Shown piece by piece: positions 1 through 64,000 of a DNA stretch of 64,000 nucleotides. Source of the DNA: Sphagnum magellanicum (Eukaryota > Streptophyta > Sphagnopsida > Sphagnales > Sphagnaceae). The stretch lies in NCBI GenBank assembly GCA_021904315.1, contig CM038919.1, positions 8,618,001 through 8,682,000 of the forward strand. The letters are read 5' to 3'. The notes below the pieces were generated by a model. That model was not told where the DNA came from, did no database searches, and was given only the letters and a program-made list of their open reading frames with translations. Each line of letters opens with the position of its first letter. Positions within the stretch are counted from its first letter, which is position 1. Position numbers and translations under genes: made by a program.

Positions 1-329
1 TTTTGTATTTTCCTTACTATTTTAGTGTTTAGGTGAACTATTCTTTTAATTCATGAAACCTTTTTTATTATATGCAATCTTGTTGATGTGGTGGTTGAGT
101 TGAATGCTTGGTTTGAATAGGTATTCAATTGTTGAGAAATACACGTATATGTTACATTATAGAAGGTTGTTCTTGTTCAAGAGTGTTGCATCACATATTG
201 AGCAAATGTGTCATGTGGTTGGAGCTATGGTTGTTTTAACTAATGTTAAGATTTGGTATTTGAAGTGGGCAACAAGCATGGAACAACTCCGAGCGAGATT
301 GTGTGATTGAAATCCACATCATTGTTACA

Positions 330-2252
330 ATGGTTCATGAAGGTGTGAAAGCTAGCAAGATAAACAAAAATCAATGTGAGTAGTTGGCAAGCATGTACAA
401 TAAAATAAGTGTTTTCTTCCAAGAGTTGGTGATGTTGGATGATGCAAATCATGTAATGTTGTTGAACTTATGTGGTGAATTAATTCTTGTCCTTGAGAGG
501 GGAAAGGAACTAGGCTTGCAATATGGAAGTGCAAAATGGTTTGAACTAGTCGTGACTAGGGGAGAAAACCAAGAGGCATTTAACAAGATCCATTTGTCAT
601 TCAGTACTTATATCAAAACATTTCATAAGGAAATTCACAAAGTCCAATTAACATACACTTACCCCATTGGATTCATAACACAACAATAGAAGCAACATTT
701 CAAAAAGGACGCAAAGGGTGATCATAAGGATATGCTAGAAACATTGGAGGAATTGCAAGAGAATTTGCCCATGGCACTGGCTAAGCTCAAGGGAACACAA
801 TCACATGAACTCCCTATCAATATGCAAATAGATAGTTGAAAAATTATAATTCAAGGACAAATTGGAAAGGGGTTTTATAGGTTGGTGCATGAAGCATATT
901 GGTTATGATGTAAATATCAAAATCATAGAAGCAAATGATATCATTGTGTTGTAAAAAGAGGTGGGGATATTAGCAAAATTTAACCATCCACAAATCATGC
1001 AACTAGTAGGTTTTTCTATACTTAAAGTTACAAATAAGGACAAGGGCAATGATAATGGCCTATGAAGCATGATTTTAATAATGGAGCTAATGGATGGAGA
1101 TGTGCATCACCCATTAGTGATTGGGTTAAATTTGATCCACAAGCTCCACCCTTTTCATTAGAAGTAACCATAGACATCATTATTCAAATTGCAACAGGCG
1201 TGATATACCTACACAAATAGGGAGTTTTCCATGGAGACCTCAAAGCCTCCAATGTGCATGTCAACCATCCTGACAACCACATTGAAGCTATGACTTCAGA
1301 ATTTGGGGTGGCACAAACTATAAAGCTCACTAAGCATTTTGATACAAGCATGCACATCAATGGAGATCATGTTTCTTTAACTTCTTCTATTTATTCAAAT
1401 CAATCATTTACTATAATGGTTGGGACAACTAGTGGGAGGGCACTATAGGTGTCTTATATCCAAATGAATATATAAAACAAAGACATCAATGGTTATTTTG
1501 GGGAGGGGATTTAGGGTGCAGATTTGGGGTTCAAACTATGGGTGAGGTTTCTAGAAATGAAAAAAAAAAATTCCTTCCAAAATAATAATTGTGATGTTAA
1601 TGAAACTAAATGTGATTGAAGGCCTCTTCCCTAGGTGTTTCTTTCTAGAAGTGGGTTATATGTGTTTTTGAAAAACTTCTAAAACACTCTAATGTTAATG
1701 TTATTTCAATGGCTCGAATTTGGATAAGGTGTTTGTAAGTGGCTATTCAAACAAAGACATTTTATTTTTTAACATTTAAAACTCATTGGTTGTATTCTTC
1801 TATAATAGGATGATTATTTTATTAACCACCCAAACTATAACACTATATTATGGTAGATGGGATCCATTGTTTCTCCAAGCATAAATTATAACTTTTTCAT
1901 TTGCAATTTGGAATTAACAAATCACAAATCTAACATCTCATGTGGGGGTTTTGTTTTTGTCATTGGTTCATGTTAAACAAAAGATGGGGAGATGTCATCA
2001 AAGGAATTGACATATATAGCAAAAGCAGATGCATATAGTTTTGTGATGACATATTACAAAATCATCACATGAAAATTTTCGTTTAGCAAGCACCTACCAC
2101 AACATTTAGTCAATGAAATGGTTATGAAAGGTGAGAAGTCTAAATTGGTTAAAATTACATGGTTATCAACCTTCATCCAAAAGTGTTGGCAAACTAAAGC
2201 TAAGGATAGGCCTACATTTGAAACCATTTGCACCAATCTACAACAGAGAAAG
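330..2252 (+). pseudogene. Decayed MLKL-like (HeLo-type N-domain + kinase-like) protein gene
   Basis: Pieces in conserved order read as a plant protein kinase-like gene with a helical N-terminal domain. At 330-620 an amphipathic helical stretch includes KINKNQCE, LASMYNKISVFFQEL and later KWFELVVTRGENQEAFNKI, the style of four-helix HeLo/MCA/RPW8-type bundles found in plant MLKL-like proteins. The kinase part follows: glycine loop GQIGKGF (855-875), EVGILAKFNHPQIMQLVGFS (958-1017), catalytic loop HGDLKASNV (1230-1256), EFGVA in the DFG position (1299-1313), KADAYSFVMTYYKIIT (2022-2069) and FIQKCWQTKAKDRPTF (2172-2219). Stops (381, 1218, 2067) and frameshifts break it, and 1441-1985 has no kinase homology, so an insertion or an intron lies there. 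HGD in place of HRD and EFG in place of DFG could be decay or a pseudokinase trait. The kinase assignment is firm; the MLKL assignment is inference. Confidence 0.75.
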
Positions 2253-3144
2253 GTGACAAAAACTAAAGATAAAAAAAAAAAGTCAACAAGTGTACTATTA
2301 TTTAATCTAGCTTCATAACTACATTACTTGGAGTTTGTTCCTTGTATATAAAGGTGTATCAATCTTACAATCATATGTTACATTCATGTGACTTTCACAT
2401 TTTGTATGCCCAAATTTGGAAGATGTATAGATGAACTTTGGGCAATTGTTTAAGCTATCGGCAATATCATAATTTAATAATAGATATGTGTTGATGGTGA
2501 AGATACTTACTATGTATTGGTGGTCCTTAAAATGGTGAAGGATTATGTATTTGGAGAAGACATAAGATTGGGAACTTATGGCCTTGCCCCAACTTTGTAA
2601 GCCTATTTGTTTACATGTTGGTTCAAGTTTTGAAAAAAATTCTTTAGAAACATGAAATCATAATTTGTTAGAATGAGTTTAATGAAACACATAGCTCTAC
2701 ATTTGAATTTGCCGAAATTTCAGCCTTGTTGCATAAGAATCTTATTTGAAAAGTTTGTGTAGTAAGACCTTTTCAATAGATCTTACTTAACAATCCTTAT
2801 CAAACCTTTTTAAAAGCTTGTGCATGATGTATTTTGCATTATGTATGACAAATTAACATCCCAACTCTTTGGCAATGTCATTTAGAGTTCTTAGGGGAAA
2901 TTTGAGCATGTGGTATCTGTAGGTGGAATGGTGGCAATGACCTATGAAGTGGCAATTGAAATATTCCATAAAAACTTTTCATTTTGTCAAATTGTTTGCA
3001 AAAGATAGGGGAATTTACTTCGTGCAGCATTTTTATTTAATTTATGGTACAAGGATGACCAAAAGATTGATGAATTCATCAATGAAGCTTAAAAGTTGTT
3101 CCAACAAACAGGTTAGACAGATTAGGTTTGGCATTCTTTAAACA
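2253..3144. other. Gene-free AT-rich stretch
   Basis: No recognisable coding homology, tRNA or clear repeat. The 65-codon ORF at 2944-3141 has no motif that I recognise. Probably decayed intergenic DNA downstream of the kinase pseudogene. Confidence 0.4.
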
Positions 3145-3332
3145 ATTTTTTTCTTGGGGAAGCACAATAACAAACCCAACCTAACAACAAGCTATAAGTT
3201 GGCACCCCCGAGTCAAACTCAATGATAGAGGGCTAACATGACTTTCACTTGCACACCATTGACTTTGAACCCATAACCTTTTTGAGGTCCCAAGGTCCTA
3301 GATATGGGTTATACCAATGAGCCACCCCCCTA
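3145..3332 (-). repeat. tRNA-derived SINE-like element
   Basis: Read on the minus strand, the segment begins GGGGTGGCTCATTGGTATAA, a pol III A-box-like string (about 3306-3328). About 50 bases later comes a B-box-like GGGTTCAAAGTC (3264-3275). The order, orientation and spacing match the head of a tRNA-derived SINE. The body runs to a T/A-rich tail near 3145. Exact ends and target-site duplication could not be fixed, so this could also be a lone tRNA-like fragment. Confidence 0.5.
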
Positions 3333-5985
3333 AGGATTTTTAACATTATTTTCATAGTTGCATTCTTCCTACATTTATTATAGGCTTGAAGACCATGGTA
3401 TGTTCTTTTGCATAATAGCAATGTGAAATGGAAGTTGTCCTCCTATTTCATTTTTTCCCATTGACACAAATTACTTGTATTACAAGTATTTTCCTTTGAA
3501 CATGGATGTTTAGATTATTTGAACATTTTGCAACTTTGTGTTGTCTTCCATAGATTGTGTTGGTTAATTTGTTATTGAACCAATGAAAGAATGGTGTTGA
3601 ACTAGTTGTTCATAGATACAATGGTGATTATCTTGAATGTGTTTTGAATTGATCTTATGGTTGTGATATTACAAAATTGATGTGACTTCAATCTTGTTAT
3701 AATAGTAACAATATTTCATACATCATGTGTATATATAAAACACATATGTAGTAATCCACTAAATGGTTGTATATGGTCATCTAAGCTTCTATCACATATC
3801 AATATACTAACCCAAACATGAACACTTGCAATGGACTATATTTAAATGACATGACTGCTACAAGAAAATATGGCCATATCTTGCATGACAAAATACCCAT
3901 CAAGGAGTTCAAGTGGAATATTTGACATATGTTAGTGGAGGTCAAAATTAATATGCTTTCCTAGTTTTAAGGGTGAGAAAATGTTTGCTTGTCCATATGA
4001 ACATAAAATTATTGTAGCCATCCATGCAATTTTGTCCACATCTTTTCCTTTAGGATGTCTCCGTACAACCTTTAAGTTGAATAATAATAAATCCTAAACT
4101 TTTGAATTTAGTTTGTGAACTTGAAAGTAAAATAATAAATCTTGAAATTTTGAGTTTAAGCTTAAACCCTAAACCTTTAATTGAGACCTTGAAACAAAAA
4201 CCTTAAACCCTAAACTTTAAAGTAAAAATCTTAAACCACAAGCCTTTTATTGTGAAATTAACTAAAACCCAAAATCTCAATTTCAAAATATTTTTTGAAA
4301 AGGACACCTTGACACAAAGTTTACAATTAAAAATTAAAACTAATATTGAAAATTTTGTATAGTAAAAACTTAAATTGGTGTAAGAACCTGAAATTAGATA
4401 TGAAACCAAAATGTTACAATAACATAGACTAGGTCTATGTTATCTAGTTTAGGATATATATAATATTATTATACCTTTAATACTTTGTTATGCTAGCTTA
4501 GGTAGATGTATTGGGTATATTAACTTAGGCATGTACTATCTTAGACCATCATTTTAATGATATGTGTTCACTTTATACACCATTAGTTGCATGTTAGTTG
4601 CACACATAACCATTTAGAACAAAAATTATATGGTGCTAATTTTGTAGTTGCATGTGTGATTGATCTAGTTATAAACGACAATTCCTTGGACACAATTGCA
4701 AAATGATTAGTTGCATATGGCAATATTTTTTCTAGTGTCACCTTCCATTTCAATTTAAACAAATTTTTATTTGATATTAAAATATTCATAAAGTTTTGCC
4801 ATGCTTCATCAAAATAGTATGTTTCATTTGCAAGAATCATTAAGTTTGTGAACACATAAAACATTATAGTGTTGAAGACATGAATTGAATGTCAATTTTC
4901 TACATGACTTACATAATGGACAAGTGAATGATGAAAATACCCACATTCAAAAATGTTAGTGTCAACTAGTCAAGGAGGCCTATAGGGTAATTTCATCATT
5001 ATACCATAGTACTTGGCAACTTCGGTAGTTTTCTATTGAATAATTAATTTAATCTAGAATTTTTGGTTTGGCATCTACTTTTTTTATTTTGAAAATTTTG
5101 GGATATGTGTAATATATGTAATAAAATTGTTAGTATTTAACAATATTTCACTATGTTAGCGCTCAAATGGATGTAAAGTAACTTATTTGGTCAGACGCGA
5201 CCCTGGTTCAAAACTAGTTGACAACATGAATGTGTTTTTGAAAATTTTGGCAAAAAAGGTTGAATGTTTTTAGAAATTTTTAGCAAAGTTGAAAATAATT
5301 TAATTTATGCCTAAGTTGCCCAAGTACTATGGTATTTTGAAATTTTCAATATTAGTGATACCTTATTAATGTTTAAAATACAAATAATAGTTGGGTGAAA
5401 GTAGGAAATGAGTTTGAAAGTCAAAGCTTATATATAATGTATGGCAATTATCATTTTGAACCTATTAATGTAGATAATCAATAATTTATGGATATTTCAA
5501 ATTTGAATTATCACACAAATCCTCGAATAAAACCTAACAATGGTAAATAGTAATGTTGTGCTTAAAATTTACAAGAAACAAAAAATACACCACAAGAAAA
5601 TCACAGTAAGTGGAAATATTTTTAATTGGAATGTTGAATTAGACAATGTTTTGTTAAAATTGAATGATAAATATCCTACTTGCCAACAAATTGCATTAAT
5701 TTTTTGGTCCAACTATCCAAATTTGGTTTGAAACATATTAAAGATATTGAGAAAATGCCTTGAATTTAAGTAAGAAAAACCTAATAATACAAATGAAAAC
5801 ATCAATATATATTCAAAATAGTCCCATTAAACAACTTGTGTTACCAATACAATTGTTGTATTGCTGAAAATTACAACTCTGATCAAGAAATATCAATTTG
5901 CATACATATTAGAAAACAATAAAGATATAATACTATATTAACAAAATGTTATAAAGAAATGAATTATGAAAAATTCAAAGATTGT
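3333..5985. other. Gene-free AT-rich stretch
   Basis: Low-complexity AT-rich DNA with no recognisable protein motif. Around 4080-4260 there are loose AAACCCTAAACC-type strings, too few and too irregular to call an interstitial telomere array. The ORF at 5540-5731 lies just upstream of the Helitron remains and could be its N-terminal part, but shows no diagnostic motif. Confidence 0.35.
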
Positions 5986-6529
5986 AAAAATTAAAAAAGG
6001 TTTTGTTTCATTTTGTGTTGAAGATTTTGAAACATTATTTAGGAATAAGAATGAAATATTAGACATTGCAAACTATGTTTGCAATTGTTGTCAAATTTTA
6101 TGTTTTGGTTATCAAGATCATTATGCATTTGTACCATAAATGAATGATTTTCATGTTTCCATGAAAAATTGCAAAATTAAAAATACATGTATTCATTTGC
6201 AAGTCACAAATTTGAATCATATGGTAAATAAATGAAATCATATTATTCATAATCCATTTGATATGAAATTCATTTCAATGTTAAATAAAATTGAAAAAAT
6301 ATAATAAAACCACATTTCATAGTTGCACAAACATTAGTACAAAAGTGGGGTGCAATTCACTAATTTAAATCATTGTGGGACTTTAAAAGTGAAATAAGTT
6401 CACCTTGCTTTGGTCATTTCACCTTATTTAATGTTATGTGATTTTAAAGTCACTATGTGATCATCATATTCACCGCCAGTTCACATAATTCATTATTAAT
6501 TAAAATAATTCAATATAGTAAATAGTTTT

Positions 6530-6735
6530 TTCATGTTTTTAAGTTAAATACCTTAGATTATTTTACCCTATGCTATTTTTGGTTATTATAAATTATTTTA
6601 AGCTAGTCCACCCTATGTTATTTTAAATTATTTTCCCTTAAATTATTCTCAATTATTTTAAGTTATTTTATGTTAGGCTATTATAGGTTATTCGATCTTA
6701 AATTATCCTAGGTTATCCTACCTTAAAATATTTTT
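6530..6735. repeat. Degenerate TTATTTTA minisatellite
   Basis: About 200 bases made of variants of a roughly 10-base unit of the kind TTATTTTAGG/TTATTTTACCCTA (for example TTATTTTACCCTA, TTATTTTAAATTATTTT, TTATCCTAGGTTATCC). The copies are poorly conserved. It lies inside the Helitron remains, so it expanded or inserted after the element landed. Confidence 0.55.
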
Positions 6736-6774
6736 AAAATAATAATATGTGATGACAAACATTTTCACACATTT

Positions 6775-6960
6775 AAATAATGGTCCAATGGTTAAGGATT
6801 TCATGTTCCTTAAACATGGAAGTGAAGGAAGGTGAAGGGTTCAAACCTTCATATATTAGTCAGTTAGGTTTTTAATTAAGGTTAAGTGGCCTAGGTTAAT
6901 TTAGGTCATTAATCTAGTTTAGGTTTTGAAATTAACCAAGCTATGAACTAGGAAGTTAAT
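6775..6960 (+). repeat. tRNA-derived SINE-like element nested in the Helitron relic
   Basis: TGGTCCAATGGTTAAGGA at 6781-6798 fits the pol III A box (TRGYNNARNNG), and GGGTTCAAACC at 6837-6847 fits the B box. Their spacing is that of a tRNA. The downstream body is not tRNA-like, which points to a SINE rather than a tRNA gene. It lies between two blocks of Helitron coding homology, consistent with a later insertion. The 3' end is uncertain. Confidence 0.5.
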
Positions 6961-8830
6961 GTAATGAATTAACCATTAATGAATTCGTTATGTTCCCAAC
7001 CAATAATCCCCGTTCATTATAAGGTTGGTTGGTTTAACCATAATGTTTTTGTTTAATTTCACTTGGAGTTTCAATGAAACACAATGAACTAAAACACATT
7101 TCCTAGTACTAAATTTTTTCAATTAAAAGAATATGGTGAATATGGAATGCATGGAAACATTATGAATGTTCCAACAAATGTAAATCTATTACAAAATGTG
7201 TTGTTTTAAATGTTACATGATGATTATTCTAATACTATTTTTTTTAAATTACAATCTAAATCAATATATATGTTAGGTTATCTTTTCCCTAACATAGTTG
7301 TGAAGACATTAAATCAACTTTTTAAAAAATAATAATATGTTGAAGCAAAAGTTTCAATAAAATAAAAGTTGAAAGATTTAGCAAAAGTTGCAACTACAAA
7401 TCAAAATGATAATTTTGGTGAATCTAATGAATTTTAAAAAAAATTGGACGCATTCAAAGAAGTATTTGATGGAGATTATAGAGATATTTTATTATAAAAC
7501 ATTATAAATGTTGAACATTGATAATGAAATGTAATTGAAAATTTCACTTGCATAAGATTTTTATCACTTTTTTATTTAGTGATTTAAATATTTTGAATAA
7601 TACAACTTTCCAACATTATTTTCTAGCCATTCAAAGGTCCTTCATTTTTTGTCCATATCGAAAAATTGCACAAATAAAATAAACAAATGTAAAAGGAAAA
7701 TTCACTTATCATATACTTAATATATTCTTTAAAACGACCAAAATATTAATAAATTTCATATTGTCTCTACATGGGTTTGTATCCAAAGAAAATCATTAGG
7801 TCATAATTTGACAATAACAATGTATTACAATGTAAACTTAAATAAACATAGAACATGCATAAGAACATTTCAAAGTTATTTATATTAATTTTAAAGATTG
7901 TGTTTGAGATGATCAAGCAATTTAGACTTCCAATTTTTTTTTGCACCATTTGTTACAAGAATTAATAATTGGCAAGTATATATCGAAACATTAAATGAAT
8001 TATATATTAAACAATAGAAAAAAAATGTTAGAAATGATCCTATTACATGTGCATGTTATTATGAACATCAAATGAGTGGATGAATGCACATTGTGAAGAA
8101 CCCTTTTAGGCACAAACATGGTTCAAACTATGTGGAATCACATGGTTCAATAGATCCCCCACTTTCATAAAGATTTTTTAAATCATTTCAATTTTTGGAG
8201 TTTATTTATTTTTTCAATACAATCATTTAGGTACTATTTTCAAATAAATTTACCCTAACATCACATAATAATGAAAATCAAAAAATGTAATTTCTTTAGT
8301 AATTGATTTTTTATGTGTAATTATCATAATATTCAAAAACATTGTAATAAATGATATTGTTAATGATTTTTTTGTGAATAATGACAATGTTGATGTTGAA
8401 GTTAAGAAATGAACCACCCATACTTTAAAAACATTATAGTGACATATAAAAGGGGTCCCCCATAAATTACTTTCACATTAATAGTTTTCAAATACTAAAT
8501 GAAAAAAACCAAATTTTTATTTGGTGAAGTTAAAGGTTATTTTTTTGTAATAAACTTTCAAGCTAGTGGGTTAACTCATGAACATGGATTGTTACAATTA
8601 ATAAATCCCCCTTGATTTGGTATTGCTTTGAATAATGATGTTGAAAATTTTGTTTATAAATATTTAATAAATTTTAATCAAACAATTCTTTTTTTTTAAC
8701 TACACAATATACAAATTCATGAACATAGATGAACATGTACAAAAACATTCAAGAGATAAACATTGGGTTCATTGCCCAACACCTCCAATGAAATCAAAAA
8801 ATGAAAATGCCATTTAAAATAACATAATTA

Positions 8831-9507
8831 TGTGTTGAATTTTTGTGAAATTACAATTTAAATTCATTTAAAAAAATAATGGAGATGCATTTATGTGAAG
8901 ATATTACATTTGATCACTTTTTATTAAACTTGCAACAAGATGAATATAGTTATGTTTTAAGTTTGTGATCTACATATATACACTAGAAGAAATATTGTCA
9001 TATGTAATCATTCTATCTACAACCACATGTGAATATTAGTCATTTGCAATTATCTTTGGTCGTTTTGCAACTATTTGACAAGTTTAGTCATTATTGCAAT
9101 TATGTTTCAATTGAATTCCAATTTTCTTATCCTTCCATTTGGACAATTTCTAATATGGATTTCATCCAAGAAAAGACATACCTATATGTCACATTACCAA
9201 AATTAGTCACATCACTATGGGGTGGACCTAATCCAAGGGGTATATTAAAGTGTATTAGAAGTACAACATGCAATATGTTTTATGGGTGTATTAATATGTA
9301 TTTAGCTTGTATTTAAAATAATTAGGTGTATCTTATGCATACATTAAAGCTATATATGTATAATAAGATTATATCATCACAAATTTATAGGCTTCATGGG
9401 TTTGTTCCAAATCCATGCGAAATTTATTATTTCATGGGTTTGTATCATGTAAACATGAATGTCATGCATTATTTAAACACGAAAGTTATATGCATGATTT
9501 CTGTGTG
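8831..9507. other. Stretch without recognised gene
   Basis: The 95-codon ORF at 9029-9316 and the 65-codon ORF at 9326-9523 show no domain that I recognise. AT-rich. It may be the 3' part of the Helitron or an unrelated insertion. Confidence 0.3.
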
Positions 9508-9640
9508 TAAACAACACAAATAGACATACAACATCTATGTCTAAACAATACGAATAGGCATATGATATTTGTGTTTAAACAATGCACACGACATTGATGT
9601 TCACACAATACAAATAGATGAATGATATCCATGTCTATTC
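9508..9640. repeat. Short tandem repeat, ~34-bp unit
   Basis: Three to four imperfect copies of a roughly 34-base unit of the form TAAACAATACAAATAGRCAT followed by ATGATATCTATGT. One copy is shortened to about 26 bases. Confidence 0.6.
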
Positions 9641-9754
9641 CATACAAACCTATGAAAAGAAAATTTTGCATGGACTATTATTGCCAAATCATGACCCATG
9701 AAGTTTGTGATGGCCTACCTATTTAGCCTAGGTGCGATGTGGCCTAGGTTTGGG

Positions 9755-10330
9755 CATGACCTTGGTTAATTTAGGTTAACATTTACCCCAGTTTTTAATT
9801 TTGTCAGGGTTTAACCACAATTTGTTCAAATTTTAATTGAACCAAGGTTTAGCCAAAGTTAACTAAAATCTAATTAAATAAAATTCTAACCAAGGTTTAA
9901 CCAAGTTTAATTTCATCAAGTTTTAACCAAGGATTGATTTAACAAATGTTTAGTCACAATTAAGCCAAGTTTTTGTTTAATAAAGGTTTAACCAACATTT
10001 AACCAAGTTTTAATTTAACTAATGTTTAACCAAGGTTTAATTTAGCTAAAGATTAATTGAATTTTATTTTTTCCAAATTTGAATTGGATGTTTTATTTTA
10101 TTCAATGTTTTGCCATGATTTAACTAAGGTTTAGCCCAAGTTTAAGTAAGTTTTAGTTTTGTTAATGTTTAGTCACAATTTAACGAAAGTTTAGCTAGGT
10201 TTTAATTTAAACAAGGTTTGATCAAATTTTAGTTTAACCAAGGTTACTCAAGGTTTAACCGAGTGTCAATTTTGCCACAATTTATCCAAGGTTTAGTTTT
10301 GCCAATGTTTAGCCATGATATAGGTGCAAT
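9755..10330. repeat. Degenerate minisatellite built on AACCAAGGTTTAA
   Basis: About 570 bases in which AACCAAGGTTTAA, TTTAACCAAGTTTTAATTT and close variants recur every 15-25 bases, on a base of TTTAACCA. It has no coding content. The copies have diverged strongly, so the array is old. Confidence 0.65.
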
Positions 10331-13300
10331 GACAATTTAATAAACATGTGCAATAAATTTTGACTTAATTGTAAATGAATTTTTTTAGTCAAAAGTAGAA
10401 TGTTAACTTTTTTTGATCATAGATTATGAACAATATTTAACAAACTTAGAATCAATTCATGGGTGGCCTTGAAATTATAATGACATGTGATTTTTATCAA
10501 ACACCTAGTATACAAGATTCATGGATTTTCAAATCTAAAGATGATGGTTTTAATTTCTTGAACATTTTTTTGGCATGAAGATGTTTTAAAATGTTATGAA
10601 TTAAAATAAAATTTGTGAAAAAATGATATGCAATTTATTTTGAATAACAATACAAACATTTCAAGATATAAATTTCACCAATCAAACATGTTTAAGAAAT
10701 GAACCAAAATATTATATATTGCCACATTTATTTTACACAAATGCAAAGATTATCATGCATATCAATATGCTTTTGAAAACACATTTGGTGATACATTTAC
10801 ATTTGTTGCACAAGATGCATTTGATACATGTCTCCTTCACTTCAAATTATCAACCATCCCAAGTCAAACAATGAAACATGTTAGTAGAATTATGTGTATA
10901 TAATTATGTAACATCACATAGACTAATTAATTGGGCAAGAAAAACATTTTAAGGTTACGAGTGAAAATCTTTTAAGGTGTACCACCTAGGATGAAAAGGA
11001 CTTAATCCTTATTGCAGTCCTTTTTTTCCCTATATTTTGATCCCCATCAAAATTAATGAGTTAAAAGTGGCAAATATTTCATAAGTACCATATTTTAAAC
11101 CATTACAATTATAGATTCTATCATATTTATCCATAAATGTGTTTTTAAATGATAAAGAAAGGCTAAATAAAAAATATTGAAAATGGTGATGTTGTGATAG
11201 GATTTTGGTATGCTTTAAAAAAATTGGACCTTTATATAGAAACATCATTGGAGTCCTTAAAATTTTACATGGATTTTTTTTACATATGCATTAAAAAAAT
11301 AAAAAAATAGAAAATTGCACACTAATAAAATATTCTCTATGTTTAATAAAAATCAAACACCAATTGAAAGTGAAACAAAAATTAGTGATAATCCATTATA
11401 CATGATTACCAAAATCAAAATTTGTACACAATTAATTGTTATATTTACAATACATCAAATGTAATGTTTAATTCTTGATTGTTTAACATATGATGTTAAA
11501 TCATGCATTACAAAACATGATTTAACATCATATGTTTCATTATCAATAATTTGTTCAAAAGAACAATTATATTTATTATATCCATTATCAAGCAAAAACT
11601 TTCAAGTGTATTCTATTGTCAAAGAAGAAATAGATTACCTTCAAACTAACATGAAATACAATTTTTAAAAATCCATTTAACAATGTATCATGTAAATCAT
11701 ATAATCATTCAACACTTAATACCCATTTTTTGAATTTGCATTTTAGAAATATTTTAGTGGATCCAAACTTACTAGCATCACATATTATTTGTCTTAATGA
11801 AACAAAAGTATTAAACATTTATGTGAACAATAAAAAGTGAAATGTTTTAAAAAACTAATTTCATGTTTTTTCTTGTGACAATTGTTATGGAACAATGATA
11901 CTTTACAATATTTAATTATGTTATTGTCACAAACAAGCAATATAAAATATTTTGGTGCAGAATTCATTACTACATATTTCAACAAAATTATAAATTAAAG
12001 CATTTAATATACTTTCAATTTATAAACCTCCTAACATTTATCTTTTCTTTCAATATTGAATGAAAATTTGCAAAATATCCCTTTGTTAAAATATCTAACA
12101 TAAGCAATTGGTGATTTCAACACATAAACATGTTAAGCACAACATTTGAATCAATATCACTACAAGATTTCATGAAGAATTACCATTTCAATATCACACT
12201 TACAAAAATGACAAGTATTTATAATAGAAAAATTAATTATAAATGGATTAATGTACCTAGACACAACATGTTATTTTGGATGAATACATGTTTATTGGTC
12301 ATATCATAAACCTATATATTTTACATTTAAACTACCAAATCATGTTCCCCATTTTGTATTACCTTGATTTTTTTGTGTTTTGTCCATCACACATTTGTTT
12401 CAACATACAAGGCCCGCAAAACAACCTTTTCAAAACATACTTAACACTTTTCATAGTTACATACATTTCAAAAATTAGTTACAAAACTTGTTGAAATAAT
12501 TTGGAATTTCAAAATTAACATGTGCAATAATGATGAACTATATGAACATTAATGCCAAAATTGTTGCATATTTATTCCTCATGTTGAAATCATCCTCTAC
12601 TACATAGTAGATTGTCATTCATAGTGCAGAGTATAACCATGCCCAAGTATGTGTTTAGGAAGTGCTTATAAAGGTTCCTTGAACAATGGGCAACACAAAA
12701 GCTTTTATGCAAGCTTTTTGGAACTAGGTTCCCAACGAATAAAAATAAAGGTAATTATCCCTTCCTCATTATCTTCAATCTATTCAATAGCAATGGTACC
12801 CTTATGCTTCAATGTTGTTCCATTCATTTCATGTTTTCAACCTTTACATGTTATGAATAAAATTTTATATAAATTTTTTTTTCATACTTTGTGACTTTGT
12901 TTTGGATTATCATGTTTCATGATTGGATTCAAGTTTAGTCTTATTTTTGTTAGGGTTTTGTTGTAATTATTGTGAAAAATCAAAATTCATTTGTCATAAT
13001 GGTTTTCATACCTGTGACACCAACTAACAAATATTTGTAACATTCAAGTGTCATTCAATCATGAAATAATTGCCACTATTTGAAGACTTAATATGTACAC
13101 TGGGAATATCATTAGTAACAATTGATGTTCAAGCACTAGTTAAAGATTTTACCTACGGTTTCTTGAAGCTTTTATAATTATTTTTGTTATCAATCTCCAT
13201 TCCTTGAAACTATGCTAGTGAAATGACATTCTTGGAGTTTCTAGTTACCAATAGCCATAGGTGGTCAAATATCCTCACTAAACCACATGTATTAGTTCTC

Positions 13301-15760
13301 ACCTACAAATTAAGCGTACCAAAATCCCCAATTGGTGGTTATTAACATGTATTGTGCATACCCAACCAATATTAATTTCAAAACAACCACTCCACCTAGT
13401 TTTATCATAGTGCCTGAAATCTAGTTTATAAGGTTCAATCTGACAATTGCCATCAACCCCAATTCTTTCAAGTTCAAGTTTGTCCATTCAATTTGAAATG
13501 TAATTTTTAGGCAAATTTGATTCAATCAAGAACAAAGATAGGAAATCAATTTGTTGAAATTGCAAGAAGGCAACTATATGTTTAAAAGATGCCATATCAA
13601 CATAAATTTAGTTTTCCAAGTTGGAAACTCCCAATTTATTTCATGGTGGCAAGGACATGTCCTTTAACAACATGTCCTTCATTTGATGCATGTTATAACC
13701 ACCTTTCCATGTGCCTTAGTTTCACCTTCAATTTTTTGAAGAATTTGTATTTCCCCACATGCAATGTCATAGAGGTTTGTGATGAATAGTTTCAACTACA
13801 CAATTTAGTTTGATTAAGTTACTAGTTGGCATGTTTCAAAAGAAAACTAATCTTCTTTTAGTATGCCAATCAATTGTGAATTGTGACCCTTGCTTATCAA
13901 TCATCCCTTGCACCATACCACATATAATAATCCTACTATTGATAAGCTTGGGTTGGAATTAAGAAATAACTTTCCATGTTGTATAATTATCTTTATTGGT
14001 GTTGCAAAAGTAGATAATAAGCATTGATAGGCATAACACACGTAAGTTATAAGGGAAAGGAAATTAAGAGTTATGTTTTTGAATAATTGATATTATACAA
14101 GTTTTGCCTAATTATTACATGTATTAGAAAGACAAAGATCCATCCATTTGGAAATGGAAACTATTTTCAAGCAAGGTGACATGAGGGGAAGATAGTGTTT
14201 GGAGTAATGGCACAAGCATTAAGATATACTTACCCATCACTAATCATCAATTGATGATCGAACACTTTTGAATCCTTTTAGTTTTTTGTGTGTCTTGAAT
14301 GATGTAAAAATTTATGAGGGCACCAAAATAAGGTATCTCTATCAACTCTAGAGGCAAAGGGACAACACGAAAAAACAAAAAACATGTTGAAATCACATTA
14401 TGTGTTTTTATAGAAAGTAACCCTTTGTTTTTAGACCTCATGTCTTTCTTATTTCTTGTCCATTTTTAGTGTTCTAAAAGGCTATGAATGTGCCAAGTAA
14501 AGCTTTACATTACCTCTTTTTGATGCAAAAAAACAAAAAAAAAAAATGATGAAAAAGATGAATGTGTTGGAATTTTAAAGTATAAATTAAGCCAATGACT
14601 AAACACTAACCTCACCTACTTTTGACAACTATATTTTCCTTGTTTTTGGGGGGGGGGGGTGGGGTTTGTTTTGAGTAATTTAAATGGCCTTGAGTACACT
14701 AGGAATGTCTTAAGATTTGAAGCTCTTTAAAAGTTGAAATGTTCGGCCATTAGCTTGTCTACCTATACTTTTCATATTTGTCCCATACCTTGGAACCATT
14801 TTTTATTATTTTATGGACAAATAGAATCAAGAAAATGAATCCAAAACATATTGCTCTTTGAATTCAAAATACATTCAGGCAAATCACTAAAAAGAAAATT
14901 AGAATAAAGCGACAGTGGAGAAAGTTGGTGAAAAATGTGTTTTTATCATACATTTGTGAAAGTTAAGCTTCAAAACAAGACAATGAAATAAATTTCCTAC
15001 TAAACTCAATTGAACATTTTGGAAATGAACATTGCATTACTTTGAAACATTGGCCATGTTATGTTGATTTTAGGAAAGATTGGGGGCAAGTTTTGGAGTT
15101 CCCAACTAGGAAAATTTGTTTAGGAAACAACTTCAAAGTGGTTTGGGCTAGAGTGAAAAACATGTTTGAAAACATAACTTGTGATTTGCAAAACAAAAAA
15201 CAAAGGTGATTGTTAGTTTAAGAACATGAACGAGTAAAATGAAATTATGAAATTATGCACTTGAAAGCCATTATTTTCATTTCATCTAAAGTATAGTTTT
15301 GAAAAAGTTCATGGCTAGGGTTTTAGGAAAGCAATTTAGGTGAGAAAAACATGTTAGTTTCTCATTTATTTATCTTTTTCTTGTGTGTTGTTTTCAAGAC
15401 GAGTTTTCATTTTGTCCCCAATTTTGATGAAACTAGAGACCTATAGCCCCAATTTGGGGCACTTTACAAATGACTCTATAAGATATTCACATTTTGAACT
15501 TCTTGTCTTCCAAATAATTTGATAAAATATTTCCGTATCTAGTGTAGAATTCATTTAGTTACATTATCACAAATTCCATTGCCTAAAAACAATAGAATTA
15601 TAGTGAGCAATTTTTTTTTGTTATCAACTTTTGGAATTGTTTTTTCCTACTGTAAATGCATTTTTACATGCATTTCTAGTGTAAATTATGCATTGTAAAG
15701 TACAAGGTCAATGTTGTCATAATCTTAAACCTATGTAGATCTTTGGGATGTAGGAGTGAG
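10331..15760. other. Long AT-rich stretch without recognised gene
   Basis: No protein motif, tRNA or structured repeat that I could support. It includes a run of 12 G at 14648-14659. Short ORFs of up to 81 codons (for example 12649-12894) look like chance. It may contain decayed Helitron helicase or other transposon sequence beyond recognition by eye. Confidence 0.35.
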
Positions 15761-15767
15761 AAGGTTC

Positions 15768-15850
15768 TTACACCTATTCCTTAAGAGTGGGAGGAAGCTT
15801 ATGCTTACAAGTGAACATAATTTCCATCCCACTCTTAAGGAGTAGGTGTA
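15768..15850. repeat. Near-perfect inverted repeat (hairpin)
   Basis: The left arm TACACCTATTCCTTAAGAGT (from 15769) through GGGA pairs with a right arm ending ACTCTTAAGGAGTAGGTGTA at 15850, with one mismatch over about 24 bases and a roughly 35-base loop. A run of C (15856-15875) follows at once. It could be a small foldback element or the core of one. Confidence 0.7.
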
Positions 15851-16273
15851 AAACACCCCCCCTCCCCCCCCCCCCTTTTTTTAGGAAGGATCTTCATGGA
15901 CATAAGGTGCCCTTCAAATACAATAAGAATATTTTCTAGTGCTTTAGGTTATTAATAAAGACATTAGTAATTGGCTTTAAATGTTCATACACATCTTTTT
16001 TTTTCTATTCCCACAAGAAAGACCTTTCATTTTTGGAGACCAAGGGGTCAATACAATATAAATGGTTTCATGGGTCCGATATTATGGGCTTTCTAGGGTT
16101 GCAATCCTAGGATGAAAAGTTGAAAACTAAATAAAGTATTATGATAATTTAAAATGGATTGCTAAAGTTTTAGGCTAATTTTTTTTCTTTCATCGTAACC
16201 ATATGAGAATATAAGTTTATCAATCCTTGTATAAATCAACATTAGTAAGCAATGAGTACTAATTGATAATATG

Positions 16274-17032
16274 GGTGCAAGTACGTAGATAGGAGCCAAT
16301 GGGATTACTTTACAAAAGGACTATGAATCCTTTTTAGTCATTTTTCACTTTTTCATATGAAAGAATTTTTTAATGAAATCTTTTGCAACTTGTTATTAAA
16401 AATACATATAGTTGCCCCAATAAATCACATGTTTTGTGTTAATCATTGTTGAATAAATATGAATTTTTCAAAGTGTGTAAATTTTGCGTTTCATCTTGAA
16501 AATTTATAATAATTTTGAATCATAACAAAATATATTAATTACTTTAGGTTTTTGTTCTATTATCATGAACTACAACTTTATTTTTTATGTCATGCACATT
16601 ACATCCCATTTACATGTGGCAAAGGATTCTTAAAAAAATTTAAATTTGAAAAATACTTGGAATTTTAGAATTTTAGAATTCCATATCTTTTAAATTGTGA
16701 ATGATTTTTGAACTTGGGTAGTAGGTTACTATCATCAAAAAAAGTTTACCATCAAAATTATGTTATTACAATAGTTTTTTGCTTAGTCCTTTGTAAAATT
16801 AATCACAATTTGATGCAACACCTATTCAAGTTCAAACATCCTTTTTCAAAATCAAAACCCAAATTTAATTTAATATAATTTGAATTCCTTAACATTCATA
16901 TTAGTCATTTAACACAACTTGGAATGATTAACAAAAATTTAAAATGTCAAGAGAAAAACATATGTAAAAAATTTCACAATTTTCACCACTATTTTACATG
17001 GTTTTTGGTTCTTATCTTTGTACTCGCACCCT
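16274..17032 (-). mobile_element. ~750-bp TIR element, copy 1
   Basis: The ends are imperfect inverted repeats: GGGTGCAAGTACGTAGATAG at 16274 versus GGGTGCGAGTACAAAGATAA read inward from 17032. It shares its length with the 38216-38962 copy in opposite orientation; for example GGGGCAACTATATGTATTTT and the flanking AACAAGTT string occur in both. It has no coding capacity, so it is a non-autonomous DNA-transposon-like repeat. A target-site duplication could not be confirmed. The transposon superfamily is unknown. Confidence 0.65.
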
Positions 17033-17499
17033 ACACAATGAACATTGTCTCTTGCAAGTCATACCCATGGTGACCATTCCCAAAGTAAAAGAAAATAGGT
17101 CCCTAGGCCATTCAAACATAAATGGGACTAGAAAAAACAAGCAATTAATCTTTAATGGTTTTACTTAATATGAAAAGTTCAAACAAAATCAAGATAAATG
17201 ATGAACCATAGAATAAGGTTATGAATTTGATAAATAAAGCAACCTAGAGAAGATCTACTACCACTATGTTTCCATTGATCAACCCCACATTGGTTTCAAT
17301 TCTCAAATATCAAGCCAAAAGTTTACCCCAAAGTCTCGAAAGATGCAAATGTGAATTGGTCCCACATTTTCAACAAACATTTCCCAACTTATCATAGTAC
17401 CATTACCATTTTAGCATAAATTAAATTATTTTTCATTTTGTTGAACTTTTGAAATTTTATTCATTATTTGTGCTGAAATTTTAATAAATTTAAACATTC

Positions 17500-17600
17500 A
17501 ACCATTAGGATTTGAATCACAGACCTTTCACAACAACGACTTAAAATTGAAGCAATCTAAACACATTAAACTACTCCATATTATTGACAAAACCTTGTTT
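17500..17600 (-). repeat. Possible tRNA-derived SINE fragment
   Basis: On the minus strand an A-box-like TAGTTTAATGTG is followed about 50 bases later by a B-box-like GTGATTCAAATCC, with tRNA-like spacing. The body is not otherwise tRNA-like. This is weaker than the other two SINE-like pieces. Confidence 0.35.
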
Positions 17601-17794
17601 ATTATTTTGTATACTCATTACCCACCAAAAATTTCAAAATTAAAAAACCAAGGGCCGAAGTTAAGATTTTGAATTTAAATAATTATTCAATAGTTTGTTG
17701 TCGAAATGATAAAGGCACTACAATATTTGAACTGTTATTGGTTTGGAAGGAAAGTCCAGTTCTCTTGCTAAGATTAAGTAGTGTTCCTATTGTT

Positions 17795-18222
17795 ATAGCA
17801 ATAGGCCAAAATGATGACCAACAGTTTTGGGATTCAAAAATACATGTAGGCAATGGGTAGGTTGAAGCATGCACTCAAGGCACCTTGATTTTTTTCCTTT
17901 TAAGTTTTGGGTTGGTGGGTGGGTTGGGGGGTGGACGGGGTGGGGGATGACTTTTTTCATTTTCCTTTTGTTCCCAATGTGTTCCCCAGGTGTGTTCCCA
18001 ATAGCACCTCGCTTTATCCCATATGTTTTGCCAAAAGTCCTCCCCTTCTCACCTGTATAGGTGGGGCAAAGGGGAGGCACTCAATCTTTCAATAGAATCT
18101 TTTATTTTAGGGGAGCCTCCATAATTTCAACTTTTTTTTTTGCGATGAACCAATCAAAATAACTTGTTGCAAAAAAAAAAAAAAAAAGTTGGACTTGTGA
18201 GGCACCCCCAACTAATTAATAT
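17795..18222 (+). repeat. GTTCCCAAT-type dispersed repeat, copy A
   Basis: First of seven copies of a 430-470 bp repeat. Landmarks in order: GGCCAAAATGATGACCAACA; GCATGCACTCAAGGCACCTT; a G-rich stretch; GTTCCCAATAGCACCTCGCT; CCCATATGTTTTGCC; GGGGAGCCTCCA; and the end GAGGCACCCCCAACTAATTA. The short ORFs on either strand here are by-products of the repeat. The 5' end is eroded. Confidence 0.8.
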
Positions 18223-18229
18223 CAATCGG

Positions 18230-18734
18230 GCCTATACATTTGGAAATCATCTCACTTTTAAACTTGATTTTGGATGGTCAATTTTTTAAATACTTTATCA
18301 TGCCGTTTACTCCCCTACAAACTTCAGGCTCATCAATGTGAGGCCTTGCACAATTCAACTTCATGCTCTATTAGAAACAGTCCCCCATGAACACATGTTC
18401 TACTTTATTTTTTAAAATTTGACTTCTATATGTCACGCTGCCAGTGGACCTTAGAGCCATCTACTCAAACCCTTTGATGAGTAGGGGTGCACTGAGCTAG
18501 TTTGGAAATGCTTAGATCTATGGAGCAAGAGTCATTTGAATATTGAACAGTTTTGTCAAAGAAAATTTAATAAAATCAAAACTAAGTACTTTGGAGAAAG
18601 TGGGGCTTGGTCTTGGTATTATTGAAAAGAAGAGTGTGGGGGGCGCAGGGGGGCCTTTTGAGTCGGGAGTCGGGAGTTGGGCCTTTTCAATTGGGAGTTG
18701 GCCCAACTCCCCACTCACGACTCCCAAATCCTAA
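18230..18734. other. Stretch between repeat copies, with a GGGAGTCGGGAGTTGGG cluster
   Basis: No gene seen. Around 18660-18725 the string GGGAGT(C/T)(G/T)GGGAGTTGG recurs and partly pairs with CCCAACTCCCCACTC, giving local tandem and inverted structure. The ORFs covering it (18518-18855, both strands) have repeat-derived composition. Confidence 0.4.
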
Positions 18735-19050
18735 ACTTACCTTTTCAGTTTATATACATGAGAGTTCAACTTTGAGCAAACCATATGGGATAAAATTAAG
18801 GTGTTATTGGGAATGTCTTAGGGAACAACTTGGGAACCTCAAGGGAACACAATGACAACATGTTGAGAATACATTGGAACAAGGAAGAAAAAACAAAAAA
18901 TAACTCCCCGCACCTGACCCCACCCCCAAAAGGAAAAACAGGGCCCATCATGAGTGCATGCTGAGCCTTCCCATTGGCTGCATGAAATTTCTATTTCCAA
19001 AACTGTTTGTCACCATTTTTGGCCTGGGCTAATGGCAGGGGCAGAAATTT
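18735..19050 (-). repeat. GTTCCCAAT-type dispersed repeat, copy D
   Basis: Reverse-strand copy. Read on the minus strand it runs ATTAGCCCAGGCCAAAAATG, a GAAATTTCATGCAGCCAATG block, GTTCCC-rich spacer, then CCAATAACACC and TATCCCATATGG. The 3' part of the unit is missing. Its 5' end abuts the 3' end of copy E, so D and E lie head to tail. Confidence 0.75.
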
Positions 19051-19069
19051 GGGGACAGTGGGGACCCAT

Positions 19070-19498
19070 GCTATATAATTAGTTTTGAGGGATGTGCCAT
19101 TAAAGCTCAAATTTTTCTTTTGCAACAAGCCTCTTTGATTGGTCCATCACAAAAGAAATTCTGAAACTTTCAAGACTCCCCTAGTGTAGAAGTATTCATA
19201 CCAAACATACAAACCTATAAGTCCCAACATTCATCCACTTATATAGGTTCCAAAAGGCAATGAGACAAAGTGAGGTGCTAGAGGGAACATGTTGAGGAAT
19301 ATGTTAAGAACTTTGAAAACATGTTGGGAACTTGACGAGACCACATTGGGAACAACTAAACCCAAAAAATCTAACCCACAGATTCTCCCCCGGTTTAAGT
19401 GCACCCTGAGCCCTCTCATTGGTTGCATGAAATTTCTATTTCCAAACCTGTTTGTGGCCATTTTCAACCTGGGCTAATACCCCCATTATAAACTAGGG
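19070..19498 (-). repeat. GTTCCCAAT-type dispersed repeat, copy E
   Basis: Read on the minus strand it starts CTAGTTTATAATGGGGGTAT, the intact 5' terminus also seen in copy B. It continues through GAAATTTCATGCAACCAATG and the GTTCCC spacer, and reaches the ACCAATCAAAGAGGCTTGTT block of the 3' part near 19120. It is tandem with copy D. Confidence 0.75.
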
Positions 19499-19499
19499 G

Positions 19500-20636
19500 T
19501 CTATCTCAAATCTCGAGAAAATGATGGTAGAAATATTTGATTCTACCTAAGAACAGAACACCCTACCTGTTTGCCCAAATGCACCAAAAAGCCATGCTTC
19601 AGAAGAGACAAAGAATTGAGAGTCTGAGACATCATGCAACAATGTATTTTTAAAGAATTTTTGTGGGAAGTCAAAGTGGAGATCATCCATAGGAAGATGT
19701 AAAAAAAAGTGGCTATTACATCCTTAGGAAGATTTAGCCAAATCTGATTATCAACCATGTACGAAATACAAATCTTTAAGCATCCTTCTATGTCTTTTTG
19801 GTGATACAATAAGAACCAATATATAGAAATCTGATGATATTCTTACTTTCATTTCTCAATTCTGGTGGTTGAAATCCTCCATAATCACTTCATTTTCTGA
19901 AATTTGAAATTATATTTTTGGCGAAATTTCTACAATTAAAAAAATGCTGCTATGGGACTAGCTACCTCTTACAACTTACAAGAACCAAAGGTGGAAGTAT
20001 TGCTTGGCCACACATGTGCCATGTGGCTTGCTACTTACATCTTTCATGGGGGAGTCATAAAGCTGAAATGTGAAGGACCACATGGCCCAAACCACAACAA
20101 CCAATTACATCATCATGGATCTATCTATCTAACCCATGGGAATCTCAATAAGTATTGGTCGTATGCAGTCTGAATTGGAAAGTTATGAGGGCCAGGGTAA
20201 ACAAGCGCCCACGTTGGTACCTTCACCTTTTTTATTGAGGCCTGCCTCTTAGTGAGCATATTAAGCCCAAGAAATGTTAGATACGAACTCAGAGACTCTG
20301 ATGTAGTCTATGCATGGGATGTTTGCAACATTTAGAAATAACTTAAATGAAATTTGGGATTTTTCCCATGGTGCCAACATGGGTGCGGGTGCACCCAAGG
20401 CAGTTGTAGGTACCCATTGAGCAGACAATGGTCATGTGAAAAGATAATAAATCTGGGCTCTTTGTGCTCAAGGTACCCATATCACACCTCCTCACAACCT
20501 TTCTCTCTTGCGAGTTGTATATTTTGGAGGTTTGTCTGGATGGGTTATTTATACAAGTTTGGTATGAAAATATTTGACAATCCTCTAATACCACTACGAG
20601 GCTAGTATGAAAGAAAAATTTAACTGGGATCAGGCT
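19500..20636. other. Stretch without recognised gene
   Basis: Slightly GC-richer than the AT-rich flanks, but no domain was recognised in its ORFs (for example 19543-19809 minus, 19952-20173 plus, 20343-20669 minus). It could be transposon sequence or non-coding DNA. Confidence 0.3.
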
Positions 20637-20960
20637 GATACTGTAGTACCTTTTCAGCTTCGGCACCAATTATATTATTTTTAGTTTTGCCAAAATTTTC
20701 AAAAAAACACAAATCAAAAACTTGAATATTTGGTTAAGGTAGCCAGATTCAAACCAACACTCTCCTCATTCAACTCATGTTGTCCTTCTCATTGAACACA
20801 AGTTGTATTTGATTAGTCTTACTTAAAGTACAATATTGTATTTAAATTATTATATCTCGAAATTTTCAAAATCACAAACTGTGATGTCAAAACAGAAACT
20901 TCAATATATATTAAATTATTCAGCACTACTCTGCCCAACCTGAAAAGGTACTACAGTATG
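20637..20960. mobile_element. MITE with perfect 19-bp terminal inverted repeats
   Basis: TACTGTAGTACCTTTTCAG at 20639-20657 is matched exactly by its reverse complement at 20940-20958. The match extends imperfectly inward (CTTCGGCAC against the complement of GCCCAAC). If the outer TA is the target-site duplication, the TIR begins CTGTAGTACC and the element is Tc1/mariner-like in target choice. It is about 320 bp, has no coding capacity, and is AT-rich inside. The conserved ends suggest it is younger than its surroundings. Confidence 0.8.
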
Positions 20961-22109
20961 TTAAAAAGTTTGATATCCCTCCACTCAACTCTGGTATGTG
21001 AAGTATGAAATGAAGTATTCACCTTTTCTGTGTTGGAATATCCACGTTTGCTAAATTTGAGAAACCCCCAACTTTTCCTTCTCCTCCTGAGTTCTTTCCT
21101 TGACTTAATCTATTTTTAACTTGGGGAAGTGCGAGCATAAAGTAAAGAAAGAAAAAAAGGGAATTTGCATAGCATCAGGAAAGTTCACTTATTACTTTCA
21201 GTATGGCAAGGTTGGGCCCCCTCCTCCCTTTTAATTGTACTACTTTTGCTACTGAAAGGAGTGGTGGGGGGCATAGATAGGTGGGGAGGGACTCAGGGTT
21301 GCGTGTGAGAAGAGTCCCCAATAACAAGCAACTCTACAAGTGCTTTCTTGTATCAAGAAGCAGCTCTCAACTGGCTTTCATCCTTACATTGTGCCAAGTT
21401 TGTAAACAGGATGTACTCTATATTCCACCAAAGAGAGTACTCTATGTTCCATCAAAGAAAGAAAGAAACACCGGGGGACTTGAATCATGGTGTGGTTGTG
21501 AGAATGAGACGTATTCCAATTTGCATAGCTGCGGTAGTCCTCTCTATCTCTCTATCCTGAAAAACCATGAGGCCCACGACAATGCTTGTTTATTCGTATG
21601 CATCCTTTTCACCCTCTTAATTAGTAGACTAGCCAGTTGATTTGTGAGATTTGTTGCCCTTTGTTGAAGCATGAGCTAGACACCATAGATGATGAATATT
21701 ACCCATTGCCCACAAAATGAGTCTATGAAGAAGAAGATGATGGCACCATTGGACCACCATTGGCAAAATAAGTCAGTCAAGAAGATGGTCCCATTGGACC
21801 ACCTTTCTCAGGATTGCAACTCTTTTGGGTGCCCCATTCTCATGCACTTTTTCAGGCTTTTTCTTAAGTAGGACAGGTCGTCATCTGCTGGTTCCATTTT
21901 TTGGAAGACTCAGTTTCACTTGTAACGCGAATTCAGAGAGAAGAGTGTTGTGCCATCATTTTAATTTTTAAAGACCCACCGGTTCCCCCCCCCCCCGCCC
22001 CAAATTTCCAGGATCAGAGAACCGCTAGTTGTAGTTAATTATTAATAAATAAATTCAGAATCAAAGAGCGGCCTGTCCTGGTTATTTCAGGAAGGAACCC
22101 AATAAATAA
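20961..22109. other. Stretch without recognised gene
   Basis: ORFs up to 119 codons (21281-21640) have no recognisable domain. Around 21729-21820 a roughly 54-base segment is imperfectly duplicated in tandem (GGCACCATTGGACCACC and GGTCCCATTGGACCACC). No RNA gene seen. Confidence 0.3.
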
Positions 22110-22572
22110 GTACCCCCAGTTTATAATGGGGGTATTAGCCCAGGCCAAAAATGGTGACCAACAGTTTTTGAAATAGAAATTTCATGCAGCCAATGGGAAG
22201 GCCCAGCATGCACTCAAAGTGCCTTGATTTTTTTTCTTTTAAGTTTTGGGTGGGGGGGAGGATTTTTTTTTTTTTTTCCTTTGTTCCCAACGTGTACCCA
22301 ATGGGTTCCCAATGGGTTCCTTATGTTCTCAATGTGTTCCCCAAATGCGTTCCCAATAGCACCTCGCTTTAATCCCATATGTTTTGCCCAAAGTCCTTCC
22401 CTTCTCACCTATATAGTTGGGCCAAAGGGGGAGGCACTCCATCTTTCCGTAGAATCTTCTATTATGGGGAGCCTCCACAGTTCCATTTTTTTTTTGGCCA
22501 TGGGCCAATCAAATTGGCTCATTGCAAACAAAAAAAAGGTTGGACTTGTGAGGCACCCCCAACTAATTAATA
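22110..22572 (+). repeat. GTTCCCAAT-type dispersed repeat, copy B (most complete)
   Basis: The best-preserved copy. It begins TACCCCCAGTTTATAATGGG, itself a small hairpin, followed by GTATTAGCCCAGGCCAAAAA. It then has the GAAATTTCATGCAGCCAATG block, a run of GGGTTCCCAAT units, CAATAGCACCTCGCTTTAAT, GGGGAGCCTCCACAGTTCCA and the end GAGGCACCCCCAACTAATTA. It is followed within about 12 bases by the start of copy C. Confidence 0.85.
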
Positions 22573-22582
22573 TGGAACAGAA

Positions 22583-22980
22583 TAAGTACCCCCAGAATAG
22601 GTATAATGTGCTTTGTAGAAGGGTGCTTTGTAGAAGGGGTATTAACTGAGGCACAAAAATGGTGGCAACAATGTGTGGGAATAGAATATGCATGCAGCCA
22701 ATGAGTCGACTGAACATACACCCAAGAGGGTTCATCTTTTCCCCTTTTGGAGAGTGGGCGGGGGGTGAGGCGTGAGGATGGAATTTTTTAATGCGTGTGT
22801 TCCAATCATGTTCCAATCGATGTTCCCGAAGTTCTCAATGAGTTCCTCAAGGGTGTTCCCAATAGCACCTCATTTTATCCCATTTCCTTTGCCCAAAGTT
22901 GTCCCACTGCTATTTTTTGGGGGAGCCTTCCAAGTTTCAAGTTTTTTTGGAATAAATGGAGAATAGCTATGGAACAGTAG
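22583..22980 (+). repeat. GTTCCCAAT-type dispersed repeat, copy C
   Basis: Begins AAGTACCCCCAG, like copy B, and follows it head to tail. It carries a duplicated TGCTTTGTAGAAGGG near its start, the GCATGCAGCCAATGAG block, GTTCC-rich units, CCAATAGCACCTCATTTTAT and GGGGGAGCCTTCC. It ends near ATGGAACAG, the same string that separates B from C. Confidence 0.8.
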
Positions 22981-23689
22981 TTTGCCCTATTGGGCTGGCC
23001 ACCTTCCTAGGTGGAAGCTGCCCTACACGTATGCCCATGTTCCATAGTACATAACCAAATGGGGATACACAATTTTTCTCTTCTTGTGCATTGTCAAGGG
23101 GAAGTGTAATTTTTGCAAGTGGCTTTAAGTTCCTCATTTTTTGCCTAGCGGTCCTGCATAAAATTTGCAGCATTGTCCATCCATTTTGCAATTGTTTAAG
23201 TGGCATATTCCTTGTGTATGTGACTTGCCCTTTACCATGGCTGACAATGCAAATGGATGCCAACGGACCATGCCAAAATTCTCTCATCCTTAATAATACA
23301 AAAACAAGTTGGGTTTGATAGGTAGAGGACCCCAAAAGTGGTCATTGGTCTACCACCACTTCATGGCTTTCCTTCAACATTTGGCTCAAGGTTGTGTGAC
23401 TCATGGCCAAAGGTCATCCCAACACCCAAATGGACCTAAGAAGGTTTCTTGCTTTCATTGGTAGAGACCTCCACATCACTCACTATGATTGCTGGCATGG
23501 CGTTTCAACAAGTGTCCCAAGCCTAGTCATCACTTTGGGAGCGCTTCCTACCAACATGGCAAATTATTTTTCATTTACACTTACACTGCCCTGTGCAAAT
23601 GTTTTAAGATGTGTCAGCGTACATTTCACATACCCTTCGTGCTTGTATACGGATTTATAATCCTTTATAGTTGTGAATCCATCTCAAAG
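22981..23689. other. Stretch between repeat copies
   Basis: The minus ORF 22967-23335 and the plus ORFs 23091-23752 show no recognised domain. No RNA gene or structured repeat seen. Confidence 0.3.
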
Positions 23690-24040
23690 TTCAATATTTT
23701 ATTGCAGTGGGCCACTTTGACAAGCCCTTTACAAAAAGCTCAAATTTTTTAGTGCATCCCAATAGAAGCTTTTCCATCCCACATTGTATCAATGCATGGT
23801 ACCCTTGAACCCAGTTATATGCAATACAAAGCTCACACTTTTGGGCAAAGTATATGGGACAAACTATGATGCCATAGCTCACACTTTTGGGCAAAGTATA
23901 CAGGCAAACTATGGTGATATTGAGGAATATTCTGAATGCATATTCTTGTGTCCATGTTGTCCCCACCTCATTATTTGAATACGATTTCCATTCTTAACTT
24001 TGTTCATCATCATTTTTGGCCTAGGCTTTTACAAGAACTT
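23690..24040 (-). repeat. GTTCCCAAT-type dispersed repeat, copy F (rearranged)
   Basis: On the minus strand it starts CCTAGGCCAAAAATGATGAT, has lost the GTTCCC spacer, and carries an internal duplication of TTTGCCCAAAAGTGTGAGCT (two copies on the minus strand, around 23835 and 23885 on the plus strand). It then continues into the 3' part. It is more diverged than the other copies. Confidence 0.65.
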
Positions 24041-24054
24041 GGGTTACTTGTTAC

Positions 24055-24180
24055 CATTCATATTAGTCAGGTTAATTAGTTGTTGTGCTTCCCAAAGCTA
24101 TTTTTTTGTTTTTGCAACGGGTCATTTCAATTGGCCCATCACCCAAAACTTAGGGCTGCCCTCCCCTTGTTCTATAGAAA
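24055..24180 (-). repeat. GTTCCCAAT-type dispersed repeat, copy G (3' end only)
   Basis: Minus-strand match to the last quarter of the unit: GGGGAGGGCAGCCCTAAG, then GATGGGCCAATTGAAATGAC, TTGCAAAAACAAAAAAATAG and AACAACTAATTAACCTG. Its terminus abuts the 5' end of copy F, the third head-to-tail junction of this family in the window. Confidence 0.65.
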
Positions 24181-26879
24181 AGTTACATGTTTTTACATGG
24201 TCATGTAAAATTGTGTAATTGAATTTGTTATACATTTACATGATTTTATACAACATAATAAAAACTTATATAGTTTTTCATTTACACATCGTGTGTTATA
24301 TACTTGCACAAATGCAGGTGGGCCTTATATATTTACATAGAATGTAAATAAATTCCATTATGTCATTTACACTTATGTGAAGTGTAAATCCTAAATCATA
24401 TGCAAGCACAACACTGGTATAGAAGCAAACAAAAGAAAATTTTAGGGTGTTACATTTCTACCATTGTACATGTGTTACTATTGCCATACCTGAATTTTGC
24501 ATGTGAAGCTTTTGTTAGTGGACCCAACCATGTGGAACTTTGGTGCATGAATAAGAACCCTACAATCTATGTCATTCTGTGGTCATGAATCCAATATAAT
24601 GCAAAATTAAAACATGAAAACATTGTTATAATTCAAGGTTATTAGAACATTTGTGCCCTCTGCTTTGTGTTAGGAGAATTAAAAGGGGGTTGGAGGGGCT
24701 TGCTAACAAGGGAAAATTTCATTTATATGCATGCCCCATTGAAGCTTCATCAATGGTAACAGCATTTCACATGTTAATTCAATTTCAGAAAACTTTCCAT
24801 TTTGTTCACTTTCCATTGAAGGCTGTCCCTCAAACCTAAGAATTAAAAAATTCTGGTATCTTGTTGAATAATTTAAACAAGGGCATGAATCTACTTACTA
24901 GTTACTATTTACTTACGCCTCTGGTAGCTGTTGTTTCACTCTAGGGCCCCTCTGAAGGAGAGAAAAGTACCAGGATAAGTTGGACTTATAGCATTATTAG
25001 GTGGTTCTCTCAAACCAATTATCAAAGTTCCCAAAATAAAAATAAAAATGACACCTAAAAAATACTATTAAGATTTTTAAATCATAAAAATAACAGTAAC
25101 TAATAAAAGAAGATCAAAATGAAAAAGTTGTCTTGTTTTCATCATATTTCCACAACTTCATTTTGTTCAAAATACATTTTCAAACTCTTTTTCTAAATTT
25201 AGATCTATTTCAATCAATTGTACCAAGTTAGAAGGTGAGCAACAACTAATCCTAGGATCAATAGGCCAATCTTCGCTTACAATATTAACTTATAAAAAAT
25301 TGCCCCTTTGATTGTAGGTGGCATTAAAAAATAAAATCAAGTACTCCAATAAGAGAAAAATAAAACTATTTGAATTTATAACCCCATGATAGTTTAAGAT
25401 TTGGCAAATAAGAAAACTAATTGTAGAACACATTGACTCATGTTTCCCTCACCATTGTAAAGGACATTTAATGTCTTTCACATTTGATTGGTATCATCTA
25501 AAAATCAACAACTCCCTATTTGACAAACTTTTTGGTTAGTACACTTGTGTTGAAAATCATTTTGAAAATAGTTAAATTACAATCTTCATGATTTGCTTGA
25601 TTTATCAAATATTCAAATTATGTCAAATGATGCAATAGGTGATAACATTTCAAGAATATAGGAAACAAAAACTTCCTATCATACTCTTCAACAATAGTAA
25701 CATTTTGATCATGATCAATGAATGAAGAGGCAAAGGGCTTTAAATTTAAGGTCCAACATTAAAGAAAACATATTATGAGTGTTTTACTTTTCATAATTTG
25801 TATAAAATGAAAGGATATAATCCAAAACAACACTTTTTTTTTTAATGTTAGATGCAAATAAAGCTAACTCAATAACAAGTTTAGAATCATCTTCCATCAA
25901 ATTGTTTGCAGAAGGTGTAGTTTTGACTTCTTCCTTCAGTTTGAAGCTTATGGTTAAGGTGGAATGCGATGCATCACTAAGTAACCAATGGTCACAAGAT
26001 TGATTCAACACATAAACATACTTAAGAAGATAAATGCAATCCACAACGATTTTGGAAACATATTAAAGGAGGTGGCATACACCCAATAAGTTTCACTATA
26101 ATTTGTTTGTTGTGGGGTAAAACAATACTTTCCCAAAATTGTAGTGTTTCCTGGAACATAATTATTTTGCTAACAAACCAACAAAACATTATAACAAAAT
26201 GTTTATTAATTTTTCCACTTATAAACAAGGAAAAAAAAATTGATTTGAAAAATAGTCTTAAAGTTCTTAACATTACCTTGTCTTCACTAAAATATTTTGT
26301 TTTCTTGGGTAGAAACTAACATTAACACAATATTTAATTCCACTCTTGTTTGCTTTTGCGAAATTTCTTCAGCAAAATGTCCATTTTTTGCAAATCTTTT
26401 TATGCAAATTTTATTGAAGCATATTGGAAATTGTTGCAAAAAAATTCATTTGTGATGGCATATGGAGAAGATTTTTAAAAAGAATGCACAATATAGGTCC
26501 TTTGATAATGTTATTCCAAGCTTAAAGTTTCACAATTCACAACAAATTTCAATATAACAATCATTGCAATTAGATTTGAACTTTCATATTTCAAATATGC
26601 AATGATTGTTTTTCTCAAGTCATATTTGATTCATCGTTAATTTTTTCAAGTGATATCATGGGTAAAAACATGTCAATTCTCAAATTTGCAATGAAATATA
26701 ACCTAGGACATGTTCCCTACCTCCCAACAAAAAGAGGGGTGATGGGAACTCCCATATGAAATTAGGACAAACTCACAAATGTAAATTAAAGATGAGGTCA
26801 ATTTGCACAAACCAAAAGGAAGGGTGGTCATTGCAAATGGAAACCAAAATGGTGCATAAAGTAAGTTAAAGGAAACATG
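24181..26879. other. AT-rich stretch without recognised gene
   Basis: No domain was recognised in its short ORFs. The minus ORF at 25784-26044 (86 codons, acidic and serine-rich) reads more like former coding sequence than its neighbours, but I cannot name it. No repeat or RNA gene supported. Confidence 0.3.
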
Positions 26880-26884
26880 CATTC

Positions 26885-27480
26885 ACATGATTCATGATGG
26901 CTTAGACTTGGGAGGAGCTCACCACTCTCTTCTTTATAGTTTATTCACTAAATGGTAGAAAGGACTACATTAAAGTTACATAAATTCTCAAGATTCCAAA
27001 ATGGGAATCCCAATTTTTTTTATAATTATCAAATTATGAATCATATTACTTTGTAAGATCAAAACTCCTTCATATGGATTCCAATTCAAAAATTGACATA
27101 GGAAAAGTTGTAACCTTTAAAGAGACAAATCCAAGGTTATATTGCATGTTTTATTCAAAAGGTCATTTGAACCCTCTATTATATGTTTTAATGGTTGAAA
27201 GTTGAAATGTTGTGCATTGACTCCCAACCATTCATTGGTGACAACTTCTGTTTTAAATCTTTAAATGGGAAATGTGAATCCAATTTAAATGTTCACTTTT
27301 CAAGACCTTTTTGATGGTTTAATAAAAGTTCAATCTCACCAAGATTTGGTTTCCCAAACCTTGTTTCAAAGATTCGAAACATTGCATAACTTGAACTCCC
27401 AAAGTGAGAAATCACTTGGGAATGTGATCGAGTTCCATGATATTCTCCCAACCTAGGTTCCCCTTGTCACGCCTTAAGGT
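26885..27480 (+). repeat. LTR-like dispersed repeat, old copy
   Basis: Diverged homologue of 57580-58240. Shared landmarks in order: CATGATGGCTTAGACTTGGG against CACCATGGCCTAGACTTGGG; ACTCCCAAAGTGAGAAATCA against ACTCCCAAAGTGGGAGTTCA; then CACTTGGGA(A/G)TGTG. It has no coding content and lies about 1 kb upstream of the gypsy remains on the same strand, so it may be that element's 5' LTR (inference; primer-binding site not identified). Confidence 0.55.
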
Positions 27481-30200
27481 CCATTCACACTTGCAATTAA
27501 TTGAATGGTAAAACAATGTTGCATAACACAATTTTATTTCATATTCACATATGCAATGTTAATTAACACAATATTTGAGGTGGCATCCTTGCTGGTTGGA
27601 TGGTTAATTCATTGTTAAATGAAAAGGTTCTTAATAGCATATTTTCAAAAAATGTAAAATTTTGCCCAAAAAACCAACATTACATAAAATGGCAAAAATC
27701 AACCAAGGATGTTGGTGTTAAGTTATAGAAATGTCCTTCCATTGCTTCCCCTTTTCTCTTCCCACCTTTGAGAATGTACATGTTATAATTTTAAATAGAT
27801 TAATTTTGAAGCAATGCATTTGCAAGTTCAAAGTTCCTCATTATACAAGAATTACAAAATTGTTTTAAATTATCTATGACTAGATCAAAAGAGGGCACAA
27901 TAAATGCCATAAATATAACAATGAATGTAATAGCAGATGTAACAACATTCACAATTTTTGGGTGTGTTAGTTTAATTATTCAATCGAGTCTAATTAATTA
28001 AGGATAAATTGGGTTAGCTTAGTCATTTGGGTTTTATCTTGAACCAATTCAAGTGTGAATAAGGTTTAGGATATTTTTGTTGAGGGGATATAATCCCAAG
28101 TTGTGTGATCTCAAATCACTTTTGGTGATTTGAAATTCTAGAACACATAAGTTTGTGTGTTTGTGGTTTTTTGTGTTATGCAAGTTTCTTTTATAAGGTT
28201 TTTATTGGGTTTTGTTTTGTGTTTTCTAAGCTTGGATTTTTTTTGGTCATAGGTGAATTGGATTTTTTGAATCACCAAAAGTTTAGTCTAGTTTTGTGTT
28301 GTGTTACAATTATATTCAATTTTGTTTAACATTTGGTTTATTTTTGTTTTGCATGGGAGTTGGGTGCAACACATTACACCATGTTGTTTTTGTTATTTTT
28401 GCTAATTTTGGGTGTTCTTGGTTTAATTTTTAAATTAAAAAAACTCATTTAATTTTTTTTGTGATTTTGGGTTTCAATTTTACATCAAACTCCTTTAGGA
28501 GTTGAACCCAAACAAGACGTGACATGGAAAAAAAAAACTTGTGGAATTTTTTGGAAATTCACCATAGTCACACCACTCATGTGGAAAATTTCAGGTTATT
28601 TAGTGACAAAAATGTTTTAAAAGATTTTTCTAGGGCATGGGGTGGTGTGCGATCACCATTCTTGTGCCAAACTTTTGGCGAATCAACACATCCTAATGAA
28701 TTTGCATTATTATACTTCATAGGTGGAAAAATGTTATGTCATTAACAAATGTAAAGGATTTGAATTATTGTCGTGATTTTTGTGTAAAGGTTGTGTTGCA
28801 TGATTTATGCATCTCCATTTATGTTTGTTAGGTTGGACATGTTACATGTTAGTATGATGGTTGAATTGTCATATAATTTCATGAGGTGGGAGGATTACCA
28901 AGGAGTGTACCATTTGGTTATGACCTAGGAGAACATGCTTTTAGGTTGACATCTTGGTAGTCTCTGCTTATTATTCAATGTCAAACCCTAGGTGAAAAGT
29001 TATGTGCCTTTTCACACATGCCTTTATTGTCATAATGAGCTTAGGGTTGTGATTGTGTGGTTAATGTTTGGGCATGGGACAAAGTTAAGTTAGGGTTAAG
29101 GTTCACCACAAAAAGGGCACAAGATCCAAAAACAAGGAATAAGGTTGCCATCACTAATGGTTTTACAAAATGTAAGGTGCAATTCAAACCACTCACACCA
29201 CTTTCATCATCATTTGGTGGGTGGGGGTCATCGAATTTAGAGACAAGTTCACCTCTAAAGTTTATTACTACACCATTGTTGTGGAACATAGAAGACATGT
29301 ACAAAGTCACTAAAAGGCCCCACTAATATTTCAAGGCAATTAGCACCATCAAATTAGATGATTTTATCTAAGAGTTTTAACAACTAATGTGATATGCAAT
29401 AGATGCATAATCCCTAACTATTCACACCATTCATGGCATGGAAGGGTTTATTCTAGCATATGAAGAAGTTGTTTATGGATGATGACCATGAGTTCAAGTG
29501 CATGCCCATGAGATTCATATTGAGGAGTGATTATTTTATTTGTCGCCCAATTGTGTGTCTATTACTAAAATACATGTGGTCCCAACACATGTTTCCATTT
29601 TAAATGTGACCACAACAACTTTTAGTAACAATTTGGCTAGTGGGGGTGGGAATACAAGTGGCAATGGAATCATCCAAAGTGGTAGTAAATTCAAAGTGGT
29701 TGTACTAATCCTTCCATTAGTACCTAGGTTTTATTATTGGCATTTAACCTAGGTGTGGAATTTTTTCGAAGGTTGTGCATAAATTAGTAAGAGATATGGA
29801 TGAAAAAACCATGAAATCTACAAAAGTTCTAGTGTAAACCACATGATAGCTTACGAGAGCTCATGCATGGATGCATAAATTGATTATAATGATGTAAGGT
29901 GTTATAGAAGCCCACGTGGTCCAATTTTAGTATGGGATTTTAGACAAGAAGTTTAAGTGTTGGGTGCGGGATGCCATATTATTTGTTGACATGTGAAACC
30001 CACTTTGGTGAATGCGTTCCAATTATTGAAATGAATCAAGATGAACATGGTGGAAGAATGGGTGGTTACTTTTGGGTTCAACAAGGAATTTTTGGGCACA
30101 ATCAATTCAATAACCATGGAGCCAACCCAATAAGGCCATGCCCTAGAAAAATGAAAAAGCTAAACGTGAATCAAGTGGTTCCATTTCATATTTGGTGGAA

Positions 30201-30260
30201 CAAGGTGGAAAAGAAAAATGTTGGAAGTGGAGTAGACCTCATGAGAAAAAGTACTACACC
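30201..30260 (+). pseudogene. Possible gag zinc-knuckle remnant
   Basis: The reading GKEKCWKWSRPHEKKYYT resembles a degraded CCHC knuckle (C-x2-C-x3/4-H-x4-C) in which only the first Cys and the His remain. Its position, between the presumed gag and the protease, is what a Ty3/gypsy element would show. Weak on its own. Confidence 0.3.
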
Positions 30261-31325
30261 CTAATCCATCACATGTTCAAACCATTAACCTTAACCCCAA
30301 TTAGCCAAGTTCCCATTGTAATGCATATAGGCATGAGGTTGATCATTGCTTCACACTTCACCCGAAGTTACAAGAAGGCCAATCACAAAACACCAATGCT
30401 CATAAGGGCCAAGGTTCTAGGAAGGTGCAACCAATAAGGTAGGCAAACAATAGATTAATGTAAGGCCAATCCAACTCCATGGAGGTTAGGTTTGCACAAT
30501 TGGAAGTTTTAGTTTTAAGCATGGCAACCCATGTGAAATCTAATGCATCTAGACTTCAAGGAAAGCAAGGGGTTAGGAAAATGGCCAATCTTCTTATTCA
30601 AATGATCTTATGTGGAGGATATTTTTATGGAATCAACTTTTCAAGATAAGTGGCCCCAAATAAAAATATATTGGATATTTCAAAAGGCCACAATGATGGA
30701 AATAATGTTGGAGTTTTTAATTTAGTCAAGATATTTTGACAATTGCACTAATGACAAGGGCTAATGCTCGAGAATTGGAAACATGAAGTGTTGATGAAAG
30801 GTTGGATATTCAATGCAATGAAGTTTAGTGTTAAATGTGGGTGCCACAATCATTCAAGTTGATAGACATTGTTCCCAATCTTATGGCCTAGGTGTCAACT
30901 TTTAATGGGGTGCCAAAGAAGGCGCACAAGTATATTTTTGGGCCCAAGGCACCCGGAAGTTTATTGGGGTGGCCAAAGTCACATATAAAGCACCATTGTT
31001 TTTTTATTAAAACATTGGTCATTCTAATCATTCAATTGGTAGTTGTGTTTTGTTTAGTGGCCACATTATGTGTGAGTGGGAGAACACAAGATGTGGGTAG
31101 GTTAAAAAACAATATTATACTTGTTATAATTCCCTTATAGGTTTTTGATGCCAACTACATAGAGGTGTGCAAGGTTCACCTTGAATTTTGGCATGTAGTT
31201 GCAACTAAACTTCATGACCTTTTATTGTGACCAACCATTGATTAGGTCATTGTTGTTCCCAATGTGGTAATGACACATAACAAGGAAGAAGTTTTTCAAT
31301 TGAAGGGGGTGTCAACATGTTGGTA

Positions 31326-31505
31326 CCTACCCATAAAATTTTATTGGATTTTGGTGTTTAACCATTAATATTGGGTGAAGTTGTTGTCAGTAATCTTGGA
31401 TTGATCAATGTTGATTTTGACCCATGCCCATACCAAATTTTGACATCAATGGGTGATTTTAAAAAGGCTCAAAAATCAATTAGAGGTTACCATTGATTTT
31501 GGAAA
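31326..31505 (+). pseudogene. Retroelement aspartic protease remnant
   Basis: PTHKILLDFGV, a stop, then PLILGEVVVSNLGLINVDFD and PCPYQILTSMGDFKKAQ. The LLDFG core, with the catalytic Asp at 31347-31349, followed by the PL-LG and EPCP-Q-TS-G-type strings, matches the pepsin-like protease of plant gypsy-type elements that use a D-(L/F)-G core rather than DSG/DTG. Downstream EVTIDFG and SYNITHDDKQELIL may be its second half. At least one stop inside. The enzyme would have cleaved the polyprotein; it lies directly upstream of the methyltransferase. Confidence 0.6.
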
Positions 31506-31829
31506 AAAATCATATAATATCACCCATGATGACAAACAAGAGCTAATCTTAATTTGCACATGAGTTTGAATTATTAGAAAGTAACATCCATGATCAACAT
31601 GAACCCCCAAACAGGGAATTGGCGATCTCAAGATCACAAGGGATTTCATTCATTCAAGTTTCTACCTTAAATCCCAACCCACCATGGGGCACATTGATCA
31701 AATTACAAGCATTGGCTACTCAATTTATTCATCAAGTTTGGCACCTTTTGCCATCACTAAACCTACAAACATTTGTGGATGTTGGTAATAGGCCTTTTGG
31801 TTTGAGTCCATTGGATACCGGGGTTATTC

Positions 31830-32815
31830 ATTGGGAAATTCCCAAGGATGAAATATGTTTACTTGAATTTTTTGGAGGCATTAGTTTTGCATTAGTTGGA
31901 GTTCCATAGTCTAGCATTTTAATTCAAAGATATCATTATGTGGAAAAGGATTTACAAGCTAGACAAACCTTCATACAACATGTCATGATGTTGTAACAAA
32001 TTTATCCCAACTTGTTGCCAACATTAGCCATACACGGTTATCAACATGCTTAACCAAACCACATTATTTTGTTTGGGGCACCAGATTTGGCCAAGGTTGG
32101 GCCAATTGATTTGCTCATTTAAAAATGGTCATGTTAGGGCCTTTCACATGTTAATTTGGCCAAGGACTTTTAGACCTGAAATCAAGACTTTTCTAGGAAT
32201 TAATTCATAGTTTGTAATATTTGCAAAAGATGTTGATGCACTTGTGTGCATACATGTTGGAAAATGTCCCACCATTGGGAAATTTTCAGCCAATTGTTTT
32301 GGCAAGATGGCAATAAATCAAGGCTCAGATTGGAAGGCCAATGTAGTTGGATGTTACAATTGGTTCACATCATGCCCATTGGTTCCAGTGGTTGTAGATT
32401 AATTCAATTAACATCACCAGAGGTGATCCAATGAACATATTAATTCATCCTAGGTCACCCACATGTTTGGTGGATGACATATTGGATTTAAGGCGACATT
32501 CATGTGTGGTTCATCATCATTATGACCTTTAATTATGGTCAATAAGGTTGGACTTCCATAAACAACCTCATTGACCTTATTAAAATTTCCTAGTCCCATG
32601 CATTTCAAGATGGAGGCCTAGGGATGATTTGGGACTCCAATTCATCCAATATGGAGGAGCCCAATGTGGATGAAAAGGAACAAACCATGGGTTTTTGCAT
32701 TAGCACCATAACCATGTCATGCATTTTAAAGGGAGCTTGAAGGTGAATTTTGGGGCAAGTTAGGGACATTAACTACTTCACATGACTTTTTAGTTTGCTA
32801 TTTTTTGAATAAGCA
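31830..32815 (+). pseudogene. Retrotransposon-borne cytosine-5 DNA methyltransferase, decayed
   Basis: Motifs run in canonical m5C-methyltransferase order. Before the domain is NRPFGLSPLDTGVIHWEIPK (31789-31848). Motif I (AdoMet binding) reads ICLLEFFGGISFALVGVP (31855-31908). Then come a YHYVEKDLQARQTFIQH acidic-loop block, PDLAKVGPIDLLI, and the motif IV region KWSC-GLSHVNLAKDF near 32125, where the catalytic Pro-Cys-Gln has decayed to Ser-Cys-stop. YMLENVPPLGNFQPIVLARW (32250-32309) carries the ENV of motif VI, followed by GSHHAHWFQWL. The C-terminal blocks are EEPNVDEKEQTMGF (from about 32655) and ILGQVRDINYFTWLFSL (to about 32810), of motif IX-X type. The length, about 325 codons, suits a full catalytic domain. 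At least six stops and several frameshifts mean it is dead. The family would methylate cytosine in DNA using AdoMet. Its place between protease and RT shows it belonged to the element. Confidence 0.8.
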
Positions 32816-33265
32816 CATTTGGCACATTTTTCCCCACCAACCCACTTTACACATACACTTGTTGCATCATCAATTGGGATCGCCATGTTGGTGCAAATAG
32901 GGGTGATGTAATAACATGAGTTATACATCTTTAACATATGTGGGATCAAGAACACATAGAAAGATTTATTAGTGTTGGGAAGGAGGTTGGTGAAGTGGGA
33001 GTGCTAAGATAATGTAACACTTCCCAATATTCTACATAACAACCATAGGTCACATTCTCAACTTTGGGCTTAATGGGGATAATCTATCATCCTAACCCAA
33101 AACACCATTGATCATGACCACTTGGGAACTGAATATTGGCTTAGTGGTTATGAGAAATGAGATGCACACAACATGATGGTCATTACAAGATTATGGGATA
33201 TTTTGCTTTCAATTTGAAATAATTAGGTTGATTGAAAAGATAAGAGGTCTAGATCATATTGGAGG

Positions 33266-33645
33266 ATGATAATCCAATTTTCAAAATACCTCATAGGCTT
33301 AGTGAGCTGGAGAAGCTTTTCATTTAGGCTTGGACAATAGAGTTATTGGATGTGGGTTTGGTGGAACTGTCTAGGGGTTAATATGCCTTGGTAATAGTGA
33401 TGATAGCTAAGAAGGATACTTTTGATAATTAAACCAAACATCACATGTGTGGGGATTACCATTCAGTTAATAAATGGATTTGCTAAAAAATGCCATGCCC
33501 ATGTCAGAGGATATTTTTGATGCCCTAAGACAAGTTAAGGTTTCTAGTATTTTGGATTTACGATTTGGTTATCATGAGTTGCCATTAAGGGAGGGTGACA
33601 AGGTCAAAACAACATTTTGGTGTTGGTTTAGGGAGAGTTTAGGCC
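33266..33645 (+). pseudogene. Ty3/gypsy-type reverse transcriptase, 5' part only
   Basis: DDNPIFKIPHRLSELEKLFI, then ELLDVGLVELSRG, YALVIVMIAKKDTFDN, HHMCGDYHSVNK, AMPMSEDIFDALRQVKVSSI, LDLRFGYHELPLREGDKVKT and TFWCW. This is the fingers and first palm block of a chromovirus-like RT. The first catalytic Asp is present in LDLR (33556-33567). Three stops in 33266-33477. Homology ends near 33650, before the second catalytic block, and unrelated A-rich sequence follows, which marks a deletion or an insertion breakpoint. Confidence 0.75.
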
Positions 33646-33650
33646 TAAAT

Positions 33651-36600
33651 AGGGGGTAGTTTGGATATCGTGTACCATTTATGGTATTTTTATGTTATGT
33701 GTTGTATGTGTCGTGACAATGATCATTGTAAGCACTGGCATAATAGACACAACAATAAATGTAACAATGATGTGTTGATAATAAATCTCAAACAAAACAA
33801 AGAAATAATACATGCAAACAAAATAAAGGAAAGAAAACCCATGCATGATGACAACAACATTTGGATTAAACGAATAAAGAAGTTGAAAAAGGAAAGAGAG
33901 TATACTTGCAACGCTCAAAGAAAAAAGAAAGTGAACTTGCAACCCGTGGACTTTGAAGTTCAAAGAAGAAAAAAATAACAATCTTGTAATATGTTATCAT
34001 GAAATTGATGCCCAACACTATTGAAATTAACATATTGTTATCATGAAAACATGTACCAATAACACAAAAAAGAACAAATGCAAAGATCAGAAAAAAAAAA
34101 AAAAAAAAAAAAAAACAAATTTATAACACATCAACTTCAAAGCTTGGAGGAAAAATGGAAAGTAGCCTTCCAATGTGTCGACAATGAAGTTTTAACAAAA
34201 CAAAAAAATAAAACCCACAACCTCAAAGAACAAAAAAATGTAGCCCTACATACAAAGTATAATTGAGAAAATGAGGGCAAACAATTTATCGAAGGAGGAA
34301 AAAGAGTGAGCTAGTTATTTGGCATAATTTGATCCATATGTGAATCAAAAGAAACTTGAATGGCAAAAAGGTGGAGTTAATGAGGTGGTAATGTAACTTT
34401 ACCTTTGTTGTTTGAATGTCACCATGTTATATTAATGATAGGTTAGTGTTAATCAACATAATGTGGCATCATGTCATTTGACCCTAACATTATGACCTCT
34501 AACATTAATGATGCTAACACTAGGTGTGAATGGGACTTTAGTTTGGTTGCAAACCCAAGGCTAGGGTTATGATAATATTGATATAATAATTAGATTAAAT
34601 TACTTCCCAAAACATGCCCAATATTTTATGTAGCTTCAAATAAACCAAGATTAATATGTTTTGGTTGCTAGTTATTGGCTTCCAAAAATTTAAGCACAAG
34701 TGCAAAACATCATGAATTCCTTTGGACATCCATAGATCAAAATTGTAGAATTACATTGTATTAAGGTTGGCCAAACATACATTTTCTTTGTTTCTCCACC
34801 AAATAGGGATTTGTAATGAAAAATTATTTCTAAAAGAAAGACAACTAAGGACACAAGTGCATAATTAAACACTTTAAGTAGATATTCTCCACAAACTACA
34901 TAGGCAAATGATTTCTCACCAAAAAAAAATTACAAAAGAAATTATTGCATAATACATGCAAAGAATTAAAATGAGACCATGAATTGATGAACAAAAGCTA
35001 AAAAATAAGAATGTGAGATTAATAACATGTACCTCAAGCGCCTATTGGCTATGAAAAGTGATGTGTGACCAAGAGCTTAAAACCAATAGTCTATAAGTAA
35101 GAGTAGCTAAATAGGAGCCAAAGAGAAGGAACATATGACCATGAGTTGACGAGTACAAGTTCAAGACTAATTAAAGCTAAAAGTAGAAGTAGTTGAACAA
35201 AAGTAGATAATTAAAAGTAGTAAAAAAAACCCAATGAATAGGATTTGATGAGTAGGATTGTAGGGCAAACCCATCCTTGGTGGTACCACTAGGAATGTCA
35301 CTCCTTGATTTTACTAGATCCATTGAATTAAAAAAAATCATAAGAGACATTTTTAAAAATATTTTCATAATTTATTTAATGAGTACATGTGTTTTGTTCC
35401 ATAGATTTTGAGATTTCAATAATATCAAAACTATTGTGTATTTTGATGTTCCTAATCATTGTGTTTAAAAAAAGTCTTGGGAATGTAATGCTAGTTCTTT
35501 TCCTTGAACTTTTTGTTTAGGCACACAAATTTGAAACATGATTTGAGAATTGTTCAAGGAATTTTTTTCTTAAGGTAATTTTGAAGTCATTTTATTTTTA
35601 TTTTTATTAAGAAATTAATTGAATATGTATAATTTAGTTGAATTCCCAAAGTGAAGACTATTGATTTTTGAATGGGCCATCACTATTAGCAATATAATTT
35701 TTAACAATTTTCACTTTTTTAAAATTCCAAAATTAACTTCAACCCATATATTAATGCATGCAATGTATAAACATGAGAAAAAAAAATTATAGTTGTGAAA
35801 ACATTTAAAGGAAAAAGGCCCAAAAAAATGTTTTGACCACTTTTGGTTCCTTAACCATTATTTGAGGTGGTTCTTATTGGTACCGGGCAAGGATAGGTTT
35901 GCACATGCATGACTAGGAGCCAATGAAAAATTAGAAGGGGAATGAAGAGCATGGAGGAAGGAGGAGATGATGAGTAGGAAAGAAAGAGGAAATAGAGGAG
36001 GAGCAAGAGGGAAAGATGACCTTGAAGAATTTAAACAAATGATTAAACAAAAAATTAAAACCAAACAAAACAAATATTGACACTTCAAAACATATAAACA
36101 TCAATTTGAAATACAAAACAAATGAACAAAATGTTTCATTTAGGCCCTTTTATCTTCGTGGAGACAAAGTAAGAACACAAGAAAACTATTTGTGATGTGT
36201 TTTAAACCTTAAACTTTACATTGGAAACCCTACCTTATAAACCTAAAAATTTAGCCTAAAACCTATAAACTTGTAGCTATACCTTACCTACCACTTAGAC
36301 CCCACCTATTACTTAGCATAAACCTCTTGACTTAAAAATCGAACCTATATATTTACTTTGGTGATAATTAATGGGATGATATCTAAGGGAATAAAACTAA
36401 TTATGATATTAAGTGCCAATAAAGTAAAGTAGACAATTTCTATTCCTTGTCACAAAAAAAAAAACTAGTAGCCATAAATAAGTTTGAATGTATTGAAAGT
36501 AGAATTGTTTTTTAATTTAATGATCAAGATGAGGATAATCTTTAATTTTATCATAATAATGTTGATTAATTGCATATTTAATATGCATTCAAATATGTTT

Positions 36601-38215
36601 AAAAATGCATTTTCCCCTACTTTTTATGTTGTCCAAATTTGTACAAGTAGGTGAAAGTAGATGAATTATTGAATATTCTCCATTTTCAACATGATGTAGT
36701 TTTAAAATGTACTTGTAAGTTTTCAGCATTTAAATATTATAGTAGAATACATCAAACTTCTAATGAAAAAATATGTTTAAACTCAATTTGACCATTCATT
36801 TTCAAACATACTTTTAAAGTAGATACTTTTATTGACCAATATCTACTTTTATTCTACCAAAGTTTTTCAAATTTTGTAATCACCTCACTATAAACTCAAA
36901 GAAAAACACCATGTTTTTATTATGTTATTTTAAATTATTTTCAATCTACTTTCTTTTACTTGTGTCAAAAACTAGACCAACTTTTGACTAACTTTTTAAA
37001 ACTATTTTTTTGTATATTTTACCATGCTTTCACCCTATTCACCAATTTTCATGGTGGGAATTGATTTGAAACCTTTTTTGAAACCTTTGTGATAATTGCT
37101 CAATGGTCATTTATAGCCTTAGGTATTTAATTTGGTGTCATGAGTGGTTCATTGTGGCCCTTGAGTGAAGCCTTTTAGTGCTTATATTTTAGCTAGGAAA
37201 TGCATAATTTTGAATAATAGGCCCTAGCTTAGTCTAAAGAATTATATTTATAACGTTAAAAAAATAACCCAAAAAACTTTGAAATTTGTAGTTTTGACCA
37301 TGGTACCAATGTAGATAGGTGCTCCATGTCAATTCACCCAAAGGTCAATCACTAAGGTGAAGGTACCAATGCTAGTGATTGCAATTCATCTTGACCAAAC
37401 TTTTCTTAAAGTTCACACTGAATTTTGCCACCATGGACAAACCAACATTCACACTAGTATGATGGTACATTTCCCAAATCTTTCTTGGGTTCCTTGTATA
37501 CATAGTAAATACTACATCTTTAAATTAAATTAGGATCATCAAGTTCAAAATTTAACATTTTACCCCAAGCTAGGCCCAATGACAAATTGGACCTTGTTCA
37601 TCAATGATTTTGCATATCTAGTTGTTTAAAAAAATATTTTCATTGTTTTTGACATTTTAGTTTAGTTTATTTATTTTTGGTTGTAAATCTTGTTTTTGTG
37701 CCATGGATGTACACGGGTTTTTTATTTTCAAGGTTGTAGGTTTGCAAGCCAAGTTTTGTTATTTCAAGATGCATTGACTTTTTGAGGCGTTTTTGTTCTA
37801 TGTTATAGTTGTCAAAGTGTGGCACTACAAAACTACATACCTTCTCCAAGAACTTAGGCAATTTGTGAAGTGGTGGTGAAAGTTTTGTGACCAATTGTTG
37901 TTACCATTATGTTATGAACCAATGTTGGGGGCATTGGTTCTTTGAAGACGCCTTATATTTCATCATTTTCTACATATTGTATGTTTTGTGAAGAGCTTGT
38001 TGTTGTGGTTATTCCTGATAACTTGGAAAATCTAGAGGCTTCTATTTTTTTATAATCAAGAGTTGGAAAAACTTATGTGCCACATGAAGTTGTAGGTTTC
38101 TTTTCTTTTTTACATACATTTGAGAAAAGAAAGGGCCATAATATGTTAACATAATGTTGGATCCCAACTTTGAATCCATGCACCTAATCATGACTTATGT
38201 GGGTCATGATAATGG
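33651..38215. other. AT-rich stretch without recognised gene
   Basis: It contains a 25-A run at 34091-34115 and lysine-rich ORFs (33661-33978) that are products of A-rich composition. A 17-base string AACCCAAGGCTAGGGTT at 34552-34568 also occurs at 58210-58226, hinting at a further fragment of the LTR-like repeat. A microsatellite-like AAAAGTAG region lies around 35175-35225. No protein domain recognised. Confidence 0.3.
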
Positions 38216-38962
38216 GTAAAAACATGCTAATAGGAGCTAGAAAAGGTGTTAGGAGTCTTTGAAAATTTCAAATTATAGTAAATGTGTTTTTGTTTTGACA
38301 TTTTAAAGTTATGTTAACATTTCAAGGTGTGCTAGATGACTAATATGAGTGTAAGGGTTTTTTTAAAATTAAAATTTGGGTTTTAGTTTTAGTAAAGGAC
38401 TTTTGAACTTGAACAATAGTTGTGTTAAAAGTAATCAATTTTGCAAAAGACTAGGGTAAAAGACTCTTTTAATGAATAAAATTTTATGATTAAAAAAAAG
38501 ATGATAATAACCTACTACCCACATTCAAAAAACACTCACAATTAAAAAGTTGTGAAATATTAATTTTTTAAAAGTTCAAAGTATGTTTCAAAATCTCAAA
38601 TTTTCAAAAATCCTTTACCACATGTACAAATGGGGGTGTAATGTACATGACATATAAAACAAAGTTGTAGTTTATGATACATAAAATTAAAACCTAATGT
38701 AGCTACCATATTTTTGATATGATTCAAAATTATGATAACTTTTCAAAATAAAATGAAAAATTTAGCAAAAATTGCACCCTTTATTCAACAATAACTAACA
38801 CAAAACATGTGATATATTGGGGCAACTATATGTATTTTGATAACAAGTTACAAAAGATTTCATTCAAAAATTCCTTTATATCAAAAGTGAGAAAGATTAA
38901 AAAAGATTCATAATCCTTTTATAAAATAATCCCATTGGCTCTAAATTATCATGTTTTGACCG
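38216..38962 (+). mobile_element. ~750-bp TIR element, copy 2
   Basis: Same family as 16274-17032, opposite orientation. The ends pair: GGGTAAAAACATGCTAATAG at 38216 against CGGTCAAAACATGATAATTT read inward from 38962. Internal identity includes GACTAATATGA, ATTGGGGCAACTATATGTAT and ATAATCCCATTGGCTC. The TIR sequences differ from copy 1 but each copy's ends match each other, so the inverted symmetry is genuine. Non-coding. Confidence 0.65.
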
Positions 38963-39616
38963 TAATGTTGCAACTAGATAATCGTTGAATATGACAATGA
39001 ATTGTTGTTGCCTTTGTTGATGGAAGTTTATAAGCTATCAATGCTCACTATTGTTGACAAACCTAATGCATTTGGTTTAAATATTGGAAATGAAAATTTG
39101 TTTCACACCATAGACACAATTGTAAACAATTTGAGACATGTTGGTAGAAAGTTGTACACTTACTATTGGTATCATGTTGATGGAGATAATTGCAAATATG
39201 CATTGACATGCTGGTACACAAAAGAGCATAGGTTTCTAACAATTATTACCTTAATGAAATAAAATTTCATAGACATCCAACTTGCCAAATGAAATAGAAA
39301 AGATTTTCTACATTGTTGGAATCTTGATTGCACTTTGTAGATGTTGCCTTCAAGTAATAAATCTCAACAAGCTAATTTTTGTTAGTAAAAATTGGCCGTA
39401 TGATTCATGCGTTAAGTGTTTTAATTTTTTTGACTTCGCATATGCGTGAGGCAAAAGTTGGATCTAATGAAAGAATTGGATGTTGAATCTCAAGACAAGG
39501 TGGAGCATGAAGAATTTCTAGAGGCTTAAGATGATTGTAGTATGTGGCAGTGTTATACATTTGACCAAATTTGTGGTTTTTTTGTTTGGTAGGTGTGTCA
39601 AGTCTACAACTCAAGG
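38963..39616. other. Stretch with one unrecognised ORF
   Basis: The ORF at 39002-39262 (86 codons; no alternative stop-free frame nearby) has mixed composition and could be a coding fragment, but I recognise no motif (for example TYYWYHVDGDNCKYALTCW). Nothing else seen. Confidence 0.25.
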
Positions 39617-39765
39617 TTGTCAATGTGGAGATATAGATGGGATGTCGGTTTTGGAGATTGTATGAATAACTTTCATGGACAATCATCGTGATTGCTAATG
39701 TGGAGTTGAAGATAGGATGTTGGTTTTGGTCATTATATGGATGACTTTGATGGATAATCATCATG
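39617..39765. repeat. Imperfect tandem duplication, ~74-bp unit
   Basis: Two adjacent copies. Unit 1 starts TTGTCAATGTGGAGATATAG and unit 2 starts ATTGCTAATGTGGAGTTGAA; both continue with GATGTYGGTTTTGG and end near GGA(C/T)AATCATC(G/A)TG. About 80 percent alike by eye. Confidence 0.65.
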
Positions 39766-42700
39766 TAATAAAATCTAAAAGTAGGGATTGTTATTGTCTT
39801 GTTGGAAATGATAGATGGACTCTTATCATGAGCCTTGGAAATTGAAGATGGTGAAATGGGCTTTGTGTTAGGATTTTAGGGGTAAAATTTTTTTTAATGT
39901 AATGATTCCAAGTTGGTTCAAGGTTTTTTACAAGTTATGTTGGTCTTCATTTATGTGGTGTGTATTTTGTATGTCATCTGTGGGCTTAATTTGTTTTTAT
40001 GAATACTTTGCACGTTTTTATTTTAGTGTCTTTGTGTTTACCATGCAACTTGTGCAAGGCATTTTTTTTCTCTTCTATGGGGTTTCAATTTTGTTGTTGT
40101 TGTCTTTTGTCTTTCCTTTGTCATGTGTCTTGTTCTTTGTTCCTACCCATCTTATGTTTCTAATTTTGGTTGTGTTTTTACACTAATTTTTTATTTGTTA
40201 TGTTTTGAAATTTGGGTTTCCCTCATTAGGTTTTTGGCTTTTGCTCTTTTTTTTTTGGGTTTTTGGTTTTTGTTTGTTACATTGGGTTTTTAGTTTATGC
40301 ATGTTGTACCAAGTTATTGTTTGTTGCATTGGATTTCTTATTTTTGTCAAGGGCATTGGGTTTGCTTGTTTATTTTTAATCATGTATGCTTTGTTTTTTG
40401 TTTTTGGTTTCTATATTATTAGTTATTGTTTGAAGGGATGTGGGATGGAATCTAGGAAATAAAACATGGTGTGTGAAGTTTTGGTTTGATTGCTTTTTTT
40501 GTTGGTACTTGCTATTGTTTTATTGTTTGCGATGTGAATATGGGGGATGGAACTTGAAATTTGGAAGATGAAAAATAAAATAAAAATTGTCCACTAAAAA
40601 CCAATATTTACGAAATGCCATATATTTATGATTCATTAGATTGTTCATTGTTAATTCCCATTTATATTACATATGGAGTTTGAAATATGTTTGGATTGAA
40701 AGTTGAATTATTCATCTTTGGATTTTGAAATTGCACCACATTGAAATGTTTATTGAATATTTTTGTTAATGGGTAGATTTTAAAGTTTTTTCTTAATCAG
40801 TGTTGGGCTTTGAATTTTAAGAACCAATGTTTTTTGAAACTTGGGTATTTAATTTAATGTGATATTTATCAAAGAACCTTAAAAAACCTTTAAGAACCTA
40901 CTGGCACATAATGTGTTCATTAAGGGGTTTTGTTAAAGCCCCCAAAAAATCTTAAAATGTATTTGATAATAAAGGGAATGGACTTGAGGTTTTGTTGTTA
41001 AGGTATGTTGCCAAGGTTTGCAAGGCATAAAACACAGCTTGTGAATTGATATAATGCTTCCCCCAAGGCAATGGGATGAACTCCACTTGAAGGTTTGGTC
41101 ATGGCTAAAAGGCAAGCCGTTTTGAGGATATGTGCAATTTGATGTGGGATGTGACCTTATGCTATATGGGAACAAAGTTGAAATAATTGTGGGAATCCAT
41201 TTGTAGAATCTTTTGGGTGAAAACAATTTCAAAGGTGTTCAAAAATCATCCCAGAAAGGTTGCTTGTAGATAAATGCAACATGTGTTGGAATGCTAATTT
41301 GAAAAAATCAAATGAAAGCTTGAGGTTTTGGTTTGGTCTGTAGTCTTTTAGCAAAAGTGGAAAGAAACCATTTGATTAAAGATGTAAAACATAAATAATT
41401 AAGGTAGTTTTAAAAGATGTGGGTGCAAGAAATAATGGTGCTAAAGCACAAGCTACTTTAGAGTATTTTCATGCACGTTTAGAGATTAGACTAAAAGGCA
41501 TTTATGAGTTGGAAGATCATGTTGGGGAGGAGGCACTAAGTTCAAACTTGTCGTTAAAGCTTGGGTTCATAAAAAAAATTCTTCATGTAGGTTTTCCTAG
41601 TTGTTTGTTATAAAATGTTTGAGTCGGATTTACGTTTAATTAAGCCTTGTTGCCCCTCCACGAGGGGGTAGAACAAAACACCATTGGGGTAACAAGGGGA
41701 ATAAATGCCAAACAACCATATCATAGGGGTTTTGTGCTAGTTTATTTAATGAAAACCAAAATGCCACTTGTACATCATGTCGGCGAGCAGTAGGGATGCG
41801 GTTGTATAATCGAGGATGATGAAAACCAAAATGGAAGGACCCAAATACATTTAATGTCAAAACCCAAGCCCATGATGATGCAGGCAAATTATGAATAAGG
41901 GAAGGTATTGGGTTGGGATGGTCACATAGGTTTAGATTAAATGGATTGGATGTTTTACCAGAACATTAGTGATGAGTTAACCCTTAAAAAATAAATTGAC
42001 GCCCACAAATGGGGCAAGAGGTTTTAGGTGGAGGTTGTAGGCATGTTGGGAGGGTCGGGGTAGGTTGGGGGGTTTGATCATGGGCAACTATAGGGGTTGA
42101 CAGAATGGAAGGGGCAAAAGGTCCTACATGTGCATTATTTACGGGGATTGGGAAAGTGTTGTGTTGGTGCTCCACATTTACATGAAGGGTTAGAGGTTGG
42201 TAGGGGGAGCTAGTGGGTCATGCATGGGTTGTTAAAATAGTATGGGGGGTTGGTGGGTGGTGCATGATTTGCATAGTAAAGGTAGTGGAGAATGGGGCTA
42301 TGGTGGTGTATGAAAGGACAAATGGGTGATGTGAACTACAAAGTTCAATGAAACATGATAAACTAGGGGACATGGGACATTTTGTGCCCATAAGGAAAGA
42401 GGTTTATTAAGAGCATAATCGCAAATAGGCCCCACTTTATAAATACTACATATTTGAACTTGGTAATCCTTAACCTATAGAGCCAATCGCACAAAATTAG
42501 GCAAATCAAGAAGGAAAATAGAAAAAATTGTGACAAACAAGCAAGTTATATTTCAATGGATAGCTAAAACCTAACTTCGCCATGACTTTGGACACCATCA
42601 TCATTATTTTACTATGTTTGACACAATGTATACACTTTTGGAAACTATTGTGCAAAGATTAGGGGTTCAAAAACTTCTGGTTTTTTATTTTTTGGACTAC

Positions 42701-43520
42701 CCAATTAAGGTAATACCCAATTTCAATAATAATAATAATAATAACACCTTTGACTTAATCCTTTGCTCTTAAAAAACCCTTAGAAAACATATGATTGGTC
42801 AATACTAGCCATTATGTATTCATACGTTCACACCTACAACACAATCTTTATTTATTTATTCTTTTTTTTCCTTTGTTATTTTTTTAGGAATATGACAAAA
42901 ACCAAGAAAAACCAAGACCTTAGCAAAATCACTCATTCAATGGTAGAAACCTTTTATTGTGTTTAGTTTATAAGTAATAACCAAATTCTTAGTGATTAAA
43001 AAAAAATTTGGCTTGACATAAACGTAAAAGAAAAGAAAAGAAGGGACCCACCACAAAACAAAACCCAAAAAGAAAAAGGTACACAAAACCCACCCTCCCT
43101 TGGCCTTTTCACCTTCATTGTTTGGTTGCCTGTTGATGTTGGTGTTGTTATCATCATCCTCCTTCTCCTTTTTTTTAAGGAAGTGGTTGTTTTCATATGT
43201 CTTGTAGTGCCCCCAAAATATAGAAACTAGACTTATAACTAGTCCACTTCTAATGAAAACTGGAATCGAACATGGGTCTTGGAACCCCTCTTTCCTTTTT
43301 CTTGAGTGCCTCCACTACAAATTTTTCCTTTTTATATTTCTTTTTCCTTCTTTGCCTAACTTTCTCTCTCCTCTTTTACGTGGCGCTAATTACTAAACAT
43401 GAAAAAACAACGACAATATTGGCATCTAAGTTGCCACTAGCACTCCCAACGCCATTCATCGCCATTCATCGCCATGGTATTAGGTGCACTTTGGACTTTC
43501 ACCCTAACTAGGTGATTTTT
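39766..43520. other. Stretch without recognised gene
   Basis: 39900-40470 is T/G-rich, which makes ORFs look like membrane proteins; I do not count them. 41419-41613 (KAQATLEYFHARLEIRLKG) and 41755-41800 (CTSCRRAVGMRLYNRG) look like former coding pieces, perhaps of a transposon protein, but I cannot name them. An (AAT)n microsatellite lies at 42725-42743. No RNA gene seen. Confidence 0.3.
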
Positions 43521-43523
43521 TAA

Positions 43524-45460
43524 TTGGACATGGGGAATACTTTCAATTTGGTGTCAAAAGGAGTCATATTTCAAGAACTTCATGTAGCAAGTGGGGATAT
43601 CATACATTTCATCCCCTTTGTTCGTGCATTTTATGTGTTTGTGTCTCCCCTATTTTATAGTCATTGTAATCATGAAAGCAAGGTCCTAATCATCCCATCT
43701 ACCATGGAAACCTGTCAAGGTGATCCTTTGGGAGGGGCACTATTTGTTCTAGTTCATTTTAAAGTTCTTTGTTTTACAACTGGTTATTTTCCCCTCTTGT
43801 CTATTTCCCTTTACTACAGATGACATTCACATCATAGGTTCCCCCTCAATTGTATCATTTGCATATGAACATTTCCAAGTTGAGTTTTGTGAGATAGGTC
43901 TTTTTATCCAACTTCAAAAAGTGTAACATGGTCCCCCTCTGGTTTATTATTTAACTTTGACACCCCATCCCTATTTAACACCCCATCAATAGGAATTAGA
44001 GTATTGGGGGTTCCATTGGGTACTTCATCCTTCACATCAACTTTCGTCAAAAAAAATTTATTGGAGGATGTTCAACATGTTGATCTTCTCCTTAAAATGG
44101 GTGATGTTTAGGTAGCCTTTGGAATTTTAATTATTTGCTTTGAACAACCATAATATCTATTATGATTCACACCTCCATCTTCCACCTTCATAGAATCCTT
44201 TGTTTCTTTTTATTTTTCTCTCCTTTAAATGTTTGGGCGCCTTTTGGGTCCAAGATCCTTTGATAGTCTAAAAGGACCTTTAGCCTATAAACAAGCCTTT
44301 TTCCCAATAGCTTTTGGTGACATCGACTTCATATGAACAACCACCATCGCTCTAATAATCTATTCAAGGAACTGGGCCTTTGTAGCTTCCATCATAGTTG
44401 ATAGGTTTAAGGGTGATCAATGTCCCTTCCTTCTTGAAGCCTTAACACGAGTTGACAACAACCTCTTCTTTTTCCAACAACACGTCAAGGCGGCTTGCGA
44501 TCTTCTACCGCCCCCAGCATGAGCGTGTCTTCCTCCCTTTGAACAATTCATTGGCCAACAAATGGTTCACTTTCAAGATTCCATTTCGAAGTGTTTGCAC
44601 CATCATACCCTTTCCAACATGCTTTTCAACAAGATATTTGAAACCCATTGTGTTCAAATATTATCATGTTTCGGCCTTGGTGCAGGCGTTTTGGTTTACA
44701 ATTCGATCAACTTTCCTAGCCTTTCGATTATTTTCCCCATCCTTTTCCATAGTGCTTCAAACATGACTTGGAGTACCACATCCTTCAATTATAGGTATCC
44801 CTTGATGTATGTGCACACATCCCATCGATGTTACAAATGTCATTTTTTATGTTGCGCCCACGGCAATGAACACATAGGCACCCATGATGAAGTTTGTGAC
44901 ACTTTTTCTACCATTGCACAAGATGCCAACTTCCATGTGGGACGAAATTAACTACATGCTTCCTTCAATGACATTCCACTCCTTTCGTCGATGAGTTGAT
45001 ATTATGCTCACCAAAGATGGAATTCACACCCTAGCCAATGTTGTCATTGTTCGTCCAACACAAGTGGATTTACTTTGTTGATCTTACGTAACCTGAAGAT
45101 TTGTTGCCTCCAAAACAACTCAAGCCAAAGAAAAGGCTATTGCAACTAACATCCCACTGATCATTTCCTCCTTTTAACAATTGAGGTGTTTAGATGTTTA
45201 GACAAACAAGTTGATGTGTTCTTACACGATTGTGCCAATGCCGTGTGGAACTTCAAAAGGCTAGAGGGCCTTCCTCTTTTTGTTTTGGTTACGTTTCTTC
45301 GTAAAAAAATCTCAATTACATTACAAGGGATGCAAGCATCCTGCATCTTAAGTCAAGCGATAGCAGTAGGTCTAACTACTTCTTGACTTCCACCCCTTCA
45401 AAATTTACCCCCAATCACCATGGCTGACCTCCTACAAGGAGTCAGTTGTTGAGACAATTG
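43524..45460 (+). pseudogene. Decayed non-LTR retrotransposon (LINE) ORF with zinc finger and restriction-like endonuclease
   Basis: The RT part reads DMGNTFNLVSKGVIFQELHV, with the catalytic Asp at 43527. METCQGDPLGGALF follows (the QGDPLG block of LINE RTs), then after a frameshift TDDIHIIG at 43816-43839, the (F/A)DD catalytic pair with Ala changed to Thr. Further on are PQHERVFLPLNNSLANKWF, a Cys/His cluster CCAHGNEHIGTHDEVCDTF (44849-44905), and VDIMLTKDGIHTL and ANVVIVRPTQVDLL (about 44994-45083), a PD-D/E-xK-style endonuclease stretch whose acidic residues have partly decayed (D to N, D to R). The end LDKQVDVFLHDCANAVWNFK and LVTFLRKKISITLQGMQA (45190-45340) completes it. This architecture, RT followed by zinc finger and restriction-like nuclease, belongs to early-branching, often site-specific LINEs. 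Frameshifts and stops make it dead. The 5' part is missing, as is usual for LINEs. Confidence 0.7.
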
Positions 45461-46540
45461 TTGAGACAAAGAGACTTTGACATCTAGTTTGTGTTTGTTT
45501 CACATCCTGTAAATTGATCCTTTTCATTTTTCTTTGTCCCTTGTACATTTTCTAGATCTGTGGTGTGTTTATTAATAAAGTTTTGCAGGGTTAACACACA
45601 CTTGATAAACTTGCCTAGGTTTTTGTTAAACAATTGGCTCACATACTCACCTAAACCAATGCCCAAACCCCCACCCTTGTCCTAAACATGTCCAACTCTA
45701 ATTGTGAAAAAATCCTCCCCACACCCAAGTGGTTCTTTAAAACTGAAGATATTCAATTAATCAGACTCAGCCAGTTCTTGAAAAGATATTTTTTCTATAG
45801 CCCATACCTCATTGTTATAAAAAAGAATCAAATACCTGCCCCACACTGGTTTGAACCTTAAAGCTTTGTAATACCAAACAAGGACCTGAATGCTGAACCC
45901 TCAGGCCCAACAATTTAACACTTGGGTCTACTATGGTATATATTGGATTGGTAATAAACACGGAATAAGAATTAACGAAATGCACCATATCCAGCAATTC
46001 CATTGGCAATAACTTATTTTATTCAATACTCTCTGTATATTAGTAAGTCTGTATATAAACAGGCTTAAAAAATGGTTAAATACAACAAACAAACAAACAA
46101 ACAAAATTATAAAAAGGGGATAATATAACCTCTAGGTATTAGGTAATAACTTAACAAGAGGCCTCACCAGAGTCTTTTGGGTGTAAAAAATCTCGCCAAA
46201 ATGACAAAAAATAAAAATGAAATATTCTGTCACAAAATGTTGAAAAAAATCACCAATTTTTTATTATTATAATTTTTTTTTTTGGCCCGCAAGTGGACTC
46301 TGAATTCAGTTTGGTAGCATTTTTTTATTAGTTTTTTTTTCCTATTTAGACAGGTTCAAAAACCTGTCGCCATTTAATGCTTAATCCCTCTTGGGATAGT
46401 AGCCAATTTCACAACATCAGAAAATTGGAAAATTGTTTTTCACTGGGGCTGGTTCACCCTGGCCAGTTTTACCCACCCCGCATCTGGTCACGTGAGCCAG
46501 TCAAATTAAACTGGAAGAGAATCGGATATTTACGTAATCG
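45461..46540. other. Intergenic stretch upstream of the trihelix gene
   Basis: No coding homology. It holds an (ACAA)n microsatellite at 46085-46105 and T-runs at 46273-46284 and 46320-46343. A TATATAAA-like string occurs near 46052, too far upstream of the gene to call its TATA box with confidence. Confidence 0.35.
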
Positions 46541-46755
46541 GTGAAAGTTGTAAGGTACCTTACCAGGCCTAAAGGTTTAAAGCTAACTCATGGGGCGCAC
46601 CTCGGTTTCTTTCTCTCCTTTCTTTTGCACTTTCTCTCGTGTTCTCGTGTCCCAGGGAGCTCTCGCGTCGTCCTCGCAGCTACGAACGAAGGCTGTGCAA
46701 GAGCTGGCCTCCGCTCGCGTTTGGATCTCTCTCTCTTGTTTTTGGTTTTAGAAAT

Positions 46756-46793
<38 letters not shown>

Positions 46794-46943
46794 TAAGCAC
46801 TCCATTGCGGTTGTGTCGTCGTAATTCTAATCGGAGATCTAACAAACCAGACTTGTTTCAAGGTGGTTGTATCCTGCCGGTGTTGGAGGATTTTGTAGGG
46901 ATTTGGATCCAGCGATGGCGGTGTGTCTTCGGATTCTTCTCCC
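46541..46943 (+). promoter_or_regulatory. CpG-rich 5' region of the trihelix gene (promoter/5' UTR)
   Basis: G+C and CpG rise abruptly here compared with the flanks. The region holds CT-rich tracts (46604-46635) and a (GA)n repeat at 46760-46791, a common feature of plant 5' UTRs and GAGA-type promoters. No TATA box is evident at a usual distance. The ORFs that read through it (46541-46954 plus, 46588-46845 minus) are composition artefacts. The transcription start cannot be placed from sequence alone. Confidence 0.55.
46760..46791. repeat. (GA)16 microsatellite
   Basis: Uninterrupted GA dinucleotide repeat about 150 bases upstream of the trihelix start. It may be transcribed as 5' UTR and is likely to vary in length. 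Confidence 0.9.
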
Positions 46944-47031
46944 ATGCAGAATAACAAGCAGCAGTTGGTGTTTTCGCCTGGAGTCGTCGCTTCGGGAATC
47001 GCACGTGATGCAGGTTGCAGGACGGGTGTGA
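46915..47031 (+). CDS. Overlapping upstream ORF, 38 codons
   Basis: The ATG at 46915, 29 bases before the trihelix ATG and in another frame, has a strong context (G at -3 and G at +4). The trihelix ATG at 46944 has C at both -3 and +4. The uORF ends at 47029-47031, inside the main ORF. If the transcript includes both ATGs, this uORF would lower translation of the main protein. It would not matter if an upstream exon is spliced in at TTTTGTAG (46891-46898), which lies exactly where the main frame opens. Its peptide is probably not functional. Confidence 0.3.
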   Translation: MAVCLRILLPCRITSSSWCFRLESSLRESHVMQVAGRV

Positions 47032-48182
47032 GTGGTTCGGGAGGGATTTTTTTGGTGGAGGCGGAAGCTGCGAACCGAGGAAAGGAGGAGAAGAGGAAGG
47101 ACAAGAAGAAGAAGAAGACGACGACGAAGAAGACAGGAGGAGCCACGAAGAGTCCAAGAACGGGAGGAGGAGGAGAAGGAGGAAGTAGAGATGGCGAATC
47201 GCAGACGATCCATGGTGACGCGAGTGGTGAGAGCGAGTATTCGTTGGAAAATGGGGTAAGCTCTTGGAAGGAGGGGAAAGATGCGTGGAAGGAGCAGCGC
47301 GAAAATGGCACCATTAAGAGCGGTGCTGGGACTAAGAAGGGAGCAGGGAGAGATGAAGAGCGTGCGTTAGGAAGGAAACGCAAGCGCAGGGAGATCGAGA
47401 CCGCGGTGCCATGGACGGAAGAAATGGTCAGGTTCTTGTTTGAAACCTACGACGACGTTCACCGCAGACTGTGGATTGAAAGCCGAGGGAAAGTGAAGAA
47501 CCAGAAGAAATGGGATCCTATCATCAAGACGATGCAAGAGAAGTTTGCCAGAGATTTCACCAAGAATCAATGCGAGAGCAAATACTGGAAAGTGCGGAGA
47601 GAATGCACCAAATACAAGCTTAAATTAGAGAAGCGAGCGCAGTTGCAACCGGATCTGTACGCCGGCAAGACTGTCAGAGGCTTGCTGAAGCCGAAGTTCT
47701 ACGACGTCTGGTTGGAAGTGGCTGGCAATAGCGCTGCTCCTATGCCGGAGATCGACCTTTCTTTGGGGTCGCCCGGGGAGACGTCTCCCGATCGTCCTTA
47801 CAGGATCCCAGGTGGCTTTGACGAAGAAGCAGAGGCGATGATGATGGAGGAGAACGAAGATGTGCTACTGGCGCGCCATAGACATTCCTCCAGTTGCGCC
47901 ATCGTTAGAGAAATGCAGCAAGTCATAAGCGTGCAGTTGGAGGCTTCGGAGAAACGCGAGGAAGCTCTGAACATTAGAGCTGAGTTGACGATGGAGCTCT
48001 TGCGACAACACATGGACCGTATGGAGAGGACGGGGTTCACTGTGGAGGATGCTAGAAAAAGGCAGTTGCAGATGATCGAAGGGGTGGACAATAAGCTGGA
48101 CAGGCTTGTGCATGGCTTAAGTGCTTTGAATGGAAACATTGGAGCCATCATCAACAGACTGGCTTCTTCCAACTCCAGATAG
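46944..48182 (+). CDS. Trihelix (Myb/SANT-like) DNA-binding protein, intact single exon
   Basis: 412 codons from the ATG at 46944; the frame is open from 46899. Residues 46-65 are a lysine-rich basic stretch (KEEKRKDKKKKKTTTKK) and 147-154 (GRKRKRRE) a probable nuclear localisation signal. Residues 155-235 are a trihelix domain: VPWTEEMVRFLFETYDDV, NQKKWDPIIKTMQEKF and TKNQCESKYWKVRRECTKYK give the three helices with Trp157, the KKW and the QC-sKYwk signature. EIDLSLG (267-273) resembles an EAR repression motif. An acidic stretch follows (about 290-305). Residues 320-412 form a long helical coiled coil ending VDNKLDRLVHGL and NGNIGAIINRL, likely for dimerisation. No stop or frameshift, many CpGs and balanced codons support a working gene. 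The role as a nuclear transcription factor, perhaps a repressor, is inference. The start could lie further upstream in a spliced exon. The 211-codon minus ORF here is its shadow. Confidence 0.85.
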   Translation: MQNNKQQLVFSPGVVASGIARDAGCRTGVSGSGGIFLVEAEAANRGKEEKRKDKKKKKTTTKKTGGATKSPRTGGGGEGGSRDGESQTIHGDASGESEYSLENGVSSWKEGKDAWKEQRENGTIKSGAGTKKGAGRDEERALGRKRKRREIETAVPWTEEMVRFLFETYDDVHRRLWIESRGKVKNQKKWDPIIKTMQEKFARDFTKNQCESKYWKVRRECTKYKLKLEKRAQLQPDLYAGKTVRGLLKPKFYDVWLEVAGNSAAPMPEIDLSLGSPGETSPDRPYRIPGGFDEEAEAMMMEENEDVLLARHRHSSSCAIVREMQQVISVQLEASEKREEALNIRAELTMELLRQHMDRMERTGFTVEDARKRQLQMIEGVDNKLDRLVHGLSALNGNIGAIINRLASSNSR

Positions 48183-50463
48183 TAGGTATCTGCTTTCATC
48201 TCCGTCTGCAGCACAAAATTGTCTGTGGAGTTTGCGAGGATGTGCTGTCTTCCATCTGTTGTTGACACTGGCAACTTGCATGATACTATAACTTAGACAT
48301 CACAAGGATCTAGTAACTGTGCTCCACAACTTCAGCAGGAACAGCTCAAATTGTGTAGTAGTATTAGAATCTTCTTTCACATCCTTGGGAACCTGGCTCT
48401 TGCCATTTGGCATATGTCCATTGCCTTGCTTTGAATGGGGGAGTAATGTCCAGAGAGACTTACTGGACTTGGTAGAGAAGGAAACTGAGTTGGTCAGAGG
48501 GTGCCAGAGAGGGTGTTTGCAGTCTCATCAATGGGATTTAGTAGACAGGGAAGAGATAGCAGTGAGAGAGAGAGCTAAATCTCTATGGATCTTCTTCAGC
48601 AGTGGTATTTTAATCCTTGCACTTGGAAAGACGGATTGACACAAAAGATGACAACGAGGTATTCCCCAAAAGAGGTATTCTTATGAGAAAGGATTCCTTC
48701 CTTTCTTGACCACCAATGATGAATGCTCTCAATGGTGCTTCTCCTTGTTGATCAAGGCCTGTGGGTGCATCATGTTCATAGCATCTAGTTCCTCTATTGG
48801 ATAATATGTGAATATATGCAGGCTGGATAACAGAGTTTCATGGGCATACAAGGGATTCATTGCCACAATCAGATGCAATTGGATTTGCACCCTTTCTGTT
48901 TCAGGGTTGTTTTTCAGTTTGCTTCCAGTAAATCTCTTTTCAATCATTTTATGAGATTTGGCAATCTCCTTGATCTCTCTCTCTTTAATACTAATTAGGT
49001 GCAGCTCAGACAGTTGAGTAGCATCACCCAGATATATCACTGGCCCAGGACATACTTTTGTAGCCCACCCACTCCAGCAAGTCCTTGGATGAGTGGATCC
49101 TGATGGAAGGGATAGTGCTGATACTACAAGGTGTGGACAATCTTGGTGCTTTTCCTGCAGCTCAGTTTTCTATTCTAGTGATCTTCAGTTGCCTGCTTTA
49201 GCATTTCTCTCTTTAGGCTTACTGCTTATGTATGCACTCCATTCTTGTACAGTGTTCTAGGCAAATGGAATACCAGTCAATCTTGAATCTTATGTGTGTG
49301 TACACACTCACTGTCTGTCTGTCTGTCTGTCTGTGACATGTTATCTCATGGGGTTCGCATTGTCTTATCTTTGCAAAGCTGCAGAGCTTTGTTGATTCCT
49401 TGAATTGCCTTCACCACTGCCTTTTGATAACTTTTCAAGTTTGAGTTTAGCTGCAATTTGCAGCCACCCAATTCAACAAAAATGACCCCTGGTTCTATCA
49501 CAATAGAGCTGAAAAGATGAACACTCATGGGAATGTTTTTTTCTTTTGTATGAGCTGTTCTTTCATTGGCATAGTATGCACTCAGTATGATGTCCATGGA
49601 GAACTTCAAGATTTGTATTCTGCATCTTGAAATATTTCTTTAAGTGGGAATACCTCTTGATCCACCATTAGCATCACAAGATAACCCTAGAATTTCAGCT
49701 CATATTATTGAAAGAGTGCATTTGTTGTTATCATGGCGGATGCATTTGCTGAAGACTTTTTTCATGCAATCATATATTTTTGTTCCCTTCATATGTTTTT
49801 CTGATTTTGTAAATCATGACCTTTGATTATATTGGCTTCAACTTCAAAGTCATCCACCTGGGTTGACATCACAAGTTTAATCACAAGAAAGAAATTATAG
49901 CTTAGAAAACAGAACAACACCTAAATGAATATGAAGTAAACATTGCAACAGAATTTACATGAGTTGTATGAAAGGCATTGTCATGGAATGATGAAGAAAA
50001 GATGAAGGTTATGTGTCACATTTGAGACAAATATGAAAGAAAGTTAAGACAAGAAACTGAAGACAACATCTACAAATTTGACACTTTTATTCATAAATCT
50101 TCAAGGGGAAGTTGAGGAATTGTAGCTCATAGATGTCCTTTACAGCGGATTTCAATCAATAAAGTTTCCTATTGATTTTTCAGTGGTAATTGGGTTTTAT
50201 CAATTTGGAGATCATTTTTGTAGAGAATGATGCCCATTTTGTATAGTACATATATATTGGTATTGACTGTTATTAAACTTAAAAATTCAGAACTATTATT
50301 GCTACTAGCAAGTGTTGCACCAATAGTGAAGATATTTAAGTGAACTTGATATTTCATCTGAATTTTTGTGACCAATCCGGATCTGACTGATAGTAGATGC
50401 TCCAAGATTTTAGATGTATGGAGCTCGCTAGTCTCAATAAAATACAATCGTTGCCTCATACCC
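48183..50463. other. Downstream region of the trihelix gene (3' UTR or intergenic)
   Basis: No second gene recognised. The TAGTAG|GTATCT just after the stop could be a splice donor of a 3' UTR intron, but no partner was established. The first AATAAA strings that I see downstream are at about 50158 and 50436, far for a plant 3' end. A (GTCT)n microsatellite lies at 49311-49334. Confidence 0.35.
49311..49334. repeat. (CTGT)6 microsatellite
   Basis: Six uninterrupted tetranucleotide units. Simple repeat in non-coding DNA. Confidence 0.9.
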
Positions 50464-51378
50464 CCCTAGAAGGAAATGTCTGAAATTCATTCCGATTCAA
50501 ACAGAAGATTATCAAGGTTGATTTCTATCAATTCATTTGCAAAGAATGAATGCCTTCTCTCCATAGTGGCTTCTCTTGATATTTAATCCCCAAACTGCAG
50601 AGATCATTCCTGAACTGGTGGCTACCAAATAAGAGAAAACAGGAAGTTCCAGCCTTTTTCTTTTTTGGCTATATATAGACAAAAAAGAAATTCAAAATCA
50701 AAAGTGCTGGAATCCTGGGTATTTTGAGATTTTCAATAGCCAGGATTCGACCAAAATTTAAGAAAAATCATCAGATTTTCATGCATTGTTCAAGCAAGTA
50801 GTCAGAAATATGGAAGGATGTTTAAATTTTTTTTAACTTTCGTATTTGGCTAAATCTACCAATGAATGATTGCCACTTTGGCTACATCACAAAATTGGTC
50901 AAAAAAGGATTGGTAGGAAGTTGGAACCCAAGTGTTTTCATTTTTTTTCTTGGAAAATTTCGCACACAGTGACCAAAAAACAACGAGGGCCAATGACTTT
51001 CACAAAGCATGTTCTGGGAAAAAATCCCCCAAAGTCGTCACATTTCTAGGGAAAAAAATGTCACGAGTTCACCATATTTAGACTATAGCTCCTTGAAAGT
51101 CGCCAGCAAATAATGGGGTTTCATAAACAAAAAAACGACTTGTCACTCGGACCTGTAGCCAGATTTGGCTAAGTCCTCTTTTGGAGGATCGCCAGTCCAC
51201 CAACCTCATGAAATTGGGGAAAAAACAAAACCCCCTGGTTGGAACATGGCGAAATGGAAAATATCTTTTGAAATTGGGGTTCTTCAACTCTCTATTTACT
51301 TTGAATTCTGCCACTTTTACTTGGGTCTGGAATCTGCATGATTGGTGCTGCCACGGGGAATCTGGGCAAAATACGCTA
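50464..51378. other. Stretch with short repeated motif, no gene
   Basis: No coding homology. A motif of about 60 bases, built of GGCTAA, then a GATTGCCA- or GATCGCCA-like string, then CATCACAAAATTGG, occurs at about 50850-50900 and, altered, at 51163-51222. A third copy lies at 61128-61193. Confidence 0.35.
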
Positions 51379-51735
51379 AAGGCCTTTCAATGCCAGTAGT
51401 ACAAAAGTGTACCGCTGCAATCTTTTTTACCCCGTCTGCCCTTTGCCCGTAAAAAAAGTAAGTGCATTAAAAAAAAGGAGAAAAGTTCATAACCTGCTTA
51501 GTAGTAGATTATGAATATTTATAACCTGCCATGTAAACTCTATAATATACTACCTAGCATATTATACACCCCTTTGTACCCATAATATGGTATAAAACGT
51601 GTCTGGGCATCACCCATTTTTGTGTGGGGAAAATATTAACCGGGCCGAGGGCAGATAGGGTAAAAAAGAAGAAGAATACAGCTTGCTGTACAAAAGTACT
51701 TTTGTACTGCTGCCATTGAAGAAGACCTTTTGGCC
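51379..51735. mobile_element. Foldback (long-TIR) MITE-like element
   Basis: The left arm (51387-51448: CAATGCCAGTAGTACAAAAG, then CTTTTTTACCCCGTCTGCCC) pairs with the right arm (51639-51717), read inverted as CAATGGCAGCAGTACAAAAG, then CTTTTTTACCCTATCTGCCC. The arms run 65-80 bases with an indel; the right arm holds the extra palindrome GTACAAAAGTACTTTTGTAC. The AT-rich centre is about 190 bases and there is no coding capacity. No clear target-site duplication. Confidence 0.65.
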
Positions 51736-52994
51736 AATTTAATATTTTCCAGGAATCTGGTTGCTTCCCAAAAGCCATAATAACAGAGTACAAACTCAAA
51801 GTTGTGCATACAAAAGAGTGTCACTTTATTCATGTGTACTTACTCTCTCCCCTCAGATTAATGTTCTGTGGTCACTGGTGCTCTCCAATGGACCCCACAT
51901 ACTGCACAGCAGTGATTAAATAGAACCCCACAAATTTGGTCTTCTTTTTGGAGCCAAACAAATTGGGAAAAATTCGGATTTTTTTTCTTCTTTCGGTATT
52001 GTTAAATTCGGCTATTTTTTAATTTCATTTAACACCCTACTTGAACCATGCATACAAATCATGGTTTTCCCTAATTATAATTTTTTTTAATTTTCAAATT
52101 TGGGCAATCTTTTTTCAAAAAATCATTTAATTTGCAACATAAGATTTGTTGCAATCTTATTTGTTACATCTGTGAACTATAAAAAGGCTGGAGCACATAC
52201 TCTTTAAAAAGGGAAGTACAACCCTTTTTGAGGAAAGGTTCTTAGTTCATCCGGCATCGCAGGACATATGTATGTAACACACTTTTCGGCCTTTGTTCCC
52301 CATAGGGGGGGGGTGGGGGAGTCTGGACTATGGATTCCTGGCAGCAGTGGTGAGCTATGCATTAGATGGCAACGTTTCCACTGAGCTGGTTCTTAGCCTG
52401 TGGTTTCTTGGAGTTCTCTCATTTATAACTCACAGAACTAAGACAGAATGGACTCATCATCTCTTCAACATGGAATGAGCTTCTGTGAAGAGGTTTATGA
52501 TTGTCCATCATCATCAAACTTCCCCCCTATGTGCGTAATTCTTTGGGTTCTTGTAGTATCTCTTCTATTGACCAAGCCATTTTGTTACGTCTACAAATTT
52601 GTTGTGTCTAATCAAGTGGCAACCAAACTTAAGTTTGTGAATGAAGTGTTTGCTTGGTAGAGATGCTTGGATTGGTACAGTATTTCCCCATAGGGAGAAT
52701 TGACAACTTTCCAATGAATAGCATTGTACATGTCTTTTCCAAACCTATGCTTGCCTTGCCATTCTTAGGAGAAAAAAATGGGTTTGTTCTTCTTGTGCAA
52801 GGACTAGGATTTGAGAAACTTGTGTGTGATCACAACAATTTTGCTCTATTGCTACAGCATGCAACATGTCACAAAACACCTATACACCTCGTGTAAAGTT
52901 TTCATCTGTTTTTGGTCTCTAAAATGCAATTACTATGGTTCCAACTATCCAAGTTATTCAACAAAGATTGTGATACACGATTAGCTCCGTTAGA
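51736..52994. other. Stretch without recognised gene
   Basis: ORFs at 52293-52478, 52448-52660 and 52654-52896 have mixed, non-repetitive composition, but I recognise no domain. They could be pieces of one decayed gene, because they follow one another on the plus strand in overlapping frames. Confidence 0.25.
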
Positions 52995-53528
52995 TAAAGA
53001 TGATTCTTCAAAGGACTAAGCTAAGGAATCTTATAATTTTAAAAAAAAATGATGGTAAAAAAAATTGAGAAAATAATAATCTATTATTCACTCAAAAAAC
53101 ACTCACATTGTAGAAAAAATGAAAAATGAAAATTTTAGAAATTTAAAGTATTTTCTAAAATTTTAAAAGTCTTTTATCACATATAAATGGATGTAATGTA
53201 CAAAACATATGAAACAAAGGTTTCTAGTTTATAATACAAGAAACAAAACCTTAAAATAGTTTGCATATTTTTATATGATTTGAAATTATGATTATTTTTC
53301 AAAACAAAGTTGAATATCTACACACATTTGAAATTTCATATTTATTTAACAATGTTTAAAACATAACATGTGATGTATATTAGGGGCAACTTTAAGAATA
53401 TTTAATAACAAGTTGCAAAACAAAAAATTCAAAAAAAATTTTTTATGAAAAAGTCAAATGGATTCCAAAATGACTTATAGTCCTTGGATTTAGTAAATGA
53501 GTGGCTCCTTTGAGGTGATCAGACCCTA
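52995..53528 (+). mobile_element. ~750-bp TIR element, copy 3 (5'-truncated)
   Basis: Matches the 38216-38962 copy from its inner left region (CAAAGGACTAAG) to its right end: ATGTAATGTACA, ATGTGATGTATATTAGGGGC, AACAAGTTGCAAAA, TATAGTCCTTGGATT and GTGGCTCCT all align. About 220 bases of the left end are missing. Confidence 0.6.
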
Positions 53529-56500
53529 TTGCATGGTTGCAATGAATCAACTTAAATTACACCACAATTAACAAATTCCTCATCATTTGTGGTTTTTGAA
53601 ACCATATTTCATGAAATATGATGGAGGTGCTTTTAATAAGTTAAAATTGCCTTAACAAAGGTCAAAATGAATTAGCACCCACTAGCACAACATCCATTGG
53701 ATGGTTGTTATGACTTGGTTGTGGATGAACCTCAATTGGCTTAATATTTAATGTCACCTTGGTAACCCATTCCATAAAAAATAGGTCCTATATATATAGG
53801 TAAATTTGTGTAAGCATGTTAAAGTATACATTAAAATTAATTTGTCAAGGTTGGATGCAAGTAGATTAAAATTAGCAACAAAACCCAACATAAAACTATT
53901 ATACATTAAATGTTATCATTTAAATGACCAAAGACAAAATATATTTTCATTATTGTGCATTTCATTTCATTTTAAAACTTAATTTAATGAGTTTTTAATC
54001 TACTAGTTCAAAGTGCATGTAGTTTTGAAGTCCTTTTTTCGTTTTTTTTTTGGTAGTGAAAACCTTTGTAAAGTACATGTGAAATAATACTAACAAATAG
54101 AAAATAAAATAACTTTTTGATGGGGATTTCAAGAATATTATCATCTTTATATATCTTAATCAAATATGTACATATTCAATTGAGTATTTTGTGTTAATGT
54201 ACCAAGAAATATAAAATCTTCATCTTCTTTGGAATCTAAATTATGTAACTATAATTATAATTTACATGAAAATATCTTGACATGACCCTCTTGTATTTTT
54301 ACACCTTTGTTTGGTAATTGACATTGTGAAATAGAATGCACCTCCATTTCATCTTCATTACTTTAAAAAGAAAAATTAAATTTTTTTTAGGAATATTCAA
54401 TGGATGGTTCCTTTTTCTTTGAAATGTGGAAAACTAGCTATGTACCATGTAAAAACAAGGTGAAAGCACATTAAGCCCTTCCAAAATTGTAGTCACAAGT
54501 ATATTTTTTTGCAATTTAATTTTTTGGTAATGTATGGATATCACATCTTAAATTTTTTTGGCTTGTTTTAAGTATATTTGATTAGCTTTAGACGTCATCT
54601 AATCAATTATTTTGAAAAATTCAACAAAAATTGAAGAATTTGAATGTATGGAATATATTTGTGACAAAATAATACTTTTCATAAAGTTTGAATTTTCAAT
54701 ATATACTTCAAAACTAAGGTTGTGGATGGAATTTTAGTGTGAATTTTTTTATGATGTATGATATTGATATACATCAATTAAATTTAGGACAATTTAGAAA
54801 TTTAAAGTTTTTGGATGAAACTCCATTCAAAAAATGTGTTTTTTAATATTTGTTTAGCAATGAATGCATAATAATATCTTTTTTTTTGAAAAAAATCACT
54901 ACTATATAAAAGATAAGGAAAGGGGCATTGTAAATTATTTTTGAAATTTTCCTTTGTTTGGTAATGTTTCATGAATCATAGACATGAGACCTTATGGATG
55001 TTGAAAAATTGTAAATTATGTACTATATGTACATTGATTTTATCCAATCCTTTTCATTTAACCATTGAATTCAAAAATGTTGTTGTGTAAATTCTAAAGT
55101 TTTTTACTTGTGTTTAGGATAAACAAAGGATGTCATCAAGATTTTAATTTATTGTCTACTATAATACTTGTTATAATCACATTTTTTGAACAAAAGTGGC
55201 TCATCCTTAGTGTGTTTTCACCCAAAAATTCACAACTGGTGAAAGATAACAACATTGCCATATAAATTATTAAGTTTTTTAGCAATGTACATAAGTGTCA
55301 TTAGAGTTTTTATAAAAAATCCTTGCTTTGAATGCTTATTGCTAGGCATGATTGTTTCACAAAGGACAATTAAAACCACTAATTGAACACCAAAAGAAAA
55401 TTTATAACTGTTGAATTGTAAACAAAAGTTGTGGGTTGACATTAATCTATCCAATAAATAATTAAATGTACTAGTAACCAATGAAAAAAAAATAATAATT
55501 GGCAAAAAATAATGTTGAATTGTAAACATTCATGTGAAACATTATAAACAAAAAAAAACAAAAAAAACATTGACTAAAACTAGATAATTAGTATTTAAAC
55601 AATGCCAACAAATGTTAAATTGAAAAAAAAAAACTTGCACAAATAAAAAAACACAAAATATAGAAAGAAAAAATCTTAGGGGGACACTAATAAAAAGAAA
55701 AAAAAAGAAAAAACACAAATAAAAATATAGGGTGTAATATATTAGTTGTTGGGTGAAAATTATAAGTTAATTAATGAAAAAATAGGTACATTTTATTCAA
55801 ATAATCAATTTGATTATAATATAAGGTATGTAATAATTTGAAATAGTGGATCACAATTAATATTGGGTGGATTATATATATATATATATATAACAAAATG
55901 ATGCAATAATAGGGTGATAAAAATTAGGTTGAACAATTATCTAACACCCCCCCTTTAGATGGTTGTTTGACCCACGTATATCCCAAACTTTACACTAAGT
56001 GTCCCCCTTGGGGAAAATAACTAATGAAAATATCTTGACAACTAACTTGTTGTTTTTAAATTGTAAACATTGGTTGGACACCCAAATGAAAAAAAGAATA
56101 AAAATTGACCAATGAAAATTTGTAAAAGTTGAAAAATTAGTTAACAACCTAATAGTAGGAACATTGTTTTTAAATTTGCAAACATTATTTATAAATTGTG
56201 AAAACCCAAAAAATACAACAAAACCAAAAAAAGTAGAAAAAAATAAAAGCAAATAAAAATGCAAAAATAATCAAGAAAGGTGGGTGTTTTAATAAAAAAT
56301 AAAACTTATAAGTTAATGTTGTAAGCCAAAAAAATCTACATTCATAAGTGAGAAAACACCTAGCTAACAACTTTGTGGCAAATATGATTCATCATTGAGA
56401 CAAAGGATTCAAGAGGGGCAAACATTACCATTAGATTGCAAGCATGGTACCCAACATGTCATAATAAACTAATATTATTTTGAATGTTGAACCTTGGCCT

Positions 56501-57400
56501 ACTTTAATTTGTTAAAAATTGCATTGTAAGGGAAGTTCTCCAAAGTGAAAAAAAGTTGTGAAAACATGCCCACAATAGTTGGAAAATGTTCATTCAACCC
56601 CCTTCATAGCTTTGACTTCATGAAATTTTTTTTTGAGAATGTTCTTTCATGTTGATTGGCTACTCCCAAAAACATAGACAACAACAATTTCTACCAACTT
56701 GAAAAGCTTAGGGAAAGAATTGCTTAATATTTTTAAGCATGACAAAGTGTGCCATAGTTGATCAAATGGATTCACATGAAATGAAGCTCCATGGCTATCA
56801 CTACATTAGTTCTCATTGTGAATTTAAAATTGTTACATTGCAAGCCAACGCTTGAAGTGACAATATTGAAGGAGAGACAATTATACCCAACTCAAATGCT
56901 TGTAACATTAATGACCTTTAACAAACAAAGTACTATTATTCAAAATTCAAGTCAACATTTTGTTGCAACCAATATTGGGGATAAACAATTAGTAACGAAA
57001 TGATTGGTTAATTCCTTTCTGAAGCTTTAACTTGCAAGTTAACAAGACATTAAATAATAGTTTAAAATATTTTAGAAACTTAACATAAAATAGAAACATA
57101 AATAAAAAAGGCAAGAAACACACTAATGCACAACTCCTTCACCTTTTCCAACATAATAATGTAAGTTTGTTTGTGACACACCTTAGTTTTTTGTCACATG
57201 GTTTGGGGTAAATAATATAGAAAGTTTGTTCAACACATTGAAATATTAAACATTCAACCCTCATTGTGTTCAAATCAAATTCAAATGCAATCCACAACAA
57301 GATGATGGTACCATGCAATGCACTCCCAAGCTCCTTGATAAACTCAAATGTGAATATAAGGTGAAAACAACGAAAATATAAGGAGTTGGGGCACGCTCCT
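53529..57400. other. Very AT-rich stretch without recognised gene
   Basis: No protein motif or RNA gene. An (AT)n repeat lies at 55873-55892. Asn/Lys/Phe-rich ORFs (55230-56370 minus) reflect composition. Confidence 0.35.
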
Positions 57401-57579
57401 TAATTCGCAACATTTCGGGGGTAGAGGGGCGTGCTGGAGCTTTGGGATGAGGACTACGATGAATGACAAGCAAGTCAATTAATCACATGGATCTACACAC
57501 ACCAAACAACAAGTTGGTTAGTGCATAGTTGGAACACTTCTGGTGTACGGACGAGCCACGAGCGAACATGGACTCATAA

Positions 57580-58240
57580 GACTCACCATGGCCTAGACTT
57601 GGGGGAAACCACCACCTTCCCCCTTATAATATTCTTTATGCTTGGCCACGGGGCCAGCACCCAAATGTCATTTTGTCTCGGGACACCCAAGTTGGAGTCC
57701 CGAAATTCTTGAAATTAGGGCTCCCGTGACTTTGGAGGCCCATAACTTTATGTGTAAACTTCCAATTAAGATGAGGTCTAAAGCAAAGTTGTAGCCCTTG
57801 TCGAGATCTTTTCAATGGTATGTGACAGGTCACCTGCACACAAGGAAATCAGGGCGATTCCCAACTTTTAATGGTCGGGAGTCAAATTGGCAATTTGATT
57901 CCTGACCTTTTTTTGGGTCATAATTTATGTTTTAAGTGCCCAAATGGGTCATGCGAACCTATTGTAAAAAATTTTTTTCCAAGAGCTTTCCAATGATATA
58001 AGGAACTTTTCAATTCAATGAGCTTTGACCCCTATAATCGCCCTCTAAAGATTCAGGAGTCCATCAGGACTCCAACTCCCAAAGTGGGAGTTCACTTGGG
58101 AGTGTGGGGGTTCATTCCTTCACACTCTCATACATTCTTGGGAGCATGAAATGTGATTCTTGAGTTTCACTCTTGGCCCACACGTTCGCAAGCCCTTGTC
58201 GTGGTCATGAACCCAAGGCTAGGGTTGCGACACCATGCTT
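57580..58240 (+). repeat. LTR-like dispersed repeat, young copy
   Basis: Homologue of 26885-27480 with many CpGs still present (also in 57380-57580, which may belong to it), so much younger. Landmarks: CCTAGACTTGGGGGAAACCA, TTTTGTCTCGGGACACCCAA, AACTCCCAAAGTGGGAGTTC, and near the end AACCCAAGGCTAGGGTTGCG. It has no coding capacity and no internal retrotransposon genes next to it, so a solo LTR is plausible (inference). Confidence 0.55.
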
Positions 58241-58357
58241 GCATGCTAATTAATCCTTGAAATCTTTAAATTAGGCATTTGAAAGAAAACATGAGTTTGG
58301 GTTGTTGTAGAAGCCATGTATAGTTGACCTTAGTAAACCTTAATGGTTTCAACATAA

Positions 58358-58618
58358 TCATAAACAAGATTTCTCTTTGTTGTATGAAAACATAATTAAA
58401 AAATGGGCAATTTCACACATAGGAAGCAAACATGTAAGACCAATCAAGATTGAAATGTCACAAAGTAGTTCAAAATTTGTTTGAACCAGGGTAACCTTTT
58501 CACAACTTTTTACCATTTTTGTCATCAAAGGCATGTACTTAGATAAAACTTTGGTTGGGCTTAACATGTTTTGACATTTCACAATTTTTTTTCCACCTTT
58601 AGTTAACATTAGTTCCAT
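58358..58618 (-). pseudogene. Unrecognised coding fragment
   Basis: An 86-codon minus-strand ORF reading SCEKVTLVQTNFELLCDISI and GLTCLLPMCEIAHFLIMF has the composition of a former protein, with amphipathic leucine-rich helices, rather than of random AT-rich DNA. I associate this style loosely with repeat-encoded proteins of plants but cannot name a family. No partner exon seen. Confidence 0.25.
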
Positions 58619-60685
58619 TAATCACTACAACAAAATGTGTCCTTGTATGGCAAGTGATTTTACTAGATTTTGAATGAATTCACTAGTGAATGGGACCTAA
58701 TGGAAATGCATTGTATGCACCGGTTCATTGAATGGGGATTAATGAACTACCCCCACATTTTGTAGTATTGAATTTTTGTGAACTTGATGTGTCATTTTGA
58801 ACTATGACAAAGAAAAAAAAAGGAGGGGGGGGAGGGGGGGGGGGGGAGACTATAACACAAACTCAATCCTTGAAACAAACAAGAAATGGAAGAAGGTTTG
58901 TACATATGATGGTTCATGCCATGCATACCCTCCATAGGATGAATATTGTTCTTGTATTTGCATTGCAAGACCATTCTTAACTCCCTAGAAATCCAAAATC
59001 TAAAGATTTAATTCTTTGCAACATGCTAATTGAAATATTCATATGAATAGAAAAAATAACATGATTTTCAAATACTTCTTTAATGAATTTTGCATGTTCT
59101 TCCCCTTCATATAGTGGTAGAATATGGAATACAAAACATGTTGCAACAAAGTAACAAAGCTATGGAAATGAATGGACATTCATTACTAAAGGCAAAAACC
59201 ATTTTCTCTCTCTCTCTATTTAGGTTTTGAAATTTCACATGAAGATAATTATACCCCCTATTAGGAGGAAAGATGAAGCCTTTTTCGTTGTTGTTTCAAA
59301 CAAAGAAACCCCAAAGAAAAAAAAACACATATACTTCCTCCTTTATTTTTTAGAATTCCAAATTAAACAAAACATACCTCCATAAACATTCTAGTTTCTA
59401 CTCCTTGAATAAGCATAGAACCATTGACACAAAACCCAAAATATAGAAAAAAAGACATGCATACATACACCTTTGATGTTGAGATGTAGATAACAAAAGC
59501 TATGGCTGCAATAAAAACAGAAAATCATAAGCTTGCACACATCATGATGCAATATTATCAAATAAACACCATACAACACAATAACTCTAAAATTTCACCT
59601 CTTCCTTTTTTTTTCCTTTTATAGAATCACTTCTATTTTATTGGGGTTTGAGTTCCTTTTCTTAAACCATTAACAATGAAATTGATAAATGAAGATTTTG
59701 GAACGGGCAAGAGATGTCAATGTTCAAAAAAATTTATAGCTGAAGCTCTAGAAGAAATATCACTTGACAAAAAAGTGTAGAATCTTTTTTTTAAAAAATA
59801 CGGGATTTAAAATATTGAAATCTATTAGCTTAATTAATCACAACGCTGAATCACAACTGGACAGATTTTGTCCAAAATTTTCTAAAACTTTGATAAACAT
59901 GAAAATAATTTAAGTACTGCTGAACCTGCCCAGGTATTATGATATGTTGGTTGTTATTTGTGCCTAGTATCTTTTTAGGTTCAGCACTTGTGTGCCAAAT
60001 AATTATTTTGCTTTTCAAAATCCAATTTAGCAATAAAAATATAATGTATGAAAATTTGACAATAAATTCTGGCAGGTTTTCTTGACCTGTAACATAATGA
60101 GATTTTTAAAAACATTTTTATTATTTCTTTCCTAAAAAATGGGAGACATAATGTTTCACCAAATTATAGGATAGAGAAATGCTGTCAATTATTGAATACT
60201 TGTTTTGCAATGGTGAATTGGCAGAAAAAAGTTCAGCTTCTGGGTTTCCACCAATTTTTGTATTTTTGCCTTTGCTTGTGATTTCCTTAAATTTCAACAT
60301 TTCAAACAAATAGTTTTTAGAAAATTCAACATTTTCAAAAATAATTTAATTACTGCCAAACGTGATAATGTACAATGGTGTACATGATCAAACTAAATAC
60401 AAGCAGTTGATGATCAATCACCATTAAGGCTTTCCAATTGATCAAATCTATTTTGGTGGTTGTGAGATTGAAATCACAAATGCCTAACCAAGGATGCACT
60501 ATATAGAAAATGAGCTTGCTAAGTAATAATCCTTGGCATTCAAAAAGTGTACCAAATGGCTTGGATTGGGGCTAGGCATTTTAGCCTCTGGTGTCCCATA
60601 ACTAGTGTGCTCATTGCTCCCAAACTATCAATTATGTGTGGTAACTGGCTCAAGGGTATTGATTACTGCAAATGGTCTCAGTGCG
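58619..60685. other. AT-rich stretch without recognised gene
   Basis: It starts with CACTACAACAAAA at 58623, which resembles the end of a CACTA-type transposon, but no matching end was found. A G-rich run lies at 58821-58847. No coding homology. Confidence 0.3.
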
Positions 60686-60891
60686 GAGACTATTATTTGT
60701 AACTAGTGTCCTTGAGCTAGTTATCTAGTCCATAATTCCCCCACCTAGTTTCTAGCCTTGGCCTAATACTCAGGTTCAACTCGTGTTGAGACTATTCACG
60801 GTAACTAGCACTAGTTCCCTTGAGCTGGTTATGTAGTTCAAAATTCCCCTGCCTCGAATTAAACCTTGGCCTAATACTCAAGTTCAACTCC
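60686..60891. repeat. Tandem duplication, ~102-bp unit
   Basis: Two adjacent imperfect copies, each starting GAGACTATT and ending with CCTTGGCCTAATACTCA(G/A)GTTCAACTC. CTTGAGCT(A/G)GTTAT(C/G)TAGT is shared in the middle. Confidence 0.75.
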
Positions 60892-62956
60892 TCTTTGTTT
60901 GGTACACTTGCAGTATCTTGCTTCATGCACAAATTGACTTGTTCATGACACTAAGTCCATGATTTTTTTGGTGGTGAATTTTTGCCATTTTGCAAAAAAG
61001 AGATTTGGAAAAAAGAATCCTCAAAACAAGAAAAGTTTTCAAAAACAATCACAAAAAGTTGCAAGAATTCCCTACAATATGAAAGGGTAATTGAGATTTT
61101 CTACTTCCATACTTTGGATATTGCCAAATGTGGCTAAATATACTTGGGAACGATCACCATTTGAGCGCCACTTCAGTGACATCACAAAATTGGAAAAGAA
61201 AAAACACTGCAGTGAGTGCCTCAGATCCATTCACCTATTGATTGTTGAATTCACTTAATCCATCCAACAAATATTAAAGGATGTGTTTCAACTAATGTTG
61301 GCTGGTTCCAGGTTGAAGTTAGTTCCCAGTCTGGTCCTAGTCCAGTTAACTAAACCAGTGACCTTGTTGTTGGAACTAAACTTTCACTGGACTGGCTCTA
61401 GCATCATGTTCAAGCTAAACCAGGACCTGAACTGGGCTACAAGTGTATGACAATAATGGAAACTGAGTTAGACTGTGCTTCTAACCTCCTGCTGGGACCA
61501 AACAAGGAATTAAACCATGCAACAAGTCTAAACTGGAACCCGAACTGGAATGCTACACTTCTTATTTCCACAAGGACTGAATCTCTATGTAGAAGCTAAA
61601 CCTTGGAACTAGAGGTTTATGTGTAGGGTAAAGTCCATGTAACTGGGGTGTGCAGAAATAAGGGGCCTGTGCTGAGGCGAGACCCAAGGTGGGGTCCTAA
61701 ATTTCCACTCAGCCCAGCTCCGAGGGCTTTACCAGGCATAAAGACCACCACTTGTTTTCTTTTCACTGGTGAGGGAGCAGCTAGGTAGCTGACATAGTTG
61801 GAAAGGAGAGAGGTGGGCACCTGGGTAAAAGAAATGGGGGAGGGAGGTGATATTTCTATTAAAATCCTGCCCAAAACATGAAAATGCCCAGTGAAACGCA
61901 CGATATCCTAGTGAGAGAGATAATCTCCCTCCCAGTATGAAATTATGACAAATAAAGCCCCTCGAAATTGAGCCAGAACTTTCCATTTTGAGAAACCTGT
62001 ACTTGAACAGACTCTAGGTTCCATCAATTAAAAAAGCTTAACCAAAACTAAAATCCAATGTTTCTTTCAAGTTTTAGAAGAAGCTACAACTGAACTTAAC
62101 TGAAGTTCAGGTTCTCTTCAAAACTAAAAACCAGAGAAGACTGGCTTTGATCAATGTTGTCAATTATGAATAAGGTGTTATAAGGTACAGAACCAAACAT
62201 TATGCACATTGGAAAAGTCATATATGAAACCAGACCTTGCCAAAATTAGAGCCTGAACTTGGTTGCACACCTTGTTATAATTGCAGGTTCCAGTTCCCTG
62301 AGCATTACCTTTTTTTCAAGTTTTGTAGCATGCTTTAGGCCACATGGTGAACCAGCTCCTACCAGTGCAAGGATGGATAGTAAGTGGTCAGGAGACAGTT
62401 TTCTGTTGGGTTCCAGTTCCCTAGTTTTGAAGCATATGCATACTTTACTACTTGGCTGCATTGTACAGCAAGTTTTGGATGAAGAAAAGTTTAAAACGTA
62501 CTGTTTTGGCCCAGCATTTGTGTACAGGACACTAAGACTGGCCAAAGTCTAACACCTGTTGATTGCCTAGATGGTTTGATTGGTCCATGTGGTTTGCTAT
62601 TAGTAGTCTCCAACCTTTTGTAGGCCCGGATTCAGTTTTATGTGTGAGGTTCGCAAAATGTACATAACTAATGTTGCAGGGCCACACACTAATCAGCATG
62701 GGTGGAGTTACTCTAAGTAGGCTATACTTCTTTGTTGCCTTTGAATACTGTTGATGCATGGATGGAGGGCCCTCTAGCATATAGAATGCCAAAAGGGTCA
62801 TACCTTTACCATACCCCTTGCCTTAGAGAATAATGTCATGGGATTACATTTCATTAGCAGGGGACAGTTTCACTTTTTGAGTCCTCAACTTCAAAGCACC
62901 TTGCATGGGGTTATTAATTGTAAGCATGAAGTTTTTATTACAAACAGGGGATCAGA
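60892..62956. other. Stretch without recognised gene, (GAACTGG)-rich part
   Basis: From 61290 to 61550 strings such as GAACTGG, CCAGGACCTGAACTGGG and CTAAACCAG recur irregularly, like a worn minisatellite. ORFs on either strand (61617-61986 minus, 62246-62552) have no recognised domain. Moderately GC-rich compared with the flanks. Confidence 0.3.
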
Positions 62957-63128
62957 CCCATTCCAATTGGGCATGTCTATTACAATTGTAATCATAAGAA
63001 GTATTGAAGTGCTTTCACACTCAATTTCAAGCTACTTGGAAATTTTTATTGTGGGTTGAAATTGGGTGTGAAAGCACTTCAATACTCTTATAATTTGAAT
63101 TATAATAACCATGCCCAACTTGCATGGG
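62957..63128. repeat. Long hairpin with ~72-bp arms
   Basis: The left arm (62957-63029) and right arm (63057-63128) are inverted copies separated by a 27-base loop. The inner part pairs almost perfectly: GTATTGAAGTGCTTTCACAC on the left against GTGTGAAAGCACTTCAATAC on the right. The outer part has mismatches around TTGGGCATG. It is non-coding. It could be a foldback MITE or, if transcribed, a small-RNA precursor. Confidence 0.8.
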
Positions 63129-64000
63129 GTTCGAACCAGTGTTGGGCGGTTCTCACTAATTTTCGAGAATTGCCAATTTCAGTTGGTTAAGGCCATGTGT
63201 GAGAATCGCCCTGGTTCTTATTTTTTAAAAGAATAAGGGGCTTACAAGCATCATCCCAGGTATCAGATTTTTTACAAGAAAAAAAAATCTGGTTTTCAAG
63301 CTTGGTGGTTCCCAACAATTCAAGAACAATTGGTTTTCTTGGCCAGTTCTCACAAGCCAAATCTCAAAATTTTCAATATTTTTTTGGAGAATTATGTTTT
63401 TACATTTTTTTGCTAAAATATAGACTTTGAATATATTTTCAGCAATTTATAAATTCACAATTTCATCTCTTTCCAAAGTTCCTTCAAAATTTTCTAACTT
63501 TTCTTTTAGGTGTGCATCTATCCCAATAAGTTCTAAAAGGTTAGAAGGGGATTTGCAACAAACTCTACAATTATTGGGCCAATTTTTATTCAAAAGAGTT
63601 AATTTTTTTTTAAAAATTTATTGCAAATGACATCTTCTCAAATTAGTGAAGATTTCAACCAAAGAATAGATCCTTTCAGTCTTTATTTGGGAACCAGCCA
63701 TCTCTAAAATCTAATGAGCAAAAAACCCAAATTTGGGAAACATGGTTTTATGATTCTCCCACCATGGAAGGGAACATTTGATCTCCTCCACATCCACATG
63801 ATAACACTGATAAACCAACATTTCTTTTTTAACATGTTTTTTACTAGCTTAATATTCCTAATTGTCATTTGAAAAATATCCAAATTGTTATCATCGTCCA
63901 CTCTTTGTTAGCAAAACCATTATCAAATTCTATTGATGGATGCAAATGATAATAACATTTCATAAGCACATGATATAATGACATTGTATCATATTGCTCA
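63129..64000. other. Stretch without recognised gene
   Basis: A short inverted pair GGGCGGTTCTCAC / GTGAGAATCGCCC (63144-63213) may form another small hairpin. No coding homology to the window end. Confidence 0.3.

Follow-up and report, generated by a model that had tools for sequence, protein, structure and literature searches.

The window analysed here is the whole stretch of 64,000 nucleotides of Sphagnum magellanicum (contig CM038919.1, positions 8,618,001 to 8,682,000), and near its middle lies what looks like a broken DNA cytosine methyltransferase (MTase). The sequence-only reading of the window had taken this MTase to be captured inside a Ty3/gypsy retrotransposon, between a protease core and a reverse transcriptase (RT), and had proposed that a land-plant lineage hosted such elements. 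Is the MTase really a part of the element, and did such elements reach land plants? Cytosine methylation is the chief weapon of plants against retrotransposons, and an element with its own methyltransferase turns this host weapon round or uses methylation as a disguise. The case previously known on the plant side is that of one streptophyte alga.

A decayed methyltransferase within a broken element

The MTase of the window belongs to the DNMT3 class of C5-cytosine methyltransferases and survives in decayed form at positions 31826-32818 of the + strand. Its joined read of 333 residues runs through three reading frames, with three frame changes and 16 stops inside. All of the motifs that had been named were found there in the canonical order (Table 1). 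The profile search that had been proposed as a check gave no match to Pfam DNA_methylase on the window MTase, either in the raw frames or in the joined read with X at each stop, and RVT_1 matched the window with only E 0.12. The absence of a methyltransferase profile match, which had been named in advance as counting against the claim, is thus literally what the window gives, but related copies elsewhere in this genome do score above the Pfam cut-off, and for this reason we attribute the missing match to decay.

Single-sequence and family searches both led to DNMT3. The best PDB sequence match of the joined read was DNMT3B (phmmer, E 0.0013), and a profile of the window MTase with its database relatives matched 29 PDB sequences, DNMT3 without exception (best 7.1e-5). 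The joined read also matched five database proteins (E 1.2e-69 to 2.8e-25). When these five were searched back with tblastn, strong matches in the window were confined to 31980-33061 on the + strand (down to E 3.7e-39); their best match elsewhere in the window had E 0.018. Chance resemblance is ruled out by the reversed-window control, which gave nothing better than E 1.7.

Related loci in the genome were sorted into group A, which is the window's kind, old and broken, and the younger groups B, B' and C. With their help the element around the MTase could be traced, and its gag, protease (PR), MTase and RT portions all lie on the + strand, with the MTase between the LLDFG protease core and the RT as had been claimed. 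The gag frames of loci L028 and L029 match the window at protein level at 29273-29495 (E 1e-4 to 6e-6). The protease core lies at 31332-31454, with LLDFG read at 31341-31355; by itself it is weak and has no Pfam match, and the PR-MTase frame of L028 matches the window at 30964-31454 (tblastn, E 6e-11). From 31700 onward the PR-MTase frames of L028 and L029 align to the window, their MTase portion covering 31700-32773. The RT pieces of the window match the Ty3 RT in PDB with E 6.2e-6.

Table 1. Features of the element copy, in window positions
Feature	Position	Strand	Remarks
gag-derived remnant	about 28640-29552	+	DNA similarity to L013 at 28640-29087 and 29087-29552 (70-73%)
Protease-containing stretch	about 30693-31472	+	DNA similarity to 9 group A loci (68-70%)
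Protease-MTase spacer, without stops in the MTase frame	31553-31825	+	stop-free frame 31553-31906
MTase motif EICLLEFFGG	31850-31879	+	
MTase motif GLSHVNLAKDF	32138-32170	+	motif IV of the window copy reads SC
MTase motif YMLENVPPLG	32251-32280	+	
MTase motif EKEQTMGF	32672-32695	+	
MTase motif ILGQVRDINYFT	32747-32782	+	
TAA-CAA-CCA, corresponding to the in-frame stop that related copies share between MTase and RT	33037-33045	+	
Ty3/gypsy RT fragment	33202-33620	+	L029 RT, E 7e-27 (tblastn)

Many group A alignment blocks end at 33620, which is likely the break point of the window copy. Neither RNase H nor integrase nor a terminal repeat of group B or C was detected in the window, no repeats of 40 bases or more occur around the copy within 24-42 kb, and tRNA and Rfam scans of the window found nothing. 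Six patterns made from P0001 had no match in viral contigs, and a padded protein search gave no long relatives of P0001, the searched region being perhaps short of the whole protein. The copy in the window, at about 28.6-33.6 kb, is thus truncated and belongs to an old Ty3/gypsy family of the LTR type with an MTase between PR and RT. It is dead, as had been stated.

Linkage across the genome and the younger copies

The genome searched comprised 438,994,042 bases in 31 contigs, in which P0001 had at least 148 matches (from 1024 candidates). Similarity to P0001 was about 41-45% for groups B and B' and about 30-34% for group C. Group A was read from its 20 best loci, each with at least three stops in the matched stretch. 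At the DNA level a single alignment block starts inside the MTase and reaches the RT in 18 of these 20 loci; in L002 and L006 the alignment comes in two pieces on one strand, with an additional short piece on the opposite strand in L002. RT was found by tblastn in the flanking stretch of all of the 20 but L016. Starting from the RT, 117 copies drawn from 4113 candidates were scored and, among the matches listed, 80 had an MTase match on the same strand no more than 3 kb upstream (the median gap being 408 bases), none had one downstream and one had it on the opposite strand. The upstream stretches of 12 of the 37 remaining RT copies were inspected and 11 contained the MTase, the exception being L046, whose RT match begins only at query residue 65.

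These counts (18/20 single-block loci, 80/117 and 11/12 RT copies) show that the MTase is built in and not inserted, and the objection that full-length copies might lack the MTase segment falls with them. That a host gene fragment or another transposon had entered between protease and RT in the window copy only has next to no chance of being true, for although the copy in the window is, taken by itself, decayed and weak and no repeats flank its MTase or its element, this explanation is refuted by the linkage counts, by the two-piece alignments of the other two loci and by the occurrence of MTase and RT within single open frames. As judged from these comparisons of sequence, the MTase domain dates back to the ancestor of the element and is common to group A and to the younger groups B, B' and C.

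A check had been proposed of whether PR, methyltransferase and RT share one open reading frame in intact copies, and this was found in group C. The frame of L021 (2379 residues) comprises PR, DNA_methylase, RVT_1, RNase H, H2C2, rve and PHD, and that of L022 (1936 residues) the same set of domains. Elsewhere in group C the frame of L026 is without PR, L025 is interrupted by a stop and L024 is without PHD, which is absent from L023 as well. Pfam DNA_methylase matched above the cut-off in both group C (E 1.8e-8 to 7.6e-9) and group B (2.9e-13 and 2.2e-12), and the open frames also matched PHD (up to 4.3e-12), RVT_1, RNase H, H2C2 and rve. The PHD finger of L022 resembles KDM5-type and other PHD fingers, the best match being Lid (3.3e-13).

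Both ends could be read in seven copies (only one end in L030 and L033). The elements end in TGTC...GACA, and perfect 4-bp target duplications flank six of the seven (L021, L024, L025, L027, L028 and L029); in L032 two of the four bases agree. Plain long terminal repeats at both ends were not found, the repeats being split into A-ORF-B-A-B (L022, L024, L026, L029, L031, and the 3' half of the same layout in L030) or A-ORF-B (L021, L025, L027, L028, L032). Identity between repeat copies is 99.0 and 98.8% in L024 and 98.6 and 100% in L029, and these insertions are therefore recent. Target duplications accompany both integrated forms, which could arise by B-B recombination within insertions or by integration of one-repeat and two-repeat circles.

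The pol order PR-RT-RNaseH-integrase with a DDE integrase (L021, L022) and an RT akin to that of Ty3 identify the elements as Ty3/gypsy, only PR and RT being left in the window itself, and the short target duplication with TG...CA ends is that of Metaviridae. A DIRS element was rejected, since the rve integrase and the 4-bp target duplications stand against the tyrosine recombinase and absence of duplication of that order. With younger open-frame relatives elsewhere in the same genome, such elements did reach land plants; the proposal that a land-plant lineage hosted MTase-bearing Ty3/gypsy elements is supported by a moss genome that holds both old and younger open-frame copies.

A shared stop codon and a model for the element

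Between MTase and RT the elements share a stop codon. L028, L029 and L030 have TAG followed by CAACTA at the same place after the MTase, and L031 has TAG-CAA-CCC there, in frame with both sides, one alignment running through the stop. Each of the 14 distinct group B/B' copies that were read had an in-frame stop (GCR-TAR-CAA), TAG in 12 and TAA in two, always with GCA or GCG before it and CAA after it. In the alignment of group A with the window, TAR stands in 19 of the 21 rows (TAA 11, TAG 8), with CAA next in 18 of the 21, and the RT match at 33202 has the same phase as the window's own TAA at 33037. The group A stop was in phase with RT in 14 of the 20 scored copies and with the MTase match in only eight, L019 being counted among the 20 at a mispicked stop site. 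Conservation of the nine stop-site columns of group A is good but not unique, the same level being reached in 61 of 895 windows. No stop separates MTase and RT in the longest group C frame (L021, 2379 aa), and recoding is thus not a feature of every group.

Readthrough is known to occur in the context UAG-CAR-YYA, the strict form of which is not kept in B', where CAA-CCC departs at the last base. The shared stop suggests, as far as sequence can, that Gag-PR-MTase is the main product and that RT would be obtained by readthrough. The stop might instead be the true end of a first ORF, with RT made by splicing, reinitiation or from a second promoter. The loss of the strict hexamer in B' fits this, and so do 12 relatives (P0007-P0012, P0016-P0021) whose Gag-PR-MTase frames end 75-162 residues past the MTase, none with RT, although these frame ends may be stops or contig ends. 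We consider this explanation somewhat unlikely, as RT resumes in the same frame right after the stop, the L031 alignment passes through it and CAA adjoins the stop in 14 of 14 group B/B' copies.

Readthrough is one part of the explanation that we favor as a whole, with a probability of about 0.8: the window holds a dead copy of an element with an ancestral DNMT3-class MTase in a Ty3/gypsy pol, which would have relied on readthrough, packaging, self-methylation and steering by PHD. In groups A, B and B', translation would normally end at the UAG after the MTase and give abundant Gag-PR-MTase, and readthrough of the UAG would give RT-RNaseH-integrase(-PHD). Packaged along with Gag, the MTase would methylate newly made cDNA or the element just inserted. 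In elements whose integrase product ends in a PHD finger, this finger would steer insertion via a histone mark. The element would then pass as already-methylated host chromatin and persist. This model builds on the domains and their order, the linkage, repeats and target duplications, the conserved catalytic residues, the purifying selection and the shared stop; MTase activity, readthrough, packaging, a PHD ligand and a benefit to the element are what it would predict. Its fullest version is a land-plant Ty3/gypsy lineage with its own epigenetic writer and reader, in which the UAG was kept through groups A, B and B', the MTase was packaged at Gag level, RT, integrase and PHD came from readthrough, the element methylated its own cDNA and its placement followed chromatin. 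We put this version forward tentatively, at rather less than even odds. Since green-algal counterparts carry the MTase elsewhere in pol (RT-RNaseH-MTase-integrase-PHD), the writer-reader pair would be older or was assembled more than once.

Silencing, persistence or dosage control, the purposes originally suggested for the MTase, may each apply. The enzyme could act mainly on host DNA or other elements (through dosage control, inter-copy immunity or spreading of silencing) and not on its own cDNA, since an MTase produced together with Gag, in larger amounts than RT, could reach the nucleus; the accessible text of PMC6453930 describes de novo CG and CHH methylation by DNMT3B of another moss. 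We regard this target as unlikely to be the main one. For self-methylation, which we prefer, de Mendoza et al. 2018 (PMC5890265) discuss, in the text available, methylation of an element's own cDNA and escape from recognition. The same text reports that the MTases of DIRS elements (SymbioDIRS-Dnmt3) methylate CG de novo in yeast, and that a yeast test of the MTase of KnitGypsy-Dnmt3 gave no methylation, a result that its authors called inconclusive.

Class, constraint and relatives of the methyltransferase

A profile of the group B and C MTases ranked DNMT3A first among PDB sequences (3.1e-16), then DNMT3C and DNMT3B, with DRM-type (1.4e-8), M.HhaI (8.3e-7) and DNMT1 (0.25) below. Among solved C5-MTases the domain is thus nearest to DNMT3, and a DRM-, DNMT1- or DNMT2-type enzyme was rejected on this ranking. 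Motifs I, IV (Cys), VI (Glu-Asn), VIII and X are unrearranged. Host DRM and DNMT3 enzymes are of the same catalytic fold class as the element MTase; three loci (L034, L035, L036) are host DRM-type genes and differ from it in their rearranged motif order, and L037 is a MET1-like fragment.

The MTase is under purifying selection. In group C, pN/pS was 0.21 for the MTase (21 pairs, 7 copies), 0.28 for RT and 0.03 for rve, and in group B it was 0.51 for the MTase (3 pairs, few changes), in copies chosen for open frames. Could the domain be non-catalytic by now and serve the particle structurally or by binding nucleic acid? Motif VI reads ENT rather than ENV in group C, and among the 71 homologues that have a residue at the V position, 43 carry a different one. 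Such a role without catalysis seems improbable, as the catalytic Cys of motif IV is kept in all 72 homologues, the Glu of motif VI in 71 (with one gap) and the RxR of motif VIII in 70-71, and as pN/pS in group C is low.

FastTree, run on 84 rows (P0002-P0005, P0074-P0077, L026 and L032 were dropped and the window row was left out), set 79 element MTases apart from the DNMT3A/B pieces and three host DRMs with support 0.95; DNMT3A and DNMT3B enter this tree as pieces, plant DNMT3 and Klebsormidium nitens rows are absent from it, and its deeper splits are weak (0.07, 0.38). The hosts named among the 72 homologues were Haematococcus lacustris, Monoraphidium neglectum and Closterium, with one bacterial MAG label, and no K. 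nitens sequence was identified among them. The bacterial case (P0054) is such a polyprotein labelled as a Minisyncoccia bacterium MAG, probably a binning error.

Closterium and the moss elements have the order PR-MTase-RT-RNaseH-integrase(-PHD). In 38 of the 72 homologues (P0014 and in the P0023-P0072 range), including those of Haematococcus and Monoraphidium, the order is RT-RNaseH-MTase-integrase-PHD, which places a DNMT3-like domain at a second position in gypsy pol, between RNase H and integrase. PHD is present in 45 of the 72. Distance matrices of MTase and RT were correlated (r 0.80, 0/2000 permutations as high, n=49), dropping to r 0.48 among pairs whose MTases differ by more than 40%. 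Because of this drop, and because two domain orders underlie the correlation, we do not claim a single capture.

Chromoviruses are Ty3/gypsy elements with an integrase chromodomain. As in these, a chromatin-reading domain ends the integrase of some moss elements, but a PHD finger replaces the chromodomain and a DNA methyltransferase is added. The closest known system is KnitGypsy-Dnmt3 of K. nitens, described in the available text of PMC5890265 as an LTR Gypsy pol with an unrearranged Dnmt3-type domain. By that description the two are alike in their retained catalytic residues, purifying selection and Gypsy domains, and in their A-coding-B-A-B repeats, the same departure from plain LTRs. The moss elements differ in their host, in comprising several groups of different age and in the shared MTase-RT stop, the likeness being one of description; some also have a C-terminal PHD finger, and "PHD" is absent from the main text of PMC5890265, figures aside. 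As in moss, SymbioDIRS-Dnmt3 and SymbioLINE-Dnmt of Symbiodinium join a cytosine methyltransferase to a retroelement pol or ORF (according to the same text), but with tyrosine recombinase or LINE machinery instead of a DDE integrase and 4-bp target duplications. PMC5890265 concluded that acquisition in the K. nitens lineage was independent, and the MTase-bearing gypsy frames in chlorophyte and zygnematophyte proteins bear on this 2018 conclusion.

The moss elements are thus a known kind of element in a host group where, by the available text of a 2019 paper (PMC6338049), transposon methylases are not present, a hypothesis being built there on their absence in land plants. PMC12344493 names, in the portion available, streptophytes and dinoflagellates only. 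The words "methyltransferase", "gypsy" and "retrotransposon" do not occur in the main text of the Sphagnum genome paper (PMC9946827). A literature search that left most subscription journals outside found neither a Gypsy-DNMT3 element in a land plant nor a PHD finger beside a retroelement MTase, and the shared MTase-RT stop and the PHD finger beside the MTase are apparently previously unreported. A moss with many copies, some of them recent and open, makes the role of the MTase accessible to methylome, ribosome-profiling and biochemical tests.

Two other observations concern the surroundings of the element in the window. Repeats at 57321-58230, 16349-16798, 38372-38886 and 52990-53435 recur in flanks of L011/L013 and of L015 and, as far as seen, have no relation to the MTase element. 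An open frame of 419 aa at 46923-48179 (+), with no Pfam match at E 0.01, looks like a host gene whose product, by eye, we take to be trihelix-like. It falls in the only part of the window with high CpG observed/expected, 0.70 for 44001-48000, all other 4-kb bins having values of 0.11-0.26.
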